From Planococcus halotolerans (GTDB lineage Bacteria > Bacillota > Bacilli > Bacillales_A > Planococcaceae), in contig NZ_QLZR01000008.1 of the NCBI RefSeq assembly GCF_003289955.1, positions 62,001 through 126,000 on the forward strand: a stretch of DNA of 64,000 nucleotides. Direction: 5' to 3'. This document shows, piece by piece, positions 1 to 64,000 of the stretch. Each line of letters opens with the position of its first letter. Position 1 is the stretch's first letter. A program made the position numbers and the translations under genes. The notes below the pieces were generated by a model, which was not told where the DNA came from, did not search any database, and was given only the letters and a program-made list of their open reading frames with translations.

Positions 1-272
1 AAGAATATTTCTGAAGTTTCCTCGTATGCATAAACTTCACCGCGCATTTCGCTTTCGGTGCGAAGCTGTTCTTCATCAACGAGAGAAGCGAAATATCCCG
101 CTCCTACAGATGCGGCAAAAACACCGCCGACAACAAGGATGATGGCCAACAGGATTGCGAGATTCCATAAAACGCCTGTCGTGATATTCAAGCCTTTCGC
201 CCATTTTGTCGATCTCCATTTATGGTATGTGTCTTCGGATTTCTGCTGCCAGTATTTTAATCGTTCGCGCAC
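1..272 (-). CDS. class A penicillin-binding protein (transglycosylase), N-terminal part only
   Basis: Only the first 90 or so codons are in the window; the gene runs off the left edge on the minus strand. The visible protein has a short basic cytoplasmic stretch (RERLKYWQQK, then KWAKG), one membrane segment at about residues 34-56 (VLWNLAILLAIILVVGGVFAAS) and the start of an extracellular region (YFASLVDEEQLR). This layout is typical of bifunctional peptidoglycan glycosyltransferase/transpeptidases of Bacillales, which lie divergently upstream of tyrS in relatives. The start is a GTG preceded by an AGGGGGT ribosome binding site. The catalytic domains are outside the window, so the class assignment rests on the N-terminal pattern and context. 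Confidence 0.7.
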   Translation of the reverse strand, partial: MRERLKYWQQKSEDTYHKWRSTKWAKGLNITTGVLWNLAILLAIILVVGGVFAASVGAGYFASLVDEEQLRTESEMRGEVYAYEETSEIF

Positions 273-300
273 ATTTATCTACCCCCTAAAATCTTTTTAT

Positions 301-330
301 ATTATAGCATATTCTTATAATGTCCACTAA
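301..330 (-). promoter_or_regulatory. extended -10 promoter of the penicillin-binding protein gene
   Basis: On the minus strand TGCTATAAT (a TG-n-TATAAT extended -10, hexamer at 306-301) lies about 30 nt upstream of the GTG start. No good -35 hexamer is visible, which is usual for extended -10 promoters. Confidence 0.5.
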
Positions 331-334
331 GTTA

Positions 335-362
335 TTGACAATCTGTCATAATAAAGTACACT
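335..362 (+). promoter_or_regulatory. tyrS T-box promoter
   Basis: A consensus TTGACA at 335-340 is followed after 16 bp by TACACT at 357-362. This places transcription start near 369, just before the T-box leader. Confidence 0.6.
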
Positions 363-368
363 ACTAGT

Positions 369-597
369 ATATTTCAATATTAAAACGATGAAGAACCCGA
401 AGTAGGAACTGCGATTTTTTCAAGAGAGCCGGTGGTTGGTGCAAACCGGTAAAAACGCAGCAGCTGAATTACAGGTTTGGAGTTTTCGGTTGTGCCACGG
501 TTGGCACAAAAGAGTGGAAGGATTTTATTCCTTCAAGCTGGGTGGTACCGCGCGATTGCGTCCCTGCATGTCTGACATGCAGGGGCTTTTTTATTTG
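369..597 (+). ncRNA. T-box leader riboswitch of tyrS
   Basis: The leader carries the T-box hallmarks in order: an AGAGAG stem I motif near 423-428, a specifier region GAATTACAG with the tyrosine codon TAC at 470-472, the T-box sequence GGGTGGTACCGCG at 539-552 and an intrinsic terminator just after. The TAC specifier matches the downstream tyrosyl-tRNA synthetase. By family knowledge, uncharged tRNA-Tyr pairs with the specifier and with the T-box bulge, favours the antiterminator and lets tyrS be transcribed. Confidence 0.93.
560..594 (+). terminator. T-box regulatory terminator upstream of tyrS
   Basis: CCCTGCATGTC and GACATGCAGGG form a long stem followed by a T run. It competes with the antiterminator containing the T-box motif immediately upstream. 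Confidence 0.85.
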
Positions 598-677
598 GTG
601 CAAAAAATCCATCATATCCAAACTTGTTTTTGGGGAATTCATCCTGCTGTCCATAGTTATAAAGTAATTGTACCTGA

Positions 678-1958
<1,281 letters not shown>

Positions 1959-2026
1959 TCAGTATAAGCAGAACGATTTTTCCTTCTCCTTAGACATTGG
2001 TGCTGCAGGGGTTTACTGTCAGTAAT

Positions 2027-2051
2027 GTTTAACACTATGTTCAAAGGGTAA
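2027..2051 (+). promoter_or_regulatory. sigma-B-type promoter of the general stress gene
   Basis: GTTTAA at 2027-2032 and GGGTAA at 2046-2051 are separated by 13 bp, which matches the Bacillus sigma-B consensus (GTTTAA, 12-15 bp, GGGWAW) at every position. It lies about 50 bp upstream of a gene encoding a general stress protein domain. Confidence 0.75.
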
Positions 2052-2104
2052 CTTTGAAATGTGAGAGATTTTCTATTGACTTACAAATCTAAGGAGGCGT
2101 ACTA

Positions 2105-2638
2105 ATGTCAAGAGTAGTCGGATCTTATCGTTCAGAAAGAGAAGCAATTGAAGCAATCGAGGATTTAAAAAGAAGAGGGCATCGAACTGAAGACATATCG
2201 GTCCTTGGTAAAGATGAAGAAGAAACCAGAAATGTAACAGAAGAAACTGGCACGCATGCCGGCGAAGGTGCTGCAACAGGAGCAGTAACCGGTGGTGCAC
2301 TTGGTGGTCTTGGCGGTGTACTTGCAGGACTGGGTGCACTCGCGATTCCGGGAATCGGGCCAATCGTAGCCGCGGGTCCTATTGTAGCTGGTTTGACCGG
2401 TGCCGCAGCAGGTGCAGGTATTGGTGGACTTGCTGGTGCGTTGATCGGTATGGGTATTCCTGAAGATGAAGCGAAGGATTATGAAAACCGCTTCAATGAA
2501 GGAGAAATTCTCGTGCTTGTGGAGGATGACACCCTCGACATTCCAGATCATAACGACCGTGATCGTTTTACGGACAATGATCCAGTAATCGGTGACGAAC
2601 GTCGAACTGGCGGAATAAGAGGTTCACGAGACCTTTAA
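2105..2638 (+). CDS. general stress protein with 17M/YflT-type N-terminal domain
   Basis: The N-terminal stretch (residues 1-40, VVGSYRSEREAIEAIEDLKRRGHRTEDISVLGKD) resembles the GSP17M/YflT domain found in general stress proteins of Bacillales. Residues about 55-120 are a very glycine- and alanine-rich hydrophobic region with Gly-zipper character (GAVTGGALGGLGG), which could insert in or associate with membranes. The C-terminus is acidic and charged. The 177-residue length is within the family range. A strong AAGGAGG site precedes the ATG. The consensus sigma-B promoter upstream and the strong terminator downstream make it a monocistronic stress gene. Biochemical function is unknown. Confidence 0.85.
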   Translation: MSRVVGSYRSEREAIEAIEDLKRRGHRTEDISVLGKDEEETRNVTEETGTHAGEGAATGAVTGGALGGLGGVLAGLGALAIPGIGPIVAAGPIVAGLTGAAAGAGIGGLAGALIGMGIPEDEAKDYENRFNEGEILVLVEDDTLDIPDHNDRDRFTDNDPVIGDERRTGGIRGSRDL

Positions 2639-2654
2639 AATAAGAATTCAATTA

Positions 2655-2691
2655 AAAGCAACGCCACCGAATTCGGTGGCGTTGCTTTTTT
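2655..2691 (+). terminator. terminator after the general stress gene
   Basis: A perfect 30-bp palindrome (2657-2686, arms AGCAACGCCACCGAA) ends in a T run. A-rich flanks suggest it can also act against the minus-strand gene downstream. Confidence 0.9.
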
Positions 2692-2732
2692 GCATTATAT
2701 AGAAGGAAACTTCAAAATTAGAAGCTTCTGAC

Positions 2733-3533
2733 TTACGGACGCTTCAGGAATTCCGGAACTTCCATCGAATTGAATTGTTTCGGATGGATAAGCTTGCCCA
2801 GCTTGATTGCGCCTTCCAGCAAGCGGGGGGAAGGGCGGCAATAAAGTTCTTCCTCCATAATGTGAATTTCTGCTGCTGCCTTCATTTCTTTATAGCCGGG
2901 TCTTTTACGAACCAGCTCCGGCTTCACTTTATCCGTCATAATCCCGACCCATGCGAGCAGGATATAATCGGGGTCGCGGGATTGGACATCCTCCCAGAGG
3001 GTTTGTACATTCGCCTGGTCTTTATCATCGAATAGATTGCGGCCCCCGGTGATTTCGCTGATTTCAGTCAGCCAATTAACTTTCCCAGGAGTAAATATTG
3101 GTTTTGGCCACCATTCCCAGTAGAGTGACGGACGGCTCTCAACAGCTGAAGATCGGGATTTTATCTCATCAATTACTGCTGTGTAAGCTGCATAAGCAGT
3201 AAGTGCATCAACACCGCAGGCTTTTCCCACCGTTAATAAATCCTGCCCAATGTCTTCCAGGCTTTGTGGATCTAAAATGATATGAGGAATTTCTCTTTTT
3301 TTCAATTCCTCGATGTTTTTCTCCATGCCTGGCACACTTAATGATGCTAGCACCAAATCAGGTTCAAGTTGTTCAAGTTCATCCATACGGATTGATAAAT
3401 CAGGCCCAAGTCTTGGCAAGTGGGTGACAGATTCTGGCCAATCCGAGTAATCGTCGATGCCGACCAGCATTTTTTCTGCGCCCAAAAAAGCCAGTAATTC
3501 TGTATTGCTTGGACAAATTGATATTAATCTCAT
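2733..3533 (-). CDS. cobalamin-binding / BtuF-like substrate-binding protein without signal peptide
   Basis: The 266-residue protein has the two-lobed helical-backbone binding protein pattern of the BtuF/FecB family: the N-terminal RLISICPSNTELLAFLGA, the GIDDYSDWPE metal-chelate loop and the LEQLEPDLVLASLSVPG segment are typical of cobalamin-binding proteins. Unlike secreted BtuF it begins directly with the domain and has no signal peptide or lipobox, so it is probably cytoplasmic. No transporter permease or ATPase gene lies beside it. The ATG is preceded by GGAGGTGCAGCA. The ligand is inferred from family resemblance only; a siderophore-type ligand or another corrinoid is possible. Confidence 0.75.
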   Translation of the reverse strand: MRLISICPSNTELLAFLGAEKMLVGIDDYSDWPESVTHLPRLGPDLSIRMDELEQLEPDLVLASLSVPGMEKNIEELKKREIPHIILDPQSLEDIGQDLLTVGKACGVDALTAYAAYTAVIDEIKSRSSAVESRPSLYWEWWPKPIFTPGKVNWLTEISEITGGRNLFDDKDQANVQTLWEDVQSRDPDYILLAWVGIMTDKVKPELVRKRPGYKEMKAAAEIHIMEEELYCRPSPRLLEGAIKLGKLIHPKQFNSMEVPEFLKRP

Positions 3534-3590
3534 TGCTGCACCTCCATTTCTTCCAGTTTATCATAAAGTCTGAAAGACTTAATCCAACAG

Positions 3591-3624
3591 AAAAACCCCG
3601 AACCGGAAAACCGGTTCGGGGTTT
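3591..3624 (-). terminator. rpsD terminator
   Basis: AAACCCCGAACCGG and CCGGTTCGGGGTTT form a perfect stem. The run of A at 3591-3595 on the plus strand becomes the T run after rpsD on the minus strand. Confidence 0.9.
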
Positions 3625-3636
3625 GAAATCAAAAGA

Positions 3637-4239
3637 TTAACGTGAGTAGTACTCAACGATCAATTGCTCGTTGATTTCAGCAGACAATTCGCCGCGTTCT
3701 GGGTAGCGTACAAATGTACCTTCTTTTTTGTCAGCGTCGATTGAAACGTACTCAGGAACAAAGCTGCTTACTTCGATTGCTTCGTTGACGATGTCAAGGT
3801 TGTTTGATTTTTCACGGAAAGCGATTGTTTGTCCTGGTTTCACGCTGTAAGACGGGATGTCAAGGCGTTTACCATCAACAAGAATGTGTCCGTGGTTTAC
3901 CAATTGGCGAGCCTGGCGGCGAGTGCGCGCAAGACCTAAACGGTAAACAACGTTATCAAGGCGAGCTTCAAGCAAGATCATGAAGTTTTCACCGTGTTTA
4001 CCTGGCATTTTACCAGATTTGTTGAATAGCGTTTTAAATTGGCGTTCAGTTACACCAAACATGAAGCGCAATTTTTGTTTTTCCTGCAATTGCAAACCAT
4101 ACTCAGAAACTTTTCTGCGTTGGTTAGCACCGTGTTGACCTGGTGCGTAAGGGCGTTTTTCTAATTCTTTACCTGTACCTGAAAGGGAAATTCCCAAACG
4201 GCGGGACAGTTTCCATGCTGGACCTGTATAACGAGACAT
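3637..4239 (-). CDS. rpsD: 30S ribosomal protein S4
   Basis: S4 binds 16S rRNA early in small-subunit assembly. The 200-residue protein matches the Bacillales length. It starts [21 protein letters not shown], a classic S4 N-terminus, and carries the S4 RNA-binding domain around residues 92-150 ([27 protein letters not shown]). It is transcribed alone from a promoter about 225 bp upstream, through a long leader that probably mediates S4 autoregulation. The ribosome binding site is GAGGAGG. Confidence 0.98.
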
Positions 4240-4457
4240 ATAAGTCTCCTCCTCTATTGTTGGTTTTTAGAGTAAAATAAAAACCAGATGCATTCATGCT
4301 GCAAGCCATTTTATAGTCCTGTACCTTCGCTCAGCAGCCAAGAGTTACGCGATACACCTCTATAGTCTAGACTCAGGCCTCATTTGAAACCTGTGTTTTC
4401 CTATAAGGAATAAAATGGGCAAGCAGGCACATACAACTGCTGCGATTATTTTACACA
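4240..4457 (-). ncRNA. rpsD leader, probable S4 autoregulatory RNA
   Basis: About 217 nt are transcribed before rpsD. A 9-bp long-range helix is possible between the segments at 4306-4314 (CCATTTTAT on the plus strand) and 4410-4418 (ATAAAATGG), enclosing most of the leader; further hairpins lie inside. Bacillus S4 is known to repress its own mRNA through such a leader. The match to the described S4 leader class is inferred, not aligned. Confidence 0.6.
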
Positions 4458-4463
4458 AAGCAT

Positions 4464-4493
4464 AGTATAACCGATTTTTATAACAAAAGTCAA
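4464..4493 (-). promoter_or_regulatory. rpsD promoter
   Basis: On the minus strand TTGACT (4493-4488) and TATACT (4469-4464) are spaced by 18 bp. This is a strong sigma-A promoter, placing the rpsD transcript start near 4457. Confidence 0.75.
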
Positions 4494-4555
4494 TTGTTAA
4501 ATAAACATATAAGAAAGCCGGCTTTCCTTTTTTTAGGTTTCGCGTTAGAATGAAA

Positions 4556-4584
4556 TTGACTAATGTAAGCGCTTTCTATTTATG
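4556..4584 (+). promoter_or_regulatory. megL promoter region with overlapping cre-like (CcpA) site
   Basis: TTGACT at 4556-4561 is a candidate -35. The sequence ATGTAAGCGCTTTCT at 4563-4577 matches the Bacillus catabolite-responsive element consensus WTGNAANCGNWNNCW at every position and lies between the -35 and the start codon, a position that would give repression. The -10 (around 4579-4584) is weak. Confidence 0.6.
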
Positions 4585-4601
4585 CATAAGGGGTGTAAAA
4601 A

Positions 4602-5816
4602 ATGGACAAAGCAAAAATGAGTATGGAAACTGCGGTAATCCACAAAGGGTATGACAGTTCGAAGCATCATGACAGTTTGGCAACACCGCTTTATCAGACA
4701 TCAACATTTTCATTTGCCACAGCAGAAGAAGGGGAAGACCGTTTTGCTGGCAATACCGATGGCAATATTTATTCTCGGCTGGGAAATCCGACAGTCCGTG
4801 TGCTTGAAGAACGGATGGCTGAAATCGAACACGGCGAAGGGGCGCTGGCGTTTGGTTCCGGAATGGCATCGGTAAGCGCGATTCTTATTTACCTGACGAA
4901 AGCCAATGACCATGTCCTTTGTTCACGGGGAATCTATGGCTGCACATTTGGGCTGCTTGAGATAATGGAAGAAAAATACGGTATCACCCATGACTTGGTT
5001 TCCATGACTACAGAAGAAGAAATTGAAGCAGCTATCAAACCTGAAACGGTATGCATCTACGTTGAAACGCCGATCAATCCAACTATGGAACTTGTGAATT
5101 TGGAAGCAGCTATAAAAGTAGCGAAGAAACACGGTCTGCGTTTGGTAGTGGATAATACTTTCTGTTCGCCTTATTTGCAAAATCCGCTGGAAATGGGAGC
5201 TGACTTTGTGCTCCATAGTGCAACCAAATACCTCAATGGCCATGGGGATGTCATCGGAGGTATCCTCGTGGGCAAAGACGGAGAAGAAATGCAGCATCTT
5301 CGTATGACTGTCCAAAAAGATGTCGGTGGAATCATGTCGCCGTTTGACGCGTGGCTTCTATTAAGAGGGCTTAAGACGCTGCACGTCAGAATGGACCGCC
5401 ACATTGACAATGCCGGGAAAGTTCTCGCGTTTTTACAGCAGCAGCCTGCAGTAAAGAAAATTTATTACCCAACCGACTCTAGCCATCCCCAATATGAATT
5501 AGCTCAAAAGCAGATGAAAAAAGGAGGCGGCCTGATTTCCTTTGAACTTGATGGAGGAAAAAAGGAAGCCCAGAAATTCATGAATGCCTTGGGGTTAATC
5601 AAAATTGCTGTGAGTCTTGGAGATGCCGAAACATTAATTCAGCATCCGGCATCAATGACCCATGCCGTAGTGCCTGAAGCTGCGCGGGAAGCAATGGGCA
5701 TTTCCGATTCGCTTCTCCGATTGTCGATCGGGCTGGAGTCGAGTGATGATATTGTCGCCGATCTAGCCGGAGCATTTGAAAAAGTTGCTCCAGAAGCGAA
5801 GTTGCAGGAAATTTAA
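4602..5816 (+). CDS. megL: methionine gamma-lyase (PLP-dependent Cys/Met metabolism enzyme)
   Basis: The product belongs to the cystathionine gamma-synthase/lyase fold and most likely cleaves methionine to methanethiol, ammonia and 2-oxobutyrate. The PLP lysine is K209 in SATKYLNGHG. The segment GIYGCTFGLL contains C114 beside Y112, equivalent to the active-site cysteine that marks methionine gamma-lyases; cystathionine lyases usually have another residue there. The 404-residue length fits. The ATG has an AGGGGTG ribosome binding site, and a cre-like site overlaps the promoter region, suggesting glucose repression. The gene is monocistronic. Cystathionine gamma-lyase activity is the main alternative. 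Confidence 0.85.
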   Translation: MDKAKMSMETAVIHKGYDSSKHHDSLATPLYQTSTFSFATAEEGEDRFAGNTDGNIYSRLGNPTVRVLEERMAEIEHGEGALAFGSGMASVSAILIYLTKANDHVLCSRGIYGCTFGLLEIMEEKYGITHDLVSMTTEEEIEAAIKPETVCIYVETPINPTMELVNLEAAIKVAKKHGLRLVVDNTFCSPYLQNPLEMGADFVLHSATKYLNGHGDVIGGILVGKDGEEMQHLRMTVQKDVGGIMSPFDAWLLLRGLKTLHVRMDRHIDNAGKVLAFLQQQPAVKKIYYPTDSSHPQYELAQKQMKKGGGLISFELDGGKKEAQKFMNALGLIKIAVSLGDAETLIQHPASMTHAVVPEAAREAMGISDSLLRLSIGLESSDDIVADLAGAFEKVAPEAKLQEI

Positions 5817-5871
5817 GAGGCTGTTCAAAAACTGTCCTGAGAAATAGATAGTCTAATGGAAATAAAATATA

Positions 5872-5907
5872 GCCGGAGGAGCGTTCCATCAGCTCCTCCG
5901 GTTTTTT
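5872..5907 (+). terminator. megL terminator
   Basis: CCGGAGGAGC and GCTCCTCCGG form a perfect 10-bp stem followed by TTTTTT. Confidence 0.9.
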
Positions 5908-5975
5908 GAAGTTTATTAAGAGTGATGCAGAAGAAACACTTGTTGCACAGGCTAACTAAATTTATAACGGACATG

Positions 5976-6003
5976 TTGATTCAGAAGAAGAATGTGCTAT
6001 ATT
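5976..6003 (+). promoter_or_regulatory. promoter of the EAL-domain gene
   Basis: TTGATT at 5976-5981 and TATATT at 5998-6003 are 16 bp apart, with an extended -10 TG at 5995-5996. This predicts a leader of about 125 nt. Confidence 0.5.
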
Positions 6004-6137
6004 AACTATACTAAATTAATCTAAATGAACTTGATAAATGGTAATACTTAAGAAGCTGTAAAGAAATGTGATGTTTTGCCGATAATATATAGAATGCGTC
6101 TGCAAAGAACAGAAATCCATTGGATGAGGTAATATAC

Positions 6138-8045
6138 ATGACATTACATAGGGAAAATGACAATTACATAAGTAAAACAGAAAGTTTAAAAACAAAATTC
6201 TCCGGCCGCATTGGGGATGCGATTGGGTGGGGGAATTTAGTCGGCGGAATCCTATTTGGCACATACATGCTGTTGGATCTGCAGAAAACCACTTTCCTGG
6301 AATATCCTGTTCCATTCGCAATGATCCTTCTGGGGCTTCTGTCGCTATGGGTCAGTAAGCAGCGGGGAAGTGAAACAGTGCGTCCTCATGTTTATTTGCT
6401 GAATTACATGCTGTTCCCGCTTATCCTGTTATATTTTATCGAAGATGCCGCAACTACCATCTGGTCTTTGACCTTCCTCTACTTATTGATGGCGATGGCT
6501 CTGCAAAGCCGAAAAATGCTGCTAAACTCGTTCATCTCTTCAATGGTGGGCTTGAGCATTTTAATGGTGACAGCGCCTGAGCAATTGACGGTTTTACTGG
6601 GGATTGAAGATCATATCATCCGGATGATCCTGTTTTCGATTGCAGGAATTATCGGTTTGATCGTTCTCTATTCAATAAAGGATAAAGAAAAAATGCTGTT
6701 CCATTACATACACAAAGCTGAAGAAACTGCCTATCTCGATCCATTCCTGAAAATCCCGAACCGTTTTGATTTCAATTTATACGTTGACCATAAACTAAAG
6801 TCCTCCCAGCTCTTATTGTGGAAACTGGAATTGAATCAGTTCCAGTCCGTATATGATGTTCTCGGACATAAGCGGACGGACGAACTGCTGCTGATGGTCA
6901 AGCAGAGGCTTGAAGCAAAGATGTCGGGCGATACCTATTTAGCGAAAGGGGAAGGAAGCACATTTCTTGGTGCAACTTCGAATTTCGAAGCCGGTGAACT
7001 GGATTCAAATTTGAAACAGATTTTGCGGTACCTGGTTGCGCCTTACGATTTGTTCGGCCATGATTATCAATTGAATTTCAATATTGGGGCCGCTCTTTCC
7101 GGGCCTGACGGCGATTCCAGTGACGAATTGATGCGCCATGCGCAATTTGCGTTGGACCAGGCAAAACTGGATGGCATAAACCAGATTGTTTTTTCATCCG
7201 ACAAACTAAAAAGCAGCACAATGAACCAGGTGCAAATCTCAGAAGCTCTGTACCAGGCGAACCTGGATTCGGAATTTCATGTGGTGTATCAACCGCAAAT
7301 AGAATTGAAAACCAATCAGATTGTGGGAGTGGAAGCTCTAATCCGCTGGAATCATCCACAGATGGGAATGATATCACCCGGTGTTTTCATCGATATTGCA
7401 GAAAAGAATGGATTTATCGTGCCGCTGGGTAAATGGATTCTTGAAAAAGCCTGTTGGGAAGTTCAAATGCTGTCGGATTCCATCGGCCGCCCTTTGAAAT
7501 TGGCGGTCAATGTATCATTCATTCAAATACGCCAGGATGGATTTGTTGAAGAAGTTCTGCAAATCCTGAAAAAAATCGGATTTCAACCGGATCGTCTTGA
7601 AATTGAATTGACCGAACGTTCCTTATTTGAAAATCGGCCGGAAGATCTGGCTAAAATTGATGCACTTCGGACGAAAGGAATCCGCATCGCTATTGATGAC
7701 TTTGGCACCGGCTATTCGTCTTTTGGCATTCTTGCAAAAGTTCAAGTCGACAAGATCAAAGTTCCACGCGACTTCATCGAGAATGTTGACAGCAATCAAA
7801 ACAGCCAGCGAATTGTTACGACGATCGCTTCAATGGCTGACCGCTTCCAATTGACATGCTTGGCGGAAGGAATCGAACGGCTGGAAGAAAGCAATTTTCT
7901 TCATCAGCTGATTTGCCAGGAAGTACAGGGGTATTATTATGCCAAACCGGCAGTAATTAACCAGGTGGAAAAATGGCTGTCGAATCCGCGTGAAAAAATA
8001 ATTAGCACGATATCATCCGAGGCAGCTGACCCTGTTCCGGAATAA
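6138..8045 (+). CDS. membrane-bound EAL phosphodiesterase with degenerate GGDEF domain
   Basis: About six membrane segments occupy residues 30-185, followed by a GGDEF-like domain (about 200-360) and an EAL domain (about 370-620). The EAL domain keeps its signature residues: GVEALIRW, AVNVS, IELTERS, IDDFGTGYSS, the lysine in VDKIKV, AEGIE and QGYYYAKP. It should therefore hydrolyse cyclic di-GMP. The GGDEF motif is replaced by GEGST (in KGEGSTFLG), so cyclase activity is unlikely and the domain may be regulatory. The ATG at 6138 is chosen over an upstream TTG because GATGAGG lies at the right distance. The gene stands alone between terminators. Confidence 0.88.
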   Translation: MTLHRENDNYISKTESLKTKFSGRIGDAIGWGNLVGGILFGTYMLLDLQKTTFLEYPVPFAMILLGLLSLWVSKQRGSETVRPHVYLLNYMLFPLILLYFIEDAATTIWSLTFLYLLMAMALQSRKMLLNSFISSMVGLSILMVTAPEQLTVLLGIEDHIIRMILFSIAGIIGLIVLYSIKDKEKMLFHYIHKAEETAYLDPFLKIPNRFDFNLYVDHKLKSSQLLLWKLELNQFQSVYDVLGHKRTDELLLMVKQRLEAKMSGDTYLAKGEGSTFLGATSNFEAGELDSNLKQILRYLVAPYDLFGHDYQLNFNIGAALSGPDGDSSDELMRHAQFALDQAKLDGINQIVFSSDKLKSSTMNQVQISEALYQANLDSEFHVVYQPQIELKTNQIVGVEALIRWNHPQMGMISPGVFIDIAEKNGFIVPLGKWILEKACWEVQMLSDSIGRPLKLAVNVSFIQIRQDGFVEEVLQILKKIGFQPDRLEIELTERSLFENRPEDLAKIDALRTKGIRIAIDDFGTGYSSFGILAKVQVDKIKVPRDFIENVDSNQNSQRIVTTIASMADRFQLTCLAEGIERLEESNFLHQLICQEVQGYYYAKPAVINQVEKWLSNPREKIISTISSEAADPVPE

Positions 8046-8047
8046 AT

Positions 8048-8087
8048 AAAAGCCGAAAACTCCTGCAAAGGGTTTTCGGCTTTTCTT
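8048..8087. terminator. bidirectional terminator between the EAL gene and the fRMsr gene
   Basis: AAAAGCCGAAAACtc and ggGTTTTCGGCTTTT pair across a short loop, with A and T runs on both sides. It lies between convergent genes. Confidence 0.85.
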
Positions 8088-8099
8088 ATATTTTCCTTA

Positions 8100-8579
8100 T
8101 TATAAATGGTTCAGCAAGATTTCAGTGAAAGCTTCCAAACCTTTTTGGTCTTCTTCTGTGAAACGGCTGAGCTCCGGGCTATCGATGTCCAGTACACCAA
8201 TCACTTCGCCGTCTTTGATCAGCGGAATGACGATTTCAGAGCGGGAAGCTGCGTCGCAGGCTATATGACCTGGGAATTGGTGGACATCTTTGACCAGCAT
8301 CGTCTTTTTCTCAGAGACAGCTGTGCCGCAAACGCCGCGTCCCACCTGGATACGGACACAGGCAGGCAGACCCTGGAATGGTCCGAGAACCAGCTCGCCA
8401 TCTTCCATTAAGTAGAAACCGGCCCAATTAATGCGTTCAAGGAATTGGTTGAGCAAGGCGGCCGCATTGCTTAAATTAGCAATTCTATTTGTTTCGCCAG
8501 TAAGCAGCGCATCCAGTTGCTTGCCGAGCATTGAATATTGTTCTGTGCGTGTTCCGCTGTAATCCGTTTGAGTAAACAT
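8100..8579 (-). CDS. GAF-type free methionine-(R)-sulfoxide reductase
   Basis: This 159-residue single GAF domain belongs to the fRMsr family (YtsP type), which reduces free methionine-R-sulfoxide using cysteine chemistry. All three family cysteines are visible: in LPACVRIQ, GRGVCGTA and HIACDAASRSEIV, and the SRSEIVIPL and GVLDIDSPE segments are characteristic. The start at 8579 (MFTQTDYSG) is preferred over an upstream ATG because TGAGGG lies 5 nt before it and because the domain begins there. It lies 16 nt after hisJ on the same strand, so the two are probably cotranscribed. A link to methionine metabolism is shared with the nearby megL but not proven. Confidence 0.88.
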   Translation of the reverse strand: MFTQTDYSGTRTEQYSMLGKQLDALLTGETNRIANLSNAAALLNQFLERINWAGFYLMEDGELVLGPFQGLPACVRIQVGRGVCGTAVSEKKTMLVKDVHQFPGHIACDAASRSEIVIPLIKDGEVIGVLDIDSPELSRFTEEDQKGLEAFTEILLNHL

Positions 8580-8595
8580 GGAGACCCTCATTTCA

Positions 8596-9399
8596 TCATT
8601 TAGTGGATTTATTATAAAGTTTTTCATGATGCTTATGCAAGCCTGCGACACTGTGTGCGTCAGAACCGAATATTAACGGGATTCCCAATGATTCCGCGTA
8701 CGGAAGATAAGCTTGCGGCGGATAGGATTCCTGGCAGCCGGGTTTTGAGAAACCGGCGCTGTTCATATCAATCTCATATCCGGCAGCTGCGATGTGCCGG
8801 AACAGTTTTTCGATCCTTGCTGTGTCATCAATCTTCTCGCCATGGTCAAGCTGGAATTTGTGTATTAATGTCGGGTGGCCAATGCGCCGAGGCTTGTATT
8901 GGCCTAAATCAGCGGAAACCGATAATTCTACTGTATCGTAGTAGCAATCATATAAATCGGAAGTGGAGCCGGCAATACGAGCGGCATCCATAAATACATC
9001 TTTACTGAAATCAACGCAGATAAATTTATTGCCGAGTTTCAGAAAGTGAACTGACAGAATCGAATCGTCAAGCATCGGCCCGATTTCATCGAGAAAAAGA
9101 CGGGTTTCATTTTCGTAGCCTTCGATAAAATCCACTTCAAGACCGGTGCGGATTTTAATGTCTTTTTTATAGACTTCCTTTACCTTGTTTACGGCTTCCA
9201 GATAAGCTGATAATGTCGTAAAATCCATCCCACTGTCTTTATCAGGAGTTGTATCCTCGAAAGAAGAGGGGAGGGGAGCATGTTCTGTAAAACTGATATC
9301 TGTAAACCCGGAAATTAACGCCTTCTCCACATAGGCAGCCAATGTGTCTTTTGTGCCGTGAGGGCAATAAGGGGAATGGATGTGCGCATCTCTTTTCAT
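8596..9399 (-). CDS. hisJ: histidinol-phosphatase, PHP family
   Basis: HisJ dephosphorylates histidinol phosphate in the penultimate step of histidine synthesis. The 267-residue protein matches the B. subtilis HisJ length. PHP metal-binding motifs are present: RDAHIHSPYCPHG at the N-terminus, SFTEHAPLP, a central ILSVHFL segment and the C-terminal GSDAHSVAGLHKH. The ATG at 9399 is chosen over a TTG 18 nt upstream because the domain starts MKRDAHIH. The rest of the his pathway is not in the window, as in B. subtilis where hisJ is also detached and next to ezrA and the GAF gene. Confidence 0.92.
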   Translation of the reverse strand: MKRDAHIHSPYCPHGTKDTLAAYVEKALISGFTDISFTEHAPLPSSFEDTTPDKDSGMDFTTLSAYLEAVNKVKEVYKKDIKIRTGLEVDFIEGYENETRLFLDEIGPMLDDSILSVHFLKLGNKFICVDFSKDVFMDAARIAGSTSDLYDCYYDTVELSVSADLGQYKPRRIGHPTLIHKFQLDHGEKIDDTARIEKLFRHIAAAGYEIDMNSAGFSKPGCQESYPPQAYLPYAESLGIPLIFGSDAHSVAGLHKHHEKLYNKSTK

Positions 9400-9553
9400 A
9401 GAACGACCTGCTTTCAAATAAAATGAAAATTTTTCTCTGTTTTATTCAATTTTCGCGAACACAAGCACAAATTACATGTTAAAATAGGAGAATCTAGATA
9501 TTTCAATTACATAGAGCTGGAAATGTGATTTTGAACAGGGGGCTATATGACTT

Positions 9554-11257
9554 ATGGTGAAGTATATCATCATTGCGGTCATCATTCTATTAGCGGTAAT
9601 TATCGTCGGCTTTATGTTTCGTAAGAAGCATCACGCGGAAATTGAACGCTTAGAACAGTTAAAACTGCAAATACAAAATAAACCGATATTGGAAGAACTG
9701 ACAAAAGTGAAACAACTTAACATGAACGGCCAGACTGAGGAAATGTTTGAACGCTGGCGCGCCACATGGACTGAAGTGATGGATGTACATATTCCGCAGA
9801 TTGACGGCATGCTTTTCGATGCAGAAGATGCAGTGGACCGTTTCAACTTCGGGAAAGCGACTGCCTTCGAGAACAAAGCGGAGGAAAAAATCGATCAGGT
9901 CGACCGCCAGATGAACGAGATTCTGATTGAGCTGGAAGAACTGATCGGCAGTGACGAAAAGAACCGCAGTGAAATGGATCTCCTCAGAGACCAATACAGA
10001 CAAGCAAGAAAAAGCTTGTTGGCCCACCAGCATTCATATGGTGCCGCTGCCGGTCCGCTTGAGAAAAAGCTTGAAACGTTCACGCCGTTATTCGAAGAAT
10101 ATGATCAGTTGACGTCCGAAGGGAATTATTTGAAAGCCCGTGAAATCGTCATCAGCTTATCTGGTGAAGGCAAGCATATCTTCCGGTTGATTGAAGTCAT
10201 CCCACCCCTGCTTGCAGATATCCAATCAAAAATCCCTTCCTATATAAATGAACTCCGCAATGGAATTAGGGAGATGGAGTCACAAAGCTATTATCTGGAG
10301 CACCTGGAGATTACCAAACAGCTGGATGCAATGGAAATCGATCTCGCTGCTGCAAAAGAACAGGTGATCAATTTAAATATTGAAGAACCGAAAAATGCAG
10401 TGGAAGACATGAAAGCAAAAGTGGATTCCTATTATGAACTTCTGGAAAATGAAGTGGAAGCCAAGCATTATGTAGATCAGCATAAAGATGAAACTGCTGA
10501 GACACTTGAAAAAGTGACTGCCGATACACGGGAAATGTCTGATGAATGCGCGGTAGTGCAACAAAGTTATAAAATACCGGAGCAAGACGCGAAAATCCCT
10601 AAAACTTGCCTGGAAACTCTTGAAGAATTGCAAAAACGTTTTGATTTGCTCGAATCCCGGACAAATGAAGACCAATCCGCCTATTCAAGCCTTCAGCAGG
10701 AGTTGAGTGAAATCCGTGCCGAACTTGAAAGTGTCAATTCGACCCAAAACAGTTTTTCAGAATCACTGAAAAGCTTGCGGACAGATGAACATAAAGCCCG
10801 TGCAAGGCTCGAAGTTCTGAAAAGAAAGCTGCAGGAAACCGACAGGATGCTTCATAAAGCTAACACGCCGGGCATCCCTGAAGAAATGGATGTCAGACTC
10901 GAAGAAGCAGAAGAAAATCTGTTTGTAGCAATGCAAGGTTTGCAGGAAGTTCCTTTAAACATGAAGTTAGTGGATAATTACTTGGTGAAAGCCGAGCGGT
11001 CGATTGAAGAAGTAGAGGAAAAAGCGGTTGAGATGGTTGAAAATGTTCAACTGATCGAGCGCATTATCCAATACGGAAACCGTTACCGTAAAACAAATCC
11101 TCAGATGAACCAGAAGTTAATGGAAGCCGAGGAATCATTCCGACAGCTCCGTTACACAAAAGCGCTTGAAGAAGCTGCGACCGCAGTCGAAAACTTCGAA
11201 CCCGGATCCATGAAGCGGATTGAAGTGCTTGGCAAAGAAAGTGCTTGGAGAGTCTAG
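9554..11257 (+). CDS. ezrA: septation ring formation regulator EzrA
   Basis: EzrA is a membrane-anchored regulator of FtsZ ring formation at the division site. The 567-residue protein has a single N-terminal membrane segment (residues about 4-21, IIIAVIILLAVIIVGFMF) followed by basic residues and a long series of heptad-rich spectrin-like helical repeats, as the family requires. It is transcribed divergently from hisJ. Its stop codon is followed after 3 nt by a copy of the family A repeat, and only then by its terminator. Confidence 0.96.
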   Translation: MVKYIIIAVIILLAVIIVGFMFRKKHHAEIERLEQLKLQIQNKPILEELTKVKQLNMNGQTEEMFERWRATWTEVMDVHIPQIDGMLFDAEDAVDRFNFGKATAFENKAEEKIDQVDRQMNEILIELEELIGSDEKNRSEMDLLRDQYRQARKSLLAHQHSYGAAAGPLEKKLETFTPLFEEYDQLTSEGNYLKAREIVISLSGEGKHIFRLIEVIPPLLADIQSKIPSYINELRNGIREMESQSYYLEHLEITKQLDAMEIDLAAAKEQVINLNIEEPKNAVEDMKAKVDSYYELLENEVEAKHYVDQHKDETAETLEKVTADTREMSDECAVVQQSYKIPEQDAKIPKTCLETLEELQKRFDLLESRTNEDQSAYSSLQQELSEIRAELESVNSTQNSFSESLKSLRTDEHKARARLEVLKRKLQETDRMLHKANTPGIPEEMDVRLEEAEENLFVAMQGLQEVPLNMKLVDNYLVKAERSIEEVEEKAVEMVENVQLIERIIQYGNRYRKTNPQMNQKLMEAEESFRQLRYTKALEEAATAVENFEPGSMKRIEVLGKESAWRV

Positions 11258-11260
11258 AAA

Positions 11261-11382
11261 GAAAAGCGGAAACGGCCGCTCAGCTCCGACAAGCGTAAGA
11301 CGATTTGGCGAAGCGGCGTCTTTTCAGCCGCACAGCCAAAGTGGCTTACGACTCGAGGAGTTGGCCGTTGGAGTCTGGACAA
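11261..11382 (+). repeat. family A structured repeat, copy A1
   Basis: The element starts GAAAAGCGGAAACGGCCG 3 nt after the ezrA stop and ends GGAGTCTGGACA. The outer arms (AACGGCC..AGCTCC..GTAAG and CTTACGACTCGAGGAGTTGG) are imperfect inverted repeats, and an inner GGCGAAGCGGCG/GCCGC hairpin sits between them. Similar copies occur at 19962, 20091 and 60665. No protein is encoded. Confidence 0.85.
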
Positions 11383-11383
11383 A

Positions 11384-11408
11384 GAAAAGCAAAAGCGCCC
11401 GTTACTTA
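11384..11408 (+). repeat. truncated left end of a second family A repeat
   Basis: GAAAAGCAAAAGCGCCCGTT repeats the left end of the family A element immediately after copy A1, then diverges. It resembles the start of copy A3 (GAAAAGCGACAGCGCCCGTT). Confidence 0.6.
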
Positions 11409-11438
11409 ACACTGCGAAACAGTGCCAACAAAAAAATT

Positions 11439-11475
11439 AAAACCACCAGCCCCCATGCTGGTGGTTTTCTTTTCG
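11439..11475 (+). terminator. ezrA terminator
   Basis: AAAACCACCAGC and GCTGGTGGTTTT form a perfect stem with a CCCCAT loop, followed by CTTTT. Confidence 0.88.
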
Positions 11476-11486
11476 GAGGTGATCAT

Positions 11487-12590
11487 GTGATTTATTTGGA
11501 TAACAGTGCAACTACCAAACCCAAAAAAGAAGTACTGGAAACTTTCATGAAAGCCAGTGAGCATTATTATGGAAATCCTGCTTCACTTCATAAAATAGGC
11601 AATGATGCTGAAAATCTGCTTGAATCGGCGCGCAAACAAATTGCGCAAATTTTGCATATGGACCATATTGTTTTCACATCCGGCGGCACAGAATCGAATA
11701 ATATGGCAATTGTCGGGACAGCAGAAGCTTATGCACATCGTGGACGCCATATCATTTCGTCAAACAGCGAACACGCTTCCGTATTGAAATCACTGGACGA
11801 ACTTGAAAGAAGAGGTTTTGAAATTACGAGGCTGCCCATCAACAATTCAGGGCACATCGAGTTGGAAGATCTGAAGAACAAGCTGAGAGACGATACGATT
11901 CTCGTAACGCTGATGCATGTAAACAATGAAACCGGAGCCGTTAATCCGATTGCAGAAGTCAAAAAAATCCTGAACGGAACACGAACTTTCCTTCACACGG
12001 ATGCGGTCCAAAGCATAGGCAAGCTTCCTTTGGATCCTGCTTATATGCCGGACTTGCTGACTCTGTCAGCTCATAAATTGCACGGATTGAAAGGCAGCGG
12101 CATTCTGGCATTCAACTCTGTTCAGCCTGAAGCGATTATAGTGGGCGGCGGACAGGAATCAGGCTACCGGAGCGGCACAGTTCCAGTGCCTCTAGCAGCG
12201 GCAATGGCTAAAACTCTCCGGATAACCCAGCCAAACCCTGAGTTCACTGAGTGGAATAAAACATTAAGGGAGTTTTTCAGCTCTTTTGATGATATTATGG
12301 TCATCAGCCCGGAAAACGCTGCATCACACATATTATCCGTTGCGATGAAAGGTGTTAAAGGGGAAATTCTGGTATCAGGGCTCCAGGAAGAGTCAATTAT
12401 CGTTTCCACATCGAGTGCCTGTTCATCAAAAAATAAAAAAACAAGCCATGTAATAGAAGCTTTGAATATATCGCCTGCATATAGAGATGGCGTAATACGC
12501 ATCAGTTTTGGTGCATTTACAAACCAGCAGGACATCACTGATTTTCAGCAGGCATTCAAAAAGGTCCACGGGATTATCAAAGGAGTTTAA
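11487..12590 (+). CDS. nifZ: cysteine desulfurase (NifS/IscS family) partner of ThiI
   Basis: The enzyme takes sulfur from cysteine and, by family knowledge of this gene pair, passes it to ThiI for 4-thiouridine formation. The 367-residue protein shows the PLP lysine in SAHKLHGLKG, the N-terminal YLDNSATTKP and the catalytic cysteine loop STSSACSS. The true start is the GTG at 11487 with GGAGGT 6 nt upstream; a much longer reading frame upstream merely runs through repeat and terminator sequence. The next gene, thiI, starts 4 nt after its stop, so they form an operon as in B. subtilis nifZ-thiI. Confidence 0.94.
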   Translation: MIYLDNSATTKPKKEVLETFMKASEHYYGNPASLHKIGNDAENLLESARKQIAQILHMDHIVFTSGGTESNNMAIVGTAEAYAHRGRHIISSNSEHASVLKSLDELERRGFEITRLPINNSGHIELEDLKNKLRDDTILVTLMHVNNETGAVNPIAEVKKILNGTRTFLHTDAVQSIGKLPLDPAYMPDLLTLSAHKLHGLKGSGILAFNSVQPEAIIVGGGQESGYRSGTVPVPLAAAMAKTLRITQPNPEFTEWNKTLREFFSSFDDIMVISPENAASHILSVAMKGVKGEILVSGLQEESIIVSTSSACSSKNKKTSHVIEALNISPAYRDGVIRISFGAFTNQQDITDFQQAFKKVHGIIKGV

Positions 12591-12594
12591 CACA

Positions 12595-13797
12595 ATGAAG
12601 ACTAATCAAATACTCGTCAGATACGGCGAGCTATCAACAAAAGGGAAAAACAGAAGTTCATTCATCGGCCGTCTGCGGGATAATATCCATCATACATTCA
12701 GCGATCTTGGAAAACTGCAGATCAAAGCGGAACGCGACCGCATGTTCATCAATTCAGACAGCGAAGAAGATATGGAAAAAGTGATTGCAAGATTGCCCAA
12801 AGTTTTCGGCATCCAGTCATTCAGTCCTGTCACTGAAACAGAATTGTCGCTTGAGGAGATGCAAACGGCTGCGGTTGCTTTGGTCGGCAAAATGGAGTTG
12901 CAAGGGAAAAGCTTTAAAGTTTCAGTTAGAAGGGCAAATAAAGACTTCGAACTCCAAAAGCCGGAAATTCTCCATGGCATCGGGTCGCATGTACTGCGGG
13001 CATATCCTGAACTTTCCGTTCAAATGAAGAATCCGGATATCGAGTTGAAAGTGGAAATCCGTGACAAAGCAGCATATATGACTGCAGAAGTGATTAAAGG
13101 TGCAGGCGGTTTGCCTATTGGAGCCGGCGGCAAAGCTTTGCTTATGCTGTCGGGTGGACTTGACAGTCCGGTTGCCGGCTATCATATGCTGAAAAGGGGT
13201 GTCCGTCTGGAATTGATCCATTTCTTCAGCCCTCCATTCACAAATGAACGAGCAAAAGAAAAAGTGTTTGATCTGGCTGAGAAGCTGAGTGAATTCGGAT
13301 CTTCCGTAAATCTGCATATCATTCCGTTTACAAAGCTTCAGCAGGAAGTCCATAAACAAGTGCCTGACAATATCACCATGACCTCAACCCGCCGCATGAT
13401 GATGCGCGTTGCCGATAAAGTACTTGAAGCTACGGATTCAAAAGCGATCATAACCGGTGAGAGCCTGGGGCAAGTTGCAAGCCAGACGCTCGAGAGCCTA
13501 TACGCGATCAATGCTGTTACAAATACACCGGTTCTGCGTCCGCTGATTTCATCAGATAAGCTGGAAATCATTGAAACAGCCATGCAAATCGGTACACACG
13601 ATATTTCGATCCGGCCATATGAAGATTGCTGTACCATTTTCACACCGGCAAATCCGAAAACAAAACCGAAGCTGGATAAAGTGGAATATTACGAAGGATT
13701 TGTGGCTTTCGAAGAGTTGATCCAGGAAGCAGTGGATGAACGCGAAATTATTAAATTCCCGAGACCGAAAAAAGATGAATTTGAAGATATTCTTTAA
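12595..13797 (+). CDS. thiI: tRNA 4-thiouridine sulfurtransferase ThiI
   Basis: ThiI adenylates and thiolates uridine 8 of tRNA. The 400-residue protein has the N-terminal ferredoxin-like and THUMP regions (about 1-165), the PP-loop ATPase motif LMLSGGLDSPVAGY near residue 187, and a conserved CCTIFTP segment. It lacks the C-terminal rhodanese domain of the E. coli enzyme, which is normal for Firmicutes and explains its pairing with the dedicated desulfurase upstream. AGGAG before the ATG overlaps the end of the preceding gene. Confidence 0.96.
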   Translation: MKTNQILVRYGELSTKGKNRSSFIGRLRDNIHHTFSDLGKLQIKAERDRMFINSDSEEDMEKVIARLPKVFGIQSFSPVTETELSLEEMQTAAVALVGKMELQGKSFKVSVRRANKDFELQKPEILHGIGSHVLRAYPELSVQMKNPDIELKVEIRDKAAYMTAEVIKGAGGLPIGAGGKALLMLSGGLDSPVAGYHMLKRGVRLELIHFFSPPFTNERAKEKVFDLAEKLSEFGSSVNLHIIPFTKLQQEVHKQVPDNITMTSTRRMMMRVADKVLEATDSKAIITGESLGQVASQTLESLYAINAVTNTPVLRPLISSDKLEIIETAMQIGTHDISIRPYEDCCTIFTPANPKTKPKLDKVEYYEGFVAFEELIQEAVDEREIIKFPRPKKDEFEDIL

Positions 13798-13826
13798 AGG
13801 CTGCCGCGTGCAGCCTTTTATTTTTG
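13796..13826 (+). terminator. nifZ-thiI operon terminator
   Basis: AAAGGCTGC and GCAGCCTTTT pair across CGCGT directly at the thiI stop, followed by a T-rich tract. Confidence 0.85.
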
Positions 13827-13902
13827 GTTAATTATTTTGAATAATAAAATTATTGCGGTACAATAATAACCGTATAAGCAAATTGTTCAAGGGGGTATCA
13901 AC

Positions 13903-15474
13903 ATGAACCGGGAAACATTATTGGCACCAAGAAATTATAATTTAGTGGATGAAATTGAAAAGTTTGCAGACGGAAGCGGAAAAATGGCACTTGTCTGGGA
14001 AAATGACAAAGGCGAGTCCCGAGAATTCACCTATGATGAATTAATGGCAGCGGCCAATAAAGCGGCCAACAGTTTTGAGAAGGCTGGCCTTAACAAAGGT
14101 GATGTGGTGCTTGTCATGGTACCGAGACTGATAGAAGCATATATTACATATATTGGCGCGTTGAAAGCCGGGCTGATAGTTATACCAAGTTCAGAAATGC
14201 TGCGGGCAAAAGATATTTCCTACAGACTGAACCATAGTGCCGCAAAAGCTGTGGTCGCTTATGAACCGTTCATGGACCAATTCAGTGAAGTCCCTGAAAT
14301 GGACCAGACGGTGAAATTCGTCATCGGCAATTCGGTCGATTCCTGGATTTCATTGACACAGGAAATGGAAAATGCTTCTGACAAGTACGAAAAAGCGGCA
14401 ACACATAATGACGATATGGCTTTTTTATCCTATACATCAGGCACTACCGGCAACCCTAAAGGTGCAGTGCACAGCCATGGATGGGCCTATGCTCACCTTC
14501 GCACTTCCGCCGAGCACTGGCTTGGGGCCAAGGAAGGCGATCTTGTCTGGGCAACCGCCAGCCCAGGTTGGCAAAAATGGATCTGGAGTCCTTTCCTGGC
14601 TACTTTGGGCAGTGGAGCTACCGGATATGTTTATAACGGGAAGTTCGATCCAGAAACGTATTTGCAGATTCTCGAAAGACAAAAAATCAACGTGCTTTGC
14701 TGTACACCAACAGAGTACCGCTTAATGGCGAAGCAGAAAAATCTTGCTGATTTCGATTTATCATCACTTCACAGCGCCGTGTCTGCAGGGGAGCCGTTGA
14801 ATGCAGAAGTCATCAATGTATTCAAGGAACATTTCGGGCTGGAAGTCAGAGATGGCTACGGACAGACTGAAAATACACTGCTTGTCGGTGTGATGAAAGG
14901 AATGGAAATCCGAATCGGCTCGATGGGCAAGCCTACGCCGGGCAATAAAGTGGAAATCATCGATGAATTCGGAAATCCATGTCCGTCAGGGGAAGTCGGA
15001 GATATTGCGGTCCATGCCGAAACGCCGGCTTTGTTCAAAGGGTATTTCAATGATGATGAACGGACAAAAATGCAATTCCGCGGAGATTATTATGTCACAG
15101 GAGATAAAGCTTCAAAAGATGACGATGGTTATTTCTGGTTTGAAGGCCGGGGAGATGACATTATTATATCTTCAGGCTACACAATCGGACCGTTTGAAGT
15201 CGAAGACGCATTGGTGAAACATCCTAAAGTACAGGAATGTGCTGTAGTCGGTTCGCCGGATGAAATTCGCGGCACTGTAGTAAAAGCTTTCGTAGTTTTG
15301 GTTGAAGGGGCAGAGCCTTCAGAAGAGCTGGTGATGGAATTGCAGAACCATGTCAAGGAATTGACAGCTCCGTATAAATACCCAAGATCTGTAGAGTTTT
15401 TGGAAGAATTGCCGAAAACCGCGTCTGGAAAGATTCGCCGTGTTGAACTGCGCCAAAAGGAAATGAATAAGTAA
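13903..15474 (+). CDS. acyl-CoA synthetase, AMP-forming (acetyl-CoA synthetase-like)
   Basis: This 523-residue ANL-superfamily enzyme activates a carboxylic acid to its CoA thioester through an acyl-adenylate. The P-loop-like motif YTSGTTGNPKG is near residue 178, GYGQTEN near 323, the hinge and core motif TGDKASKDDDGYFWFEGRGDDII near 400, and the C-terminal lysine motif PKTASGKIRR near 506. The substrate (acetate, propionate or medium chain acid) cannot be read from sequence. GGGGGT precedes the ATG. B. subtilis has a comparable acyl-CoA synthetase gene in this neighbourhood. Confidence 0.88.
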   Translation: MNRETLLAPRNYNLVDEIEKFADGSGKMALVWENDKGESREFTYDELMAAANKAANSFEKAGLNKGDVVLVMVPRLIEAYITYIGALKAGLIVIPSSEMLRAKDISYRLNHSAAKAVVAYEPFMDQFSEVPEMDQTVKFVIGNSVDSWISLTQEMENASDKYEKAATHNDDMAFLSYTSGTTGNPKGAVHSHGWAYAHLRTSAEHWLGAKEGDLVWATASPGWQKWIWSPFLATLGSGATGYVYNGKFDPETYLQILERQKINVLCCTPTEYRLMAKQKNLADFDLSSLHSAVSAGEPLNAEVINVFKEHFGLEVRDGYGQTENTLLVGVMKGMEIRIGSMGKPTPGNKVEIIDEFGNPCPSGEVGDIAVHAETPALFKGYFNDDERTKMQFRGDYYVTGDKASKDDDGYFWFEGRGDDIIISSGYTIGPFEVEDALVKHPKVQECAVVGSPDEIRGTVVKAFVVLVEGAEPSEELVMELQNHVKELTAPYKYPRSVEFLEELPKTASGKIRRVELRQKEMNK

Positions 15475-15479
15475 AGCGA

Positions 15480-15509
15480 GGCAGCGGGAACAATCCTGCT
15501 GCTTTTTTT
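15480..15509 (+). terminator. terminator after the acyl-CoA synthetase gene
   Basis: GGCAGCGGG and CCTGCTGC form an imperfect stem followed by seven T. Confidence 0.7.
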
Positions 15510-15589
15510 ATTGCCTTAGCTCAGCTTGAAGCCTATAATTGAATAATATTTCGATATTGAAAATAAATTAAGAATGGTGATAAATATAA

Positions 15590-16525
15590 ATGGCTGATGA
15601 GAAAAAAGGAATTATCTATACGATTTTGACATACGCGATGTGGGGAGTCCTTCCGATCTATTGGAAGCAGCTTGGGCATGTTCCGAGTGATGAAATCCTG
15701 GCAGCGCGAATTTTTTGGGCATTCTGGGTAACTGTGGCTTTCATCTTTCTGATAGGCGGTCATAAACAACTTTTTGCCGACCTTAAAAGCCTTTGGAGAT
15801 CAAAAAAAGCTTTTTTTACATTGATGCTTGCTTCTTATTTGATAACACTGAACTGGTTCCTTTACATATTCGCTGTAACCAATGACCGGATTGTGGAAAC
15901 CAGCATGGCTTACTATATCAATCCATTGGTGTCGATGCTGCTGGGTGTTTTCTTCCTGAAAGAAAAATTGACGCCGGCCATTAAAATCGCCTTTATCCTG
16001 GCGGCTATCGGTGTTGGGATTCTCACCATTTCCTATGGCGCATTTCCTTGGATGGCGCTGGGAATGGCGTTCAGTTTCGCTTTTTATGGTCTGATCAAAA
16101 AAACCATCAAACTGAATGCACTCCGAGGACTGGCACTGGAAACATTGTTCGTGCTGCCTGTGGCAACCGCATTTTATATTTACTTATTCGCAATCGATAG
16201 AGCCGCTTTTACCACGGTGAACATTGAAACGGATGGATTACTGATTTTGAGTGGAGCCGTCACTGCCTTGCCATTGGTCCTGTTTGCAACTGGAGCACCT
16301 TTGATCCCGATGTACATGATCGGGTTCCTGCAGTATATTGCTCCGACGATGATGCTTATTATTGGCGTATTAATGTACGGAGAAGAATTCAACCGGACCA
16401 GTTTAATTTCTTTTTCATTCATTTGGGTGGCGCTGATTTTATTCACAGCATCCAAAGTGTCGGAAGCTCGAAAAATCCGGCGGGAAAAAGTTCGGAATCC
16501 GATTGCCTACAGTAAAAAACAATGA
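15590..16525 (+). CDS. rarD: RarD-type EamA/DMT transporter
   Basis: The 311-residue protein is highly hydrophobic with about ten predicted membrane segments in two EamA halves. The N-terminal KGIIYTILTYAMWGVLPIYWKQLGHVPSDEILAARIFWAF is the typical RarD beginning, and NWFLYIFAVTNDRIVETSMAYYINPLVSMLLGVFFL is the family's conserved core. RarD proteins are drug/metabolite exporters of uncertain substrate; resistance to chloramphenicol has been attributed to the E. coli member. It stands alone with a GGTGAT ribosome binding site. Confidence 0.9.
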   Translation: MADEKKGIIYTILTYAMWGVLPIYWKQLGHVPSDEILAARIFWAFWVTVAFIFLIGGHKQLFADLKSLWRSKKAFFTLMLASYLITLNWFLYIFAVTNDRIVETSMAYYINPLVSMLLGVFFLKEKLTPAIKIAFILAAIGVGILTISYGAFPWMALGMAFSFAFYGLIKKTIKLNALRGLALETLFVLPVATAFYIYLFAIDRAAFTTVNIETDGLLILSGAVTALPLVLFATGAPLIPMYMIGFLQYIAPTMMLIIGVLMYGEEFNRTSLISFSFIWVALILFTASKVSEARKIRREKVRNPIAYSKKQ

Positions 16526-16579
16526 AACATTTCTGAGATTCAAACGTATATTTACCAGAGAAATAAAGGAGGAATTTTT

Positions 16580-17593
16580 ATGAATTCAAAAAGGTGGATC
16601 GCGCTTGTTGTTGCTGCTGCGGTACTAGTGGTGTCTTTACTGGTCAATTCAGTATTTACGTTGTTCCAAAGTGATTTTGCCAGCGATTTTGATGAACTGA
16701 TGGCGACTGAGACAAATAAATTTGAAGAAACGGTCATCGAACAGGGCAGTGCCAATTCGCGCATTGCTGTATTGGAAGTTGATGGTGCCATTCAGGATAC
16801 AGGAGAGGCTTCTCCGCTATTTGGAACTGCCGGCTACAACCATGAATTTTTTATGGGACAGCTGGAACAAATCAAAGAAGATGACAGCATCAAGGCAGTT
16901 ATGCTGAAAATCAATTCACCAGGAGGCGGTGTGGTGGAGTCAGCTGAAATCTATGACAAAATCACAGAAATCCAGGAAGAAACCGGGAAACCATTTTATG
17001 TATCTATGGAAGCGATGGCAGCTTCAGGCGGATATTACATCGCTGCACCGGCCGATAAAATTTTTGTAAATAAAGAAACACTGACCGGTTCGATTGGTGT
17101 CATCATGCAAAGTGTCAATTACGGTGAGCTTGCTGAACGGTATGGTGTGGATTTTGTAACGATCAAATCCGGTCCATATAAGGACATCATGAGTCCAACA
17201 CGTGATATGACTAATGAAGAACGCGAACTGTTGCAGGAAATGCTGGATGATTCGTATCAAAGCTTCGTGGATATCATAGTTGAAGGCCGTGATATGCCGG
17301 AAGAAGAAGTCCGCGCTGTTGCCGACGGACGCATTATGAACGGACGCCAGGCGGTGGAAGCGAATCTTGCTGATGACTTTGGCTATGAAGAAGATGTAAT
17401 TGCAGGATTGCGGAATGATTTCGATTTAGCGGATGCTCAAGTTTTCAAATATGGAGTATCTCAAAGCTGGGCTTCTTTGCTTAATGTGAAAGTTCAATCG
17501 CTGTTCGGAAACGATATCGAAACTCAGATGCTGGCGAAGCTGATGACTGAATACAGTTCACCTCGCATGATGTATCTGTATGGTGATAAATAA
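16580..17593 (+). CDS. sppA: signal peptide peptidase SppA, S49 family
   Basis: SppA is a membrane-anchored serine protease that degrades residual signal peptides. The 337-residue protein has one N-terminal membrane segment (about residues 6-27) and an S49 core: LKINSPGGGVVES, the nucleophile serine in EAMAASGGYYIAA, and the general-base lysine in TIKSGPYKDIMSP. This matches the short, single-domain Gram-positive SppA. AAGGAGG precedes the ATG. The RDD gene follows after 12 nt, so the two form an operon, as sppA-yteJ in B. subtilis. Confidence 0.96.
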   Translation: MNSKRWIALVVAAAVLVVSLLVNSVFTLFQSDFASDFDELMATETNKFEETVIEQGSANSRIAVLEVDGAIQDTGEASPLFGTAGYNHEFFMGQLEQIKEDDSIKAVMLKINSPGGGVVESAEIYDKITEIQEETGKPFYVSMEAMAASGGYYIAAPADKIFVNKETLTGSIGVIMQSVNYGELAERYGVDFVTIKSGPYKDIMSPTRDMTNEERELLQEMLDDSYQSFVDIIVEGRDMPEEEVRAVADGRIMNGRQAVEANLADDFGYEEDVIAGLRNDFDLADAQVFKYGVSQSWASLLNVKVQSLFGNDIETQMLAKLMTEYSSPRMMYLYGDK

Positions 17594-17605
17594 GGAGGGG
17601 CGATT

Positions 17606-18184
17606 ATGGCAGACAATATTAATTCTGAAAAACCGGCACATATTAATGACGGGATTCCTCAAGCAGGTCAAAGGCAATATGAAGAAGTGTTGTTCTATGA
17701 ACGCAAGCCTGCCGGTTTCTGGATCCGTTTCTGGGCTTATCTGATCGATCTCCTTGTTATTTCGGCTGTTACATCCATTCTATTGAAACCGGTATTTGCG
17801 CTTCTCGGCCTTTCCATGCAATCGTCCAATTGGTATGCGCCTTTTGCTATTTTGTCGGCAATTCTGTTTTACACGTATTTTGTGTTAATGACGAAATTTT
17901 TTGGTCAGACAATCGGCAAGATGATTTTCGGGATCAGAGTAGTATCTCTAAAGAAGGATTCACTCGACTGGGGTACCTTGCTGTTCCGGGAATGGATCGG
18001 TAGATTCATATCAGTTACCATTCTTCCTCTTTATTTCATCGTCGGGTTTACATCGTTGAAACAGGGAGTCCATGATTTCTTTGCTGATACGACTGTGGTG
18101 CATGAACAATCCTACCGAAAACGCAAGATGATGCAGAAAGTCTCGAGTAATGGGTCTGGGTTGCAAGAAGAGAGCGCCTTTTAG
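17606..18184 (+). CDS. yteJ: RDD-family membrane protein (SppA partner, YteJ type)
   Basis: The 192-residue protein has a soluble N-terminus of about 35 residues and an RDD domain with three to four membrane helices; the signature arginine-aspartate pair is seen in GFWIRFWAYLIDLLV and later in KMIFGIRVV and LLFREWIGRF. In B. subtilis the equivalent gene sits behind sppA and encodes an inhibitor of SppA; that role is inferred here from synteny. An AAGGAGG site overlaps the sppA stop region, so translation is probably coupled. Confidence 0.85.
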   Translation: MADNINSEKPAHINDGIPQAGQRQYEEVLFYERKPAGFWIRFWAYLIDLLVISAVTSILLKPVFALLGLSMQSSNWYAPFAILSAILFYTYFVLMTKFFGQTIGKMIFGIRVVSLKKDSLDWGTLLFREWIGRFISVTILPLYFIVGFTSLKQGVHDFFADTTVVHEQSYRKRKMMQKVSSNGSGLQEESAF

Positions 18185-18218
18185 TATGATGATAGTAATC
18201 TGAAAGGGAGGCGTTTGA

Positions 18219-18725
18219 ATGGTACAAGTTACATTTCATGAAAATCCTGTTACCTTACCAAACAAAGAAGTCAAAGTTGGAGACCAAATCCCGAATTTCA
18301 CAGTACTTGATAATGACTTGAACCCTGTGACTGCCCAGGATACAGCAGGTAAAGTCAGATTGTTCACAGTGTCACCATCCTTGGATACAAGTGTTTGTTC
18401 AGATCAGGCGAAACGTTTCAGCGAAGAAGCTTCATCACTGGGAGACGAAGTTGCAATCTACTATGTAACATGTGATTTGCCTTTCGCACAAAAACGCTGG
18501 GTTGAAGTCAATGAAGCCAAAAATCTCACTACTCTTTCCGATCACCGTGATCTTTCTTTCGGTGAAGCGTTCGGAGTAACGATGCAGGAACTGCGTTTGC
18601 TGGCCCGTTCCATCTTTGTAGTGGATGAAAACGATAAAGTGACTTATGTGGAATATGTTCCTGAGGGAACGAATCATCCGGATTACGATAAAGCGATTGA
18701 AGCAGTAAAAGAACTGACAAAATAA
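18219..18725 (+). CDS. tpx: thiol peroxidase Tpx
   Basis: Tpx is an atypical 2-Cys peroxiredoxin that reduces hydrogen and alkyl peroxides with thioredoxin. The 168-residue protein has the peroxidatic cysteine in SPSLDTSVCSDQAKRF and the resolving cysteine in YVTCDLPFAQKRW. GGGAGGCG lies 7 nt before the ATG. A terminator follows directly. The position between yteJ and ytxK matches B. subtilis. Confidence 0.97.
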   Translation: MVQVTFHENPVTLPNKEVKVGDQIPNFTVLDNDLNPVTAQDTAGKVRLFTVSPSLDTSVCSDQAKRFSEEASSLGDEVAIYYVTCDLPFAQKRWVEVNEAKNLTTLSDHRDLSFGEAFGVTMQELRLLARSIFVVDENDKVTYVEYVPEGTNHPDYDKAIEAVKELTK

Positions 18726-18730
18726 TACTT

Positions 18731-18758
18731 GGAACCCACTCATATGAGTGGGTTTCCT
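18731..18758 (+). terminator. tpx terminator
   Basis: GGAACCCACTCAT and ATGAGTGGGTTTCC pair fully. The T tract is short, so some readthrough into the ytxK-like gene 20 nt later is possible. Confidence 0.7.
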
Positions 18759-18777
18759 TATTGAGGACGGAGAACTA

Positions 18778-19701
18778 ATGAATTCAGCAATGGAAAATGT
18801 ATTTAATTTTATCGATAAGCACACTTCTGAAATTCAGAAGGAGCAGGAGAATTCCTATCTGGAAAGCTTGCTGACCACTACGGAGAAATGGCTGGATGGT
18901 TTAATTCAACCTGAGGAAGAAGCAGGCAAGGAAGATATTCGCAAAGCGATTCAGCTGGCGGTTTTGAAAGGTATGAAAGAACATATTCAGCCGCATCATC
19001 AGATGACGCCTGATGCACTTGGATTGCTGATGGGTTACCTTGTGGAATTATTCGTGAAGAAAGACCAGGCGACCATTTTGGATCCAGCTGTCGGAACTGG
19101 CAATTTAATATTGACTGTCATGAATTATCTGGATGGCAAGTTGGTGGGTGCCGGAGTGGAAATTGACGATCTCCTCATCAAGCTTGCATCCAACACAGGG
19201 AATCTCGTCCAGCAGCCAGTGACCCTTTATCTCCAGGATGCATTGCAGCCATTGATGATAGATCCGGTTGATGCAGTGGTGTCTGATTTGCCGGTTGGGT
19301 ATTATCCTAATGATGAGAATGCTGCAACATATGAACTGAAGGCTGAAGAAGGGATGTCTTACGCTCATCACCTTTTTATCGAACAATCCTTGAAACACAC
19401 GGCAGATGGCGGTTATCTGTTCTTTATCGTGCCAAAAGCATTATTTGAGTCGCCGATGGCCGGCCAGCTGCATAATTATTTGAAGAAAACGGCCGATATA
19501 CAGGCAGTTATGGAATTGCCAGAGACACTCTTTAAAAATTCTTCCCATGCAAAAGGAATTCTTGTCCTGCAGAAGAAAAAAGAAGGCGTTAAAGCGCCAA
19601 GAGAAGTGTTATTGGCAAGAGTCCCGAATATGTCTAAGCCGGACTCGATGGCAAAATTCTTTACACAAGTCAATAACTGGTTTAAAGAAAATAAAGAATG
19701 A
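18778..19701 (+). CDS. ytxK: class I SAM-dependent methyltransferase, YtxK type
   Basis: The 307-residue protein resembles N6-adenine DNA methyltransferases: the SAM-binding motif ILDPAVGTGNLIL is near residue 112. The catalytic motif usually written NPPY reads SDLPVGYYP here, so adenine methylation is doubtful; I believe this variant is shared by YtxK relatives. The start at 18778 is chosen because AGGACGGAG lies just upstream; an earlier in-frame start would lie inside the tpx terminator. B. subtilis has ytxK in the same place. No restriction enzyme gene is nearby. Confidence 0.85.
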   Translation: MNSAMENVFNFIDKHTSEIQKEQENSYLESLLTTTEKWLDGLIQPEEEAGKEDIRKAIQLAVLKGMKEHIQPHHQMTPDALGLLMGYLVELFVKKDQATILDPAVGTGNLILTVMNYLDGKLVGAGVEIDDLLIKLASNTGNLVQQPVTLYLQDALQPLMIDPVDAVVSDLPVGYYPNDENAATYELKAEEGMSYAHHLFIEQSLKHTADGGYLFFIVPKALFESPMAGQLHNYLKKTADIQAVMELPETLFKNSSHAKGILVLQKKKEGVKAPREVLLARVPNMSKPDSMAKFFTQVNNWFKENKE

Positions 19702-19717
19702 AATAGTGAAAATATGC

Positions 19718-19723
19718 TATACT
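19718..19723 (+). promoter_or_regulatory. extended -10 promoter of the 61-aa protein gene
   Basis: TGCTATACT at 19715-19723 is a TG-n-TATACT extended -10 about 50 nt upstream of the GTG start. No convincing -35 is seen. Confidence 0.5.
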
Positions 19724-19772
19724 GTAAATAGCAGAAATATTGCATCAGTCCAATTGAAAAGAGGGATGACAC

Positions 19773-19958
19773 GTGAGTGAGTCCAATGAAACACCAAAAA
19801 AAGTCAGTTTGCAGGAAGCTGTAAAGCGCCAGCTTGAAGCTAAGAAAAACCAGGCTTCCGGTAAAAAAGGAAGCGGCAGCGCATCTATGGAAACGAAAAA
19901 GATGAAGAGCCAGCAAACGAAGAAAGTTAATAATACACGACGTAAGATGGGCGTGTAA
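19773..19958 (+). CDS. small lysine-rich protein of unknown function (61 aa)
   Basis: I do not recognise this protein. It is short, strongly basic and low in hydrophobic residues (LQEAVKRQLEAKKNQ, KKMKSQQTKKVNNTRRKMGV), with a predicted helix near residues 11-27 and a probably disordered remainder. This composition suits a nucleic-acid-binding or ribosome-associated protein, but no motif proves that. The GTG start has a GAGGGATG ribosome binding site, and a good extended -10 promoter lies upstream, which supports it as a real gene. Two family A repeats follow the stop codon, then a terminator. Confidence 0.7.
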   Translation: MSESNETPKKVSLQEAVKRQLEAKKNQASGKKGSGSASMETKKMKSQQTKKVNNTRRKMGV

Positions 19959-19961
19959 TTA

Positions 19962-20088
19962 GAAAAGCGACAGCGAGAGAGGGCCTCGAAAATTTTGGGG
20001 CCCTCTCTTTGCGACGAAGCAGCGCAGCGATGCAGGAGCACTTTAGTGGCTTATGACCCGAAGAGCTGGGCGGCTGGAGTCTGGACAG
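19962..20088 (+). repeat. family A structured repeat, copy A2 (hybrid core)
   Basis: It starts GAAAAGCGACAGCG 3 nt after the stop of the 61-aa gene and ends GAGCTGGGCGGCTGGAGTC then TGGACA. The inner hairpin is GAGAGAGGGCC/GGCCCTCTC, and its core GCGACGAAGC..GCGCAGCGATGCAGGAGCAC is shared with the family B copy near 59550. Confidence 0.8.
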
Positions 20089-20090
20089 CA

Positions 20091-20208
20091 GAAAAGCGAC
20101 AGCGCCCGTTAAGCTCTGAAAGGCATAAGACAGAATAGCGAAGTGGCGATTAGCCACGCAGCTAGGCTGACTTATGACCCGAAGAGCTGGGCGGCTGGAG
20201 TCTGGACA
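20091..20208 (+). repeat. family A structured repeat, copy A3 (tandem with A2)
   Basis: It starts GAAAAGCGACAGCGCCCGTT 2 nt after A2 and ends with the same GGAGTCTGGACA. The outer arms (GTTAAGCTC..GCATAAGAC and CTTATGACCCGAAGAGCTGG) are inverted and an inner AAGTGGCGATTAGCCACG hairpin sits at the tip. Confidence 0.85.
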
Positions 20209-20224
20209 AGAAAAAAGCAAATCC

Positions 20225-20260
20225 AAAAAAATGCGGACCTCACCAGGTCCGCATTTTTTT
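20225..20260 (+). terminator. terminator after the 61-aa gene and its repeats
   Basis: ATGCGGACCT and AGGTCCGCAT form a perfect stem flanked by A and T runs. The two repeats therefore lie in the 3' untranslated part of the transcript. Confidence 0.9.
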
Positions 20261-20366
20261 ATTTATTTTGCAGTTTTTCATTCATATATTAAAGGGTTAA
20301 GCGTATTTTTATAGAATTATTTATTAAGGAATTAAACACCAATCACCATTCGAAGGAGTGGAAACT

Positions 20367-20786
20367 ATGTACCGAACGATGTTAATAGCAGCAGACGGCT
20401 CTGAAAATTCATTTCGCGCTGCCAAAGAAGCGGTAAAGCTGGCTTCAATGGTGAAAGGGGCAGAAGTTACGATTATTTATGTTATCGATCATAATGAAGC
20501 TGGGAGCGAGGAAATACATCGCAAAGCTTCAGCTGAAATTGAATTGGCCCGCCAGAAAAAAATACAGCCTATAATAGAATTGCTTGAAAAGGAAATGATT
20601 TTTCATAAAGCGGAAATGATTTATGGTGTACCTACGCACGTTATTGCAGAATACGCTAACGACCGGAATTTCGACATCCTGATCATGGGGAAAAGAGGAT
20701 TGAATCCAATGCAGGAAATGGTGCTTGGGAGCGTTAGCCGTTCGGTATTGAACAAGGTCGATATGCCGGTTCTGATTGTAAAATAA
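20367..20786 (+). CDS. universal stress protein, UspA family
   Basis: The 139-residue protein has the alpha/beta UspA fold: RTMLIAADGSENSFRAAKEA at the N-terminus and the ATP-binding signature GVPTHVIAEYANDRNFDILIMGKRG followed by GSVSRSVLNKVDMPVLIVK. UspA proteins support survival under growth arrest and stress. The ATG at 20367 is preferred over an in-frame GTG nine bases earlier because GAAGGAG lies at 20352-20357. The tiny membrane gene follows after 36 nt and could be cotranscribed. Confidence 0.9.
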   Translation: MYRTMLIAADGSENSFRAAKEAVKLASMVKGAEVTIIYVIDHNEAGSEEIHRKASAEIELARQKKIQPIIELLEKEMIFHKAEMIYGVPTHVIAEYANDRNFDILIMGKRGLNPMQEMVLGSVSRSVLNKVDMPVLIVK

Positions 20787-20822
20787 CATTGATGAAATTT
20801 GCTTATTAAGGAGTGTGTCTTC

Positions 20823-20936
20823 ATGATATGGATGATAATCGTAGTCATAGCTTATATCCCTATTTTTTATAAAATACATCACAGGATTGGACAATTGGAA
20901 GATGAAGTTGCTCAGCTGAAAGAAGAAATAGATTGA
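20823..20936 (+). CDS. very small membrane protein (37 aa) with a coiled-coil tail
   Basis: ATG at 20823 is preceded by AAGGAGTGTGTCTTC, a good ribosome binding site, and opens a 37-codon frame. Residues 2-17 (IWMIIVVIAYIPIFYK) are a membrane segment; residues 24-37 (GQLEDEVAQLKEEID) form an acidic heptad pattern. Small single-span proteins with such a tail are common in Bacillales and often go unannotated. No function can be given. The good ribosome binding site and the amphipathic tail argue that it is translated. A terminator follows at 21013. Confidence 0.65.
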   Translation: MIWMIIVVIAYIPIFYKIHHRIGQLEDEVAQLKEEID

Positions 20937-21012
20937 GCTGAAACTATCATCATTGAAAAGAACTTGAGAACAGGTATGCCTAAGTTTCCATTTGGCGTAT
21001 AAAGGATATAGA

Positions 21013-21040
21013 AGAAGGACGGAGAAATCCCGTCCTTTTT
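21013..21040 (+). terminator. terminator after the usp/small membrane gene unit
   Basis: AAGGACGG and CCGTCCTT pair across GAGAAAT, followed by T's. Confidence 0.8.
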
Positions 21041-21231
21041 CCTGTTTTACATAGAAGAAAACAAGGATTTTTCATTTTTCAAGGTTGGGGTTTCTATTTA
21101 ACGCTTTGAAAATGGTATAATAACTGATTGTGACGGGTGTTTTATGGAAACTGGGAATACCTCTAAACAGTGAAGGTGTCCCTGATTATGTTAGACTAGG
21201 ACTATAATAAATTAAAAGAGAGCTGATAAAC

Positions 21232-22464
21232 TTGACTGCAAATAAGAAAGAACCCGAATTTTTACCGGTACTGCTAGGTTCTGACATGAACGCATATGGA
21301 ATGGCCCGGTCTTTTTACGAAGCTTACGGCATTAAACCGCTTGTATTGGGAAGGTCCAATCTTTCTGCAACCCAAAATAGTGACATCCTGCATTTAAGAG
21401 TGATTGAAAACTTAAATGAAGAAGAAACTTTTTTGCCGGAAATCCTGAAAATTGCAGAAGAAAATAAAGGAAAGAAACTGTTGCTGCTGGCTTGCGGAGA
21501 TGATTACGCAAAACTTATCATCCGCAATAGAGACAAATTGACACCCTATTTTGCGGTACCCTATATCGATGAAAAGCTGATGGATCGCCTGGTCCTGAAA
21601 GAGAATTTCTATGAGATCTGTGAGCAGTATGGCTTCAGCTATCCGCGTACGGATCTTTGCACGTTTGAAAACTATAAAAACTTCTCACCCAATTTCTCTT
21701 ATCCGATCATCATAAAAGCATCCAATTCAGTTGCTTACTGGAATTGTTCATTCCCAGGGAAGAAGAAAGTTTTCGTGGCACATGATAAAGCAGAAAAAGA
21801 TGCGATTCTTGAAGCTATCTATAGTTCATCCTATAAAGACAATCTTACAATCCAGGAATTCATCCCGGGTGATGATTCATTTATGCGGGTTTTGAACGCT
21901 TACGTTGGCAAGGATGGAAAAGTGAAATTGATGGCTCTTGGCAATCCTATTCTTGAAGAGCACTCACCGGAAGGTATCGGAAGCTACGCGGCAATCATTA
22001 ATACATTTGACCAAAAGCTGATGGATAAAGTGCGCTTTTTTCTGGAAGATATCGGATATACCGGCTTTGCCAATTTTGATATGAAATATGATGCGCGCGA
22101 TGATTCCTATAAACTGTTCGAAATTAACCTGCGCAACGGGCGAAGCAGTTATTATGTGACTGCCAGCGGACATAACCTGATGAAATATGTGGCAGATGAT
22201 CATATTTTCAATAAACCGCAGCAATTGGTCTATGCGAAAGACAAGCATCTGTGGCTGATCATCCCTAAAAAGGTCCTCTTTAAATACGCCCAGAATGAAG
22301 TCTTGAAAAAAGAAGCGAAACGTTTGATTAAAGAAGGCAAAGCGACAAACTCGCTGTTTTACAAAAAAGATTTCAATCCGAAGCGTTGGTTCAAGTTATC
22401 GTTGAACAATTTAAATTATCATCGCAAATACAAAAAATACTTCAATAATAAAGGTCTGTCTTAA
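21232..22464 (+). CDS. ATP-grasp carboxylate-amine ligase, probable D-aspartate/D-glutamate ligase of peptidoglycan crossbridge
   Basis: The 410-residue ATP-grasp protein shows the N-terminal FLPVLLGSDMNAYGMARSFY, central SYPIIIKASNSVAYW, the grasp segment TIQEFIPGDDSFMRVLNAY, and the metal-binding end FANFDMKYD..KLFEINLRNGRSSYY. From memory these closely resemble Enterococcus faecium D-aspartate ligase (Asl), which attaches D-Asp to the lysine of peptidoglycan precursors. The next gene, 3 nt later, is an aspartate/glutamate racemase, the same pairing as in E. faecium. Planococcaceae usually have Lys-D-Glu or Lys-D-Asp crossbridges, so this role is plausible; which amino acid is used cannot be read. 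The start is a TTG with only a weak site. Confidence 0.82.
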   Translation: MTANKKEPEFLPVLLGSDMNAYGMARSFYEAYGIKPLVLGRSNLSATQNSDILHLRVIENLNEEETFLPEILKIAEENKGKKLLLLACGDDYAKLIIRNRDKLTPYFAVPYIDEKLMDRLVLKENFYEICEQYGFSYPRTDLCTFENYKNFSPNFSYPIIIKASNSVAYWNCSFPGKKKVFVAHDKAEKDAILEAIYSSSYKDNLTIQEFIPGDDSFMRVLNAYVGKDGKVKLMALGNPILEEHSPEGIGSYAAIINTFDQKLMDKVRFFLEDIGYTGFANFDMKYDARDDSYKLFEINLRNGRSSYYVTASGHNLMKYVADDHIFNKPQQLVYAKDKHLWLIIPKKVLFKYAQNEVLKKEAKRLIKEGKATNSLFYKKDFNPKRWFKLSLNNLNYHRKYKKYFNNKGLS

Positions 22465-22467
22465 GCT

Positions 22468-23169
22468 ATGGAAAAAAAGACACTTGGCATCGTAGGCGGT
22501 GTAGGTCCTCTGGCGACAATGTTTATAGGGGAAATGATCGTGCGCCGTACAAAAGCTGCAAAAGATCAGGATCATGTCAACTCCATTATCACCAATAATA
22601 CTCGGATACCGGACCGCACAGCTTTTATCATGGGACGGTCCCAGGATGATCCGGTGCCTGTGATGGTAGCCGATATGGAAAAACTCTCATCAATTGGTGC
22701 TGAAATTATCATTATCCCCTGCAATACGGCGCATACTTTCTATGAAGAACTCCAACAGGGGGCGCCTGTTCCGGTTATTCATATGATTCGTGAAACCATG
22801 AATCGTGCAGCTGAACAAGGAGCAAAAAAAGTTGGCATTCTTGCTACTACCGGGACTGTCACTTCCAAAGTCTATCAGCATGCTGCCGATGAATACGGAC
22901 TTGAACCTGTCCTGCCAAGCCAGGAGATTCAGGAAAAAGTCATGTCCGTTATCTATGATAATATCAAAGCAGGCAAAAATGCCGATAGGGATAATTGGCG
23001 TGATATTGTCAATTACATGGAAAACCAAGGTTGCGATCGAGTCATACTGGGCTGCACGGAGTTGTCCATTGTGAAAAAGGAAATGGAGCTGCCTGAGTTC
23101 TACCTCGATTCATTGATTGTTCTGGCTGAAACAGCCATCCTGTCATGCGGCTACGAACTCGCTGATTAA
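22468..23169 (+). CDS. aspartate/glutamate racemase family protein
   Basis: The 233-residue protein is a cofactor-independent two-cysteine racemase. The N-terminal TLGIVGGVGPLATMFIGEMIV is diagnostic; the catalytic cysteines are in IIIPCNTAHTFYEEL near residue 83 and ILGCTELSIVKKEM near residue 194. It would supply a D-amino acid, D-Asp or D-Glu, to the ligase encoded 3 nt upstream. Because murI would normally supply D-Glu, a second racemase here suggests a dedicated pool. RacX-type broad-specificity racemization is the alternative. A strong terminator ends the two-gene operon. Confidence 0.88.
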   Translation: MEKKTLGIVGGVGPLATMFIGEMIVRRTKAAKDQDHVNSIITNNTRIPDRTAFIMGRSQDDPVPVMVADMEKLSSIGAEIIIIPCNTAHTFYEELQQGAPVPVIHMIRETMNRAAEQGAKKVGILATTGTVTSKVYQHAADEYGLEPVLPSQEIQEKVMSVIYDNIKAGKNADRDNWRDIVNYMENQGCDRVILGCTELSIVKKEMELPEFYLDSLIVLAETAILSCGYELAD

Positions 23170-23176
23170 ATACTAC

Positions 23177-23213
23177 AAAAAAAGCCTTTTCCGGGAATCG
23201 GAAAAGGCTTTTT
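23177..23213. terminator. bidirectional terminator between racemase and usp genes
   Basis: AAAAAGCCTTTTCCG and CGGAAAAGGCTTTTT form a long stem with A and T runs on either side, between convergent genes. Confidence 0.92.
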
Positions 23214-23228
23214 ACTTACTGAGTAATT

Positions 23229-23723
23229 TTAAGCAGTAGGATTTTGATTATCTTCGGCTCTGCCTTTCAAATCGGACGGAGCATCGTCAGTACGGACTAC
23301 GAGTACATCGCAAGTTGCTGAACGGACGATGTGCTCAGATACACTGCCAATCAGGAAGCGCTCTACTGCGTTAAGGCCAGTTGCGCCACAGATGATGAGA
23401 TCTGCATGTACTTTTGTAGCAAGGTCGCGTGAAATCATTGTTTTAGGTGAACCGTAATCCACTACAATATTTACGTTCTGGACTCCTGAGGCCACAGCTT
23501 CTTTCTTGTAGTCGGCCAGAAGGTCTTCAGCAAATTTCTGAGCTCTGTCGGCGATTGAACGGTCATATGCTTCGATTGCTGCGAATGATCTTGTATCAAT
23601 GATATTGACAAGATTCAAAGTCGCGTTATTGCGTGTTGCAATTCCAACCGATTTTTTGAAAGCCCATTCGGCTTCCTTCGAACCATCTACCGCTACAAGA
23701 ATTTGTTGATATTTTAATGTCAT
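23229..23723 (-). CDS. universal stress protein, UspA family
   Basis: This second UspA-family protein has 164 residues: YQQILVAVDGSKEAEWAFKKS at the N-terminus, and VDYGSPKTMISRDLATKVHADLIICGATG followed by GSVSEHIVRSATCDVLVVR at the ATP-binding end. A C-terminal charged tail of about 20 residues is extra. The start at 23723 is set by AGGAGGA 8 nt upstream; a longer frame extends 50 codons further without domain content. It shares the fold but little sequence with the copy at 20367. Confidence 0.92.
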   Translation of the reverse strand: MTLKYQQILVAVDGSKEAEWAFKKSVGIATRNNATLNLVNIIDTRSFAAIEAYDRSIADRAQKFAEDLLADYKKEAVASGVQNVNIVVDYGSPKTMISRDLATKVHADLIICGATGLNAVERFLIGSVSEHIVRSATCDVLVVRTDDAPSDLKGRAEDNQNPTA

Positions 23724-24128
23724 GACTACATTCCTCCTATCTATTGTAAGAAATTCGCTGTAGGTGGTTCCAGTTCCTTCTTTTTCTTGAAAAATCACTG
23801 ATAAACTGTGACAAAAGTATGGATAACGGTGTTGCATTCCAAGGTCGGCTATTTTCTCTGTCAGCAATTCCATTAGGTGTTAGGGGTGCGATTTTCCTGT
23901 CACATCTAGCGGCAGAAATTATATTAGTATAAGTATATTTAAAGGGAAATTTTATTCGTCCTTCAAAACCCGGAAAATTAATCCCTAGAATATAGGGTAA
24001 AAGAAAAGTTTCTAAAATAAGTAAATAAAATTGGGCAAAGTATAATAATATCTGATAGAATGGATTTGCTTTGAAGTATAAATTTACTGATCTATATTTC
24101 CTAATAAAGATTAATGGAGGGTTTCACC
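23724..24128. other. 405-bp divergent intergenic region between usp and ald
   Basis: No gene is visible. A small inverted repeat CCCTA-n5-TAGGG lies at 23983-23997 and an AT-rich stretch with TATAAT-like hexamers at 24040-24060 could hold the ald promoter. No operator or riboswitch class is recognised. Confidence 0.5.
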
Positions 24129-25244
24129 ATGCGTATTGGAGTTCCAACAGAAGTGAAAAATAACGAAAACAGAGTAGCAATGACACCATCGGGCGTTGTC
24201 AATTTATCATTATACGGCCACGAAGTATTCATCCAGGCTGGAGCAGGTCTAGGTTCCGGTTTTACAGATGAAGACTATACTTCTGCGGGAGCAAGTATTG
24301 TAGCAACAGCAGAAGAAGCTTGGAATCAGGAAATGATTATGAAGGTCAAAGAGCCTACTGCTTCTGAATACGGCTATTTCCGTGAGGGAATGATCTTGTT
24401 CACTTATTTGCACTTGGCGCCGGAACCGGAATTGACAAAAGCGATGCTGGATTCGAAAGTTATCGGAATCGCTTACGAAACAGTGCAGCTGCCCAATAAT
24501 TCATTGCCGTTATTAACACCGATGAGTGAAGTTGCCGGTAAAATGTCAACTCAGATCGGTGCTCAATTCCTGGAAAAAATCCATGGCGGTGGCGGAATCC
24601 TTCTTGGTGGTGTTCCTGGAGTTTCCCGCGGGAAAGTTACAGTCATCGGCGGCGGTGTAGCAGGAACGAATGCTGCCAAAGTAGCTGTCGGTATGGGAGC
24701 AAATGTTACAATTCTCGATTTGAATCCGGATCGCCTGCGCCAATTGGACGATCTTTTTGGACAGGATGTCCAGACGATGATTTCAAACCCGCTGAATATT
24801 GCAGATGCCGTAGAAAAGGCGGACCTTGTTATCGGTGCTGTTTTGATTCCGGGCGCGAAAGCTCCTAAATTGGTGACAGAAGACATGATCAAATCGATGA
24901 AACCGGGCTCAGTTGTGGTGGACATCGCAATTGACCAGGGCGGTATTTTTGAAACAAGCGACCGCATCACGACTCACGACCAGCCGACTTACATCAAGCA
25001 CGACGTTGTGCATTACGCTGTCGCAAATATGCCTGGAGCAGTTCCGCGGACTTCTACAATCGGTTTGACGAACGTAACTGTTCCGTATGCTGTGCAAATC
25101 GCCAATAAAGGCTATAAACAGGCAATCCTTGAAAACGAAGCCTTGAAAAAAGGTGTAAATACGCTTAATGGATATGTGACATATAAAGCGGTTGCCGATG
25201 ATCAAGGTGTCGAATACAAATCAGTCGACGAACTTTTGGCATAA
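24129..25244 (+). CDS. ald: alanine dehydrogenase
   Basis: Ald oxidatively deaminates L-alanine to pyruvate with NAD. The 371-residue protein starts [23 protein letters not shown], the standard beginning with the pyruvate-binding arginine, has the catalytic region [16 protein letters not shown], the Rossmann motif [20 protein letters not shown] near residue 172 and the IDQGG segment near 270. The ATG at 24129 follows GGAGGG; an in-frame ATG five codons earlier overlaps that site and is rejected. The gene is monocistronic. Confidence 0.97.
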
Positions 25245-25287
25245 AAGAATAAATGATTGCAGCTGTTATACAGACTGCCTGAATATG

Positions 25288-25326
25288 AAAAACTGCGCCG
25301 GATAAAATTCCGGCGCAGCTTTTTTT
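25288..25326. terminator. bidirectional terminator between ald and the M24 peptidase gene
   Basis: AAAACTGCGCCGG and CCGGCGCAGTTTT-like arms (CCGGCGCAGCTTTTTTT) enclose an 8-nt loop between convergent genes. Confidence 0.9.
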
Positions 25327-26422
25327 AATTATTGATAATTTGAAGTTCTTTCGGATATTTCGTTAACACTTCGACACCATCTTCGGTTACGGCAAGATCA
25401 TCTTCGATTCTAACACCAACTTTGCCGGGTACATAAATGCCGGGTTCAATCGTGAAGACCATGCCTGCTTCCATTTTCATATCGTTCGATCCATGAAGAG
25501 AAGGGAATTCATGGACAGAAATGCCAAGGCCGTGGCCAAGGCGATGGGTGAAGTATTCACCATATCCCGCTTCCTCGATTACGCCGCGTGAAATGCCATC
25601 GAGCTCCGCTGCCGTGACACCGGGTTTAACAGCATTAAGTGCAGCAAGTTCGGCTTCAAGTACGATCTCATAGACCTTTTTCTGCTCTTCACCAGGTTCG
25701 CCAAGAGCCAAAGTACGGGTGATATCTGAACAATAGCCTTTGTGGACAACTCCAAGATCAAATAGGACGAGGTCGCCCTTTTGCAATTTCCGCTCCCCGG
25801 TTTTGCCGTGAGGAGAAGCTGCATGGTCTCCAGTCAATACGGTCGTGTCAAATGACATGTGAGTGACACCTCGTTTTTTCAAGGCAAGTTCTACTTCTGT
25901 CATGACCTCGATTTCCGTAATGCCTTCCTTGATTGTTTTCGCAGCAACTTCGATTGCATAATCTGCGAGCGAGGCTGCTTCCCGCAGGATTTCCATTTCT
26001 GCAGCATCTTTGATGACGCGCATGGCGCTTGTTTTTTCGTCGATTCCTGTGATTTTCGGAGAACCGAAAAATTCGTTGACGGCATCATATCGTTCCACAA
26101 TCATATGTGATTTTTCAATCGCCAATGTCTTGATTGAGGAAACTGTCTCACTTGCGGTTCGGTACAGTATTTCCATCGCGTTGTCTGTATCAGTATGGCC
26201 GGCGATCTTTCCAGTCCATCCGGCATTTTCAGCATCTGGAATTTCCATCTGAGGACAGATAAGGAATGGTTCAGCTTCACTGAAGATCATTACGCCGAGA
26301 AGGCGTTCATGCGGATTGCTTTTGAATCCGGTGAAATAAAATACATTATCAGGATTGGTGATGAATGCCGCATCGATATTGTTATCCTTCAAATAAGCCT
26401 GCAAATTACTGATTTTATTCAT
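25325..26422 (-). CDS. M24 family Xaa-Pro aminopeptidase/dipeptidase
   Basis: The 365-residue protein has a creatinase N-terminal domain (about 1-130) and a pita-bread metallopeptidase domain. The metal ligands are visible: DLGVVHKGYCSDITRT (two Asp), HRLGHGLGISVHEFP (His), FTIEPGIYVPG (Glu) and VRIEDDLAV (Glu). It removes N-terminal residues before proline or cleaves Xaa-Pro dipeptides. The length and N-domain suit the Bacillus PapA/YkvY type. It lies divergent from ytkL. GAGGAGG precedes the ATG. Confidence 0.92.
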   Translation of the reverse strand: MNKISNLQAYLKDNNIDAAFITNPDNVFYFTGFKSNPHERLLGVMIFSEAEPFLICPQMEIPDAENAGWTGKIAGHTDTDNAMEILYRTASETVSSIKTLAIEKSHMIVERYDAVNEFFGSPKITGIDEKTSAMRVIKDAAEMEILREAASLADYAIEVAAKTIKEGITEIEVMTEVELALKKRGVTHMSFDTTVLTGDHAASPHGKTGERKLQKGDLVLFDLGVVHKGYCSDITRTLALGEPGEEQKKVYEIVLEAELAALNAVKPGVTAAELDGISRGVIEEAGYGEYFTHRLGHGLGISVHEFPSLHGSNDMKMEAGMVFTIEPGIYVPGKVGVRIEDDLAVTEDGVEVLTKYPKELQIINN

Positions 26423-26512
26423 AGTTGAATTCCTCCTCTATATGTGTAGCATAACAAAGATAAGGGTATAAGACAGCTAGAAACTGAACGCATTCTTAAA
26501 TGGAGGGATATC

Positions 26513-27193
26513 ATGAAAATTTCTTACCACGGACATTCAGTCGTCAAGATAATGACTGGAGGCAAAACGATATTGATCGATCCATTCATCAATGGCAACA
26601 AGCTGACGGATTTGAGGGCCGATAAAGAAAAGCCCGACGTGATTCTGCTTACGCATGCACATAATGACCATGTAGGTGACACGTTGGAAATCGCAAAAGA
26701 AAATGATTCCATGGTTATTGCACCTGTCGAGCTGGCCAATTACCTTGGAACTTTCGGCCTTGAAACGGTCGGCATGAATCTGGGCGGTTCGAAGGAATTC
26801 GATTTTGGAACCGTAAAGTATACAAAAGCATTCCACAGTTCGTCTTATACGACAGACGATGGTGATGTGATCTATGGCGGCATGCCTGCCGGAATCCTTT
26901 TTAAAGCTGAAGGAAAGACGGTTTATCATGCAGGAGATACCGAATTGTTTGGAGATATGGAACTAATCGGCAAGCGTAACGATATTGACGTGGCGTTCCT
27001 GCCAATCGGCGATTTCTTCACCATGGGGCCAGATGACGCAGCCTATGCGGCAGAGCTTTTGAAAGCGAAACTTGTAGTGCCTATCCATTACAATACATTT
27101 CCGCCTATTAAACAGGACCCCGAGCAATTCAGAAAATTGGTCAAAGGCTCAGATGTTAAGGTATTGGCAGCAGGAGAACTATTCGAAATTTAA
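26513..27193 (+). CDS. ytkL: metal-dependent hydrolase, UPF0173/YtkL family
   Basis: The 226-residue protein has a metallo-beta-lactamase fold: [13 protein letters not shown] at the start, the zinc motif [12 protein letters not shown], and [13 protein letters not shown] and [11 protein letters not shown] later. This is the UPF0173 family, of unknown substrate, found beside ytoI in B. subtilis. GGAGGG precedes the ATG and a terminator follows. Confidence 0.93.
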
Positions 27194-27196
27194 CCG

Positions 27197-27233
27197 AAAA
27201 ACCCCCGAAGAGCAATCATTCTTCGGGGGTTTC
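27197..27233 (+). terminator. ytkL terminator
   Basis: AAAAACCCCCGAAG and CTTCGGGGGTTT pair across a 10-nt loop. Confidence 0.85.
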
Positions 27234-27292
27234 TGTATTAGGAAATATGGTACACTTAAGGCATCAGGAAAGCAGAAAGAATGGGTGAAATC

Positions 27293-28600
27293 ATGGCGAC
27301 AAAACATGAACAGATACTTGATTATATTGAAACTCTGGAAGTCGGGGAAAAAATCTCCGTCCGTCGGATCGCTAAAGAATTGCAGGTCAGCGAAGGCACG
27401 GCGTACCGCGCGATAAAAGAAGCGGAAAACAAGCGGCTGGTTTCCACAATTGAGCGTGTCGGCACCATCCGCATCGAACGAAAAAAGAAAGAGAATATTG
27501 AGCGGCTGACGTATGCCGAAATCGTCAATATCGTTGACGGCCAAGTACTTGGCGGCCGGACAGGTTTGCATAAGTCATTGACGAAATTCGTTATAGGGGC
27601 GATGCAGCTCGAAGACATGATGCGCTATACGGAAGCTGGCAACCTGCTGATTGTCGGCAACCGCTATAAAGCCCATGAATATGCGTTGCAGGCAGGAGCG
27701 GCTGTTCTTGTGACCGGCGGCTTCGATGCATCGGACACGGTGAAAAAACTGGCGGATGAATATGAATTGCCGGTCATTTCCACCAGCTATGACACTTTTA
27801 CAGTGGCTACGATGATAAACCGGGCTATTTATGATCAATTGATCAAGAAAGAGATTTTATTGATCGAAGATATTTTGATTCCGTTGGAGAATACCCATTT
27901 TCTTCATCACCATGACCCTATCAGCCGTTACCGTGAATTGAACAAGGAAACAACGCATGGCGGATTTCCGGTGGTCGATGATTCCGGCAAGATTATCGGA
28001 ATCCTGACTTCACGGGATATCATTGGATTCTCAAATGAGGACAGCGTCGAAAAAGCCATGACAAAAGATCCTATAACTGTATCGTTGCAGACAAGTGTAG
28101 CGTCCGCAGGACACAGGATGATTTGGGAGGGCATCGACCTTCTGCCGGTCATCGATGACCAAGGGAAGTTATGCGGCGTAATCAGCCGCCAGGATGTGCT
28201 GAAGGCGATACAGACTGCACAGCGGCAGCCGCAGCAGGGCGAAACAATAGATGATATCATTATCAGCCAGTTGCAGATGAAGCCGCATGAAAAGCTTTCC
28301 CTGGAATTCCGTGTGACGCCTCAAATGACCAATTCGTATGGTTCCATATCATATGGCGCCTATACAACAATTTTGTCTGAAGCTGCTAACAGTGCTTTGA
28401 AAACAAAGAATCGCAAAGACAGTGTACTTGAAAACTTGACGATTTATTTTTTGAAACCAGTTCAGCTGGATTCCCTGATTTATATCAAACCGGTTATTTT
28501 GGATATCAGCAGAAAATCAGCCAAGGTGGATATCGAGGTTTCATTTGAAGGGGAAATTGTTGGCAAGGCCTTGCTGACGTTCCAGTTGCTGGATCGATGA
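27293..28600 (+). CDS. ytoI: DRTGG/CBS/hot-dog regulatory protein, YtoI/SpxR type
   Basis: This 435-residue protein combines an N-terminal winged helix (ISVRRIAKELQVSEGTAYRAIKEAE, about 15-50), a DRTGG domain (about 70-180), two CBS motifs (about 190-310, HGGFPVVDDSGKIIGILTSRD and IDLLPVIDDQGKLCGVISRQD) and a C-terminal hot-dog thioesterase-like domain. Such proteins sense adenine nucleotides and act as regulators; SpxR of streptococci is a relative. I take the ATG at 27293 (MATKHEQI) because GGGTGA lies just upstream; another ATG four codons earlier at 27281 is possible. A terminator follows. Confidence 0.85.
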   Translation: MATKHEQILDYIETLEVGEKISVRRIAKELQVSEGTAYRAIKEAENKRLVSTIERVGTIRIERKKKENIERLTYAEIVNIVDGQVLGGRTGLHKSLTKFVIGAMQLEDMMRYTEAGNLLIVGNRYKAHEYALQAGAAVLVTGGFDASDTVKKLADEYELPVISTSYDTFTVATMINRAIYDQLIKKEILLIEDILIPLENTHFLHHHDPISRYRELNKETTHGGFPVVDDSGKIIGILTSRDIIGFSNEDSVEKAMTKDPITVSLQTSVASAGHRMIWEGIDLLPVIDDQGKLCGVISRQDVLKAIQTAQRQPQQGETIDDIIISQLQMKPHEKLSLEFRVTPQMTNSYGSISYGAYTTILSEAANSALKTKNRKDSVLENLTIYFLKPVQLDSLIYIKPVILDISRKSAKVDIEVSFEGEIVGKALLTFQLLDR

Positions 28601-28606
28601 ATAAAT

Positions 28607-28635
28607 AAAAAACCCCCTCTCAGTGAGGGGGATTT
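28607..28635. terminator. bidirectional terminator between ytoI and ytpI
   Basis: AAAACCCCCTC and GAGGGGGATTT pair across a short loop between convergent genes. Confidence 0.85.
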
Positions 28636-28636
28636 A

Positions 28637-28936
28637 CTATTCGTTCAGCCGTGATTCTTCCGCGACAAATTTATGGTAATGCTTAGCCGCTTTAAAATTA
28701 TAGATGATCATTGCCAGCCCGAGAATGATGAATATACCGGAAATGATATAAGTGACGGTACTTTGAAAAATCGTCAGCTGATTGATGCCAAAGAAAAATA
28801 CAAAGCTCCCAAGAAATATTGATGCTGTAGAAGCGTACCATTTTTTTCGGATGGGCAATGTTGCACGGATCTGCTTTGTTTTATAATAGAAATAAAACAA
28901 GGTAGACACGATTATTAGGAAAAAGAAAATTAGCAT
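28637..28936 (-). CDS. ytpI: YtpI-family small membrane protein
   Basis: The 99-residue protein has three membrane helices (about 2-18, 37-54 and 61-80) and a short charged tail (KAAKHYHKFVAEESRLNE). Size and position, divergent from nrnA and next to ytoI, match B. subtilis ytpI, whose function is unknown. The start at 28936 is set by GGAGG 5 nt upstream; a longer reading frame extends across the nrnA promoter region and is rejected. Confidence 0.85.
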   Translation of the reverse strand: MLIFFFLIIVSTLFYFYYKTKQIRATLPIRKKWYASTASIFLGSFVFFFGINQLTIFQSTVTYIISGIFIILGLAMIIYNFKAAKHYHKFVAEESRLNE

Positions 28937-29029
28937 AAGGACCTCCTGTATTCGAAAACTTTCTTCTATTGTACTTGAGAAACGTGCTCGAATGCGAATG
29001 GATTTCCTTGAAAAATGGAGGAACCGCCA

Positions 29030-29974
29030 ATGAACAGTCAAATCATCGACACAATTAAACAATATGAAACCATCATCATCCACAGGCATGTCAGACCGGA
29101 TCCCGATGCATACGGCTCACAGCTGGGCTTAAAATACATACTTCAGCATAATTATCCTGAAAAAATGATTTTGGCAGCAGGTGAACATGATTTTACGATG
29201 GAATTCCTTGGTACACAGGATTCGGTCGCTGATGAAGATTATATCGGGGCACTGGTAATTGTCACAGACACTGCCAATACAGAACGAATAGACGATCAGC
29301 GGTATTCGAGCGGAGACAAACTCATAAAAATCGATCATCACCCGAATGATGATGCTTATGGTGATCTATTGCTTGTGGATACAGGGGCCAGTTCTTCCTC
29401 AGAGCTTATTTACGAATTATTCGAAGTTGGCCAGATTCAGGAAAACTGGGAGCTTCCGCCAACGGCGGCACGCCAGCTTTATGCAGGAATCATTGGCGAT
29501 ACCGGCCGTTTTCTCTTCCCGAGCACGACACAAAAGACGTTCAGGATTGCCGGCGAACTCATCAAGAGTGACTTTGACCGCAACGCGCTGCATAATGGCA
29601 TGTACGAAATGGAAAGAAAGCTTCTGCATCTTCAGGGTTATATCTACCAGAACTTCAAAATGGACGAAAATGGTGCAGCTTATGTAAAAATCACCTTGGA
29701 TATCCTAAAAGAGTTTGGAGTCACAGCTACTGAAACTTCGCTGCTTGTCAGTTCGCTTGGAAATGTAAAAGGAATGAAAGCATGGGTCATATTTATAGAA
29801 GAAGAGAATGAGATTCGTGTACGTCTCCGCTCAAAAGGACCTGTCATTAATGAACTGGCAAAAGAGTTTAACGGAGGGGGCCACCCAATGGCTTCCGGAG
29901 CCACTGCTTACTCATGGGAAGAAGCGGAACAAGTGATTGGCCGTTTAAAAGAAATTTGCGCTTCAGCAGAATAA
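29030..29974 (+). CDS. nrnA: bifunctional oligoribonuclease / PAP phosphatase NrnA
   Basis: NrnA degrades short RNA and DNA fragments and dephosphorylates 3'-phosphoadenosine 5'-phosphate. The 314-residue protein has the DHH phosphoesterase motifs HRHVRPDPDAYGSQLG, VTDTANTERID, IDHHPNDD and the DHHA1 domain motif FNGGGHPMASGA. The ATG follows ATGGAGGAACCGCCA. dnaE starts 16 nt after its stop, so they are cotranscribed as in B. subtilis. Confidence 0.95.
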   Translation: MNSQIIDTIKQYETIIIHRHVRPDPDAYGSQLGLKYILQHNYPEKMILAAGEHDFTMEFLGTQDSVADEDYIGALVIVTDTANTERIDDQRYSSGDKLIKIDHHPNDDAYGDLLLVDTGASSSSELIYELFEVGQIQENWELPPTAARQLYAGIIGDTGRFLFPSTTQKTFRIAGELIKSDFDRNALHNGMYEMERKLLHLQGYIYQNFKMDENGAAYVKITLDILKEFGVTATETSLLVSSLGNVKGMKAWVIFIEEENEIRVRLRSKGPVINELAKEFNGGGHPMASGATAYSWEEAEQVIGRLKEICASAE

Positions 29975-29990
29975 GAAAGGAGGGATTGTT

Positions 29991-32900
29991 TTGTCAATGG
30001 TTTATCCATATATAAGCACATCAGCAGACCTGTTGAAAAGTACGGTGCGCCTTGATGAACTTTTCCCTTTTCTAAAAGAACAGGGGACGGCTGCTGTCGC
30101 TATCGTCAATTCCAAGCTGTACGGTGTGCTCCCGTTCTGGGAAGCTTGTTATCAGGCAGGTATTCACGCCGTGCTCGGCTTTTCAACATTCGTCGAACAC
30201 GATGGGCAGCCGTATCCGGTTGTACTTTATGCCCAGACAAATAAAGGCTATGGCAATTTGCTGAAGATATCCAGCGCACTTGCGACACGAAACCGCAAGG
30301 CGATTCCCGAGCAATGGTTGAAAGCTTACGATGAAGGGCTTCTTTGCGTAATTCCAAATACGTCAGAATGGACATTGACCGACCGCAAAGAAGTTTTCGA
30401 ATACATCTTCCAAATATTCGGTGACCGCTGTTACGGCAGCGTGCAGCGGCCAGGAGGCAATGTATCTGGCAATGAAGCGGAATTTATCGAAGCATGCAAC
30501 CGTTTTTACCTGCCGATTATGGCAACACAGGAAGTGAAATACATTAAGAAAGAAGGGGCTTTTGCATATGAAGTGGCATCAGCCATCGGGCAAGGGCTGA
30601 AACTTTCAGATGAACAAAGGCTTCCACCGGAACATACCGATGCATATGCGCCAACTGCCGGCGAATTGAAACAGTGGTTTGAAAATCGTCCTGAATGGCT
30701 GGAAACAGCAGAACAAATGCTGTTGAGCTGCAAAGTCACCATACAGACCAATCGGCAGCTGCTGCCTGTTTTTCCACTGGATAACGAAGTGGATAGAGCG
30801 GAATACATAAAAAAACTGTGCATGGCTGGCTTAAAAGGCAGATTAGATAGTGATTCCATTTCTCAGGAATATCAATCCCGTTTGGATTATGAGCTTGGTG
30901 TCATCAAATCCATGGGCTATATCGATTACTTCCTGATTGTTTCCGATTTTATGAAATTCGCGCGGAATGCCGGCATAATGACGGGACCAGGCCGGGGTTC
31001 ATCGGCAAGTTCGCTTGTCGCTTATTCTCTGCATATAACGGATGTGGATCCACTTGAACATGGTCTGCTTTTTGAACGCTTCCTGAATCCGGAGCGTGTT
31101 ACACTTCCGGATATCGATATCGATTTTGCCGATCACAGAAGGCATGAAGTAGTGGAATATGTCGCCAATAAATACGGGCAGGCAAGAACCGCACAAATCA
31201 TTACTTTCGGCACATTATCCGCCAAGGCAGTGGCAAGGGACACGGCACGCGTTTTCGGTTTTGAAGCTGAAGAACTTGAAGCGATATCGAAACTGATTCC
31301 GAGCCGTCCAGGCACCACTTTAAGATCTGCGTTAAAGGAAAATGCTAAGCTGAATGATTGGATCATCGCCCGTGAAGAACGAAAAACCTGGTTCAAAACA
31401 GCGCTCCAGCTGGAAGGTCTTCCGCGCCACGCTTCAACCCATGCTGCCGGTGTCATTCTAAGCCCGACTTCCCTGGTGGATTATGTGCCAATAGAAGAAG
31501 GCAACGAAGGAATCTACCTGACACAATGGCCGATGGGAGATCTCGAAGCAATCGGTTTGCTGAAAATGGATTTTCTGGGCCTGAGGAATTTGACCATATT
31601 GGAACAGATTCGAAGACTGCTTTCGAAGGGAACCGGAAAATCGATGGATTACCGTAAATTGCCGCTTGATGATGCAAAAACCTATGAAATACTCGCTGCC
31701 GGCGACACAAGCGGAGTATTTCAACTGGAATCAGAAGGGATGAGGAATGCTTTAAGGCAAATCAAACCTACTGCTTTCGGTGATATAGTGGCAGTCAATG
31801 CACTCTTCAGGCCGGGCCCGATGGAGTTTATCCCATTATATGCAAGAAGGAAGCATAAGCAGGAAGCTGTAGCATATGTCCATCCGATTTTGGAACCAAT
31901 CCTTAAAGAAACCCACGGCGTAATCGTTTACCAGGAACAAATTATGCAGATTGCCGCTAGAATGGCAGGTTTTTCTTTGGGGGAAGCCGACATACTAAGG
32001 CGGGCTGTCAGTAAAAAGAAACGGGAAATACTGGATGAGGAACGTGTTCATTTTGTGCAGGGAGCCCAAAAGAAAGGCTTCAAGGAAAGTGAAGCTACTG
32101 AAGTCTATGATTTGATCGTACGTTTTGCCGATTATGGTTTTCCAAAGAGCCATGCTGTCGCTTACAGTATAATTTCGTATCAGCTCGCTTACATGAAAGC
32201 GAATTATCCCATTTACTTTTATGCTGCTATGCTAGGGAATTTTTCCGGAAATGCAGAAAAGACCAAACAGCTTCTGCAGGAAATAAAAGAAAAGGATATT
32301 CCGATTTTGGTTCCTTCAATCCAGAAGAGCATTTCGTCATTTTCGATTGAAGAAGGCAAAATACGGATTGGCCTTAACAGTGTCAAAGGTGTTCCTGGAA
32401 CTGTCATTAAAGCTATCATAGCTGCCAGAAATGAAGGGGGTCCTTTCACGAGCCTTTTCAATATCGCTGAACGGATATCCGCCATTCATTTCACACGAAA
32501 AGCCTTTGAACCGCTGATAAAAGCGGGGGCTCTTGATGATTTCGAACTTGATCGTGCAACGCTTCTGGCTTCACTGGACAGTGCAGTCAAACACGCAGAA
32601 CTCGTCAAACCGGATGAAGAACCGGGGCTATTCGACGATATGGGCGCAAGCTTCATGAAGCCGAAATATACGAAGGCTTCACCAATTCCTGAGAATCTGA
32701 AACTGGATCTCGAAATGGAAGTGCTCGGCTTTTATCTTTCGACACATCCCATCGAACGGGAAAAAGAGCAGCGGCAGAAAGATTTTGATGAGTTGAAGTC
32801 TCTGAAGCTTAAACGGGATAAAGAAAAAGTGAATGTCCTGGGGATGATTGAGGAAATCAAAAGGATCCGTACAAAAAAAGGGGATGCTATGGCTTTCATT

Positions 32901-33062
32901 ACCCTGCAGGATGATACAGGCCCGGCATCTGTCACTTTATTCCCTGAAGAATATACAAAATACAATGCAATTCTAAAAGAACAAGCAATCATTGAAGTCC
33001 AGGGCACGATTGAAAATCGTATGAACCGGACATCGATCATCTGCAAAAATATTAGTACTTGA
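29991..33062 (+). CDS. dnaE: DNA polymerase III subunit alpha, DnaE type
   Basis: DnaE is the second replicative polymerase of Firmicutes and extends primers on the lagging strand. The 1023-residue protein is somewhat shorter than B. subtilis DnaE (about 1115). The catalytic centre is intact: GPGRGSSASSLVAY and LPDIDIDFADHRR (aspartates), then RHASTHAAGVILS, NALFRPGPMEFIP and the helix-hairpin-helix and OB-fold end (VNVLGMIEEIKRIRTKKG). The N-terminal PHP domain has lost its metal motif: YPYISTSADLL stands where HLHVHSxYSLL is expected. The TTG start is favoured by AAGGAGGG 6 nt upstream; an ATG follows two codons later. Confidence 0.95.
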   Translation: MSMVYPYISTSADLLKSTVRLDELFPFLKEQGTAAVAIVNSKLYGVLPFWEACYQAGIHAVLGFSTFVEHDGQPYPVVLYAQTNKGYGNLLKISSALATRNRKAIPEQWLKAYDEGLLCVIPNTSEWTLTDRKEVFEYIFQIFGDRCYGSVQRPGGNVSGNEAEFIEACNRFYLPIMATQEVKYIKKEGAFAYEVASAIGQGLKLSDEQRLPPEHTDAYAPTAGELKQWFENRPEWLETAEQMLLSCKVTIQTNRQLLPVFPLDNEVDRAEYIKKLCMAGLKGRLDSDSISQEYQSRLDYELGVIKSMGYIDYFLIVSDFMKFARNAGIMTGPGRGSSASSLVAYSLHITDVDPLEHGLLFERFLNPERVTLPDIDIDFADHRRHEVVEYVANKYGQARTAQIITFGTLSAKAVARDTARVFGFEAEELEAISKLIPSRPGTTLRSALKENAKLNDWIIAREERKTWFKTALQLEGLPRHASTHAAGVILSPTSLVDYVPIEEGNEGIYLTQWPMGDLEAIGLLKMDFLGLRNLTILEQIRRLLSKGTGKSMDYRKLPLDDAKTYEILAAGDTSGVFQLESEGMRNALRQIKPTAFGDIVAVNALFRPGPMEFIPLYARRKHKQEAVAYVHPILEPILKETHGVIVYQEQIMQIAARMAGFSLGEADILRRAVSKKKREILDEERVHFVQGAQKKGFKESEATEVYDLIVRFADYGFPKSHAVAYSIISYQLAYMKANYPIYFYAAMLGNFSGNAEKTKQLLQEIKEKDIPILVPSIQKSISSFSIEEGKIRIGLNSVKGVPGTVIKAIIAARNEGGPFTSLFNIAERISAIHFTRKAFEPLIKAGALDDFELDRATLLASLDSAVKHAELVKPDEEPGLFDDMGASFMKPKYTKASPIPENLKLDLEMEVLGFYLSTHPIEREKEQRQKDFDELKSLKLKRDKEKVNVLGMIEEIKRIRTKKGDAMAFITLQDDTGPASVTLFPEEYTKYNAILKEQAIIEVQGTIENRMNRTSIICKNIST

Positions 33063-33092
33063 CTGCTTTTCCAACCGGAAAAGCAGTTTTTT
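33062..33092 (+). terminator. nrnA-dnaE terminator
   Basis: ACTGCTTTTCC and GGAAAAGCAGT pair across AACC and are followed by T's, right at the dnaE stop. Confidence 0.9.
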
Positions 33093-33131
33093 CTTTACGT
33101 CCGGCGTTTTTTTTTGTAAGGTAGGAATATG

Positions 33132-33146
33132 AGTGGTCAGACCACT
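33132..33146. promoter_or_regulatory. perfect palindromic operator of the GntR-type regulator
   Basis: AGTGGTCAGACCACT is a perfect 15-bp palindrome 28 bp upstream of the regulator's start codon. Its TGGTCnGACCA core is the site type recognised by FadR-subfamily GntR proteins, so it is probably autoregulatory. Confidence 0.75.
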
Positions 33147-33174
33147 TTCAAAAAAATGGAAGTAGAGGTCCGCT

Positions 33175-33828
33175 ATGAACCAACCAAAACGATATCTGGA
33201 CATAGTCCTGGATATAAGGAAAATGATAAGCCAGGAAAATATCAGGCCTGGCGACAGGATTCCATCTGAAAGGGAATTGGCTGAAACCTTAAAAGTAGGG
33301 CGGTCAACTATTCGCGAAGCTTTGAGGAGCCTGGAATTGCTCGGATTGATCGAAACCAGAAGGGGAGAAGGCACTTTTCTGTCAGATTACCGTAACCATC
33401 AATTGGTGGAAGTTTTGTCGACATTCATCCTTCAGGACAATCAGTCCCAAAAGGATGTCTGGGAAACCAGGATAATACATGAAATTTCTGCAATCCAAAC
33501 AATTTGCGGAAATGAGGCTGCATGCCAATTGCCGGTTTGGGACAGTTTTTCCAAACGTATTGAAGAAGAAGAAAGTTTTCTTCGTGAGGATCTTGTCAAA
33601 GAAATAATGGTTTTATCCGGTAATCGGCTGTCTTTGAAAATTTGGCTTTTATTGGCGCAATACAGCGGTAATCCTTATAAAAGCCGTATAACAATGGATG
33701 AAACAGAGATGATCGAGGATGTTTTGGCTGCAATCAGGCAGCAGGATGCTGAAAAAGCCGCTTCCAGTTTGAAAATTTGGATTGCCTGGCTGCAAAAGGA
33801 GAGTAAAAAAGATGACGATGATACGTGA
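33175..33828 (+). CDS. GntR-family transcriptional regulator, FadR-like
   Basis: The 217-residue protein has an N-terminal GntR winged helix (about 5-72: [47 protein letters not shown]). The helical C-terminal region is short and poorly conserved, and the FCD metal-binding histidines are not obvious. A perfect TGGTC-type palindrome lies before its start. The stop codon overlaps accD by 17 nt, so it is translated with the carboxyltransferase genes and may control fatty acid synthesis or respond to a related acid. In B. subtilis the malic enzyme ytsJ occupies this place. Confidence 0.88.
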
Positions 33829-34684
33829 TATATTCAAGCGCAACAGAGAGCGCAATGGTCCGACTATACCTTCCAAAGCCGCAAAAGATGTCCCGGAAGG
33901 CCTAATGTTTAAATGCCCCGAGTGCAAGCACATCGTACTGACCAAAGAAATGGCGAAGCTCCAAAAGGTCTGCCAGAAATGTGACCATCATTGCAAAATG
34001 ACTGCCCAGGAGCGGGTAGAGAGTTTAATGGATAAAGATACATTTGAGTCCATCGATGATCATTTAAAAACCGGCAACCCGCTTGGTTTTCCAGGCTACA
34101 CTGAAAAGATCGAAGCTGACAGCAAAAAAACTGGTTTGAATGAAGCCGTTTTAACGGGCACCGGGAAAATCGACGGACAGCCGGTCGTTGCAGCTATTAT
34201 GGATTCCCATTTCCGTATGGGCTCGATGGGATCGGTTGTCGGTGAAAAAATTACGCGCGCTGTTGAACTGGCTACCGCAAAAGGCTATCCATTTGTCATT
34301 TTTACAGCCAGTGGCGGAGCCCGTATGCAAGAAGGCGTCCTATCCTTGATGCAGATGGCGAAGACCAGTGTGGCATTAAAGCGCCACAGCAATGAAGGCC
34401 TGTTATTCATATCAGTTTTGACGCACCCGACAACTGGAGGCGTTTCTGCAAGTTTTGCATCCGTAGGTGATATTAATATTGCAGAACCGAAGGCATTGAT
34501 CGGTTTTGCCGGTCGCCGAGTGATTGAACAGACTGTTCGTGAAAAATTGCCTGAAGATTTTCAGACTGCCGAATTTTTATTGGCACACGGCCAACTGGAT
34601 GCAGTGGTACATCGCCATAACATGCAAAAAACCTTATCTTCGTTAATCAGACTGCATACGAAAGGAGCTGTGGCACATGGCTAA
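33812..34684 (+). CDS. accD: acetyl-CoA carboxylase carboxyltransferase subunit beta
   Basis: AccD joins AccA to transfer the carboxyl group from biotin to acetyl-CoA, giving malonyl-CoA, the first step of fatty acid synthesis. The 290-residue protein has an N-terminal zinc ribbon ([10 protein letters not shown] and [13 protein letters not shown]) and the carboxyltransferase core ([38 protein letters not shown]). The ATG at 33812 has AAAGGAGAG upstream inside the regulator gene; an ATG two codons later is also possible. It overlaps accA by 8 nt. Confidence 0.97.
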
Positions 34685-35642
34685 TAAAGCCCAAAAATCA
34701 CTGCCATTTGAAGAGCCATTAATCCAGCTCCGCAAAAAGATTACGGAACTGAAAGAATATACTCAGAACGCAGAAGTGGATTTGAGCGCAGAAATTGACA
34801 GCCTGGAAGCACGGCTGGAGAATCTGGAAATTGAAATCTATGAAGACATGAAACCTTGGGATCGTGTCCAGGTTGCCCGCCATCCGAACCGGCCAACCAC
34901 CTTGGATTATATTCCATACGTTTTTGAAGATTTCATCGAACTGCATGGAGACCGGCTTTATGGTGACGACGAGGCAATTGTCGGCGGCATCGCTTCATTT
35001 AAAGGACAGCCGGTAACGGTCATCGGTCACCAGCGCGGCAAAGAGACGAAAGAGAATGTCCGCAGAAACTTTGGTATGCCGCATCCGGAAGGATACCGCA
35101 AAGCATTGCGCCTGATGAAACAAGCGGAGAAATTCAAACGGCCGATCATTTGCCTCATTGATACGAAAGGTGCTTACCCAGGAAAAGCAGCAGAAGAACG
35201 TGGGCAAAGCGAAGCCATTGCCCGCAACCTTGTGGAAATGGCAGGGCTGGAAGTTCCGGTCATTTCCATAGTCATAGGTGAAGGCGGAAGCGGCGGGGCA
35301 CTGGCTCTCGGCGTGGGAAATCACATCCTGATGCTCGAGAACTCAACTTTCTCAGTAATTTCTCCTGAAGGAGCGGCCTCAATATTATGGAAAGACTCTG
35401 CACTTGCACAAACTGCAGCAGAAGCCATGAAAATTACAGCGCCGGACCTTCTTGAAATGGGTATTATTGAGCGAATGATTCCTGAAATTCGTGGAGGCGC
35501 ACATCATAACCCTGTAAAACAGGCGGAATTCCTGTCTGAAGCAATTGAAAAATCACTTAGCGAACTGAATCCGTTAAATCCAGACGGATTAATCGATCAG
35601 CGCTACAATAAATTCAAGGCAATCGGGGTATTTACAGAATAG
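34677..35642 (+). CDS. accA: acetyl-CoA carboxylase carboxyltransferase subunit alpha
   Basis: This 321-residue subunit forms the heterotetrameric carboxyltransferase with AccD. It shows an N-terminal helical region ([11 protein letters not shown]), [64 protein letters not shown] and [12 protein letters not shown], all hallmark AccA segments. Translation is coupled to accD by the overlap. A short terminator follows before pfkA. Confidence 0.98.
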
Positions 35643-35644
35643 GG

Positions 35645-35665
35645 ACCGCTTCGGCGGTTTTTTTG
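35645..35665 (+). terminator. accDA terminator
   Basis: ACCGC-TTCG-GCGGT is a tight UUCG tetraloop hairpin with a T tract, 3 nt after the accA stop. Confidence 0.8.
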
Positions 35666-35722
35666 TTTCTTAAGGCAAAGTTAAAGCCGCAGATTCAGGG
35701 ACAAATATTTAGGGGAACTGAA

Positions 35723-35752
35723 CTGACATTACACTGCAAATCGTGGTAAGGT
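35723..35752 (+). promoter_or_regulatory. pfkA promoter (candidate)
   Basis: CTGACA at 35723-35728 and TAAGGT at 35747-35752 are 18 bp apart and lie between the accA terminator and pfkA. The -10 is weak. Confidence 0.35.
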
Positions 35753-35784
35753 GAATAAAGTATCAGGAAAATCAGGAGGCATGA

Positions 35785-36747
<963 letters not shown>

Positions 36748-36768
36748 AAGCAAAATGGAGTGAGTCTA

Positions 36769-38529
36769 TTGAGAAAAACCAAAATCGTTTGTACGATCGG
36801 ACCAGCGAGTGAATCGCCGGAAATATTGGAATCCCTTATTGAATCAGGGATGAACGTTGCACGTCTGAACTTTTCACACGGCAATCATGAAGAGCATGCT
36901 GAGCGTATCAAACGCATTCGCCAGGCATCAGAAAAAACAGGGAAAATTGTTGGAATTCTTTTGGATACAAAAGGTCCGGAAATTCGTACCCACCAAATGG
37001 AAAACGATGGAATTGATCTGGTGACAAACCAAAACATTACTATTTCTATGACGGAAGTTCTGGGTACGGCGGAAAAATTCTCAATCACTTATGACCACCT
37101 GATTGAGGACGTTCAAAAAGGATCCATCATTCTGCTGGATGATGGCCTGATTGAATTGCGTGTCGATAGTATCGATAAAGAGAATGGCCTTATCCATACT
37201 GTTGTGGAAAATGCCGGAACATTGAAGAGTAAAAAGGGTGTAAACGTGCCGGGTGTCTCCGTACAGCTTCCAGGGATTACTGATAAAGATGCGCAGGATA
37301 TTCTGTTCGGCATCAGCCAAAAAGTGGACTTTGTGGCAGCATCTTTCGTAAGAAGATCGTCGGATGTAATGGAAATCCGTGAACTTCTTGAAAAGAATGG
37401 CGGGTCACATATCCAAATTATTCCGAAAATCGAGAACCAGGAAGGCGTAGACAATATCGATGATATCATCATGGTATCGGATGGGCTAATGGTCGCTCGA
37501 GGAGACTTGGGAGTGGAAATTCCTGCAGAAGAAGTGCCGCTTGTCCAAAAGTCACTTATCGAAAAATGCAATAGTGCTGGGAAACCGGTCATTACCGCTA
37601 CTCAAATGCTCGATTCAATGCAGCGCAACCCACGTCCGACTAGAGCTGAAGCCAGTGACGTTGCAAATGCAATTTTCGATGGCACAGATGCAATCATGCT
37701 ATCGGGCGAAACTGCAGCCGGGATCTATCCGGTAGAATCAGTGGAAACGATGCACCGCATTGCCATGACCACAGAATCGGCACTCAACTATAAACAGCTG
37801 GTTTCCAATAGAAGAAAAGATAAAGAGGCGAATATGACGGAAGCAATCGGCCAGGCTGTGGTCTACACCGCATTGAACCTGAAAGTAAAAGCCATTATCG
37901 CACCAACAGAAAGCGGTACAACTGCTAAAATGATTTCTAAATATCGTCCGGAATCACCAATTATCGCAGTTACCTCATCAGAAATTGCAGCTAAAAAACT
38001 GACATTGGTATGGGGTGTCCAACCGATTGTCGGTACGCCGGTATCTTCGACAGATGAAGTATTTGCAATTGCTGTTGAGGAAAGCCTGAAACACGAATAC
38101 GTTGACCATGGAGATTTAGTGGTCATAACTGCCGGAGTTCCTGTCGGCAAAGCAGGTACAACTAACTTGATGAAAGTTCACGTCATTGGCGATATAGCTG
38201 CCAAAGGCCAGGGAATCGGCAAAACAGTCGCATACGGTGAATCTCTTGTAGTGAAATCTGCAGAAGAGGCGAATGCTGTTGATACTGAAGGGAAAATCCT
38301 TGTAACCATCGGCTCAGACCGTGAAATGATGCCGGCTATAGAGAAATGTGCAGGCCTGATTACAGAAGAAGGCGGATTGACAAGCCACGCTGCTGTTGTG
38401 GGACTAAGCCTCGGGATTCCTGTAATTGTGGGAGTCAAAAATGCCACAAGCATTATTAAAAACAACGAGGATATTACAATTGATGCCGAAACTGGCGTCG
38501 TTTACCACGGCCACGCAAGTGTGCTGTAA
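36769..38529 (+). CDS. pyk: pyruvate kinase with C-terminal PEP-utilizer-like domain
   Basis: Pyk makes pyruvate and ATP from phosphoenolpyruvate. The 586-residue protein includes the barrel ([61 protein letters not shown]) and the extra C-terminal domain of Bacillales Pyk (about 480-586, containing [22 protein letters not shown]). The TTG start at 36769 is chosen since GGAG lies 8 nt before it and it gives the standard [12 protein letters not shown]; a GTG three codons upstream overlaps that site. The B. subtilis gene also starts with TTG. Confidence 0.97.
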
Positions 38530-38556
38530 GAATTACAATGGAGGTGACCGATCATT

Positions 38557-38940
38557 ATGAAATGGCTGATAGCATTATTAATCGTTGTCCCAGCTCTTGA
38601 ATTGGCACTGCTGATTTGGGCAGCAAATAATATCGGTTTCTTTGTCACTGTTGGAATGATCATCGCTACTGGTTTGATTGGTGCTTTCCTTGCCAAAAAG
38701 CAAGGAGTGAAAGCGATTGGTGATATCCAAAAGGCCATGTCGAGTTTCCAGCCGCCGGGCGAAAACCTGCTGAGAGCAGCTTTTGTCCTGGTTGGAGGCG
38801 TCATGCTCATGACACCAGGATTCATCTCGGATGCTGTCGGTTTCAGCTTATTATTTGCACCTACCCAAAAAGTATATAAACCATTGGTATACCGTTTCAT
38901 CCAAAAAAGAATGAAGAATACTCGGGTTATTGTAGGATAA
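38557..38940 (+). CDS. fxsA: FxsA family membrane protein
   Basis: The 127-residue protein has three to four membrane segments (MKWLIALLIVVPALELALLIWAANNIGFFVTVGMIIATGLIGAFLAKKQG and AFVLVGGVMLMTPGFISDAVGFSLL), with the PALE and MTPGFISD motifs of FxsA. E. coli FxsA relieves exclusion of phage T7; the natural role is unknown. The gene sits 27 nt after pyk with a GGAGGTGA site, in the same place as B. subtilis ytzA. Confidence 0.92.
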   Translation: MKWLIALLIVVPALELALLIWAANNIGFFVTVGMIIATGLIGAFLAKKQGVKAIGDIQKAMSSFQPPGENLLRAAFVLVGGVMLMTPGFISDAVGFSLLFAPTQKVYKPLVYRFIQKRMKNTRVIVG

Positions 38941-38955
38941 TCCGAGTATTTTTAT
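38916..38955 (+). terminator. pfkA-pyk-fxsA terminator overlapping the fxsA stop
   Basis: ATACTCGGGTTAT within the last fxsA codons pairs with ATAATCCGAGTAT just after the stop, followed by T-rich sequence. The terminator therefore uses coding sequence for its left arm. Confidence 0.75.
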
Positions 38956-38980
38956 AGATTTTTTTTGCTAGTTTAGAGAA

Positions 38981-39024
38981 AAACAAGCGTTTTCATTCAC
39001 AAAGCCCTGTAAATTGATTATAAT
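38981..39024 (+). promoter_or_regulatory. citZ promoter with adjoining cre-like site
   Basis: TTCACA at 38996-39001 and TATAAT at 39019-39024 are 17 bp apart. Directly upstream, 38981-38995 holds a cre-like sequence (AACAAGCGTTTTCA core) that fits the CcpA consensus except that AA replaces TG at its left end. Catabolite repression of citZ is known in B. subtilis. Confidence 0.55.
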
Positions 39025-39126
39025 GAACAAGGTAAGGAACTTATCAGAGTTTCATAAACGCAGATGAATCATCATTCTGCCTTTTTTTGTGGGATGATGA
39101 ATTATACTGGAGAAGGAGCGAATTTT

Positions 39127-40242
39127 ATGACATCGTCAAAAGGTTTAGAAGGTGTAGTAGCTACACAATCCGCCATCAGTTCTATTATTGATGACACGCT
39201 TACATACGTTGGCTACAATATCGATGATTTGGCTAACAACGCCAGCTTTGAAGAAGTGATTTATCTATTATGGCATCAACGTTTGCCGAAAGCTGACGAA
39301 CTTGCTGAACTGAAACAGCAATTGGCTGAGAATATGTCAGTACCTAAAGCTGTTTTGGATCATTTCAAAACATACGAAATCAAAAATGTCCACCCGATGG
39401 CTGCTTTGCGTACAGCAGTATCAATGCTTGGACTTTTTGATGAAGAAGCTGAAGAAATGAACCCTGAAGCGAACTATCGAAAAGCAATCCGCATTCAGGC
39501 GAAAATGGCTACTTTGGTTACAGCATTCGGACGTGTCCGTAATGGCCAGGAACCAGTAGAACCTAAGAAAGACCTTAGCTTTGCTGCTAACTTCCTTTAT
39601 ATGCTGTCAGGTGAAATGCCTGCTGATATCGAAGAAGAAGCATTCAACAAAGCATTGGTGCTTCACGCTGACCACGAATTGAACGCTTCAACATTCACTG
39701 CACGTGTTGCTGTCGCTACTCTTTCTGATGTTTATTCAGGTATTACTGCTGCAATCGGCGCCCTTAAAGGTCCATTACACGGTGGAGCCAATGAACAAGT
39801 CATGAAAATGCTGACAGAAATCGGTTCAGTGGACAACGTTGAAAAAGTGATCAATGAAAAACTTGAAAACAAAGAGAAAATCATGGGCTTCGGCCACCGT
39901 GTTTACCGTAAAGGTGACCCGCGTGCGAAACACTTGCGTGATATGTCACAGAAGTTGACAAAAATCCGCGGTGAAGAAAAATGGTACGAAATGTCGATTA
40001 AAATCGATGAAATCGTTACTGGACAGAAAGACCTTCCACCAAACGTGGACTTCTATTCTGCTTCTGTATACCATTCCCTAAACATCGAACATGACCTGTT
40101 CACGCCGATTTTCGCGGTATCACGTACTTCAGGCTGGTTGGCTCATATTCTTGAGCAGTATTCAAACAACCGTCTGATCCGTCCACGCGCAGAATACATC
40201 GGACCTGGAATGCAGTCTTATGTTCCGGTTGAAGAACGCTGA
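39127..40242 (+). CDS. citZ: citrate synthase II
   Basis: CitZ condenses oxaloacetate and acetyl-CoA to citrate. The 371-residue protein has the catalytic histidines and aspartate in LVLHADHELNASTF, GPLHGGANEQVM, GFGHRVYRKGDPRA and the C-terminal FAVSRTSGWLAHILEQ. The ATG at 39127 has AAGGAGC upstream; a frame extending 21 codons further would start inside the leader and is rejected. icd follows after 99 nt and mdh after it, the classic citZ-icd-mdh cluster. Confidence 0.97.
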   Translation: MTSSKGLEGVVATQSAISSIIDDTLTYVGYNIDDLANNASFEEVIYLLWHQRLPKADELAELKQQLAENMSVPKAVLDHFKTYEIKNVHPMAALRTAVSMLGLFDEEAEEMNPEANYRKAIRIQAKMATLVTAFGRVRNGQEPVEPKKDLSFAANFLYMLSGEMPADIEEEAFNKALVLHADHELNASTFTARVAVATLSDVYSGITAAIGALKGPLHGGANEQVMKMLTEIGSVDNVEKVINEKLENKEKIMGFGHRVYRKGDPRAKHLRDMSQKLTKIRGEEKWYEMSIKIDEIVTGQKDLPPNVDFYSASVYHSLNIEHDLFTPIFAVSRTSGWLAHILEQYSNNRLIRPRAEYIGPGMQSYVPVEER

Positions 40243-40286
40243 TCTCTGAAAATTATTTAAAATAGAAATAAAAAAACATAAAGACG

Positions 40287-40314
40287 ATAGGGCTGGCAAA
40301 TTGTGCAGCCCTAT
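40287..40314 (+). other. hairpin in the citZ-icd intergenic region
   Basis: ATAGGGCTG and CAGCCCTAT form a perfect 9-bp stem with a 10-nt loop. No T run follows, so it is not an intrinsic terminator; a processing or stability signal between the two cistrons is more likely. Confidence 0.55.
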
Positions 40315-40341
40315 GACTTTGAACACAGGAGGAATTTTATA

Positions 40342-41610
40342 ATGGCAAACGGCGAAAAAATCACAACAGATAACGGTGTATTGAACGTACCTAACAATGC
40401 AGTAATTCCATACATCATCGGTGACGGTACTGGACCGGATATCTGGAATGCAGCTTCACGCGTTCTTGAAGAAGCGGTAAACAAAGCTTATAACGGTGAA
40501 AAATCAATCGTATGGAAAGAAGTTCTTGCTGGCCAAAAAGCATTCGACGAAACTGGCGAATGGCTTCCTGAAGAAACTCTTGAAGTGATCCGTGAGTATT
40601 TGATCGCTATCAAAGGGCCTCTTACTACACCAATCGGCGGCGGTATCCGTTCATTGAACGTGGCACTTCGCCAGGAGCTTGACCTTTACACTTGCCTGCG
40701 TCCTGTTCGTTATTTCGAAGGCGTACCTTCACCGGTTAAACGTCCTGAAGACACAGATATGGTCATCTTCCGTGAAAACACTGAAGATATCTATGCTGGT
40801 ATCGAATATGCTAACGGCAGCGACGAAGTTAAAAAATTGATCTCTTTCCTAACTGACGAAATGGGCGTTAAAAACATCCGTTTCCCAGAATCATCAGGTA
40901 TCGGCATCAAACCGATTTCTGAAGAAGGAACAAAACGCCTTGTGCGCGCAGCAATCAACTATGCTTTGACTGAAGGCCGCGAGTCTGTAACTCTTGTACA
41001 CAAAGGTAACATCATGAAGTTCACTGAAGGAGCTTTCAAAAACTGGGGCTATGAAGTGGCTGAACAAGAATTCGGCGATAAAGTCTTCACTTGGAACGAG
41101 TATGACAAAGTGAAAGACGAGCAAGGAACTGATGCAGCAAACAAAGCACAGGAAGAAGCTCTTGCTTCAGGAAAAATCCTTATCAAAGATTCGATTGCTG
41201 ATATCTTCCTACAGCAAATCCTTACTCGTCCAAGCGAGTTCGATGTAGTTGCTACAATGAACTTGAACGGCGATTACATTTCAGATGCACTTGCTGCACA
41301 AGTTGGCGGAATTGGTATCGCTCCTGGAGCGAACATCAACTACGATACTGGGCATGCGATTTTCGAAGCTACTCACGGGACAGCTCCTAAATATGCTGGC
41401 CTTGATAAAGTGAACCCTTCTTCTGTTATCCTGTCAGGTGTATTGATGCTTGAACACCTTGGCTGGAACGAAGCGGCTAAAATGATCACGAACTCAATGG
41501 AAAAAACAATCGCTTCTAAAGTTGTAACTTATGACTTTGCACGTCTGATGGACGGCGCTACAGAAGTGAAAACTTCAGCATTCGCTGATGAGCTTATCAA
41601 AAATATGTAA
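40342..41610 (+). CDS. icd: NADP-dependent isocitrate dehydrogenase
   Basis: Icd converts isocitrate to 2-oxoglutarate, making NADPH. The 422-residue protein has the substrate-binding [27 protein letters not shown], whose serine is the phosphorylation site in E. coli, and [59 protein letters not shown] and [11 protein letters not shown]. The ATG at 40342 has AGGAGG upstream. Its codon use is strongly biased, consistent with high expression. A terminator separates it from mdh. Confidence 0.98.
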
Positions 41611-41615
41611 TTCTT

Positions 41616-41647
41616 AGAGAGAGGGGATTTCCCCTCTCTTTTTTTTA
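41616..41647 (+). terminator. icd terminator
   Basis: AGAGAGGGGA and TCCCCTCTCT form the stem, followed by eight T. Confidence 0.92.
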
Positions 41648-41763
41648 TTGCCAATATCGCGGCCAACTTTGTTTCAGAAGCATCGACAAAGGAAACAATA
41701 TTGAATAAGGAGAATGATTTCTTTTATTAATTTCGAAAATCTGATTAATAAGGAGAGAATCTT

Positions 41764-42702
41764 ATGACATTCAAACATAAAAAGATTTCAGTTATCGGCT
41801 CAGGATTTACAGGAGCTACAGCAGCTTTTCTGCTGGCGCAAAAAGAACTTGGGGATGTCGTCCTGGTTGATATACCGCAGATGGAAGATCCGGCAAAAGG
41901 CAAGGCGCTGGATATGGCAGAAGCGGGTCCAGTCATCGGCTACGATGCGAAAGTTACAGGGACCGCTGACTATACCGATACCAAAGACTCTGACCTCGTC
42001 ATTATCACCGCCGGTATTGCGCGTAAACCGGGGATGAGCCGGGATGATCTGGTTCAGACCAACCAGAAAATCATGAAATCCGTTACTGCAGAAATAGTTA
42101 AGTATTCACCGGACTCGACGATACTGGTTTTGACAAATCCTGTGGATGCTATGACCTACACGGTGTATAAGGCTTCCGGATTTCCGAAAGAGCGCGTTAT
42201 CGGCCAGTCAGGAGTTCTGGATTCTGCGAGGTTCAGAACATTCATCGCACAGGAACTGAACCTTTCTGTAAGAGACATCAGCGGCTTTGTGCTCGGCGGA
42301 CACGGGGACGATATGGTGCCGCTCGTGCGCTATTCCTATGCAGGCGGCATTCCGCTTGAAACACTGATTTCCAAGGAACGTCTGGATGAGATTGTGGACC
42401 GCACCCGTAAAGGCGGAGCTGAAATTGTAAATCTTCTCGGAAACGGTTCTGCTTATTATGCTCCTGCTGCGTCACTAGTTGAAATGGCTGAAGCGATCAT
42501 TAAAGACCAGCGCCGCGTTTTGCCGGCTATCGCCTATCTTGAAGGCGAGTACGGAATGGACGGAATATATCTGGGTGTTCCGACAATCCTCGGAGCAGGC
42601 GGAATCGAAAAGATATTTGAAATCGATTTAAATGAAGAAGAAAAAGCTTTATTGAATAAATCAGCCGAATCTGTAAAAGCGGTCATGAAGATTCTGGCAT
42701 AA
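41764..42702 (+). CDS. mdh: malate dehydrogenase
   Basis: Mdh interconverts malate and oxaloacetate with NAD. The 312-residue LDH-like protein has the Rossmann motif [19 protein letters not shown], the acidic VLVDIPQ that selects NAD, the substrate loop [20 protein letters not shown] (double arginine of malate dehydrogenases), [10 protein letters not shown] and the catalytic histidine in [21 protein letters not shown] precedes the ATG. It has terminators on both sides, so it can be expressed apart from icd. Confidence 0.97.
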
Positions 42703-42712
42703 GCGGTTAGAG

Positions 42713-42740
42713 GCGGACGGGATTTCCTGTCCGTTTTTTT
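42713..42740 (+). terminator. mdh terminator
   Basis: CGGACGGG and CCTGTCCG pair across ATTT and are followed by seven T. Confidence 0.85.
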
Positions 42741-42786
42741 ATAAGGCTTATAGCTGCTATTTATACAGCGCATATCCACACGCGAT

Positions 42787-42814
42787 TTGCTTTTCAGTGC
42801 TTAATTGATATTAT
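42787..42814 (+). promoter_or_regulatory. promoter of the MaoC-like gene and possibly phoPR
   Basis: TTGCTT at 42787-42792 and TATTAT at 42809-42814 are separated by 16 bp. No PHO box-like direct repeats were recognised. Confidence 0.4.
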
Positions 42815-42844
42815 TAAAGTATTAAGACAACAGGGGGGATTTTA

Positions 42845-43321
42845 ATGTTGCTGGGAAAGAAACGGAAGTTAGGCCGTAAAATCGAAGATATGGCGACTGG
42901 CGAGAAACTCAAGCTGACAGAAAATATCGAGGACAAAGATCTTCTCCTCTATCTGGGCCTTACAAATGATGGGAATCCGCTGTACATCCAGCATGATTTT
43001 GCCTCCCAGACAAAATTCGAAAAACCCGTTGTTCCGACAGCGATGCTTACGGGAATCATTACATCAGCAGTGTCTAAATACTTGCCGGGACCCGGTTCGT
43101 ATATCACTGAGCAGCATTTGAAGTTTAAAAAACCTGTCTACCATTATGCTACAGTGGATTTTCTTCTGGAAGTTACAGAAGTGAATGTGGCAGCCAATGA
43201 AGTCACAGTAAGAGTCGAAGCAACAGATGAAAACGGTGAATTGGTACTGGAAGGCAAGCTTGTAGCAAATCCGCCGCAAGTACTGAGCCAGCTGACCACT
43301 GAAGCAATGGATAATTTCTAA
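42845..43321 (+). CDS. MaoC-like hot-dog dehydratase domain protein
   Basis: The 158-residue protein has a hot-dog fold of the MaoC/(R)-specific enoyl-CoA hydratase type. The segment LGLTNDGNPLYIQHDFASQTKFEKPVVPTAMLTGIITSAVSKYLPGPG corresponds to the catalytic region; the usual D-x5-H appears as NDGNPLYIQHDFA, so Asp and His are present. CoA-thioester hydration in fatty acid or related metabolism is inferred. It lies 45 nt before phoP on the same strand and is probably cotranscribed with it. AGGGGGGA precedes the ATG. Confidence 0.82.
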   Translation: MLLGKKRKLGRKIEDMATGEKLKLTENIEDKDLLLYLGLTNDGNPLYIQHDFASQTKFEKPVVPTAMLTGIITSAVSKYLPGPGSYITEQHLKFKKPVYHYATVDFLLEVTEVNVAANEVTVRVEATDENGELVLEGKLVANPPQVLSQLTTEAMDNF

Positions 43322-43366
43322 TTGGTTTGGAATGGGGGTTTCAAACTGAATGTGGAGGCTGTAAAA

Positions 43367-44077
43367 ATGCAGAAGAAAATTTTAATCATTGAAGACGAAC
43401 AATCCATCGCTACATTGCTGTCCTATAATTTGACGCAAGCCGGTTATCAGACGATTATCGCAAATGACGGAAAAGAAGGATATGAATTGGCGATAAGCGA
43501 AGCACCTTCCCTTATCGTACTGGATCTTATGCTTCCATCCATGGACGGTGTGGAAATATGCAAGGAGCTGCGCCTTCAGAAGATAAGTACGCCTATTATC
43601 ATGCTGACTGCCAAAGACGATGAGTTCGATAAGGTGCTCGGGCTTGAACTGGGAGCAGACGATTACATGACTAAACCGTTCAGTCCGCGTGAAGTCGTAG
43701 CCCGGATCAAAGCAGTCCTGCGCAGATCGGAAGGCATTAAAGTCCAGCGGGAAGATTCTTCTTCCAACGAAATGAAATTAGGCGAACTGAAAGTTTATCC
43801 TGAACGTTACGAAGCCTTTCTGAATGATGAGCAATTGGAATTCACACCGAAAGAGTTTGAGCTGCTAGTCTATTTGATGGAAAACAAAAACAGAGTGCTG
43901 ACGCGCGATCAATTATTAAGTGCCGTTTGGAAATATGATTTTGCCGGAGATACCCGGATTGTCGATGTGCATATCAGCCATCTGAGAGAGAAAATTGAGG
44001 AAAACAGCCGCAAACCCGTATTTATCAAGACCATCCGAGGATTGGGCTATAAATTTGAGGAGCCAAAAGCGGTATGA
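43367..44077 (+). CDS. phoP: phosphate response regulator PhoP
   Basis: This OmpR-type response regulator governs the phosphate starvation regulon. The 236-residue protein has a receiver domain (residues 1-120; phosphoacceptor D53 in LIVLDLMLPSMDG, conserved MLTAKDDEFDKV and YMTKPFSPRE) and a winged-helix DNA-binding domain (about 140-232, FTPKEFELLVYLMENKNRVLTRDQLL and VDVHISHLREKI). The start at 43367 is chosen for GGAGG about 10 nt upstream. It overlaps phoR by 4 nt. Confidence 0.95.
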   Translation: MQKKILIIEDEQSIATLLSYNLTQAGYQTIIANDGKEGYELAISEAPSLIVLDLMLPSMDGVEICKELRLQKISTPIIMLTAKDDEFDKVLGLELGADDYMTKPFSPREVVARIKAVLRRSEGIKVQREDSSSNEMKLGELKVYPERYEAFLNDEQLEFTPKEFELLVYLMENKNRVLTRDQLLSAVWKYDFAGDTRIVDVHISHLREKIEENSRKPVFIKTIRGLGYKFEEPKAV

Positions 44078-45471
44078 AGCCTTTTCGGCGGCGGCTGCTG
44101 AGCACTCTCCTGCTTTGGCTCGGTACACTTCTTGCCGGGCTCTATATTGTTGTCATACAAATCCTTCCCTTTTATCAGGAAATGGGCAATGGCTTTGAAT
44201 TTTGGTTTTTGCTGGCTGTAGTGTTCCTTGCTGCGTTTGCAATTTCAGCTGTAATTGGATACCGGATCATCAAAATTCATATTGCGCCGATCGAGAATAT
44301 TACAGAAACGGCAATGGAACTGGTAAAAGGCAATTACCGGGCGAGAGCCTATGAGGATGCCGCAATTGGTTCAGCCCCGTTAAGCTCTACAATAAATGTG
44401 CTGGCGAGAAACCTACAGGAAATTACAGCTGTTCGTGAAATGGAACAGGAACGCCTGAAAACACTGATTGAAACTATGGGCAGCGGATTGATCATGATTG
44501 ACCGGCAAGGGAAAATTTCGCTTTCCAATAAATATTTTCAGAATGAATTTGAAGTGAGCAGCAATGATATTATCGGAAAATTTTATGGGGAGCTGCCAAT
44601 TCCAGGAGCACTTGCGGGCTTTATCGAAAAAGTTTTTATGACTGAGACTCCAGCAAGGGAGCAATTGCAATATCAATCCGGCATCAATACCCGTGCTCTT
44701 GAGGTATACGGAGCCCCGGTTATTGGCAATCACGAACAATGGCTCGGCATAGTCATTGTTCTCCACGACATAACTGAATTAAAGCGTCTTGAACAGATCC
44801 GGAAAGATTTTGTTGCCAATGTTTCGCATGAGTTGCGCACACCGGTAACATCCATTAAGGGATTCTCGGAAACATTGATTGATGGGGCATATAAAGATGA
44901 GTCATCATTATTATCTTTTTTGGAGATTATTCAAACAGAGACAAATCGTTTGGAAACATTGATCGAGGAACTGCTGGAGTTATCACGTGTTGAACAGAGT
45001 GGTTTCAAAGTCGACGCGCAGCCGACTGATATGAAGGCTGTGATTGAATATGCATTTGAAATGGTCCAGCCAGGGTTTGAAGAAAAGCAAATGAAGTTCG
45101 AGACTTCACTTGACCAAGTAACTGTGGCCGGGGATGCCAATCGGCTGGTGCAGATTATGATGAATCTGATGGTCAATGCCCTTACATATTCTCCTCCTGA
45201 AAAAACAATAACAGTGAGATTATTCGAGAAAGGGAACCAGGCAGTGATTGAAGTGGAAGATGAAGGAATTGGCATTGAACCTTCCGAAATCAATCGTCTT
45301 TTTGAACGCTTCTACCGGGTAGATAAGGCGAGAAGCCGAAATTCCGGAGGAACCGGGCTGGGGTTGTCCATCGTCAAGCACTTAATTGAAGCGCACCACG
45401 GCAAGATAGAAGTACAGAGCACCCCAGGGAAAGGCAGCGTTTTCTCCATTTATCTGCCGATTGCTGAATGA
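44074..45471 (+). CDS. phoR: phosphate sensor histidine kinase PhoR with short extracellular loop
   Basis: The kinase pairs with PhoP. In its 465 residues two membrane segments (about 8-31 and 43-67) enclose an outside loop of only about 12 residues, so the large extracellular sensor of B. subtilis PhoR (about 579 residues) is absent. A HAMP-like linker (about 65-118), PAS domain (about 125-235), HisKA with H252 in NVSHELRTPVTS, and HATPase motifs (MNLMVNALTYSPP, VEDEGIGIEPSE, GGTGLGLSIVKHL) follow. It thus resembles intramembrane or PAS-sensing PnpS-type kinases. Translation is coupled to phoP by the 4-nt overlap. Confidence 0.93.
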   Translation: MKPFRRRLLSTLLLWLGTLLAGLYIVVIQILPFYQEMGNGFEFWFLLAVVFLAAFAISAVIGYRIIKIHIAPIENITETAMELVKGNYRARAYEDAAIGSAPLSSTINVLARNLQEITAVREMEQERLKTLIETMGSGLIMIDRQGKISLSNKYFQNEFEVSSNDIIGKFYGELPIPGALAGFIEKVFMTETPAREQLQYQSGINTRALEVYGAPVIGNHEQWLGIVIVLHDITELKRLEQIRKDFVANVSHELRTPVTSIKGFSETLIDGAYKDESSLLSFLEIIQTETNRLETLIEELLELSRVEQSGFKVDAQPTDMKAVIEYAFEMVQPGFEEKQMKFETSLDQVTVAGDANRLVQIMMNLMVNALTYSPPEKTITVRLFEKGNQAVIEVEDEGIGIEPSEINRLFERFYRVDKARSRNSGGTGLGLSIVKHLIEAHHGKIEVQSTPGKGSVFSIYLPIAE

Positions 45472-45569
45472 ACTTTCAAATAAAAATACAAAGATTTACA
45501 TGGCTTTAATATTGGCTTCACATAAGGGTGGTATCTTCTAATAGAACCCCCTTTCAACACCCAAAGAAG

Positions 45570-45605
45570 AAAAAGGACCTTCCACGAGGTCCTTTTTCTT
45601 TTTTT
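45570..45605 (+). terminator. phoPR terminator
   Basis: AAAAGGACCT and AGGTCCTTTT pair across TCCACG and are followed by a long T tract. Confidence 0.9.
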
Positions 45606-45665
45606 ATGAAACTATTTATGTGCTTTTCCGTATATTTATCATACATAAATAAGGAGGACGAAATT

Positions 45666-46643
45666 ATGACAGCAAAAAAAGTTCTGTCAATCATCGGGCT
45701 GTCTATTGGCGGCATCCTGCTGCTGGTGGCCGTTTTTACGTCTTGGTATACGGTTGATGAATCCGAACAGGCAGTGATCATTACATTTGGTGTAGCCAAT
45801 GAAACCATTGTGGAGCCCGGCCTTCATTTCAAAATGCCTTGGCCGATCCAGCGGGCGGAAATCCTTTCCAAGGAAACATACAGCCTTCAATTTGGCTATA
45901 GCCAGGATGCAGACGGGGAGATAGTGTCCTTTGACAAAGAAACAAAAATGATTACGGGTGATGAATATATTGTTCTGACCGATCTGGTCGTACAATGGAA
46001 AATCACCGATCCGAAAAAGTACCTTTTCAATGCGGAAGAGCCAAAAGAGATTCTGCATGATGCAACATCCGCATCTATCCGTTCCATTATCGGCAGCTCA
46101 TTGATTGATGATGCGCTGACTTCAGGGAAAGCGGAAATCGAAGCAGACACGCGTGACCTTTTAGCATCTTTAATCGAAAAATATGATATTGGAATCTCGG
46201 TCCTTGCGGTCAAGCTGCAGGACGTCGAGTTGCCGAACGAAGAAGTGCGGGCGGCTTTCACCAATGTAACAGATGCACGCGAAACGATGAACACGAAAAT
46301 CAATGAAGCCAGAAAATATGAAAACCAGAAACGAAACGAAGCACTCGGGGAGAAAGCAGCAATCAATTCCCGTGCAGAAGGGCAGAAAGTGGCAAGGGTG
46401 GAACAGGCACGCGGCGACGTAGCGGTATTTGATAAATTGTTCACTGAGTATGAAGCGAATCCGGAAGTTACAAGACAGCGATTGATTCTTGAAACACTGG
46501 AAACCGTATTGCCGAACGCCAAACTTTACATCATGAACGACGAAGGCGGAACGATGAAATATTTGCCGCTTGGCGACAACCAGACTTTATTGCCTCCGGC
46601 TGCAGAATCTGAAACAGGGGGCGAAAACGATGGAAACGAATAA
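45666..46643 (+). CDS. hflK: FtsH protease activity modulator HflK
   Basis: HflK and HflC are SPFH (prohibitin-like) membrane proteins that form a cage around the FtsH protease. The 325-residue protein has one N-terminal membrane segment (about 7-27), the SPFH domain (WYTVDESEQAVIITFGVANETIVEPGLHFKMPWPIQRAE) and a long charged helix (ETMNTKINEARKYENQKRNEALGEKAAI). The start at 45666 has AAGGAGGA; a 46-codon upstream extension crosses the phoPR terminator and is rejected. It overlaps hflC by 14 nt. Confidence 0.93.
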   Translation: MTAKKVLSIIGLSIGGILLLVAVFTSWYTVDESEQAVIITFGVANETIVEPGLHFKMPWPIQRAEILSKETYSLQFGYSQDADGEIVSFDKETKMITGDEYIVLTDLVVQWKITDPKKYLFNAEEPKEILHDATSASIRSIIGSSLIDDALTSGKAEIEADTRDLLASLIEKYDIGISVLAVKLQDVELPNEEVRAAFTNVTDARETMNTKINEARKYENQKRNEALGEKAAINSRAEGQKVARVEQARGDVAVFDKLFTEYEANPEVTRQRLILETLETVLPNAKLYIMNDEGGTMKYLPLGDNQTLLPPAAESETGGENDGNE

Positions 46644-47601
46644 ACCGCAAAATGAACCAAGTAAATTTGATGCCTATAAACCTTCCAAGCCGAAAAAACA
46701 GCCAAAAGATCCGATTAACTTCAAAAAGTACTGGAAGCTGATTTTCGGTCTGTCCCTCGCTTTAATCGTATTGCTTATCCTGTTGGCCAACGTCTATGTG
46801 GTTAAGGAAAACGAGTATCGCGTGGTCCGCCAATTCGGTGAAGTGGTGGCTATCAAAGAAGATCCAGGTCTTCACATGAAGATTCCATTCATCCAGAGCC
46901 TGACAACACTTCCGAAGTATCAGATGATTTATGATGTCTCGGAAGCGGAAATCAATACACGGGATAAAAAACGGATCATCATTGATAATTATGCAGTTTG
47001 GCAGGTAGTCAACCCGCGGGAACTGATTACCAATGCGGCGACTATCGTCAATGCCGAATCCCGGATGGAAGAGTTTATCTATTCAGTGATCCGTTCAGAA
47101 CTTGGCCAATTGAATTACGATGAAATAATTAACGATGAAAATTCTTCAAGAGGCAGCTTGAACGACAATGTCACAGCAAAAGTGAATGAGCTCCTGGAAA
47201 AAGACCAATATGGTATCCGTGTTACGGATGTACGCATGAAACGGACGGATCTTCCAGCGGAAAACGAGCAGTCGGTTTATACCCGAATGATTTCCGAGCG
47301 GGATTCGACAGCACAGGATTATTTATCGCAGGGAGACGCTAAAAAACGTGAAATTGAAGCGCAGGCCGACCGGGAAGCACAGGAAGTGATTGCCACTGCC
47401 CGCAAGGAAGCGGCTTTGATCCAGGCAGAAGGGGAATCTGAAGCGGCGAAAATCTACAATGAATCGTTCTCGAAAGATCCCGAGTTCTACCAATTGTACC
47501 GTTCACTCCAGTCCTATACGAAAACCATCGGCGAGGATACTGTCATCATCCTGCCGTCCGATTCCCCATATGCCAGTGTTTTATCCGGCATAATGGAATA
47601 A
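46630..47601 (+). CDS. hflC: FtsH protease activity modulator HflC
   Basis: The 323-residue partner of HflK has an unusually long basic cytoplasmic N-terminus (about 35 residues rich in K and P), one membrane segment (about 40-59), the SPFH domain (VVKENEYRVVRQFGEVVAIKEDPGLHMKIPFIQS) and the helical AQADREAQEVIATARKEA stretch. AGGGGGC precedes the ATG inside the end of hflK, so translation is coupled. This pair lies between phoR and polA, which are adjacent in B. subtilis as I remember it. Confidence 0.93.
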   Translation: METNKPQNEPSKFDAYKPSKPKKQPKDPINFKKYWKLIFGLSLALIVLLILLANVYVVKENEYRVVRQFGEVVAIKEDPGLHMKIPFIQSLTTLPKYQMIYDVSEAEINTRDKKRIIIDNYAVWQVVNPRELITNAATIVNAESRMEEFIYSVIRSELGQLNYDEIINDENSSRGSLNDNVTAKVNELLEKDQYGIRVTDVRMKRTDLPAENEQSVYTRMISERDSTAQDYLSQGDAKKREIEAQADREAQEVIATARKEAALIQAEGESEAAKIYNESFSKDPEFYQLYRSLQSYTKTIGEDTVIILPSDSPYASVLSGIME

Positions 47602-47607
47602 AACCAG

Positions 47608-47664
47608 CCGTCATTTCTCTTCTTTTTACCCTCGTGGTAAAATAAAGGGAATGACGGTTTTTTA
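47608..47664 (+). terminator. hflKC terminator
   Basis: CCGTCATT and AATGACGG form the base of a long hairpin whose top is TTTTACC/GGTAAAA, ending in TTTTTTATT. The length of the stem is greater than usual. Confidence 0.75.
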
Positions 47665-47681
47665 TTGAAAGGGGTAATTTT

Positions 47682-50300
47682 GTGGCTAAGAAAATACTTT
47701 TACTGGACGGCAATAGCTTGGCATACCGCGCATTTTTCGCGCTGCCGCTGCTGACAAATGAAAACGGCATCCATACAAACGCTGTATACGGTTTTACGAT
47801 GATGCTCCAACGAATTCTTGAAGAGGAAAAACCTACTCATATGATGGTTGCTTTTGATGCGGGGAAGACAACTTTCCGGCACGAAACGTTTAGTGAATAC
47901 AAGGGAGGGCGCCAAAAGACGCCACCCGAATTATCCGAGCAGTTCCCTTATTTACGGAAATTGATCGATGCTTATCGCATCAAGCAATATGAACTGCCAA
48001 ACTACGAAGCTGATGACATCATCGGTACGTTAAGCCTGGAAGCGGAAAAGCAGGGCGACGAAGTCATTGTGATTTCGGGAGACAAGGATCTGACGCAATT
48101 GGCTTCCCCTTCAACTACGGTATATATCACCCGTAAAGGGATTACGGATATTGAAAAATATACCGTTGACCATATCAAGGAAAAATATGGTCTGACACCA
48201 TTGCAGATCATTGACATGAAAGGCCTTATGGGAGATTCTTCCGACAACATCCCGGGTGTTCCCGGTGTCGGTGAAAAAACCGCGCTGAAACTGCTGGCAG
48301 CCCATGGCTCAGTGGAAGGCGTATACGAGGCGATCGAACAGCAAAAAGGCAAGATGAAAGAAAAGCTGGTGGCCAATGAAGACTTGGCATATATCAGTAA
48401 AAAGCTTGCTACGATTGAACGCCAGGCACCGGTTGAAGTGAAAATCGATGAACTTGGTTATGAAGGTCCCGACCAGGACGAGTTGATCAGGATCTGGAAC
48501 GAACTGGCTTTTAAATCATTACTTGAAAAAATGGAATACACGGCAGAGGAAACGGTCAAAGAAGAATTGAAATTTTCGGTGTCAACGGAAGTCCAGCCGT
48601 CAATCCTTAAAGACGAAATGGCTGTGCACCTGGAAATGTACGATGAACATTACCACACCTGTGACCTTCTTGGCGTGGCACTGTCTGATGAGACCGACAC
48701 CTATGTAATACCGATGGACGTGGCTAAAGAATCGGAAACTTTCAAAGCATGGCTGGCAGATCCTTCGAAGAAAAAATATATGTCCGATTCGAAAGCATCC
48801 ACTGCTGCATTTCTGCGCAGTGAGATTGAACTCGATGGAGTCGATTTCGATCTGATGCTCGGTGCTTATATCGTCAACCCATCACTGACCTATACCGATA
48901 TGGCCAATATTGTTTTGGAATACGGCTATACAGACGTATCCACGAATGAACAGGTCTACGGCAAAGGCGCTAAGAAAAAAGTGCCGGAAGATGACATCTT
49001 GAATGAACATATTGCCAGAAAAGCGCGGGCAATCTGGAAAGTAAGGGATATCATTATTAAAAAACTCGAAGAAAATCAGCAATTTGACCTCTATGACAAA
49101 TTGGAGCTCCCCCTTGCTACAGTGCTGGGGAAAATGGAATCACTGGGTGTTAAAGTGGACCGGGCGCAATTGTCCGATATGGGAGAAGAATTGGCTGCAA
49201 AACTGAAAACGATCGAATCAGAGATTTACAGTCTTGCTGGCCAGGAGTTCAATATTAATTCACCGAAGCAATTAGGCGTCATCCTGTTTGAAAAATTAGG
49301 CTTGCCGGCTTTAAAGAAAACCAAAACCGGTTATTCGACAGCCGCTGATGTACTGGAAAAACTGGAAGGCCAGCACGAAATCATTTCACATATCCTGCTA
49401 TACAGACAGCTCGGCAAACTTCTTTCAACTTATATAGAAGGTTTATTGAAGGAAATCCATGACGACGGCAAAATCCATACCCGTTTCCAGCAGGCTCTGA
49501 CTACAACGGGCCGCTTAAGCTCGACGAATCCGAATCTGCAGAATATACCCGTGCGGCTTGAAGAAGGGCGTAAAATCAGAAAGGCGTTTGTCCCTTCTGA
49601 ACCGGATTGGGTGATGGTAGCCGCGGATTATTCACAGATCGAATTGCGCGTGCTTGCACATATGTCTGAAGATGAACGGCTGGTTCAGGCGTTTAAAGAT
49701 GATCAGGATATCCACACCGCTACAGCGGCTGACGTATTCCATGTTCCATTGGAAGAAGTCACGGGCGATATGCGCCGTGCTGCCAAAGCGGTCAATTTCG
49801 GCATTGTCTATGGCATCAGTGATTATGGGTTATCCCAAAGTTTGAATATCCCCCGGAAGGAAGCGGCAGAATTCATCGATCGCTATCTGAAGAGTTTCCC
49901 GGGAGTGCAGCAATATATGACGAATATCGTCTCATCGGCGAAGAAAGACGGATTTGTTACGACATTGATGAACCGCAGACGCTATCTGCCGGATATTACG
50001 AGTTCAAACTTTAACCTTCGCAGTTTTGCGGAGCGGACAGCGATGAATACGCCGATTCAAGGAAGCGCAGCGGATATCATCAAAAAAGCGATGATTGATA
50101 TGGATGAAGCACTCGAACGTGAAGGCTTAAAAGCCAATATGCTGCTGCAAGTGCATGATGAGCTGATTTTCGAAGCGCCAAAAGACGAATTGTCCCGTTT
50201 GATGGAACTGGTTCCTAAAGTGATGGAGTCGGCAATGGCATTGAATGTTCCATTGAAAGTCGATATCGCATCCGGCGATACATGGTATGAAACAAAATGA
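47682..50300 (+). CDS. polA: DNA polymerase I
   Basis: PolA fills gaps and removes RNA primers. The 872-residue protein has the 5'-3' exonuclease domain (1-300: LLDGNSLAYRAFFALP, DKDLTQLASP, DSSDNIPGVPGVGEKTALKLL), a vestigial 3'-5' exonuclease region without the usual metal ligands, as in other Bacilli, and the polymerase domain (DYSQIELRVLAHMSEDE, RRAAKAVNFGIVYGISDYGLS, LLQVHDELIFEAP). It starts with GTG after AAAGGGG. mutM and coaE follow closely, making a polA-mutM-coaE operon as in B. subtilis. Confidence 0.97.
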   Translation: MAKKILLLDGNSLAYRAFFALPLLTNENGIHTNAVYGFTMMLQRILEEEKPTHMMVAFDAGKTTFRHETFSEYKGGRQKTPPELSEQFPYLRKLIDAYRIKQYELPNYEADDIIGTLSLEAEKQGDEVIVISGDKDLTQLASPSTTVYITRKGITDIEKYTVDHIKEKYGLTPLQIIDMKGLMGDSSDNIPGVPGVGEKTALKLLAAHGSVEGVYEAIEQQKGKMKEKLVANEDLAYISKKLATIERQAPVEVKIDELGYEGPDQDELIRIWNELAFKSLLEKMEYTAEETVKEELKFSVSTEVQPSILKDEMAVHLEMYDEHYHTCDLLGVALSDETDTYVIPMDVAKESETFKAWLADPSKKKYMSDSKASTAAFLRSEIELDGVDFDLMLGAYIVNPSLTYTDMANIVLEYGYTDVSTNEQVYGKGAKKKVPEDDILNEHIARKARAIWKVRDIIIKKLEENQQFDLYDKLELPLATVLGKMESLGVKVDRAQLSDMGEELAAKLKTIESEIYSLAGQEFNINSPKQLGVILFEKLGLPALKKTKTGYSTAADVLEKLEGQHEIISHILLYRQLGKLLSTYIEGLLKEIHDDGKIHTRFQQALTTTGRLSSTNPNLQNIPVRLEEGRKIRKAFVPSEPDWVMVAADYSQIELRVLAHMSEDERLVQAFKDDQDIHTATAADVFHVPLEEVTGDMRRAAKAVNFGIVYGISDYGLSQSLNIPRKEAAEFIDRYLKSFPGVQQYMTNIVSSAKKDGFVTTLMNRRRYLPDITSSNFNLRSFAERTAMNTPIQGSAADIIKKAMIDMDEALEREGLKANMLLQVHDELIFEAPKDELSRLMELVPKVMESAMALNVPLKVDIASGDTWYETK

Positions 50301-50315
50301 TTGGAGGCCGATAAT

Positions 50316-51185
50316 ATGCCTGAACTTCCTGAAGTGGAGGGCGTGGTCCGGCAGATACGTCCCGTTGCCATCGGCAAAAAGATAGAAGATGTTTATATTT
50401 CCGATACGATCCGGCTGTCAAAAACCGGTGGCAGGGAAGCGATTCTTAAAAAAGTAGAAGCTGACAGTTTTATTGATAAAGTTAAGGGTTCGCAAATAAC
50501 CAGTGTGGAACGGCGCAGCAAGTATATCTATTTCGGTCTAAGAAAAGACAGTGAATTCCTTCTGGTGAATCATCTTGGGATGTCAGGCGCCTGGTTTTAT
50601 GTGGGCAGCCTGATGTCGATTCCGGAAGAGAAATTCCGGAAACATGTCCATGTTGTTTTGACGTTAAATGATGGCAATATACTGGCTTATTCGGATATCC
50701 GCCGTTTTGGGGAAATGCGGGTGTTAAATGATGAAGGGGATTATCCACCGCTGTTGCTGATGGCACCTGAACCCTTTGATGAAAATGCCCTTCAGCATTT
50801 TCTGGATATGTCCGAAAGTCCAAAATACAGGAACAAACCGATCAAAGAAGTGATTATGGATGGGCAGGTTATTTCCGGAGCGGGCAATATATACGCTACG
50901 GAGGCTCTATTCAGCATGAAAATTCATCCGAACCGTGCTGCACATCGAATCAGCAGAAAACGCAGAACTGAACTTTTTAAAGCAGTGGTGGATATACTTT
51001 TGGAAAGCATCGAAGCCGGAGGGAGCACTATATCCGATTACCGGAACATCAACGGAGAATCGGGAGGGATGCAAAACCGCTTCGCAATGTATGGGAAAAA
51101 ACAATGCATGACTTGCGGCAGTGTGACGAAAACCTTGAAAATTGGAGGACGCACATCTGTCTACTGCCCAACATGCCAAAAATGA
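50316..51185 (+). CDS. mutM: formamidopyrimidine-DNA glycosylase (Fpg)
   Basis: MutM excises 8-oxoguanine and formamidopyrimidines and nicks the DNA. The 289-residue protein begins PELPEVEGVVRQI with the catalytic Pro2, has the conserved KYIYFGL lysine and the H2TH region IMDGQVISGAGNIYATEALF, and ends with the zinc finger CMTCGSVTKTLKIGGRTSVYCPTC. The ATG follows TTGGAGG by 8 nt; an in-frame TTG within that site is rejected. Confidence 0.97.
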   Translation: MPELPEVEGVVRQIRPVAIGKKIEDVYISDTIRLSKTGGREAILKKVEADSFIDKVKGSQITSVERRSKYIYFGLRKDSEFLLVNHLGMSGAWFYVGSLMSIPEEKFRKHVHVVLTLNDGNILAYSDIRRFGEMRVLNDEGDYPPLLLMAPEPFDENALQHFLDMSESPKYRNKPIKEVIMDGQVISGAGNIYATEALFSMKIHPNRAAHRISRKRRTELFKAVVDILLESIEAGGSTISDYRNINGESGGMQNRFAMYGKKQCMTCGSVTKTLKIGGRTSVYCPTCQK

Positions 51186-51194
51186 GGGCTTAAG

Positions 51195-51782
51195 ATGATC
51201 ATTGGATTGACAGGAAGCATAGCGAGTGGCAAAAGTACCGTGTCAAAAATGCTTGAAGATTTAGGTTATCCGATAATTGACGCGGATTTGGTGGCGCGGA
51301 AGGTTGTTGAACCCGGTTCAGAAACACTGAAAGAGATCGAGGCATTATTCGGTTCGGAAGTAATCCGGGATGACGGTACGATGAACCGGGAAAAGGTTGG
51401 AGCATTAATTTTTTCTGATCCTGTAAAAAGAAAACAAATGAACGACATCATCCATCCGGCGATTCGGGCGGAAATGCTGCGCCAAAGAAGTGCTTTTATG
51501 GCTGAAGGCCATCAAACAATTGTCATGGATATCCCTTTGCTTTTTGAAAGCAAACTGCAGCATTTTGTCGATAAGATACTGGTTGTCAGCGTGACGGAAG
51601 ACAACCAATTGTCGAGGCTGATGGAGAGAAATGGTTTAAATGAAAAAGACGCAAGGGCACGGATTGGCTCCCAGCTGCCAATGTCTGTAAAAGAAGAAGG
51701 AGCTGATGCCGTCATTTACAACAATGGAACCATTGAAGAAACTGCGCAGCAACTCACTGGAATTTTGAAGCAGTGGCAATAA
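51195..51782 (+). CDS. coaE: dephospho-CoA kinase
   Basis: CoaE catalyses the last step of coenzyme A synthesis. The 195-residue P-loop kinase shows GLTGSIASGKSTVSKML, the DADLVARKVVEPG motif and VMDIPLLFESKLQHFVDKILVV. It starts 9 nt after mutM stops and ends the polA operon; no B. subtilis ytaF equivalent follows. Confidence 0.96.
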   Translation: MIIGLTGSIASGKSTVSKMLEDLGYPIIDADLVARKVVEPGSETLKEIEALFGSEVIRDDGTMNREKVGALIFSDPVKRKQMNDIIHPAIRAEMLRQRSAFMAEGHQTIVMDIPLLFESKLQHFVDKILVVSVTEDNQLSRLMERNGLNEKDARARIGSQLPMSVKEEGADAVIYNNGTIEETAQQLTGILKQWQ

Positions 51783-51835
51783 AATTCACAAAGCTGAATT
51801 ATTCGTCACTTTTTGAGGTTCTCGAATCGATATAA

Positions 51836-51846
51836 TGTGTTATACT
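51836..51846. promoter_or_regulatory. CcpN-type operator overlapping the gapB promoter
   Basis: TGTGTTATACT matches the published CcpN consensus TRTGHYATAYW at all eleven positions. It overlaps the probable -10 TATACT (51841-51846), about 50 bp upstream of the start codon, where CcpN represses gapB in B. subtilis under glycolytic conditions. Confidence 0.65.
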
Positions 51847-51896
51847 ATATAACGAAATAAAAAAATAAGTATAACTTAATTAATGGAGGACTATAA

Positions 51897-52910
51897 ATGA
51901 CAGTTTCTATTGCAATTAATGGATTTGGCCGTATAGGCCGTATGGTGTTCAGACAGGCAATCTTAATGGATGACATAACTATTTCAGCAGTAAATGCCAG
52001 CTATCCTGCTGAAACGTTGGCTCATTTGATAAAGTATGACACAAATCACGGTACCTTCGACGGAGAAGTAAGCGCCGAAGAAGGGGCTATAATTGTTAAT
52101 GGAAAACGAGTTGAATTGGTCAGCGAACGCGATCCATTGAAACTGCCATGGAAAGCAATGGGTGTGGATATTGTTATTGAAGCTACCGGGAAGTTCAATG
52201 CCCGTGATAAGGCAGCTCTTCATCTTGAAGCTGGAGCGAAAAAAGTCATCTTGACTGCTCCTGGGAAAAACGAAGATATTATGATCGTAATGGGTGTCAA
52301 TGAAGATAAATTGGATATTGATAAGCACGATATCATTTCCAATGCCAGCTGCACGACGAACTGCCTTGCACCAGTTGCCAAAGTTCTCAACGATTCGTTT
52401 GGAATCGACAACGGTTTGATGACAACTGTACACGCTTACACGAATGACCAAAAAAACTTGGATAACCCGCATAAGGATCTTCGCCGTGCACGCGCCTGTG
52501 CCCAGTCGATCATTCCGACTTCAACCGGAGCAGCAAAAGCTTTGTCGCAAGTCCTGCCTGATCTGGAAGGGAAAATGCACGGATTGGCGCTGCGTGTACC
52601 GACACCGAACGTGTCCCTTGTTGACCTTGTGGTTGATTTGAATAAAGACGTTACGGTCGAGGAAGTCAACCAGGCCTTCATCGATGCCGCAAACGGTCCG
52701 ATGAAAGGGATTTTGAATTTCACAATGGAACCGCTTGTATCCAAAGATTTCAATACAACCACGGATTCAGCCATTGTCGATGGTCTGACTACGATGGTGA
52801 TCGCAGGCCGCAAAGTGAAAGTCCTGGCATGGTATGACAATGAATGGGGCTACTCAGCTCGGGTAATCGATCTGACAAAACGGGTCGCTTCTGCAATGAG
52901 TGTAATATAA
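51897..52910 (+). CDS. gapB: glyceraldehyde-3-phosphate dehydrogenase, gluconeogenic GapB type
   Basis: The 337-residue protein has the Rossmann motif INGFGRIGRMVFRQA, catalytic C152 in SNASCTTNCLAP and the substrate segment TGAAKALSQVLP. At the cofactor site the sequence reads VNASYPAETLAHLIKYD instead of the VNDLTD typical of NAD-specific glycolytic enzymes, which marks the NADP-preferring gluconeogenic GapB. The CcpN-type site over its promoter and the neighbouring speD also match B. subtilis gapB-speD, though here a terminator and a separate promoter lie between them. Confidence 0.94.
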   Translation: MTVSIAINGFGRIGRMVFRQAILMDDITISAVNASYPAETLAHLIKYDTNHGTFDGEVSAEEGAIIVNGKRVELVSERDPLKLPWKAMGVDIVIEATGKFNARDKAALHLEAGAKKVILTAPGKNEDIMIVMGVNEDKLDIDKHDIISNASCTTNCLAPVAKVLNDSFGIDNGLMTTVHAYTNDQKNLDNPHKDLRRARACAQSIIPTSTGAAKALSQVLPDLEGKMHGLALRVPTPNVSLVDLVVDLNKDVTVEEVNQAFIDAANGPMKGILNFTMEPLVSKDFNTTTDSAIVDGLTTMVIAGRKVKVLAWYDNEWGYSARVIDLTKRVASAMSVI

Positions 52911-52917
52911 TGACACA

Positions 52918-52956
52918 AACCACTTTTTCGTTTAGTATGAAAAAGTGGTTTTTTAT
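52918..52956 (+). terminator. gapB terminator
   Basis: AACCACTTTTT and AAAAAGTGGTT pair across an 11-nt loop and are followed by six T. Confidence 0.9.
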
Positions 52957-53005
52957 TTGTAAGAAAAATCCACGAAAAAAAATAAATCTTTATCAGATTT
53001 ATTTG

Positions 53006-53034
53006 TTGCATTTCAACTGAATACATCATATACT
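53006..53034 (+). promoter_or_regulatory. speD promoter
   Basis: TTGCAT at 53006-53011 and TATACT at 53029-53034 are spaced exactly 17 bp. Transcription would start near 53041, about 185 nt before the speD ATG. Confidence 0.7.
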
Positions 53035-53040
53035 ATGATT

Positions 53041-53225
53041 CGTAGCAAAAAAAGCTACTTTCTTCCGGTCGATTCCAAAGCTCAATGAGGAATCAGGACG
53101 AAACATTTTTATTCACATGACTGCTTAAAGGGTTAGGACCTCTTTGGACTAACTTTCCCCCGTGGTAGTCAACTTTGAATATTTTGAGCACGAAACCAAA
53201 ATGATATCAAAGGGGGAAACGAACC
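53041..53225 (+). ncRNA. long structured speD leader, candidate cis-regulatory RNA
   Basis: Hairpins include GTAGC/GCTAC (53042-53058) and GATTCC/GGAATC (about 53071-53095). Two later hairpins exclude each other: GTTAG/CTAAC (about 53131-53153) and GGACTA/TAGTC (about 53146-53170). The loop of the second exposes TTTCCCCC (53154-53161), which is fully complementary to GGGGGAAA (53212-53219), the speD ribosome binding site. No known riboswitch class is recognised. Confidence 0.55.
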
Positions 53226-53609
53226 ATGGAAACAATGGGACGTCACGTAATTGCAGAACTTTGGCAGTGTGATTTTGACAAATTAAACGATATGGATTTT
53301 ATCGAAAAAACTTTTGTTGATGCAGCACTCAAATCAGGGGCAGAAGTCCGCGAGGTCGCTTTTCATAAATTTGCGCCACAAGGTGTAAGCGGCGTAGTAA
53401 TCATTTCTGAATCACATTTGACAATCCACAGCTTTCCTGAACACGGCTATGCAAGTGTAGATGTATATACTTGCGGAGATATGGATCCGACTATTGCAGC
53501 GGATTATATCGCTAAGGCACTTGGCTCACAATCGAGCGAAGTTAAAGAATTGCAACGTGGAATGGGTCCAGTCGGTGCTGGAAAAACCAAAGTTACAGTA
53601 ACTGCATAA
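53226..53609 (+). CDS. speD: S-adenosylmethionine decarboxylase proenzyme
   Basis: SpeD decarboxylates SAM to provide the aminopropyl donor for spermidine synthesis. The 127-residue class 1B proenzyme self-cleaves between E62 and S63 in [11 protein letters not shown], making the pyruvoyl group; H68 and C83 (VYTCGD) are the other conserved active-site residues. Two ATG codons occur near the start; the first lies 6-10 nt after the GGGGG site and is used. Expression may be set by the long leader upstream. No spermidine synthase gene is in the window. Confidence 0.97.
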
Positions 53610-53641
53610 TCCATTTAAACCAAGACATTAAATTAAGACAT

Positions 53642-53674
53642 AAAAGCAGGGGAACTGATCCCCTGCTTTTTCTA
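53642..53674 (+). terminator. speD terminator
   Basis: AAAAGCAGGGG and CCCCTGCTTTT pair across AACTGAT with T's after. Confidence 0.9.
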
Positions 53675-54222
53675 TTTGTTTGTACATAGTAATATATATT
53701 TTATATAGGCCGCTTTGTCGCTTTGGACTAAGCTCTCACAATAAGCCGAGAAGAGCACTCGTCTTATTGCTCCGCTCCGTCCTGGCGCGCTCCTTCGCTG
53801 GATTCACTTCTGGACATGATATGAAATTAAGTGGACTTAATAACAAGAGTTGGGCTGTTATGCACTCGGGCGATGGCCCGAGTTAGCTAAGCTCAATCTA
53901 TTAGTTTTTCTCTAAAAAGTTGAACTAACTAAATTGCATTGTATGGACTGATTCGTTTCTTAAAGAGGTTTCTAGAGATATGAAGCAAAACAGCGAAGAC
54001 GCCCAGGGGACCAAGCGAAGTGCTGAGATCCACTCGGGTGAAGTGAAACGAGAACGAGTTAGCTCAGCGCAAGCCCCCAGGCAAGCGTAGTTGTTTTGCG
54101 GAATATCGATTGTTAAAGATTAGTAATTCTCTAATATTATTAGATTCCAAAATGAAATATTATAAACCCGGAAATTTTGTTATACTTAGAGCAACAGAAA
54201 GAGAATTTGGGGAGATGTCAAA
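53675..54222. repeat. gene-free region with family B repeat, copy B1
   Basis: No gene is supported. A left module (about 53725-53765, GGACTAAGC..AATAAGCCGAGAAGAG..ACTCGTCTT) and a right module (53971-54110) recur before infC. The right module is bounded by inverted ends AGATATGAAGCAAAACAG and TGTTTTGCGGAATATCG. Inside are hairpins such as ACTCGGGC/GCCCGAGT (53864-53883) and CACTCG/CGAGT. A TATACT at 54181-54186 may be the nrdR promoter -10. Confidence 0.7.
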
Positions 54223-54699
54223 ATGAAATGTCCGGCTTGTCAGCATAACGGTACCCGCGTCGTGGATTCGCGGCCAGTAGATGAATTGAAATCGATCAGA
54301 AGAAGAAGGGAATGCGAAGAATGCGGCTATCGATTCACCACTTTCGAGAAAGTGGAAGAGATGCCGCTGATTGTCGTGAAAAAAGACGGTTCCCGCGAAG
54401 AGTTCAGCCGCGAAAAAGTATTGCGCGGCTTGATCCGTGCTTGCGAGAAACGTCCGGTGCCACTGGAAACACTTGAGGAACTGGTTTTCAATATCGAAAA
54501 AGATCTTCGCAGAATTGGCAACGCCGAAGTGAAATCCGAACAGGTCGGAGAAATGGTGATGGACCGGCTGGCAGCAATTGACGAAGTGGCTTATGTCCGT
54601 TTTGCTTCTGTCTATCGCCAGTTCAAAGATATTAATGTATTTATAGACGAGCTGAAGGATTTATTGAATAAGAATCCGGAAGATAAGATATCCGAGTAA
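54223..54699 (+). CDS. nrdR: transcriptional repressor NrdR
   Basis: NrdR is a zinc- and nucleotide-binding repressor of ribonucleotide reductase genes. The 158-residue protein has the zinc ribbon [33 protein letters not shown] and an ATP-cone domain (about 48-140, [29 protein letters not shown]). It is 10 nt upstream of dnaB, in an nrdR-dnaB-dnaI unit as in B. subtilis. Confidence 0.97.
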
Positions 54700-54710
54700 G
54701 GCGGTGAATT

Positions 54711-56072
54711 ATGACTGCATTCTATAAAGAGCTGCAGGCGGCTGATGCTTTTAAAATTCGTCTGCCTTATCCATTTTCAAATTACGACCGCCAATTACTG
54801 ACTCTTCTTTATCAGCCGATGGTCGGTGCAGAAGCCATATCCCTTTACCTGACGCTTTGGGCGGAAGGGGAAGCGGAACGGACGGAGACACCGCATTATA
54901 CGCTGATGAATACTTTGGGTATGCCGATTGCCAAGATTTTTGAATCGCGTATCCAGCTGGAAGCTATCGGATTATTGAAGACTTATAAAAAAGGGACAGA
55001 ATCCCGTACCTTTTTATATGAGTTATGCCCACCGCTTGATCCTAAAGATTTTTTCACTGACCCATTGCTGTCGATGTTCCTGTTCAGCAAAATTGGGGAT
55101 ATCGCTTACCGCCGGGTACGGGACCGGTTTATCCTGCCTGCGGAAGACATGGAATCCTTTGAAGAAGTTTCACGGACCTTCACGGATATTTTTCAGCCGG
55201 TCCATGCAAAAGCCGGTTATCCGAACGATTCACAAAAAATGCAGCAGCGCAGCAGAAAAGGTTATGAAGCGGAGTATGATTTCGATTTCAACCTTCTCCA
55301 CCAAGGGCTTTCTGAGCAGCTGGTGCCCAAACGGGTGTTGACTGCATCGATTAAAGACACCATCTGCAAATTGGCTTTCCTGTACGGATGGGGACCGCTT
55401 GAAATGCAGAAAGTGATCCTACTGGCCATTGACGATGATTATCGTCTTACTATAGAAGGAATTAAAAAATCCGCATCTGAGTATTATAAGATGACGGTAT
55501 CTACAACTGCGCCAAAACTGGAACCGGTTCTTGCGAAAGCACCTGAACCGGAAGCTGAGCCGAAGAACCGTCAGGATGAATTGATTCTGTACCTGGAATC
55601 TGCATCGCCGATTGATGTGCTCCGGGATATTGCCGGCGGTAAAGAGCCTCTTTCTGCAGATGTGCAGCTTGCCAACAACCTGGTCATGCAGCATGGCATG
55701 GAGCCGGCGGTAGTGAACGTGCTGCTGCAATATGTTCTTCTGCGGACCGATATGAAATTGACTAAAGGTTATGTGGAAAAAATCGCTTCACACTGGATCC
55801 GTAAAAACGTGTCCACTGCTGCAGAGGCGATGGAACTCGCGCGCACTGAACATGCCCAATATATGAAATGGAAATCGGAAGGCTCGCCTGTTGCCGCCTC
55901 GAAATCTTCGTCACGTTCTAACGGCAAGCCTGTCCGTGAGGAAAAACTGCCGGAATGGTTCTATACGAAAGATGAGCCGCAGGCAACAGCTCCACAGAAA
56001 AATGAAAGCCTGGAAGTCGAGAAGCAAAAACTCCTGGCAAAACTTGCTTTGAAAAAAGGGAAGGGTGATTAA
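54711..56072 (+). CDS. dnaB: replication initiation and membrane attachment protein DnaB
   Basis: Firmicute DnaB is a DnaD-family protein that helps load the replicative helicase at the origin. The 453-residue protein has an N-terminal winged-helix-like domain (LPYPFSNYDRQLLTLLYQPMVGAEAISLYLTLW) and a C-terminal DnaD-like domain (about 285-400, PIDVLRDIAGGKEPLSADVQLANNLVMQHGMEPAVVNVLLQYVLL, then YVEKIASHWIRKNVSTAAEAME). GCGGTG precedes the ATG. dnaI begins at the next base after its stop. Confidence 0.94.
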   Translation: MTAFYKELQAADAFKIRLPYPFSNYDRQLLTLLYQPMVGAEAISLYLTLWAEGEAERTETPHYTLMNTLGMPIAKIFESRIQLEAIGLLKTYKKGTESRTFLYELCPPLDPKDFFTDPLLSMFLFSKIGDIAYRRVRDRFILPAEDMESFEEVSRTFTDIFQPVHAKAGYPNDSQKMQQRSRKGYEAEYDFDFNLLHQGLSEQLVPKRVLTASIKDTICKLAFLYGWGPLEMQKVILLAIDDDYRLTIEGIKKSASEYYKMTVSTTAPKLEPVLAKAPEPEAEPKNRQDELILYLESASPIDVLRDIAGGKEPLSADVQLANNLVMQHGMEPAVVNVLLQYVLLRTDMKLTKGYVEKIASHWIRKNVSTAAEAMELARTEHAQYMKWKSEGSPVAASKSSSRSNGKPVREEKLPEWFYTKDEPQATAPQKNESLEVEKQKLLAKLALKKGKGD

Positions 56073-57008
56073 ATGGAACCGATACGGGAAACCTTAAAAC
56101 GGGTTGTCAATGCACCGGCTTTTTCAGAGCGTTACAATGATATGCGCAAGGAAGTGCTGGAGAACCCAGGCGTCCAGAGTTTTCTTGAAGAAAATGCCTC
56201 TGAAATCGATAAAAGCATCGTCGACCGCGGCATGCACAAATTATATGAGTACATCGACCAATCACATGACTGCAATAAATGCCCGAGCTTAGACGGATGC
56301 ATCAATCATTTGAAGGGCTTCGAACCCAATCTGGTGCTTGAACGCAACACGATCGGCATTGCATATACGCCATGCAAATCTAAGAATGCTTATGACAATA
56401 AACGACGTGCAAGCTCCCTGATCCACAGCATGTACATGCCGAAAGAAGTTATGCAGGCGACGCTGTCCAATTTCGAACCGGACGACAGCCGGATGGAAGC
56501 ATTCCGGGCAGTCGGCGCATTTCTTGATCAGGCAACAGGACCGGATAACCTGCCGGAAAAAGGTTTGTTTTTCTACGGCAAATTCGGGGTGGGAAAATCC
56601 TATCTGTTAAGTGCGGTGGCAAATGAGCTGGCGGAGATAAACGTCAAATCGGTTTTGGTATTCGTACCCGAATTCATGCGTGAAATGAAGCAGGCAATCG
56701 GCGACCAGACGCTCCAGGAAAAAGTGGACTACGTCAAAAAGGCGGATGTTCTGATGCTGGATGATATTGGAGCGGAAGCGATGTCGAGCTGGACGCGTGA
56801 TGAAGTGCTGGGAACCATTCTTCATTACCGCATGGCAGAAAAGCTTCCGACTTTCATGACTTCGAATTTCAGCTACTCTGAACTTCAGCATCACCTTACT
56901 TATTCTCAACGTGGTGAAAAAGAAGATTTAAAAGCGGCACGTGTTATGGAACGGATTCGTGCACTCACGAGTCCTGTGAAAATGGACGGCCGCAACTGGC
57001 GTAATTAA
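56073..57008 (+). CDS. dnaI: primosomal helicase loader DnaI
   Basis: DnaI is an AAA+ ATPase that loads the hexameric helicase DnaC. The 311-residue protein has an N-terminal zinc-binding domain (CNKCPSLDGCINHLKGFEP) and the ATPase with Walker A GKFGVGKSYLLSAVANEL near residue 170 and Walker B VLMLDDIGAE near 227. It abuts dnaB with no gap. The B. subtilis neighbour ytxC is absent and the thrS T-box leader follows instead. Confidence 0.96.
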   Translation: MEPIRETLKRVVNAPAFSERYNDMRKEVLENPGVQSFLEENASEIDKSIVDRGMHKLYEYIDQSHDCNKCPSLDGCINHLKGFEPNLVLERNTIGIAYTPCKSKNAYDNKRRASSLIHSMYMPKEVMQATLSNFEPDDSRMEAFRAVGAFLDQATGPDNLPEKGLFFYGKFGVGKSYLLSAVANELAEINVKSVLVFVPEFMREMKQAIGDQTLQEKVDYVKKADVLMLDDIGAEAMSSWTRDEVLGTILHYRMAEKLPTFMTSNFSYSELQHHLTYSQRGEKEDLKAARVMERIRALTSPVKMDGRNWRN

Positions 57009-57050
57009 ATTTGGTGCGAAGTCATTATAAATGCATTTTATTTACAGTGA

Positions 57051-57079
57051 TTGCATTTTAAATGCTTTCGGTTTATAGT
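57051..57079 (+). promoter_or_regulatory. thrS T-box promoter
   Basis: TTGCAT at 57051-57056 and TATAGT at 57074-57079 are 17 bp apart. The start near 57086 precedes the T-box leader. Confidence 0.65.
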
Positions 57080-57085
57080 AAATAC

Positions 57086-57356
57086 AATCGAAATATGATT
57101 TTAAATGCGACGACGAGGACAATAATGGATTGCACGACTTCCAGAGAGAGAAGCCCAGGCTGAAAGCTTCTTAAGAAACGGCAATCCATTTACCGCCTCC
57201 GAGCAGCAGCTGTGAACATTTTATTTAGTAGCAGCTGCCGGCAACCGGCCCGTTAGCCGATGCAGAGCTTCGTCCCATTCAGTTTACTGATTGGGGCAGA
57301 AGAAGGGTGGAACCACGAACTGAGCTTCGTCCCTTTGGGATGGGGCTTTTTTGTGT
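57086..57356 (+). ncRNA. T-box leader riboswitch of thrS
   Basis: Stem I carries AGAGAGA near 57145-57151 and a specifier region with the threonine codon ACC at 57192-57194. The T-box AAGGGTGGAACCACG lies at about 57303-57317, followed by an intrinsic terminator. The codon fits the downstream threonyl-tRNA synthetase. Confidence 0.92.
57323..57352 (+). terminator. T-box regulatory terminator upstream of thrS
   Basis: AGCTTCGTCCC and GGGATGGGGCT pair across TTT, with TTTTTT following. It competes with the T-box antiterminator. Confidence 0.85.
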
Positions 57357-57416
57357 TCCAAAATGTTTCTGCAATTGGATCATGGAAAAAGATGAAAATC
57401 AAAAGGAGAGATTGCT

Positions 57417-59345
57417 ATGTCAGACATGATCAATTTAAAATTTCCGGATGGAGCCGTAAAGGAATTCGAACGGGGCACTACAACAGAAGATGTGGCGGGA
57501 TCAATCAGCCCTGGCCTTCGTAAAAAAGCTTTGGCTGGTAAAATCGGCGACCGCCTTGTTGATTTGAAAGCACCACTGAACGAAGATGGAGACATTGCAA
57601 TCATCACAGCGGAATCGGATGAAGCATTGGAAATCCTTCGCCACAGTACAGCGCATTTATTGGCGCAGGCGGTTAAACGTCTATACCCGGATGCGAAGCT
57701 GGGTGTTGGTCCAGTGATTGAAAATGGTTTCTACTACGATATCGATACAGAATCAGCGATTACTTCTGAAGACCTTCCGAAAATCGAGAAGGAAATGAAG
57801 AAAATCATCGGTGAAAATCTTGAAATCGTCTGTCATAGTGTTTCCCGCGCAGAAGCGCAGGAACGTTTTGCAGCAATTGAAGATCCGTACAAACTTGAAC
57901 TTCTTGAAGCAATTCCGGAAGATGAGCAGGTTACAATCTATGAGCAAGGTGAATTTTTCGATCTTTGCCGCGGCATCCACGTTCCGGCAACAGGCAAGCT
58001 GAAAGAATTCAAATTACTGAGTGTGGCCGGTGCATATTGGAGAGGCGACAGCGACAATAAAATGCTGCAGCGTATTTATGGCACTGCGTTCTTCAAAAAA
58101 GAAGACTTGAAAGCGCATCTTGAAATGCTTGAAGAAGCAAAAGAACGCGATCATCGTAAAATCGGCAAGGAATTAAATCTGTTCATGAATTCGCAGAAAG
58201 TCGGCCAGGGGCTGCCAATGTGGCTGCCGAAAGGCGCGACAATCCGCCGCATCATCGAGCGTTATATTGTTGATAAAGAAGAACGTTTGGGTTACGACCA
58301 CGTCTACACTCCAGTTCTTGGCAGCGTCGAACTTTATAAGACAAGCGGCCACTGGGACCATTATCAGGACGATATGTTCCCGGTCATGAGCATGGATAAC
58401 GAAGATTTGGTGCTTCGCCCGATGAACTGTCCGCATCACATGATGATTTTCAAACAGGGTATTCATTCATACCGCCAGATGCCGGTCCGTATCGCGGAAC
58501 TTGGCACAATGCACCGTTATGAAATGTCCGGCGCCTTATCAGGATTGCAGCGCGTTCGCGGTATGACTTTGAATGATGCGCATTTATTCGTAAGACCTGA
58601 CCAGATCAAGGACGAATTCAAACGTGTCGTCAATCTGGTGGTGGAAGTCTATAAAGACTTCGACATCAAAGATTATTCATTCCGCGTATCTTACCGTGAT
58701 CCGGAAGATAAAGAAAAATACTTCGATGACGATGCCATGTGGGAACGTGCACAATCCATGCTGAAAGAAGCAATGGACGAAATGGGCTTGGATTATGTGG
58801 AAGCAGAAGGAGAAGCGGCATTCTACGGACCGAAATTGGATGTCCAGGTGAAAACTGCGCTCGGCAAAGAAGAGACTCTTTCTACAGTACAGCTTGATTT
58901 CCTGTTGCCTGAACGCTTCGACCTTTCCTATATCGGAGAAGACGGCAAACAGCACCGTCCGGTTGTTATCCACCGTGGTGTCGTTTCAACAATGGAACGT
59001 TTTGTCGCATTCCTGATCGAAGAATATAAAGGTGCTTTCCCGACTTGGCTAGCGCCAGTCCAAGTGGAAATCATCCCGGTATCACTCGATGTCCACAGTG
59101 ACTATGCCAATGAAGTGCAGGAAAAACTGCAGTCGCACAAACTGCGTGCCGATATTGACGGACGCGATGAAAAACTGGGCTACAAGATCCGCGAAGCTCA
59201 GATGCAGAAAGTTCCTTATATGCTCGTTCTTGGTGATAAAGAGATGGAAGACGGTTCTGTAAATGTCCGTAAATACGGTGAGCAGAAGTCGGAAAGCATG
59301 CCGTTTGATGACTTCCTGTCGATGATTCAGGGAGAACTTCGATAA
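57417..59345 (+). CDS. thrS: threonyl-tRNA synthetase
   Basis: ThrS charges tRNA-Thr and edits mischarged serine. The 642-residue protein has the N-terminal TGS domain (1-60), the editing domain with [16 protein letters not shown], the class II catalytic core ([59 protein letters not shown]) and the anticodon-binding domain (about 535-640). AGGAGAG precedes the ATG. Expression is under the ACC-specific T-box upstream. Confidence 0.98.
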
Positions 59346-59371
59346 GTTTGGATTAGAGAAATACCATATAT

Positions 59372-59622
59372 ACCGCTTCGGTATACCGCTACGGCGCTAT
59401 GGACAAGCCTCTCGCAATAAGCCGAGAAGACCACTCGTCTTCTGCCCGGTCGGCATTCGCCTGCTCCTGAACCGCGCCGGCACTGAGAGAGACTTCTAGA
59501 GATATGGAGCAAAACAGCGAAGCGCGGTCGAAGGTCTTTCGACCGGCGCTTTGCGACGAAGCTAGCGCAGCGATGCAGGAGCACGAGGTTTTGGCAAGCT
59601 TATCTGTTTTGCGGAATATCGT
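59372..59622. repeat. family B repeat, copy B2
   Basis: The left module (59401-59442, GGACAAGCC..AATAAGCCGAGAAGACC) and right module (59495-59621) match copy B1. Inverted ends AGATATGGAGCAAAACAG and CTGTTTTGCGGAATATCG bound the right module, with a GCGCGGTCGAAGG/CTTTCGACCGGCGC hairpin inside and the GCGACGAAGC..GCGCAGCGATGCAGG core shared with repeat A2. It occupies the gap between thrS and the infC promoter. Confidence 0.75.
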
Positions 59623-59649
59623 CTATGTAAGGTTTATTGAGATGAACTG

Positions 59650-59678
59650 TTGACACGCCTATAGGTGCGTGGTATTAT
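59650..59678 (+). promoter_or_regulatory. infC-rpmI-rplT operon promoter
   Basis: Consensus TTGACA at 59650-59655 and TATTAT at 59673-59678 are spaced by 17 bp. The spacer holds a partial inverted repeat (CACGC..GCGTG). Confidence 0.75.
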
Positions 59679-59685
59679 AAATAAG

Positions 59686-59912
59686 GTTATAGAATACTTA
59701 TATGTGCAAGCAGGAGCACCCGCTTCTCACCTGATCGACCAAATGTTGGCAGGTAGACACGATTTGACTATTTCACGCTGAGGCGTGCTGTCATAAATTG
59801 CGGGTGGGCCGAACGAGGTCCATCCGCTTTTTCTTTGGATCGGAACCTGTAAGCCGACATGGTCGGTTACGCATTTTAAGCTATTCGCAACACTATCCGG
59901 AGGTGGATTATT
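59686..59912 (+). ncRNA. L20-type autoregulatory leader of infC-rpmI-rplT
   Basis: About 225 nt separate the promoter from infC and hold several hairpins ending in an intrinsic attenuator at 59800-59833. In B. subtilis ribosomal protein L20 binds such a leader and causes premature termination. Position, length and attenuator match; the L20 binding site itself was not aligned. Confidence 0.75.
59800..59833 (+). terminator. attenuator in the infC leader
   Basis: GCGGGTGG and CCATCCGC arms pair around GCCGAACGAGGT and are followed by TTTTT, 80 nt before the infC start. Confidence 0.75.
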
Positions 59913-60431
59913 ATTAGCAAAGACAGTAATGTAAACGAAGGCATTCGTGCACGGGAATTACGGGTTATTGATCAAAATGGTGAACAGCTCGGCATTAAAA
60001 CGCGCAACGAAGCCCTAGAAATTGCAGGTCGTGTCAACTTGGATCTGGTTCTTGTGGCTCCTCAAGCTAAGCCGCCGGTTGCCCGCATCATGGACCATGG
60101 TAAGTTCAAGTTTGAGCAGCAGAAGAAGGAACGTGAGATTCGCAAGAATCAAAAAGTCATCGTAGTGAAAGAGGTTCGTTTGAGCCCTGGAATCGACGAC
60201 CACGACTTCAACACGAAGCTTCGGAACGCAATCAAGTTCCTTGAAAAAGGCGACAAAGTCAAAGCTTCAATCCGTTTTAAAGGCCGTGCGATTACGCATA
60301 AAGAAATCGGACAACGTGTCCTTGAACGCTTCGCAGAAGCGTGCAAAGAAGTTGCTACGGTTGAACAGCGCCCTAAAATGGATGGACGCAGCATGTTCTT
60401 GATGCTGGCTCCAGTCAACGAAAAAGAATAA
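59913..60431 (+). CDS. infC: translation initiation factor IF-3 with ATT start codon
   Basis: IF-3 keeps ribosomal subunits apart and checks start codon selection. The 172-residue protein begins [20 protein letters not shown] after the initiator, and the core reads [27 protein letters not shown]. No ATG, GTG or TTG lies at the N-terminal end of the domain; an ATT at 59913, 9 nt after GGAGG (59899-59903), fits the known rare ATT start of infC, by which IF-3 limits its own translation. A second ATT one codon earlier is an alternative. Starting at an internal TTG would delete 42 conserved residues. Confidence 0.95.
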
Positions 60432-60459
60432 CAGTACAATTGTTTAGGAGGAACTCGAA

Positions 60460-60660
60460 ATGCCGAAAATGAAAAGCCATAGCGGTGCGTCAAAACGTTT
60501 CAAGAAAACTGGAACTGGTAAAGTAAAACGCAATCGTTCACACACAAGCCACTTATTTGCAAACAAATCGACTAAGCAAAAGCGTAAACTCCGTAAAGGA
60601 AAGCTTGTATCTTCAGGCGATTTGAAACGCATTAAATCTTTGATCTACAACATGAAGTAA
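60460..60660 (+). CDS. rpmI: 50S ribosomal protein L35
   Basis: The 66-residue basic protein [28 protein letters not shown].. is a standard L35. It follows infC by 28 nt with AGGAGG, in the conserved infC-rpmI-rplT order. A family A repeat is inserted 4 nt after its stop codon. Confidence 0.98.
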
Positions 60661-60664
60661 TAAC

Positions 60665-60784
60665 GAAAAGCGAAAACGGCCGTTCAGCTCCGGCAGACTT
60701 AAGATGAACTTCCGAAGCGGCGTTTTTTGCCGCACAGGAAGGGCAGCTTAAGACCGAGGAGCTGGCCCGTTGGAGTCTGGACAA
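60665..60784 (+). repeat. family A structured repeat, copy A4, inside the rpmI-rplT operon
   Basis: It starts GAAAAGCGAAAACGGCCG 4 nt after the rpmI stop and ends TTGGAGTCTGGACA. Outer arms (AACGGCCGTTCAGCTCC..CTTAAGA and CTTAAGACCGAGGAGCTGG) are inverted, with a GAAGCGGCG/GCCGC hairpin inside. It lengthens the rpmI-rplT gap to 174 nt. Confidence 0.85.
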
Positions 60785-60834
60785 GACCGAACCAAAAATC
60801 GAATTCTTTATATTCAAGCAGGAGGTAATGTATT

Positions 60835-61194
60835 ATGCCACGCGTAAAAGGTGGAACAGTGACGCGCCAGCGTCGTAAAAAGGTCATTAAATTAGCAAAA
60901 GGTTATTATGGTGCGAAGCACATCCTTTTCAAAGTAGCAAACCAACAGGTGATGAAGTCAGGTAACTATGCTTACCGTGACCGTCGCAACAAAAAACGTG
61001 ACTTCCGCAGATTGTGGATCACTCGTATCAACGCAGCAGCTCGTTTGAACGACATCTCTTACAGCCGTCTAATGAACGGTTTGAAAGTTGCCGGCATCGA
61101 CATCAACCGCAAAATGCTAGCTGAAATCGCTGTATCTGATGCAGCTGCATTCACAGCACTAGCTGACCAAGCTAAAAAAGCATTGAACAAATAA
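60835..61194 (+). CDS. rplT: 50S ribosomal protein L20
   Basis: L20 is an early assembly protein of the large subunit and, by family knowledge, the repressor of its own operon. The 119-residue protein has the usual basic N-terminus ([29 protein letters not shown]) and globular C-terminal half ([36 protein letters not shown]). AGGAGG lies upstream after the inserted repeat; a terminator follows. Confidence 0.98.
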
Positions 61195-61205
61195 GATAAA
61201 TGCAC

Positions 61206-61239
61206 AAAAAAGACTGGCGATCATTCGCCAGTCTTTTTT
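61206..61239 (+). terminator. infC-rpmI-rplT terminator
   Basis: AAAAAAGACTGGCGA and TTCGCCAGTCTTTTTT form a near-perfect stem. Confidence 0.92.
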
Positions 61240-61255
61240 AATGGAGGAATAGTAA

Positions 61256-61534
61256 ATGTTTATTGTGATTTCCGCTTATATCGCTATTTTATCCCTGATG
61301 GCATTAATAATGATGAAAGCCGATAAACGTCAGGCGCAGAAGAGAGGCCAGCGAATTCCAGAAAAAAATCTGTGGAGAGTCGCATTGTTCGGCGGGGGAA
61401 TCGGCGCCTATATCGGCCTGATGGCATTCCGCCACAAAACCAAGCACACGAATTTCCGGATCGGATTCCTGATGCTGGCGGTTCTTCAAGCAGCGCTGCT
61501 CGTCTGGATTTACAGTGAATATGGTCTTCGTTAA
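61256..61534 (+). CDS. ysdA: DUF1294 small membrane protein, YsdA type
   Basis: The 92-residue protein has three membrane segments (about 2-19, 44-58 and 70-87) and the DUF1294 motif NLWRVALFGGGIGAYIGLMAFRHKTKH. Position behind rplT matches B. subtilis ysdA. GGAGGAATAG precedes the ATG. Its 3' end overlaps the convergent ysdB by 4 nt. Function is unknown. Confidence 0.9.
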   Translation: MFIVISAYIAILSLMALIMMKADKRQAQKRGQRIPEKNLWRVALFGGGIGAYIGLMAFRHKTKHTNFRIGFLMLAVLQAALLVWIYSEYGLR

Positions 61535-61923
61535 GCGTCATTTCCGCTCTTCATCAATTGTTCGATCGGGTTTTTCCAGTTGATGGCGGCATTCGGGTAA
61601 TTCATTTGGATTTCCTTTTCGAGAAAGTGGAAATCCTCTTTAGTGAAACCTTGCAGCATTGCAGGGTCTTCTGCCCAAACGAAGATTGAAACCACTTCAA
61701 ACGCGTCGTCGGTCGTGCCGAGGTATTTTTCCCCTTCAAAGATGACGCCGCGCAATGTAATGAAGAAGTTTTTGCGTACATTTTGGACATCATCATAGAA
61801 ATAATAGGATTTACTTTCGACCGCAGCATCGAATTTTCGTTTCGGGTCGAATACATAGCGCAGCAAACGATAGAATAGATATATAATTAATGCAATAACA
61901 ATGAAACGGATGATGATGGCCAT
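61531..61923 (-). CDS. ysdB: YsdB-type sigma-W pathway membrane protein
   Basis: The 130-residue protein has one N-terminal membrane segment (IIIRFIVIALIIYLFYRLLRYVF) and a soluble domain (YYFYDDVQNVRKNFFITLRGVIFEGEKYLGTTDD). Sequence and position correspond to B. subtilis ysdB, described as a regulator in the sigma-W pathway. AAGGGGGT precedes the ATG on the minus strand. It converges with ysdA with a 4-nt overlap and no visible terminator in between. Confidence 0.88.
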   Translation of the reverse strand: MAIIIRFIVIALIIYLFYRLLRYVFDPKRKFDAAVESKSYYFYDDVQNVRKNFFITLRGVIFEGEKYLGTTDDAFEVVSIFVWAEDPAMLQGFTKEDFHFLEKEIQMNYPNAAINWKNPIEQLMKSGNDA

Positions 61924-62015
61924 GCAAAATACCCCCTTGCAAAAGTGGTTGTCATATATAATACGGACATAAAGAATTATGGTTTCAAGATTTATTGAAA
62001 AAAAGGAGAATTCTT

Positions 62016-62501
62016 ATGAATTTAGAGAAATTATTCACTATGCAGGAAGAATTGGACAGCTACATACAGACTAATAATGAAGTAAATGAAGATCTTTTCG
62101 AAAAAAAAGGGCTTGCGCTCATCGTGGAACTTGCTGAACTCGCGAATGAAACCCGCGCTTTCAAATTCTGGAGCGCCAAAGGACCATCGGAACGTGAAGT
62201 GATTCTGGAAGAATACGTGGATTCCATCCATTTTTTATTGTCCCTCGGAATCGAAAAGGACTTGAATATGCTGAATGAATGGCCTGATCCATTAAGTGAG
62301 CAGGATTTGACCGCAATCTTTCTGAAGACAAATAAAAGCATACTGAATTTCATGGAGAAGCATTCGATGTCAACTTACCAGACAGTGTGGAGCTGTTACG
62401 GTGCAATTGCTGATATTCTCGGATTCACCTACGAGGAAGTACTTGAAGCATATGTCGCGAAAAACCAGAAGAATTACGACCGCCAGAAGGATGGGTATTA
62501 A
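62016..62501 (+). CDS. dimeric all-alpha dUTP diphosphatase
   Basis: The 161-residue protein belongs to the MazG-like dimeric dUTPase family (dUTPase_2). Metal-binding acidic motifs are visible in IVELAELANETRAFKFW and VILEEYVDSIHFLLSLG. It hydrolyses dUTP (and probably dUDP) to dUMP to keep uracil out of DNA. The ATG at 62016 has AAGGAGA upstream; an in-frame start seven codons earlier overlaps that site and is rejected. Confidence 0.88.
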   Translation: MNLEKLFTMQEELDSYIQTNNEVNEDLFEKKGLALIVELAELANETRAFKFWSAKGPSEREVILEEYVDSIHFLLSLGIEKDLNMLNEWPDPLSEQDLTAIFLKTNKSILNFMEKHSMSTYQTVWSCYGAIADILGFTYEEVLEAYVAKNQKNYDRQKDGY

Positions 62502-62581
62502 TTCTGTTAGATGAATTTTTTGAAAATATACGCAGGTTCATTTATAATGGAGAAGTGAGACTATTTAGGAGGTCGAAATAA

Positions 62582-63670
62582 ATGGTAAAATTAGACGAAA
62601 CGCTCCAAATGTTAAAAGATTTGACTGATGCAAACGGTATTCCAGGCAATGAACGCCAATCGCGCGAAGTCATGAAGAAATACATAGCGCCTTTTGCAGA
62701 TTCAGTTGAAACGGACGGGCTGGGAAGCCTGATCGCTAAAAAAGAAGGGCTAGCTGACGGACCGAAAATCATGGTTGCAGGCCACCTTGATGAAGTAGGC
62801 TTCATGATTTCCCAGATTGACGATAAAGGATTCCTGAAATTCCAGACTGTCGGCGGATGGTGGAACCAGGTTATGCTGGCACAGCGCGTAACCATCACTA
62901 CACGCAGCGGCAAGGAATATATCGGCGTTATCGGCTCGAAACCGCCGCATATCCTGTCTCCGGAAGCACGCAAAAAACCTGTTGAAATCAAAGACATGTT
63001 CATTGATATCGGCGCATCGTCACGCGACGAAGTAAAAGAATGGGGCATTACACCGGGCGATATGGTGACACCTTATTTTGAATTCAACGTGATGACGAAC
63101 GAAAAATTCCTTTTGGCAAAAGCCTGGGACAACCGTATCGGCTGCGCAATTGCCATTGATGTGTTGAAAGGTCTTAAAGGCCAGGACCATCCAAATGTCG
63201 TTTACGGCGTAGGAACAGTGCAGGAAGAAGTTGGACTTCGCGGCGCGAAAACAGCGACTGCGAAAATCCAGCCGGACATCGGATTTGCAGTGGACGTGGG
63301 CATCGCCGGCGACACTCCTGGCATCACAGCTCAGGAATCCAACAGCAAAATGGGTGACGGACCACAAATTCTTCTATTTGACGCTTCCATGGTTTCGCAC
63401 CGCGGTTTGCGTGAACTGGTTCTTGATACGGCAGACGAAGCTGGCATCCCGTACCAATTCGAAACGATTGCAGGCGGAGGAACAGACGCTGGCTCGATCC
63501 ACTTGACGGCGAACGGTGTTCCGGCATTGGCGATTGGCGTGGCAACGCGCTACATCCACTCACACGCCGGTATCCTTCACCGCGACGACTATGAAAACGC
63601 AGTGAAACTAATCATCGAAGTCATCAAGAAATTGGACAAAGACACAGTAGCGAAAATTACATTTGAATAA
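62582..63670 (+). CDS. ysdC: M42 family metallopeptidase (glutamyl aminopeptidase type)
   Basis: The 362-residue protein is a dinuclear zinc aminopeptidase of the M42 family, which forms tetrahedral dodecamers that trim peptides. Metal and catalytic residues are in [14 protein letters not shown] (His, Asp), [14 protein letters not shown] (Asp), [17 protein letters not shown] (two Glu), [12 protein letters not shown] (Asp) and the final [17 protein letters not shown] (His). AGGAGG precedes the ATG. It is the ysdC of the ysdA-ysdB-ysdC neighbourhood. A terminator follows. Confidence 0.95.
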
Positions 63671-63679
63671 AATATGGAG

Positions 63680-63708
63680 ATCCTCTCGCTGTGGCGAGGG
63701 GGTTTTTT
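63680..63708 (+). terminator. ysdC terminator
   Basis: CCTCTCGC and GCGAGGGG pair across TGTG, followed by six T. Confidence 0.88.
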
Positions 63709-63956
63709 GTTGTTTTTTTGCGGATTTTGGAAGTGAGTGATCATAGAACCTTGTGAGTGATCATAGAGCTCCCAAAAGTGCTCATAGAATCTGTTGAGTG
63801 ATCATAGAATCCTGTGAGTGATCATAGAACCCCAAAAAGTGATCATAGAAAATATAACGAGCCGATCTTGTCGCTTTTCGCCTGCGAAAAGCATCCATTT
63901 AACGGTTTTGAACTTTGGAAAAGCATTCGCAATGAAGAAATCCGCAAAAAAGTAAC
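63709..63956. repeat. tandem TGATCATAGA repeats between inverted arms
   Basis: Six units with a TCATAGA core begin at 63741, 63761, 63782, 63802, 63822 and 63843, at 20-21 bp spacing. Inverted arms lie on each side: 63709-63728 (TTTTTTTGCGGATTTT) and 63937-63956 (GAAATCCGCAAAAAAG), matching at 17 of 20 positions. A GCTTTTCGC/GCGAAAAGC palindrome is at 63873-63892. The remainder to 64000 shows no gene. Confidence 0.8.
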
Positions 63957-64000
63957 AGAAAGAAAGTATTCTCGTCCCAAATCACCAAATAGCCCCTACT

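What the first reader, a model, noticed from the sequence alone, without database searches (positions are those of the whole stretch)
11261..20208. Structured repeat family placed 3-4 nt after stop codons
Copies at 11261, 19962 and 60665 begin with GAAAAGCG 3, 3 and 4 nt after the stop codons of ezrA, a 61-aa gene and rpmI, and end with GGAGTCTGGACA; a tandem copy follows at 20091. All have the same orientation as the flanking gene and lie inside the transcript, before the terminator or in mid-operon. Outer arms are inverted and an inner hairpin sits at the tip. Such precise placement suggests targeted insertion next to stop codons, or an RNA element acting on 3' ends.
Basis: seen in the sequence. 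Interest (0 to 1): 0.75.

Follow-up and report, generated by a model that had tools for sequence, protein, structure and literature searches.

The report
Mobile hairpin repeat beside stop codons
A short hairpin repeat without a gene of its own has spread through Planococcus and other Bacillales genomes, and more than half of the sampled copies that begin a repeat chain sit within a few letters of a gene's stop codon.

Summary
The four window copies belong to a large repeat family: 102 exact 3' ends and at least 130 covariance-model hits in this Planococcus-type genome, 0 to 141 exact ends in 36 genus genomes, and hits in 38 of 299 Bacilli genomes, 19 of 118 genera. No Rfam family matches the copies. 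The ~120-nt unit folds into one long hairpin with strong covariation on the sense strand (GU 126 versus AC 6 cells). Units stand singly, in head-to-tail arrays, or nested; some end in a ~55-nt tail. Of 172 chain starts, 100 lie within 8 nt of a same-strand stop codon (94 at 0-6 nt, 6 overlapping it; 5.6% expected); 59 have a divergent gene upstream. A close relative has unit plus tail directly after a TAA that is untouched here. Best reading: a non-autonomous mobile repeat, inserted in one orientation at A-rich, TAA-like sites, surviving mostly between stop codon and terminator. A general 3'-UTR regulator is unlikely, since 50 of 172 starts are antisense to both neighbours. The mobilising enzyme is unknown; Y1 transposase and reverse transcriptase do not track it.

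The parts
11261..11381 (+). unit 1: complete 121-nt hairpin repeat, 3 nt after the ezrA stop codon (TAG 11255-11257)
   Evidence: (124.8 bits)
11384..11404 (+). truncated 5' remnant of a further unit (GAAAAGC...GCGCCCGTTA); close relative G005 has this remnant directly after TAGAAA and no complete unit
11441..11473 (+). ezrA terminator hairpin and T-run, downstream of the repeat
   Evidence: sequence
19962..20087 (+). unit 2: variant with a replaced inner module (second hairpin plus GCGACGAAGCAGCGCAGCGATGCAGGAGCA), 3 nt after the stop of the 61-aa ORF (TAA 19956-19958)
   Evidence: (25.2 bits)
20091..20208 (+). unit 3: complete 118-nt unit, head-to-tail with unit 2, 3-nt spacer
   Evidence: 131.5 bits
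20231..20261 (+). terminator hairpin and T-run downstream of the two-unit array
   Evidence: sequence
60665..60783 (+). unit 4: complete 119-nt unit between rpmI and rplT, 4 nt after the rpmI stop (TAA 60658-60660); the same place is occupied in 32 of 38 genus genomes read
   Evidence: 123.2 bits

Best explanation
These are copies of a non-autonomous mobile repeat of Bacillales. A full-length copy is about 175 nt: a ~120-nt unit (GAAAAGCG ... GGAGTCTGGACA) that folds into one long hairpin, plus a ~55-nt AT-rich tail ending near CTTTCTTATC. Shown: dispersal, presence/absence at orthologous sites, sense-strand covariation, head-to-tail arrays with 2-5 nt spacers, nesting at one recurrent spot of other copies, and starts mostly 0-6 nt after stop codons or facing a divergent gene. 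Inferred: a trans-acting enzyme of unknown kind recognises the folded sense strand (RNA or single-stranded DNA) and inserts it in one orientation after an A-rich, TAA-like target, possibly with a short target duplication; survivors cluster where they do least harm, between stop codon and terminator or outside a promoter, so stop codons (mostly TAA) become the main landing place. Arrays grow by further units or by unequal exchange. Any effect on mRNA 3' ends, such as blocking exonucleases, is a by-product.
For: Exact 3' ends from 0 to 141 across 36 genus genomes; 130 model hits in the own genome and 137 in its close relative G005, both capped at 150 scored candidates. Filled/empty pair: in G005 a 173-nt unit plus tail begins 0 nt after the TAA of a 328-aa frame, while G000 has the same gene end and terminator without it. 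ezrA: absent or one unit fewer in relatives; rpmI: empty in G025, G003, G030. 100 of 172 starts at stops versus 5.6%. The 3' end faces a terminator-like hairpin in 47 of 97 after-stop and 24 of 58 divergent-gene chains, versus 5 and 3 on the 5' side and 44 of 684 random windows. Covariation: 98.2% of cells paired, 20 of 33 pairs changed on both sides (10.5 in shuffles). Flank repeats of 4 nt or more in 12 of 39 tail-bearing rows, 5.6 +- 1.8 after shuffling, 12 being also the largest of 2000 shuffles. Other families: of 52 chain starts in top-scoring loci 12 lie within 8 nt of a same-strand stop and 28 face a divergent gene, six of the 28 directly behind another unit.
Against: No mobilising gene was found and no copy with a protein gene: of 30 tail-motif loci read, 26 have a unit-like 3' end upstream (lenient match), 3 are deleted or variant copies, 1 looks like chance. 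The duplication signal is modest; its 39 rows include two mis-parsed and some doubtful ones. Terminal inverted repeats are at best 5-6 nt. The rpmI copy has stayed in place in much of the genus, with 12 of 33 pairs changed on both sides among 22 copies, which also fits local function or conversion. Precise loss rather than gain is not excluded at any single site. Chain starts are not all independent: own genome, G005 and part of the named loci are close relatives.
Confidence: 0.68

Rival explanations
1. A structured 3'-UTR element with a host function: the hairpin next to the stop codon protects the mRNA 3' end or modulates termination, and selection keeps it there.
For: Sense orientation and close spacing at 100 of 172 starts; sense-strand folding with GU 126 versus AC 6; rpmI copy in 32 of 38 genomes read, with compensatory changes.
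Against: 50 of 172 starts are antisense to both neighbours; exact-end counts differ from 0 to 141 between species; ezrA site without a repeat in the more distant species read, rpmI copy empty in 3 and reduced to remnants in 3 of 38; tandem and nested copies.
Confidence: 0.12
2. The stop-codon placement itself is only a by-product: insertion at A-rich sites anywhere, with selection leaving those between stop and terminator. (This concerns the placement and overlaps with the best explanation.)
For: The base before the repeat is A in 138 of 172, also mostly A in the divergent-gene class; control stops have the terminator stem a median 11 nt away; zone plus flank preference predicts 69% within 6 nt given orientation. 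In the best filled/empty pair the terminator stem begins only about 6 nt after the stop, so it does not separate the readings.
Against: Observed 100 of 103; TAG and TGA stops are used too (17 and 10 of 100).
Confidence: 0.35
3. IS200/IS605- or REP/RAYT-type single-strand transposition by a Y1 transposase.
For: Sense-strand-only structure and lack of a clear inverted repeat resemble such elements (recalled); 29 of 46 genus genomes hold a Y1 transposase, two in G000.
Against: G025, G016, G063, G003 and G007, with 106, 59, 38, 42 and 27 copies by exact end or pattern, have no Y1 hit, while G010, G013 and G020, with no exact end, do; exact ends undercount diverged copies. No constant flanking tetranucleotide.
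Confidence: 0.1
4. Retro-insertion of the RNA (group II intron or other reverse transcriptase in trans).
For: RNA-like structure of one strand; A-rich target and short flank repeats.
Against: No RVT_1 match in G000, G005, G025, G016, G019, G027, G003, G032; 11 of 46 genus genomes have one. Truncated copies seen at chain ends keep the 5' end, not the 3' end.
Confidence: 0.07

Closest known systems
bcr1-bcr3 of the Bacillus cereus group
   Same: Short dispersed intergenic repeats (100-400 bp for bcr1-bcr18), MITE-like, about half of all bcr copies transcribed in UTRs or operon gaps (passages of PMC3446304 and PMC6542083).
   Different: The first bcr element is described as restricted to the B. 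cereus group and bcr mobility as tied to a TTTAT motif; this family matches 19 of 118 genera sampled, and its flanks are A-rich but not constant. Stop-codon anchoring is not mentioned in the passages seen. No bcr sequence was compared here.
BOX, RUP and SPRITE of Streptococcus pneumoniae
   Same: Modular, structured, found in clusters and inserted into one another, enriched downstream of genes; in 36 cases a BOX repeat supplies the stop codon (passages of PMC3049150).
   Different: Nothing in the passages seen describes a fixed spacing after stop codons; here most after-stop copies start at 0-6 nt in one orientation. Sequences were not compared.
REP/BIME with RAYT
   Same: Extragenic structured repeats (from the abstract's start); strand-specific hairpins in such systems are recalled.
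   Different: REPs are 20-40 bp and the families are named after GTAG or CGTC tags (title and start of abstract of PMC3733652 as listed); here ~120 nt beginning GAAAAGCG, and Y1 is absent from several high-copy genomes.

Membership tests
bcr1 (B. cereus repeats) | restricted to the B. cereus group | tested here: not met
   found in Planococcus and in 38 of 299 Bacilli genomes, 19 of 118 genera
bcr1 (B. cereus repeats) | TTTAT motif at the ends | tested here: not met
   39 tail-bearing rows show varied A-rich flanks; ATAAA (its complement) at the 5' junction in a minority
bcr1 (B. cereus repeats) | sequence similarity to bcr1 | not tested
   no bcr1 sequence fetched
MITE | target-site duplication | tested here: inconclusive
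   12 of 39 rows versus 5.6 +- 1.8 shuffled
MITE | terminal inverted repeats | tested here: inconclusive
   GAAAAG at the 5' end against CTTATC near the tail's end, 5 of 6 nt, by eye; not scored
MITE | AT-rich | tested here: not met
   three canonical window units GC 0.55-0.58; only the tail is AT-rich
REP/RAYT | Y1 (RAYT-type) transposase in the genome | tested here: not met
   no hit in G025, G016, G063, G003, G007, all with many copies; G000 itself has two
Group II intron or derivative | intron RNA signature or reverse transcriptase in the genome | tested here: not met
   no Rfam match overlapping a copy in L046, L056, L090 up to E = 1; no RVT_1 in G000
Any Rfam 15 family | score above gathering | tested here: not met
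   window: only a T-box at 379-568

The most novel reading that the evidence does not exclude
An RNA-borne selfish element that has spread through Bacillales without a gene of its own by inserting at the ends of reading frames: its folded sense-strand RNA, made as part of a host mRNA, would be the mobile form and the stop codon/terminator region of a transcript or gene the recognised target.
Probability: 0.1. Interest if true: 0.92.

Novelty: new variant of a known kind. Interest (0 to 1): 0.6.

Why it matters
A repeat family with over a hundred copies in some genomes and hits in 19 of 118 sampled genera is missing from Rfam 15. Its close placement at stop codons gives a natural record of where bacterial genes tolerate insertions, touches the 3' ends of core genes (ezrA, rpmI), and poses a testable question: which enzyme moves a gene-less, sense-strand-folded element into the gap between stop codon and terminator?

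Tried and rejected
Concatenated flank query to find orthologous sites (built): dropped unsent, because earlier DNA searches scored only a few candidate places per genome (6 or 8). Terminator A-tract as sole anchor: disfavoured, because control stops with a terminator have the A-tract within 6 nt in only 43% (90 of 208). Y1 transposase and reverse transcriptase: rejected as current mobilisers by co-distribution. A longer protein-coding version sharing the tail: none among 30 tail loci read of 31 matches. Viral carriage: 0 exact pattern matches in viral contigs. Rfam: nothing at the copies. Literature: eight searches listed no description of this family; they cover only the held open-access library, and only passages of four papers were seen. 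attC-like sites were considered from memory and not tested. Weak points of my scripts: first start calling left five units without a start and was replaced; two of 39 rows have negative lengths; one row of the 13 'other' starts (L084) is mis-parsed; at least four of the 59 divergent-gene rows look internal to other copies; one search ended with an error after printing the counts used; 17 of the 19 copies flagged as nested show the shared spot, two do not.
Full report
Check of the observation. The four copies are present at the stated coordinates, begin GAAAAGCG, end GGAGTCTGGACA and lie 3, 3 and 4 nt after the stop codons of ezrA, a 61-aa reading frame and rpmI, with the fourth in tandem. The 12-mer 3' end occurs 102 times exactly in the 3.62-Mb genome and its reversed control 0 times. 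A covariance model from 55 canonical copies finds 130 matches among 150 scored candidates of 1175, so 130 is a lower bound. In the window it finds the four copies and two weak antisense echoes of their palindromes.

Anatomy. Most units are 117-122 nt (66 of the 97 with a start). One long hairpin leaves the ends (GAAAA and CTGGACA) unpaired. On 55 copies 98.2% of cells pair; 20 of 33 pairs have changes on both sides against 10.5 in shuffles, and 180 cells against 43. G-U pairs number 126 and A-C mismatches 6 of 1815 cells; leaving out two columns dominated by G-U, 44 against 6. A structure acting equally in both strands would not show this, so the strand read with GAAAAGCG first is the folded one, as RNA or single-stranded DNA. 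Some copies have the inner part replaced or enlarged by another hairpin module (window 19962-20087 is one). Copies at chain ends often carry an AT-rich tail of about 55 nt ending near CTTTCTTATC. Of 30 tail-motif loci read, 26 have a unit-like 3' end upstream (lenient match), L398 is an internally deleted copy, L399 a variant, L407 joins GAAAAGC directly to the tail, and L401 looks like chance. Other chains end in a truncated 5' remnant of a further unit, as after ezrA. Tandem spacers are 2-5 nt (27 of 27 own and 50 of 50 named gaps). Nineteen copies were flagged as nested, 17 of them just after the tip hairpin of a host copy.

Placement. The fetched regions of the own genome hold 142 elements in 115 chains; 80 named loci (the first 80 of 107 stretches, mostly Planococcus and Planomicrobium) hold 149 in 99. 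After dropping 42 of the 214 chain starts (flagged as nested, inside a called gene, continuing a chain, or without an upstream gene) 172 remain: 100 within 8 nt of a same-strand stop, 59 with a divergent gene upstream, 13 neither. Of the 100, 94 start 0-6 nt after the stop and 6 overlap it by 1-11 nt. Of the 59, 50 are antisense to both neighbours, 8 precede a same-strand gene, 1 has none downstream; 29 lie 50-90 nt from the divergent start, and at least four look internal to other copies. Stops used: TAA 73, TAG 17, TGA 10, against about 63, 11 and 25% in neighbouring genes. With the flank preference learned from the divergent-gene class, 5.6% of intergenic oriented positions would fall 0-8 nt after a same-strand stop. 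A stricter null, only between stop and terminator stem and with flank preference, gives 52% for right orientation and at most 6 nt, and 69% given the orientation; observed 100 of the 103 starts with a same-strand stop within 100 nt, or 94 of 97 without the overlapping ones. So much of the effect follows from an A-rich target in a short permitted zone, but not all. The 3' end faces a terminator-like hairpin in 47 of 97 after-stop and 24 of 58 divergent-gene chains, the 5' side in 5 and 3; random windows 44 of 684. Caveats: gene calls are my own simple script; chain starts in related genomes are not independent.

Mobility. Exact 3' ends in 36 genus genomes range from 0 to 141. G005 is 92-98% identical in the aligned stretches. 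There a 173-nt unit plus tail starts directly after the TAA of a 328-aa frame; G000 has the same gene end, with its terminator stem about 6 nt after the stop, and no repeat; GTAA precedes the insert and recurs two nt after the tail. In a second pair (L370/L196) G005 has an extra unit plus tail in an existing chain. At ezrA G005 lacks exactly one unit, G063 has two, G025 one, G003, G060 and G064 remnants, and the more distant species read show stop codon and terminator only. At rpmI, of 38 genomes read (of 46; chosen partly by best match, so the eight unread may be poorer) 32 have a copy, three of these degenerate, 3 have remnants and 3 (G025, G003, G030) are empty. On 22 copies from this site that I chose as complete, 12 of 33 pairs show two-sided changes, by constraint or by conversion from other copies. 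Flanking direct repeats of 4 nt or more occur in 12 of 39 tail-bearing rows against 5.6 +- 1.8.

Range. The strict pattern is met in 43 of 250 genomes of the family: 33 of 46 in the window's genus and 10 of 204 elsewhere. The model, with stricter filters and 12 candidates scored per genome, matches 38 of 299 genomes across the class in nine family labels and 19 of 118 genera; four other genomes hold 113, 44, 43 and 9 copies. In 46 top-scoring loci from other genera the ends mostly read GAAAAGCG and GGAGCTGGACA. Of 52 chain starts there, 12 lie within 8 nt of a same-strand stop, 28 face a divergent gene (six directly behind another unit), 10 lie further behind a stop (six directly behind another unit), 2 lack an upstream gene. 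The two placement modes thus recur in other families, though the numbers are small.

Mechanism. Mobility or at least precise presence/absence, strand-specific structure and placement are shown; the enzyme is not. Y1 transposases occur in 29 of 46 genus genomes but not in several high-copy ones; reverse transcriptases in 11 of 46, not in the own genome. A host-function reading is weakened by the 50 starts antisense to both neighbours. I commit to a non-autonomous, orientation-specific mobile repeat with an A-rich, TAA-like target and survival mainly between stop and terminator.

Comparison. It works like bcr, BOX or REP repeats and is filed with none of them (see the membership table). No description was found by eight searches of the held library; papers outside its licences were not searchable. 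The confidence values are unchanged by the recount.

Noticed in passing
window 59500-59640: A different repeat in the gap before the infC region (ATATGGAGCAAAACAGC ... CTGTTTTGCGGAATATCG) carrying the same inner module GCGACGAAGCTAGCGCAGCGATGCAGGAGCA as some stop-codon repeats; related stretches appear in L352/L088 and L356/L068.
   Followed up: partly
window 379-568: T-box leader, 96.7 bits.
   Followed up: no
L032 and L351, downstream of the repeat: Arrays of short spaced motifs behind terminators: GCGGATAAA-type in G000 and TTGCCGATCACAAACAG-type in G005.
   Followed up: no
L034, L036, L070, L089, L243 and others: Several nested copies share an inner repeat ending GGAGACTAGACA, inserted at the same spot of the host hairpin, as if one composite had itself multiplied.
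   Followed up: partly
G027:C1:3309598-3310699: Tandem array of ten 3' ends at a 121-122 bp period.
   Followed up: no
L325: One pattern match in a record labelled as a Lachnospiraceae MAG (listed); chance, transfer or contamination not examined.
   Followed up: no
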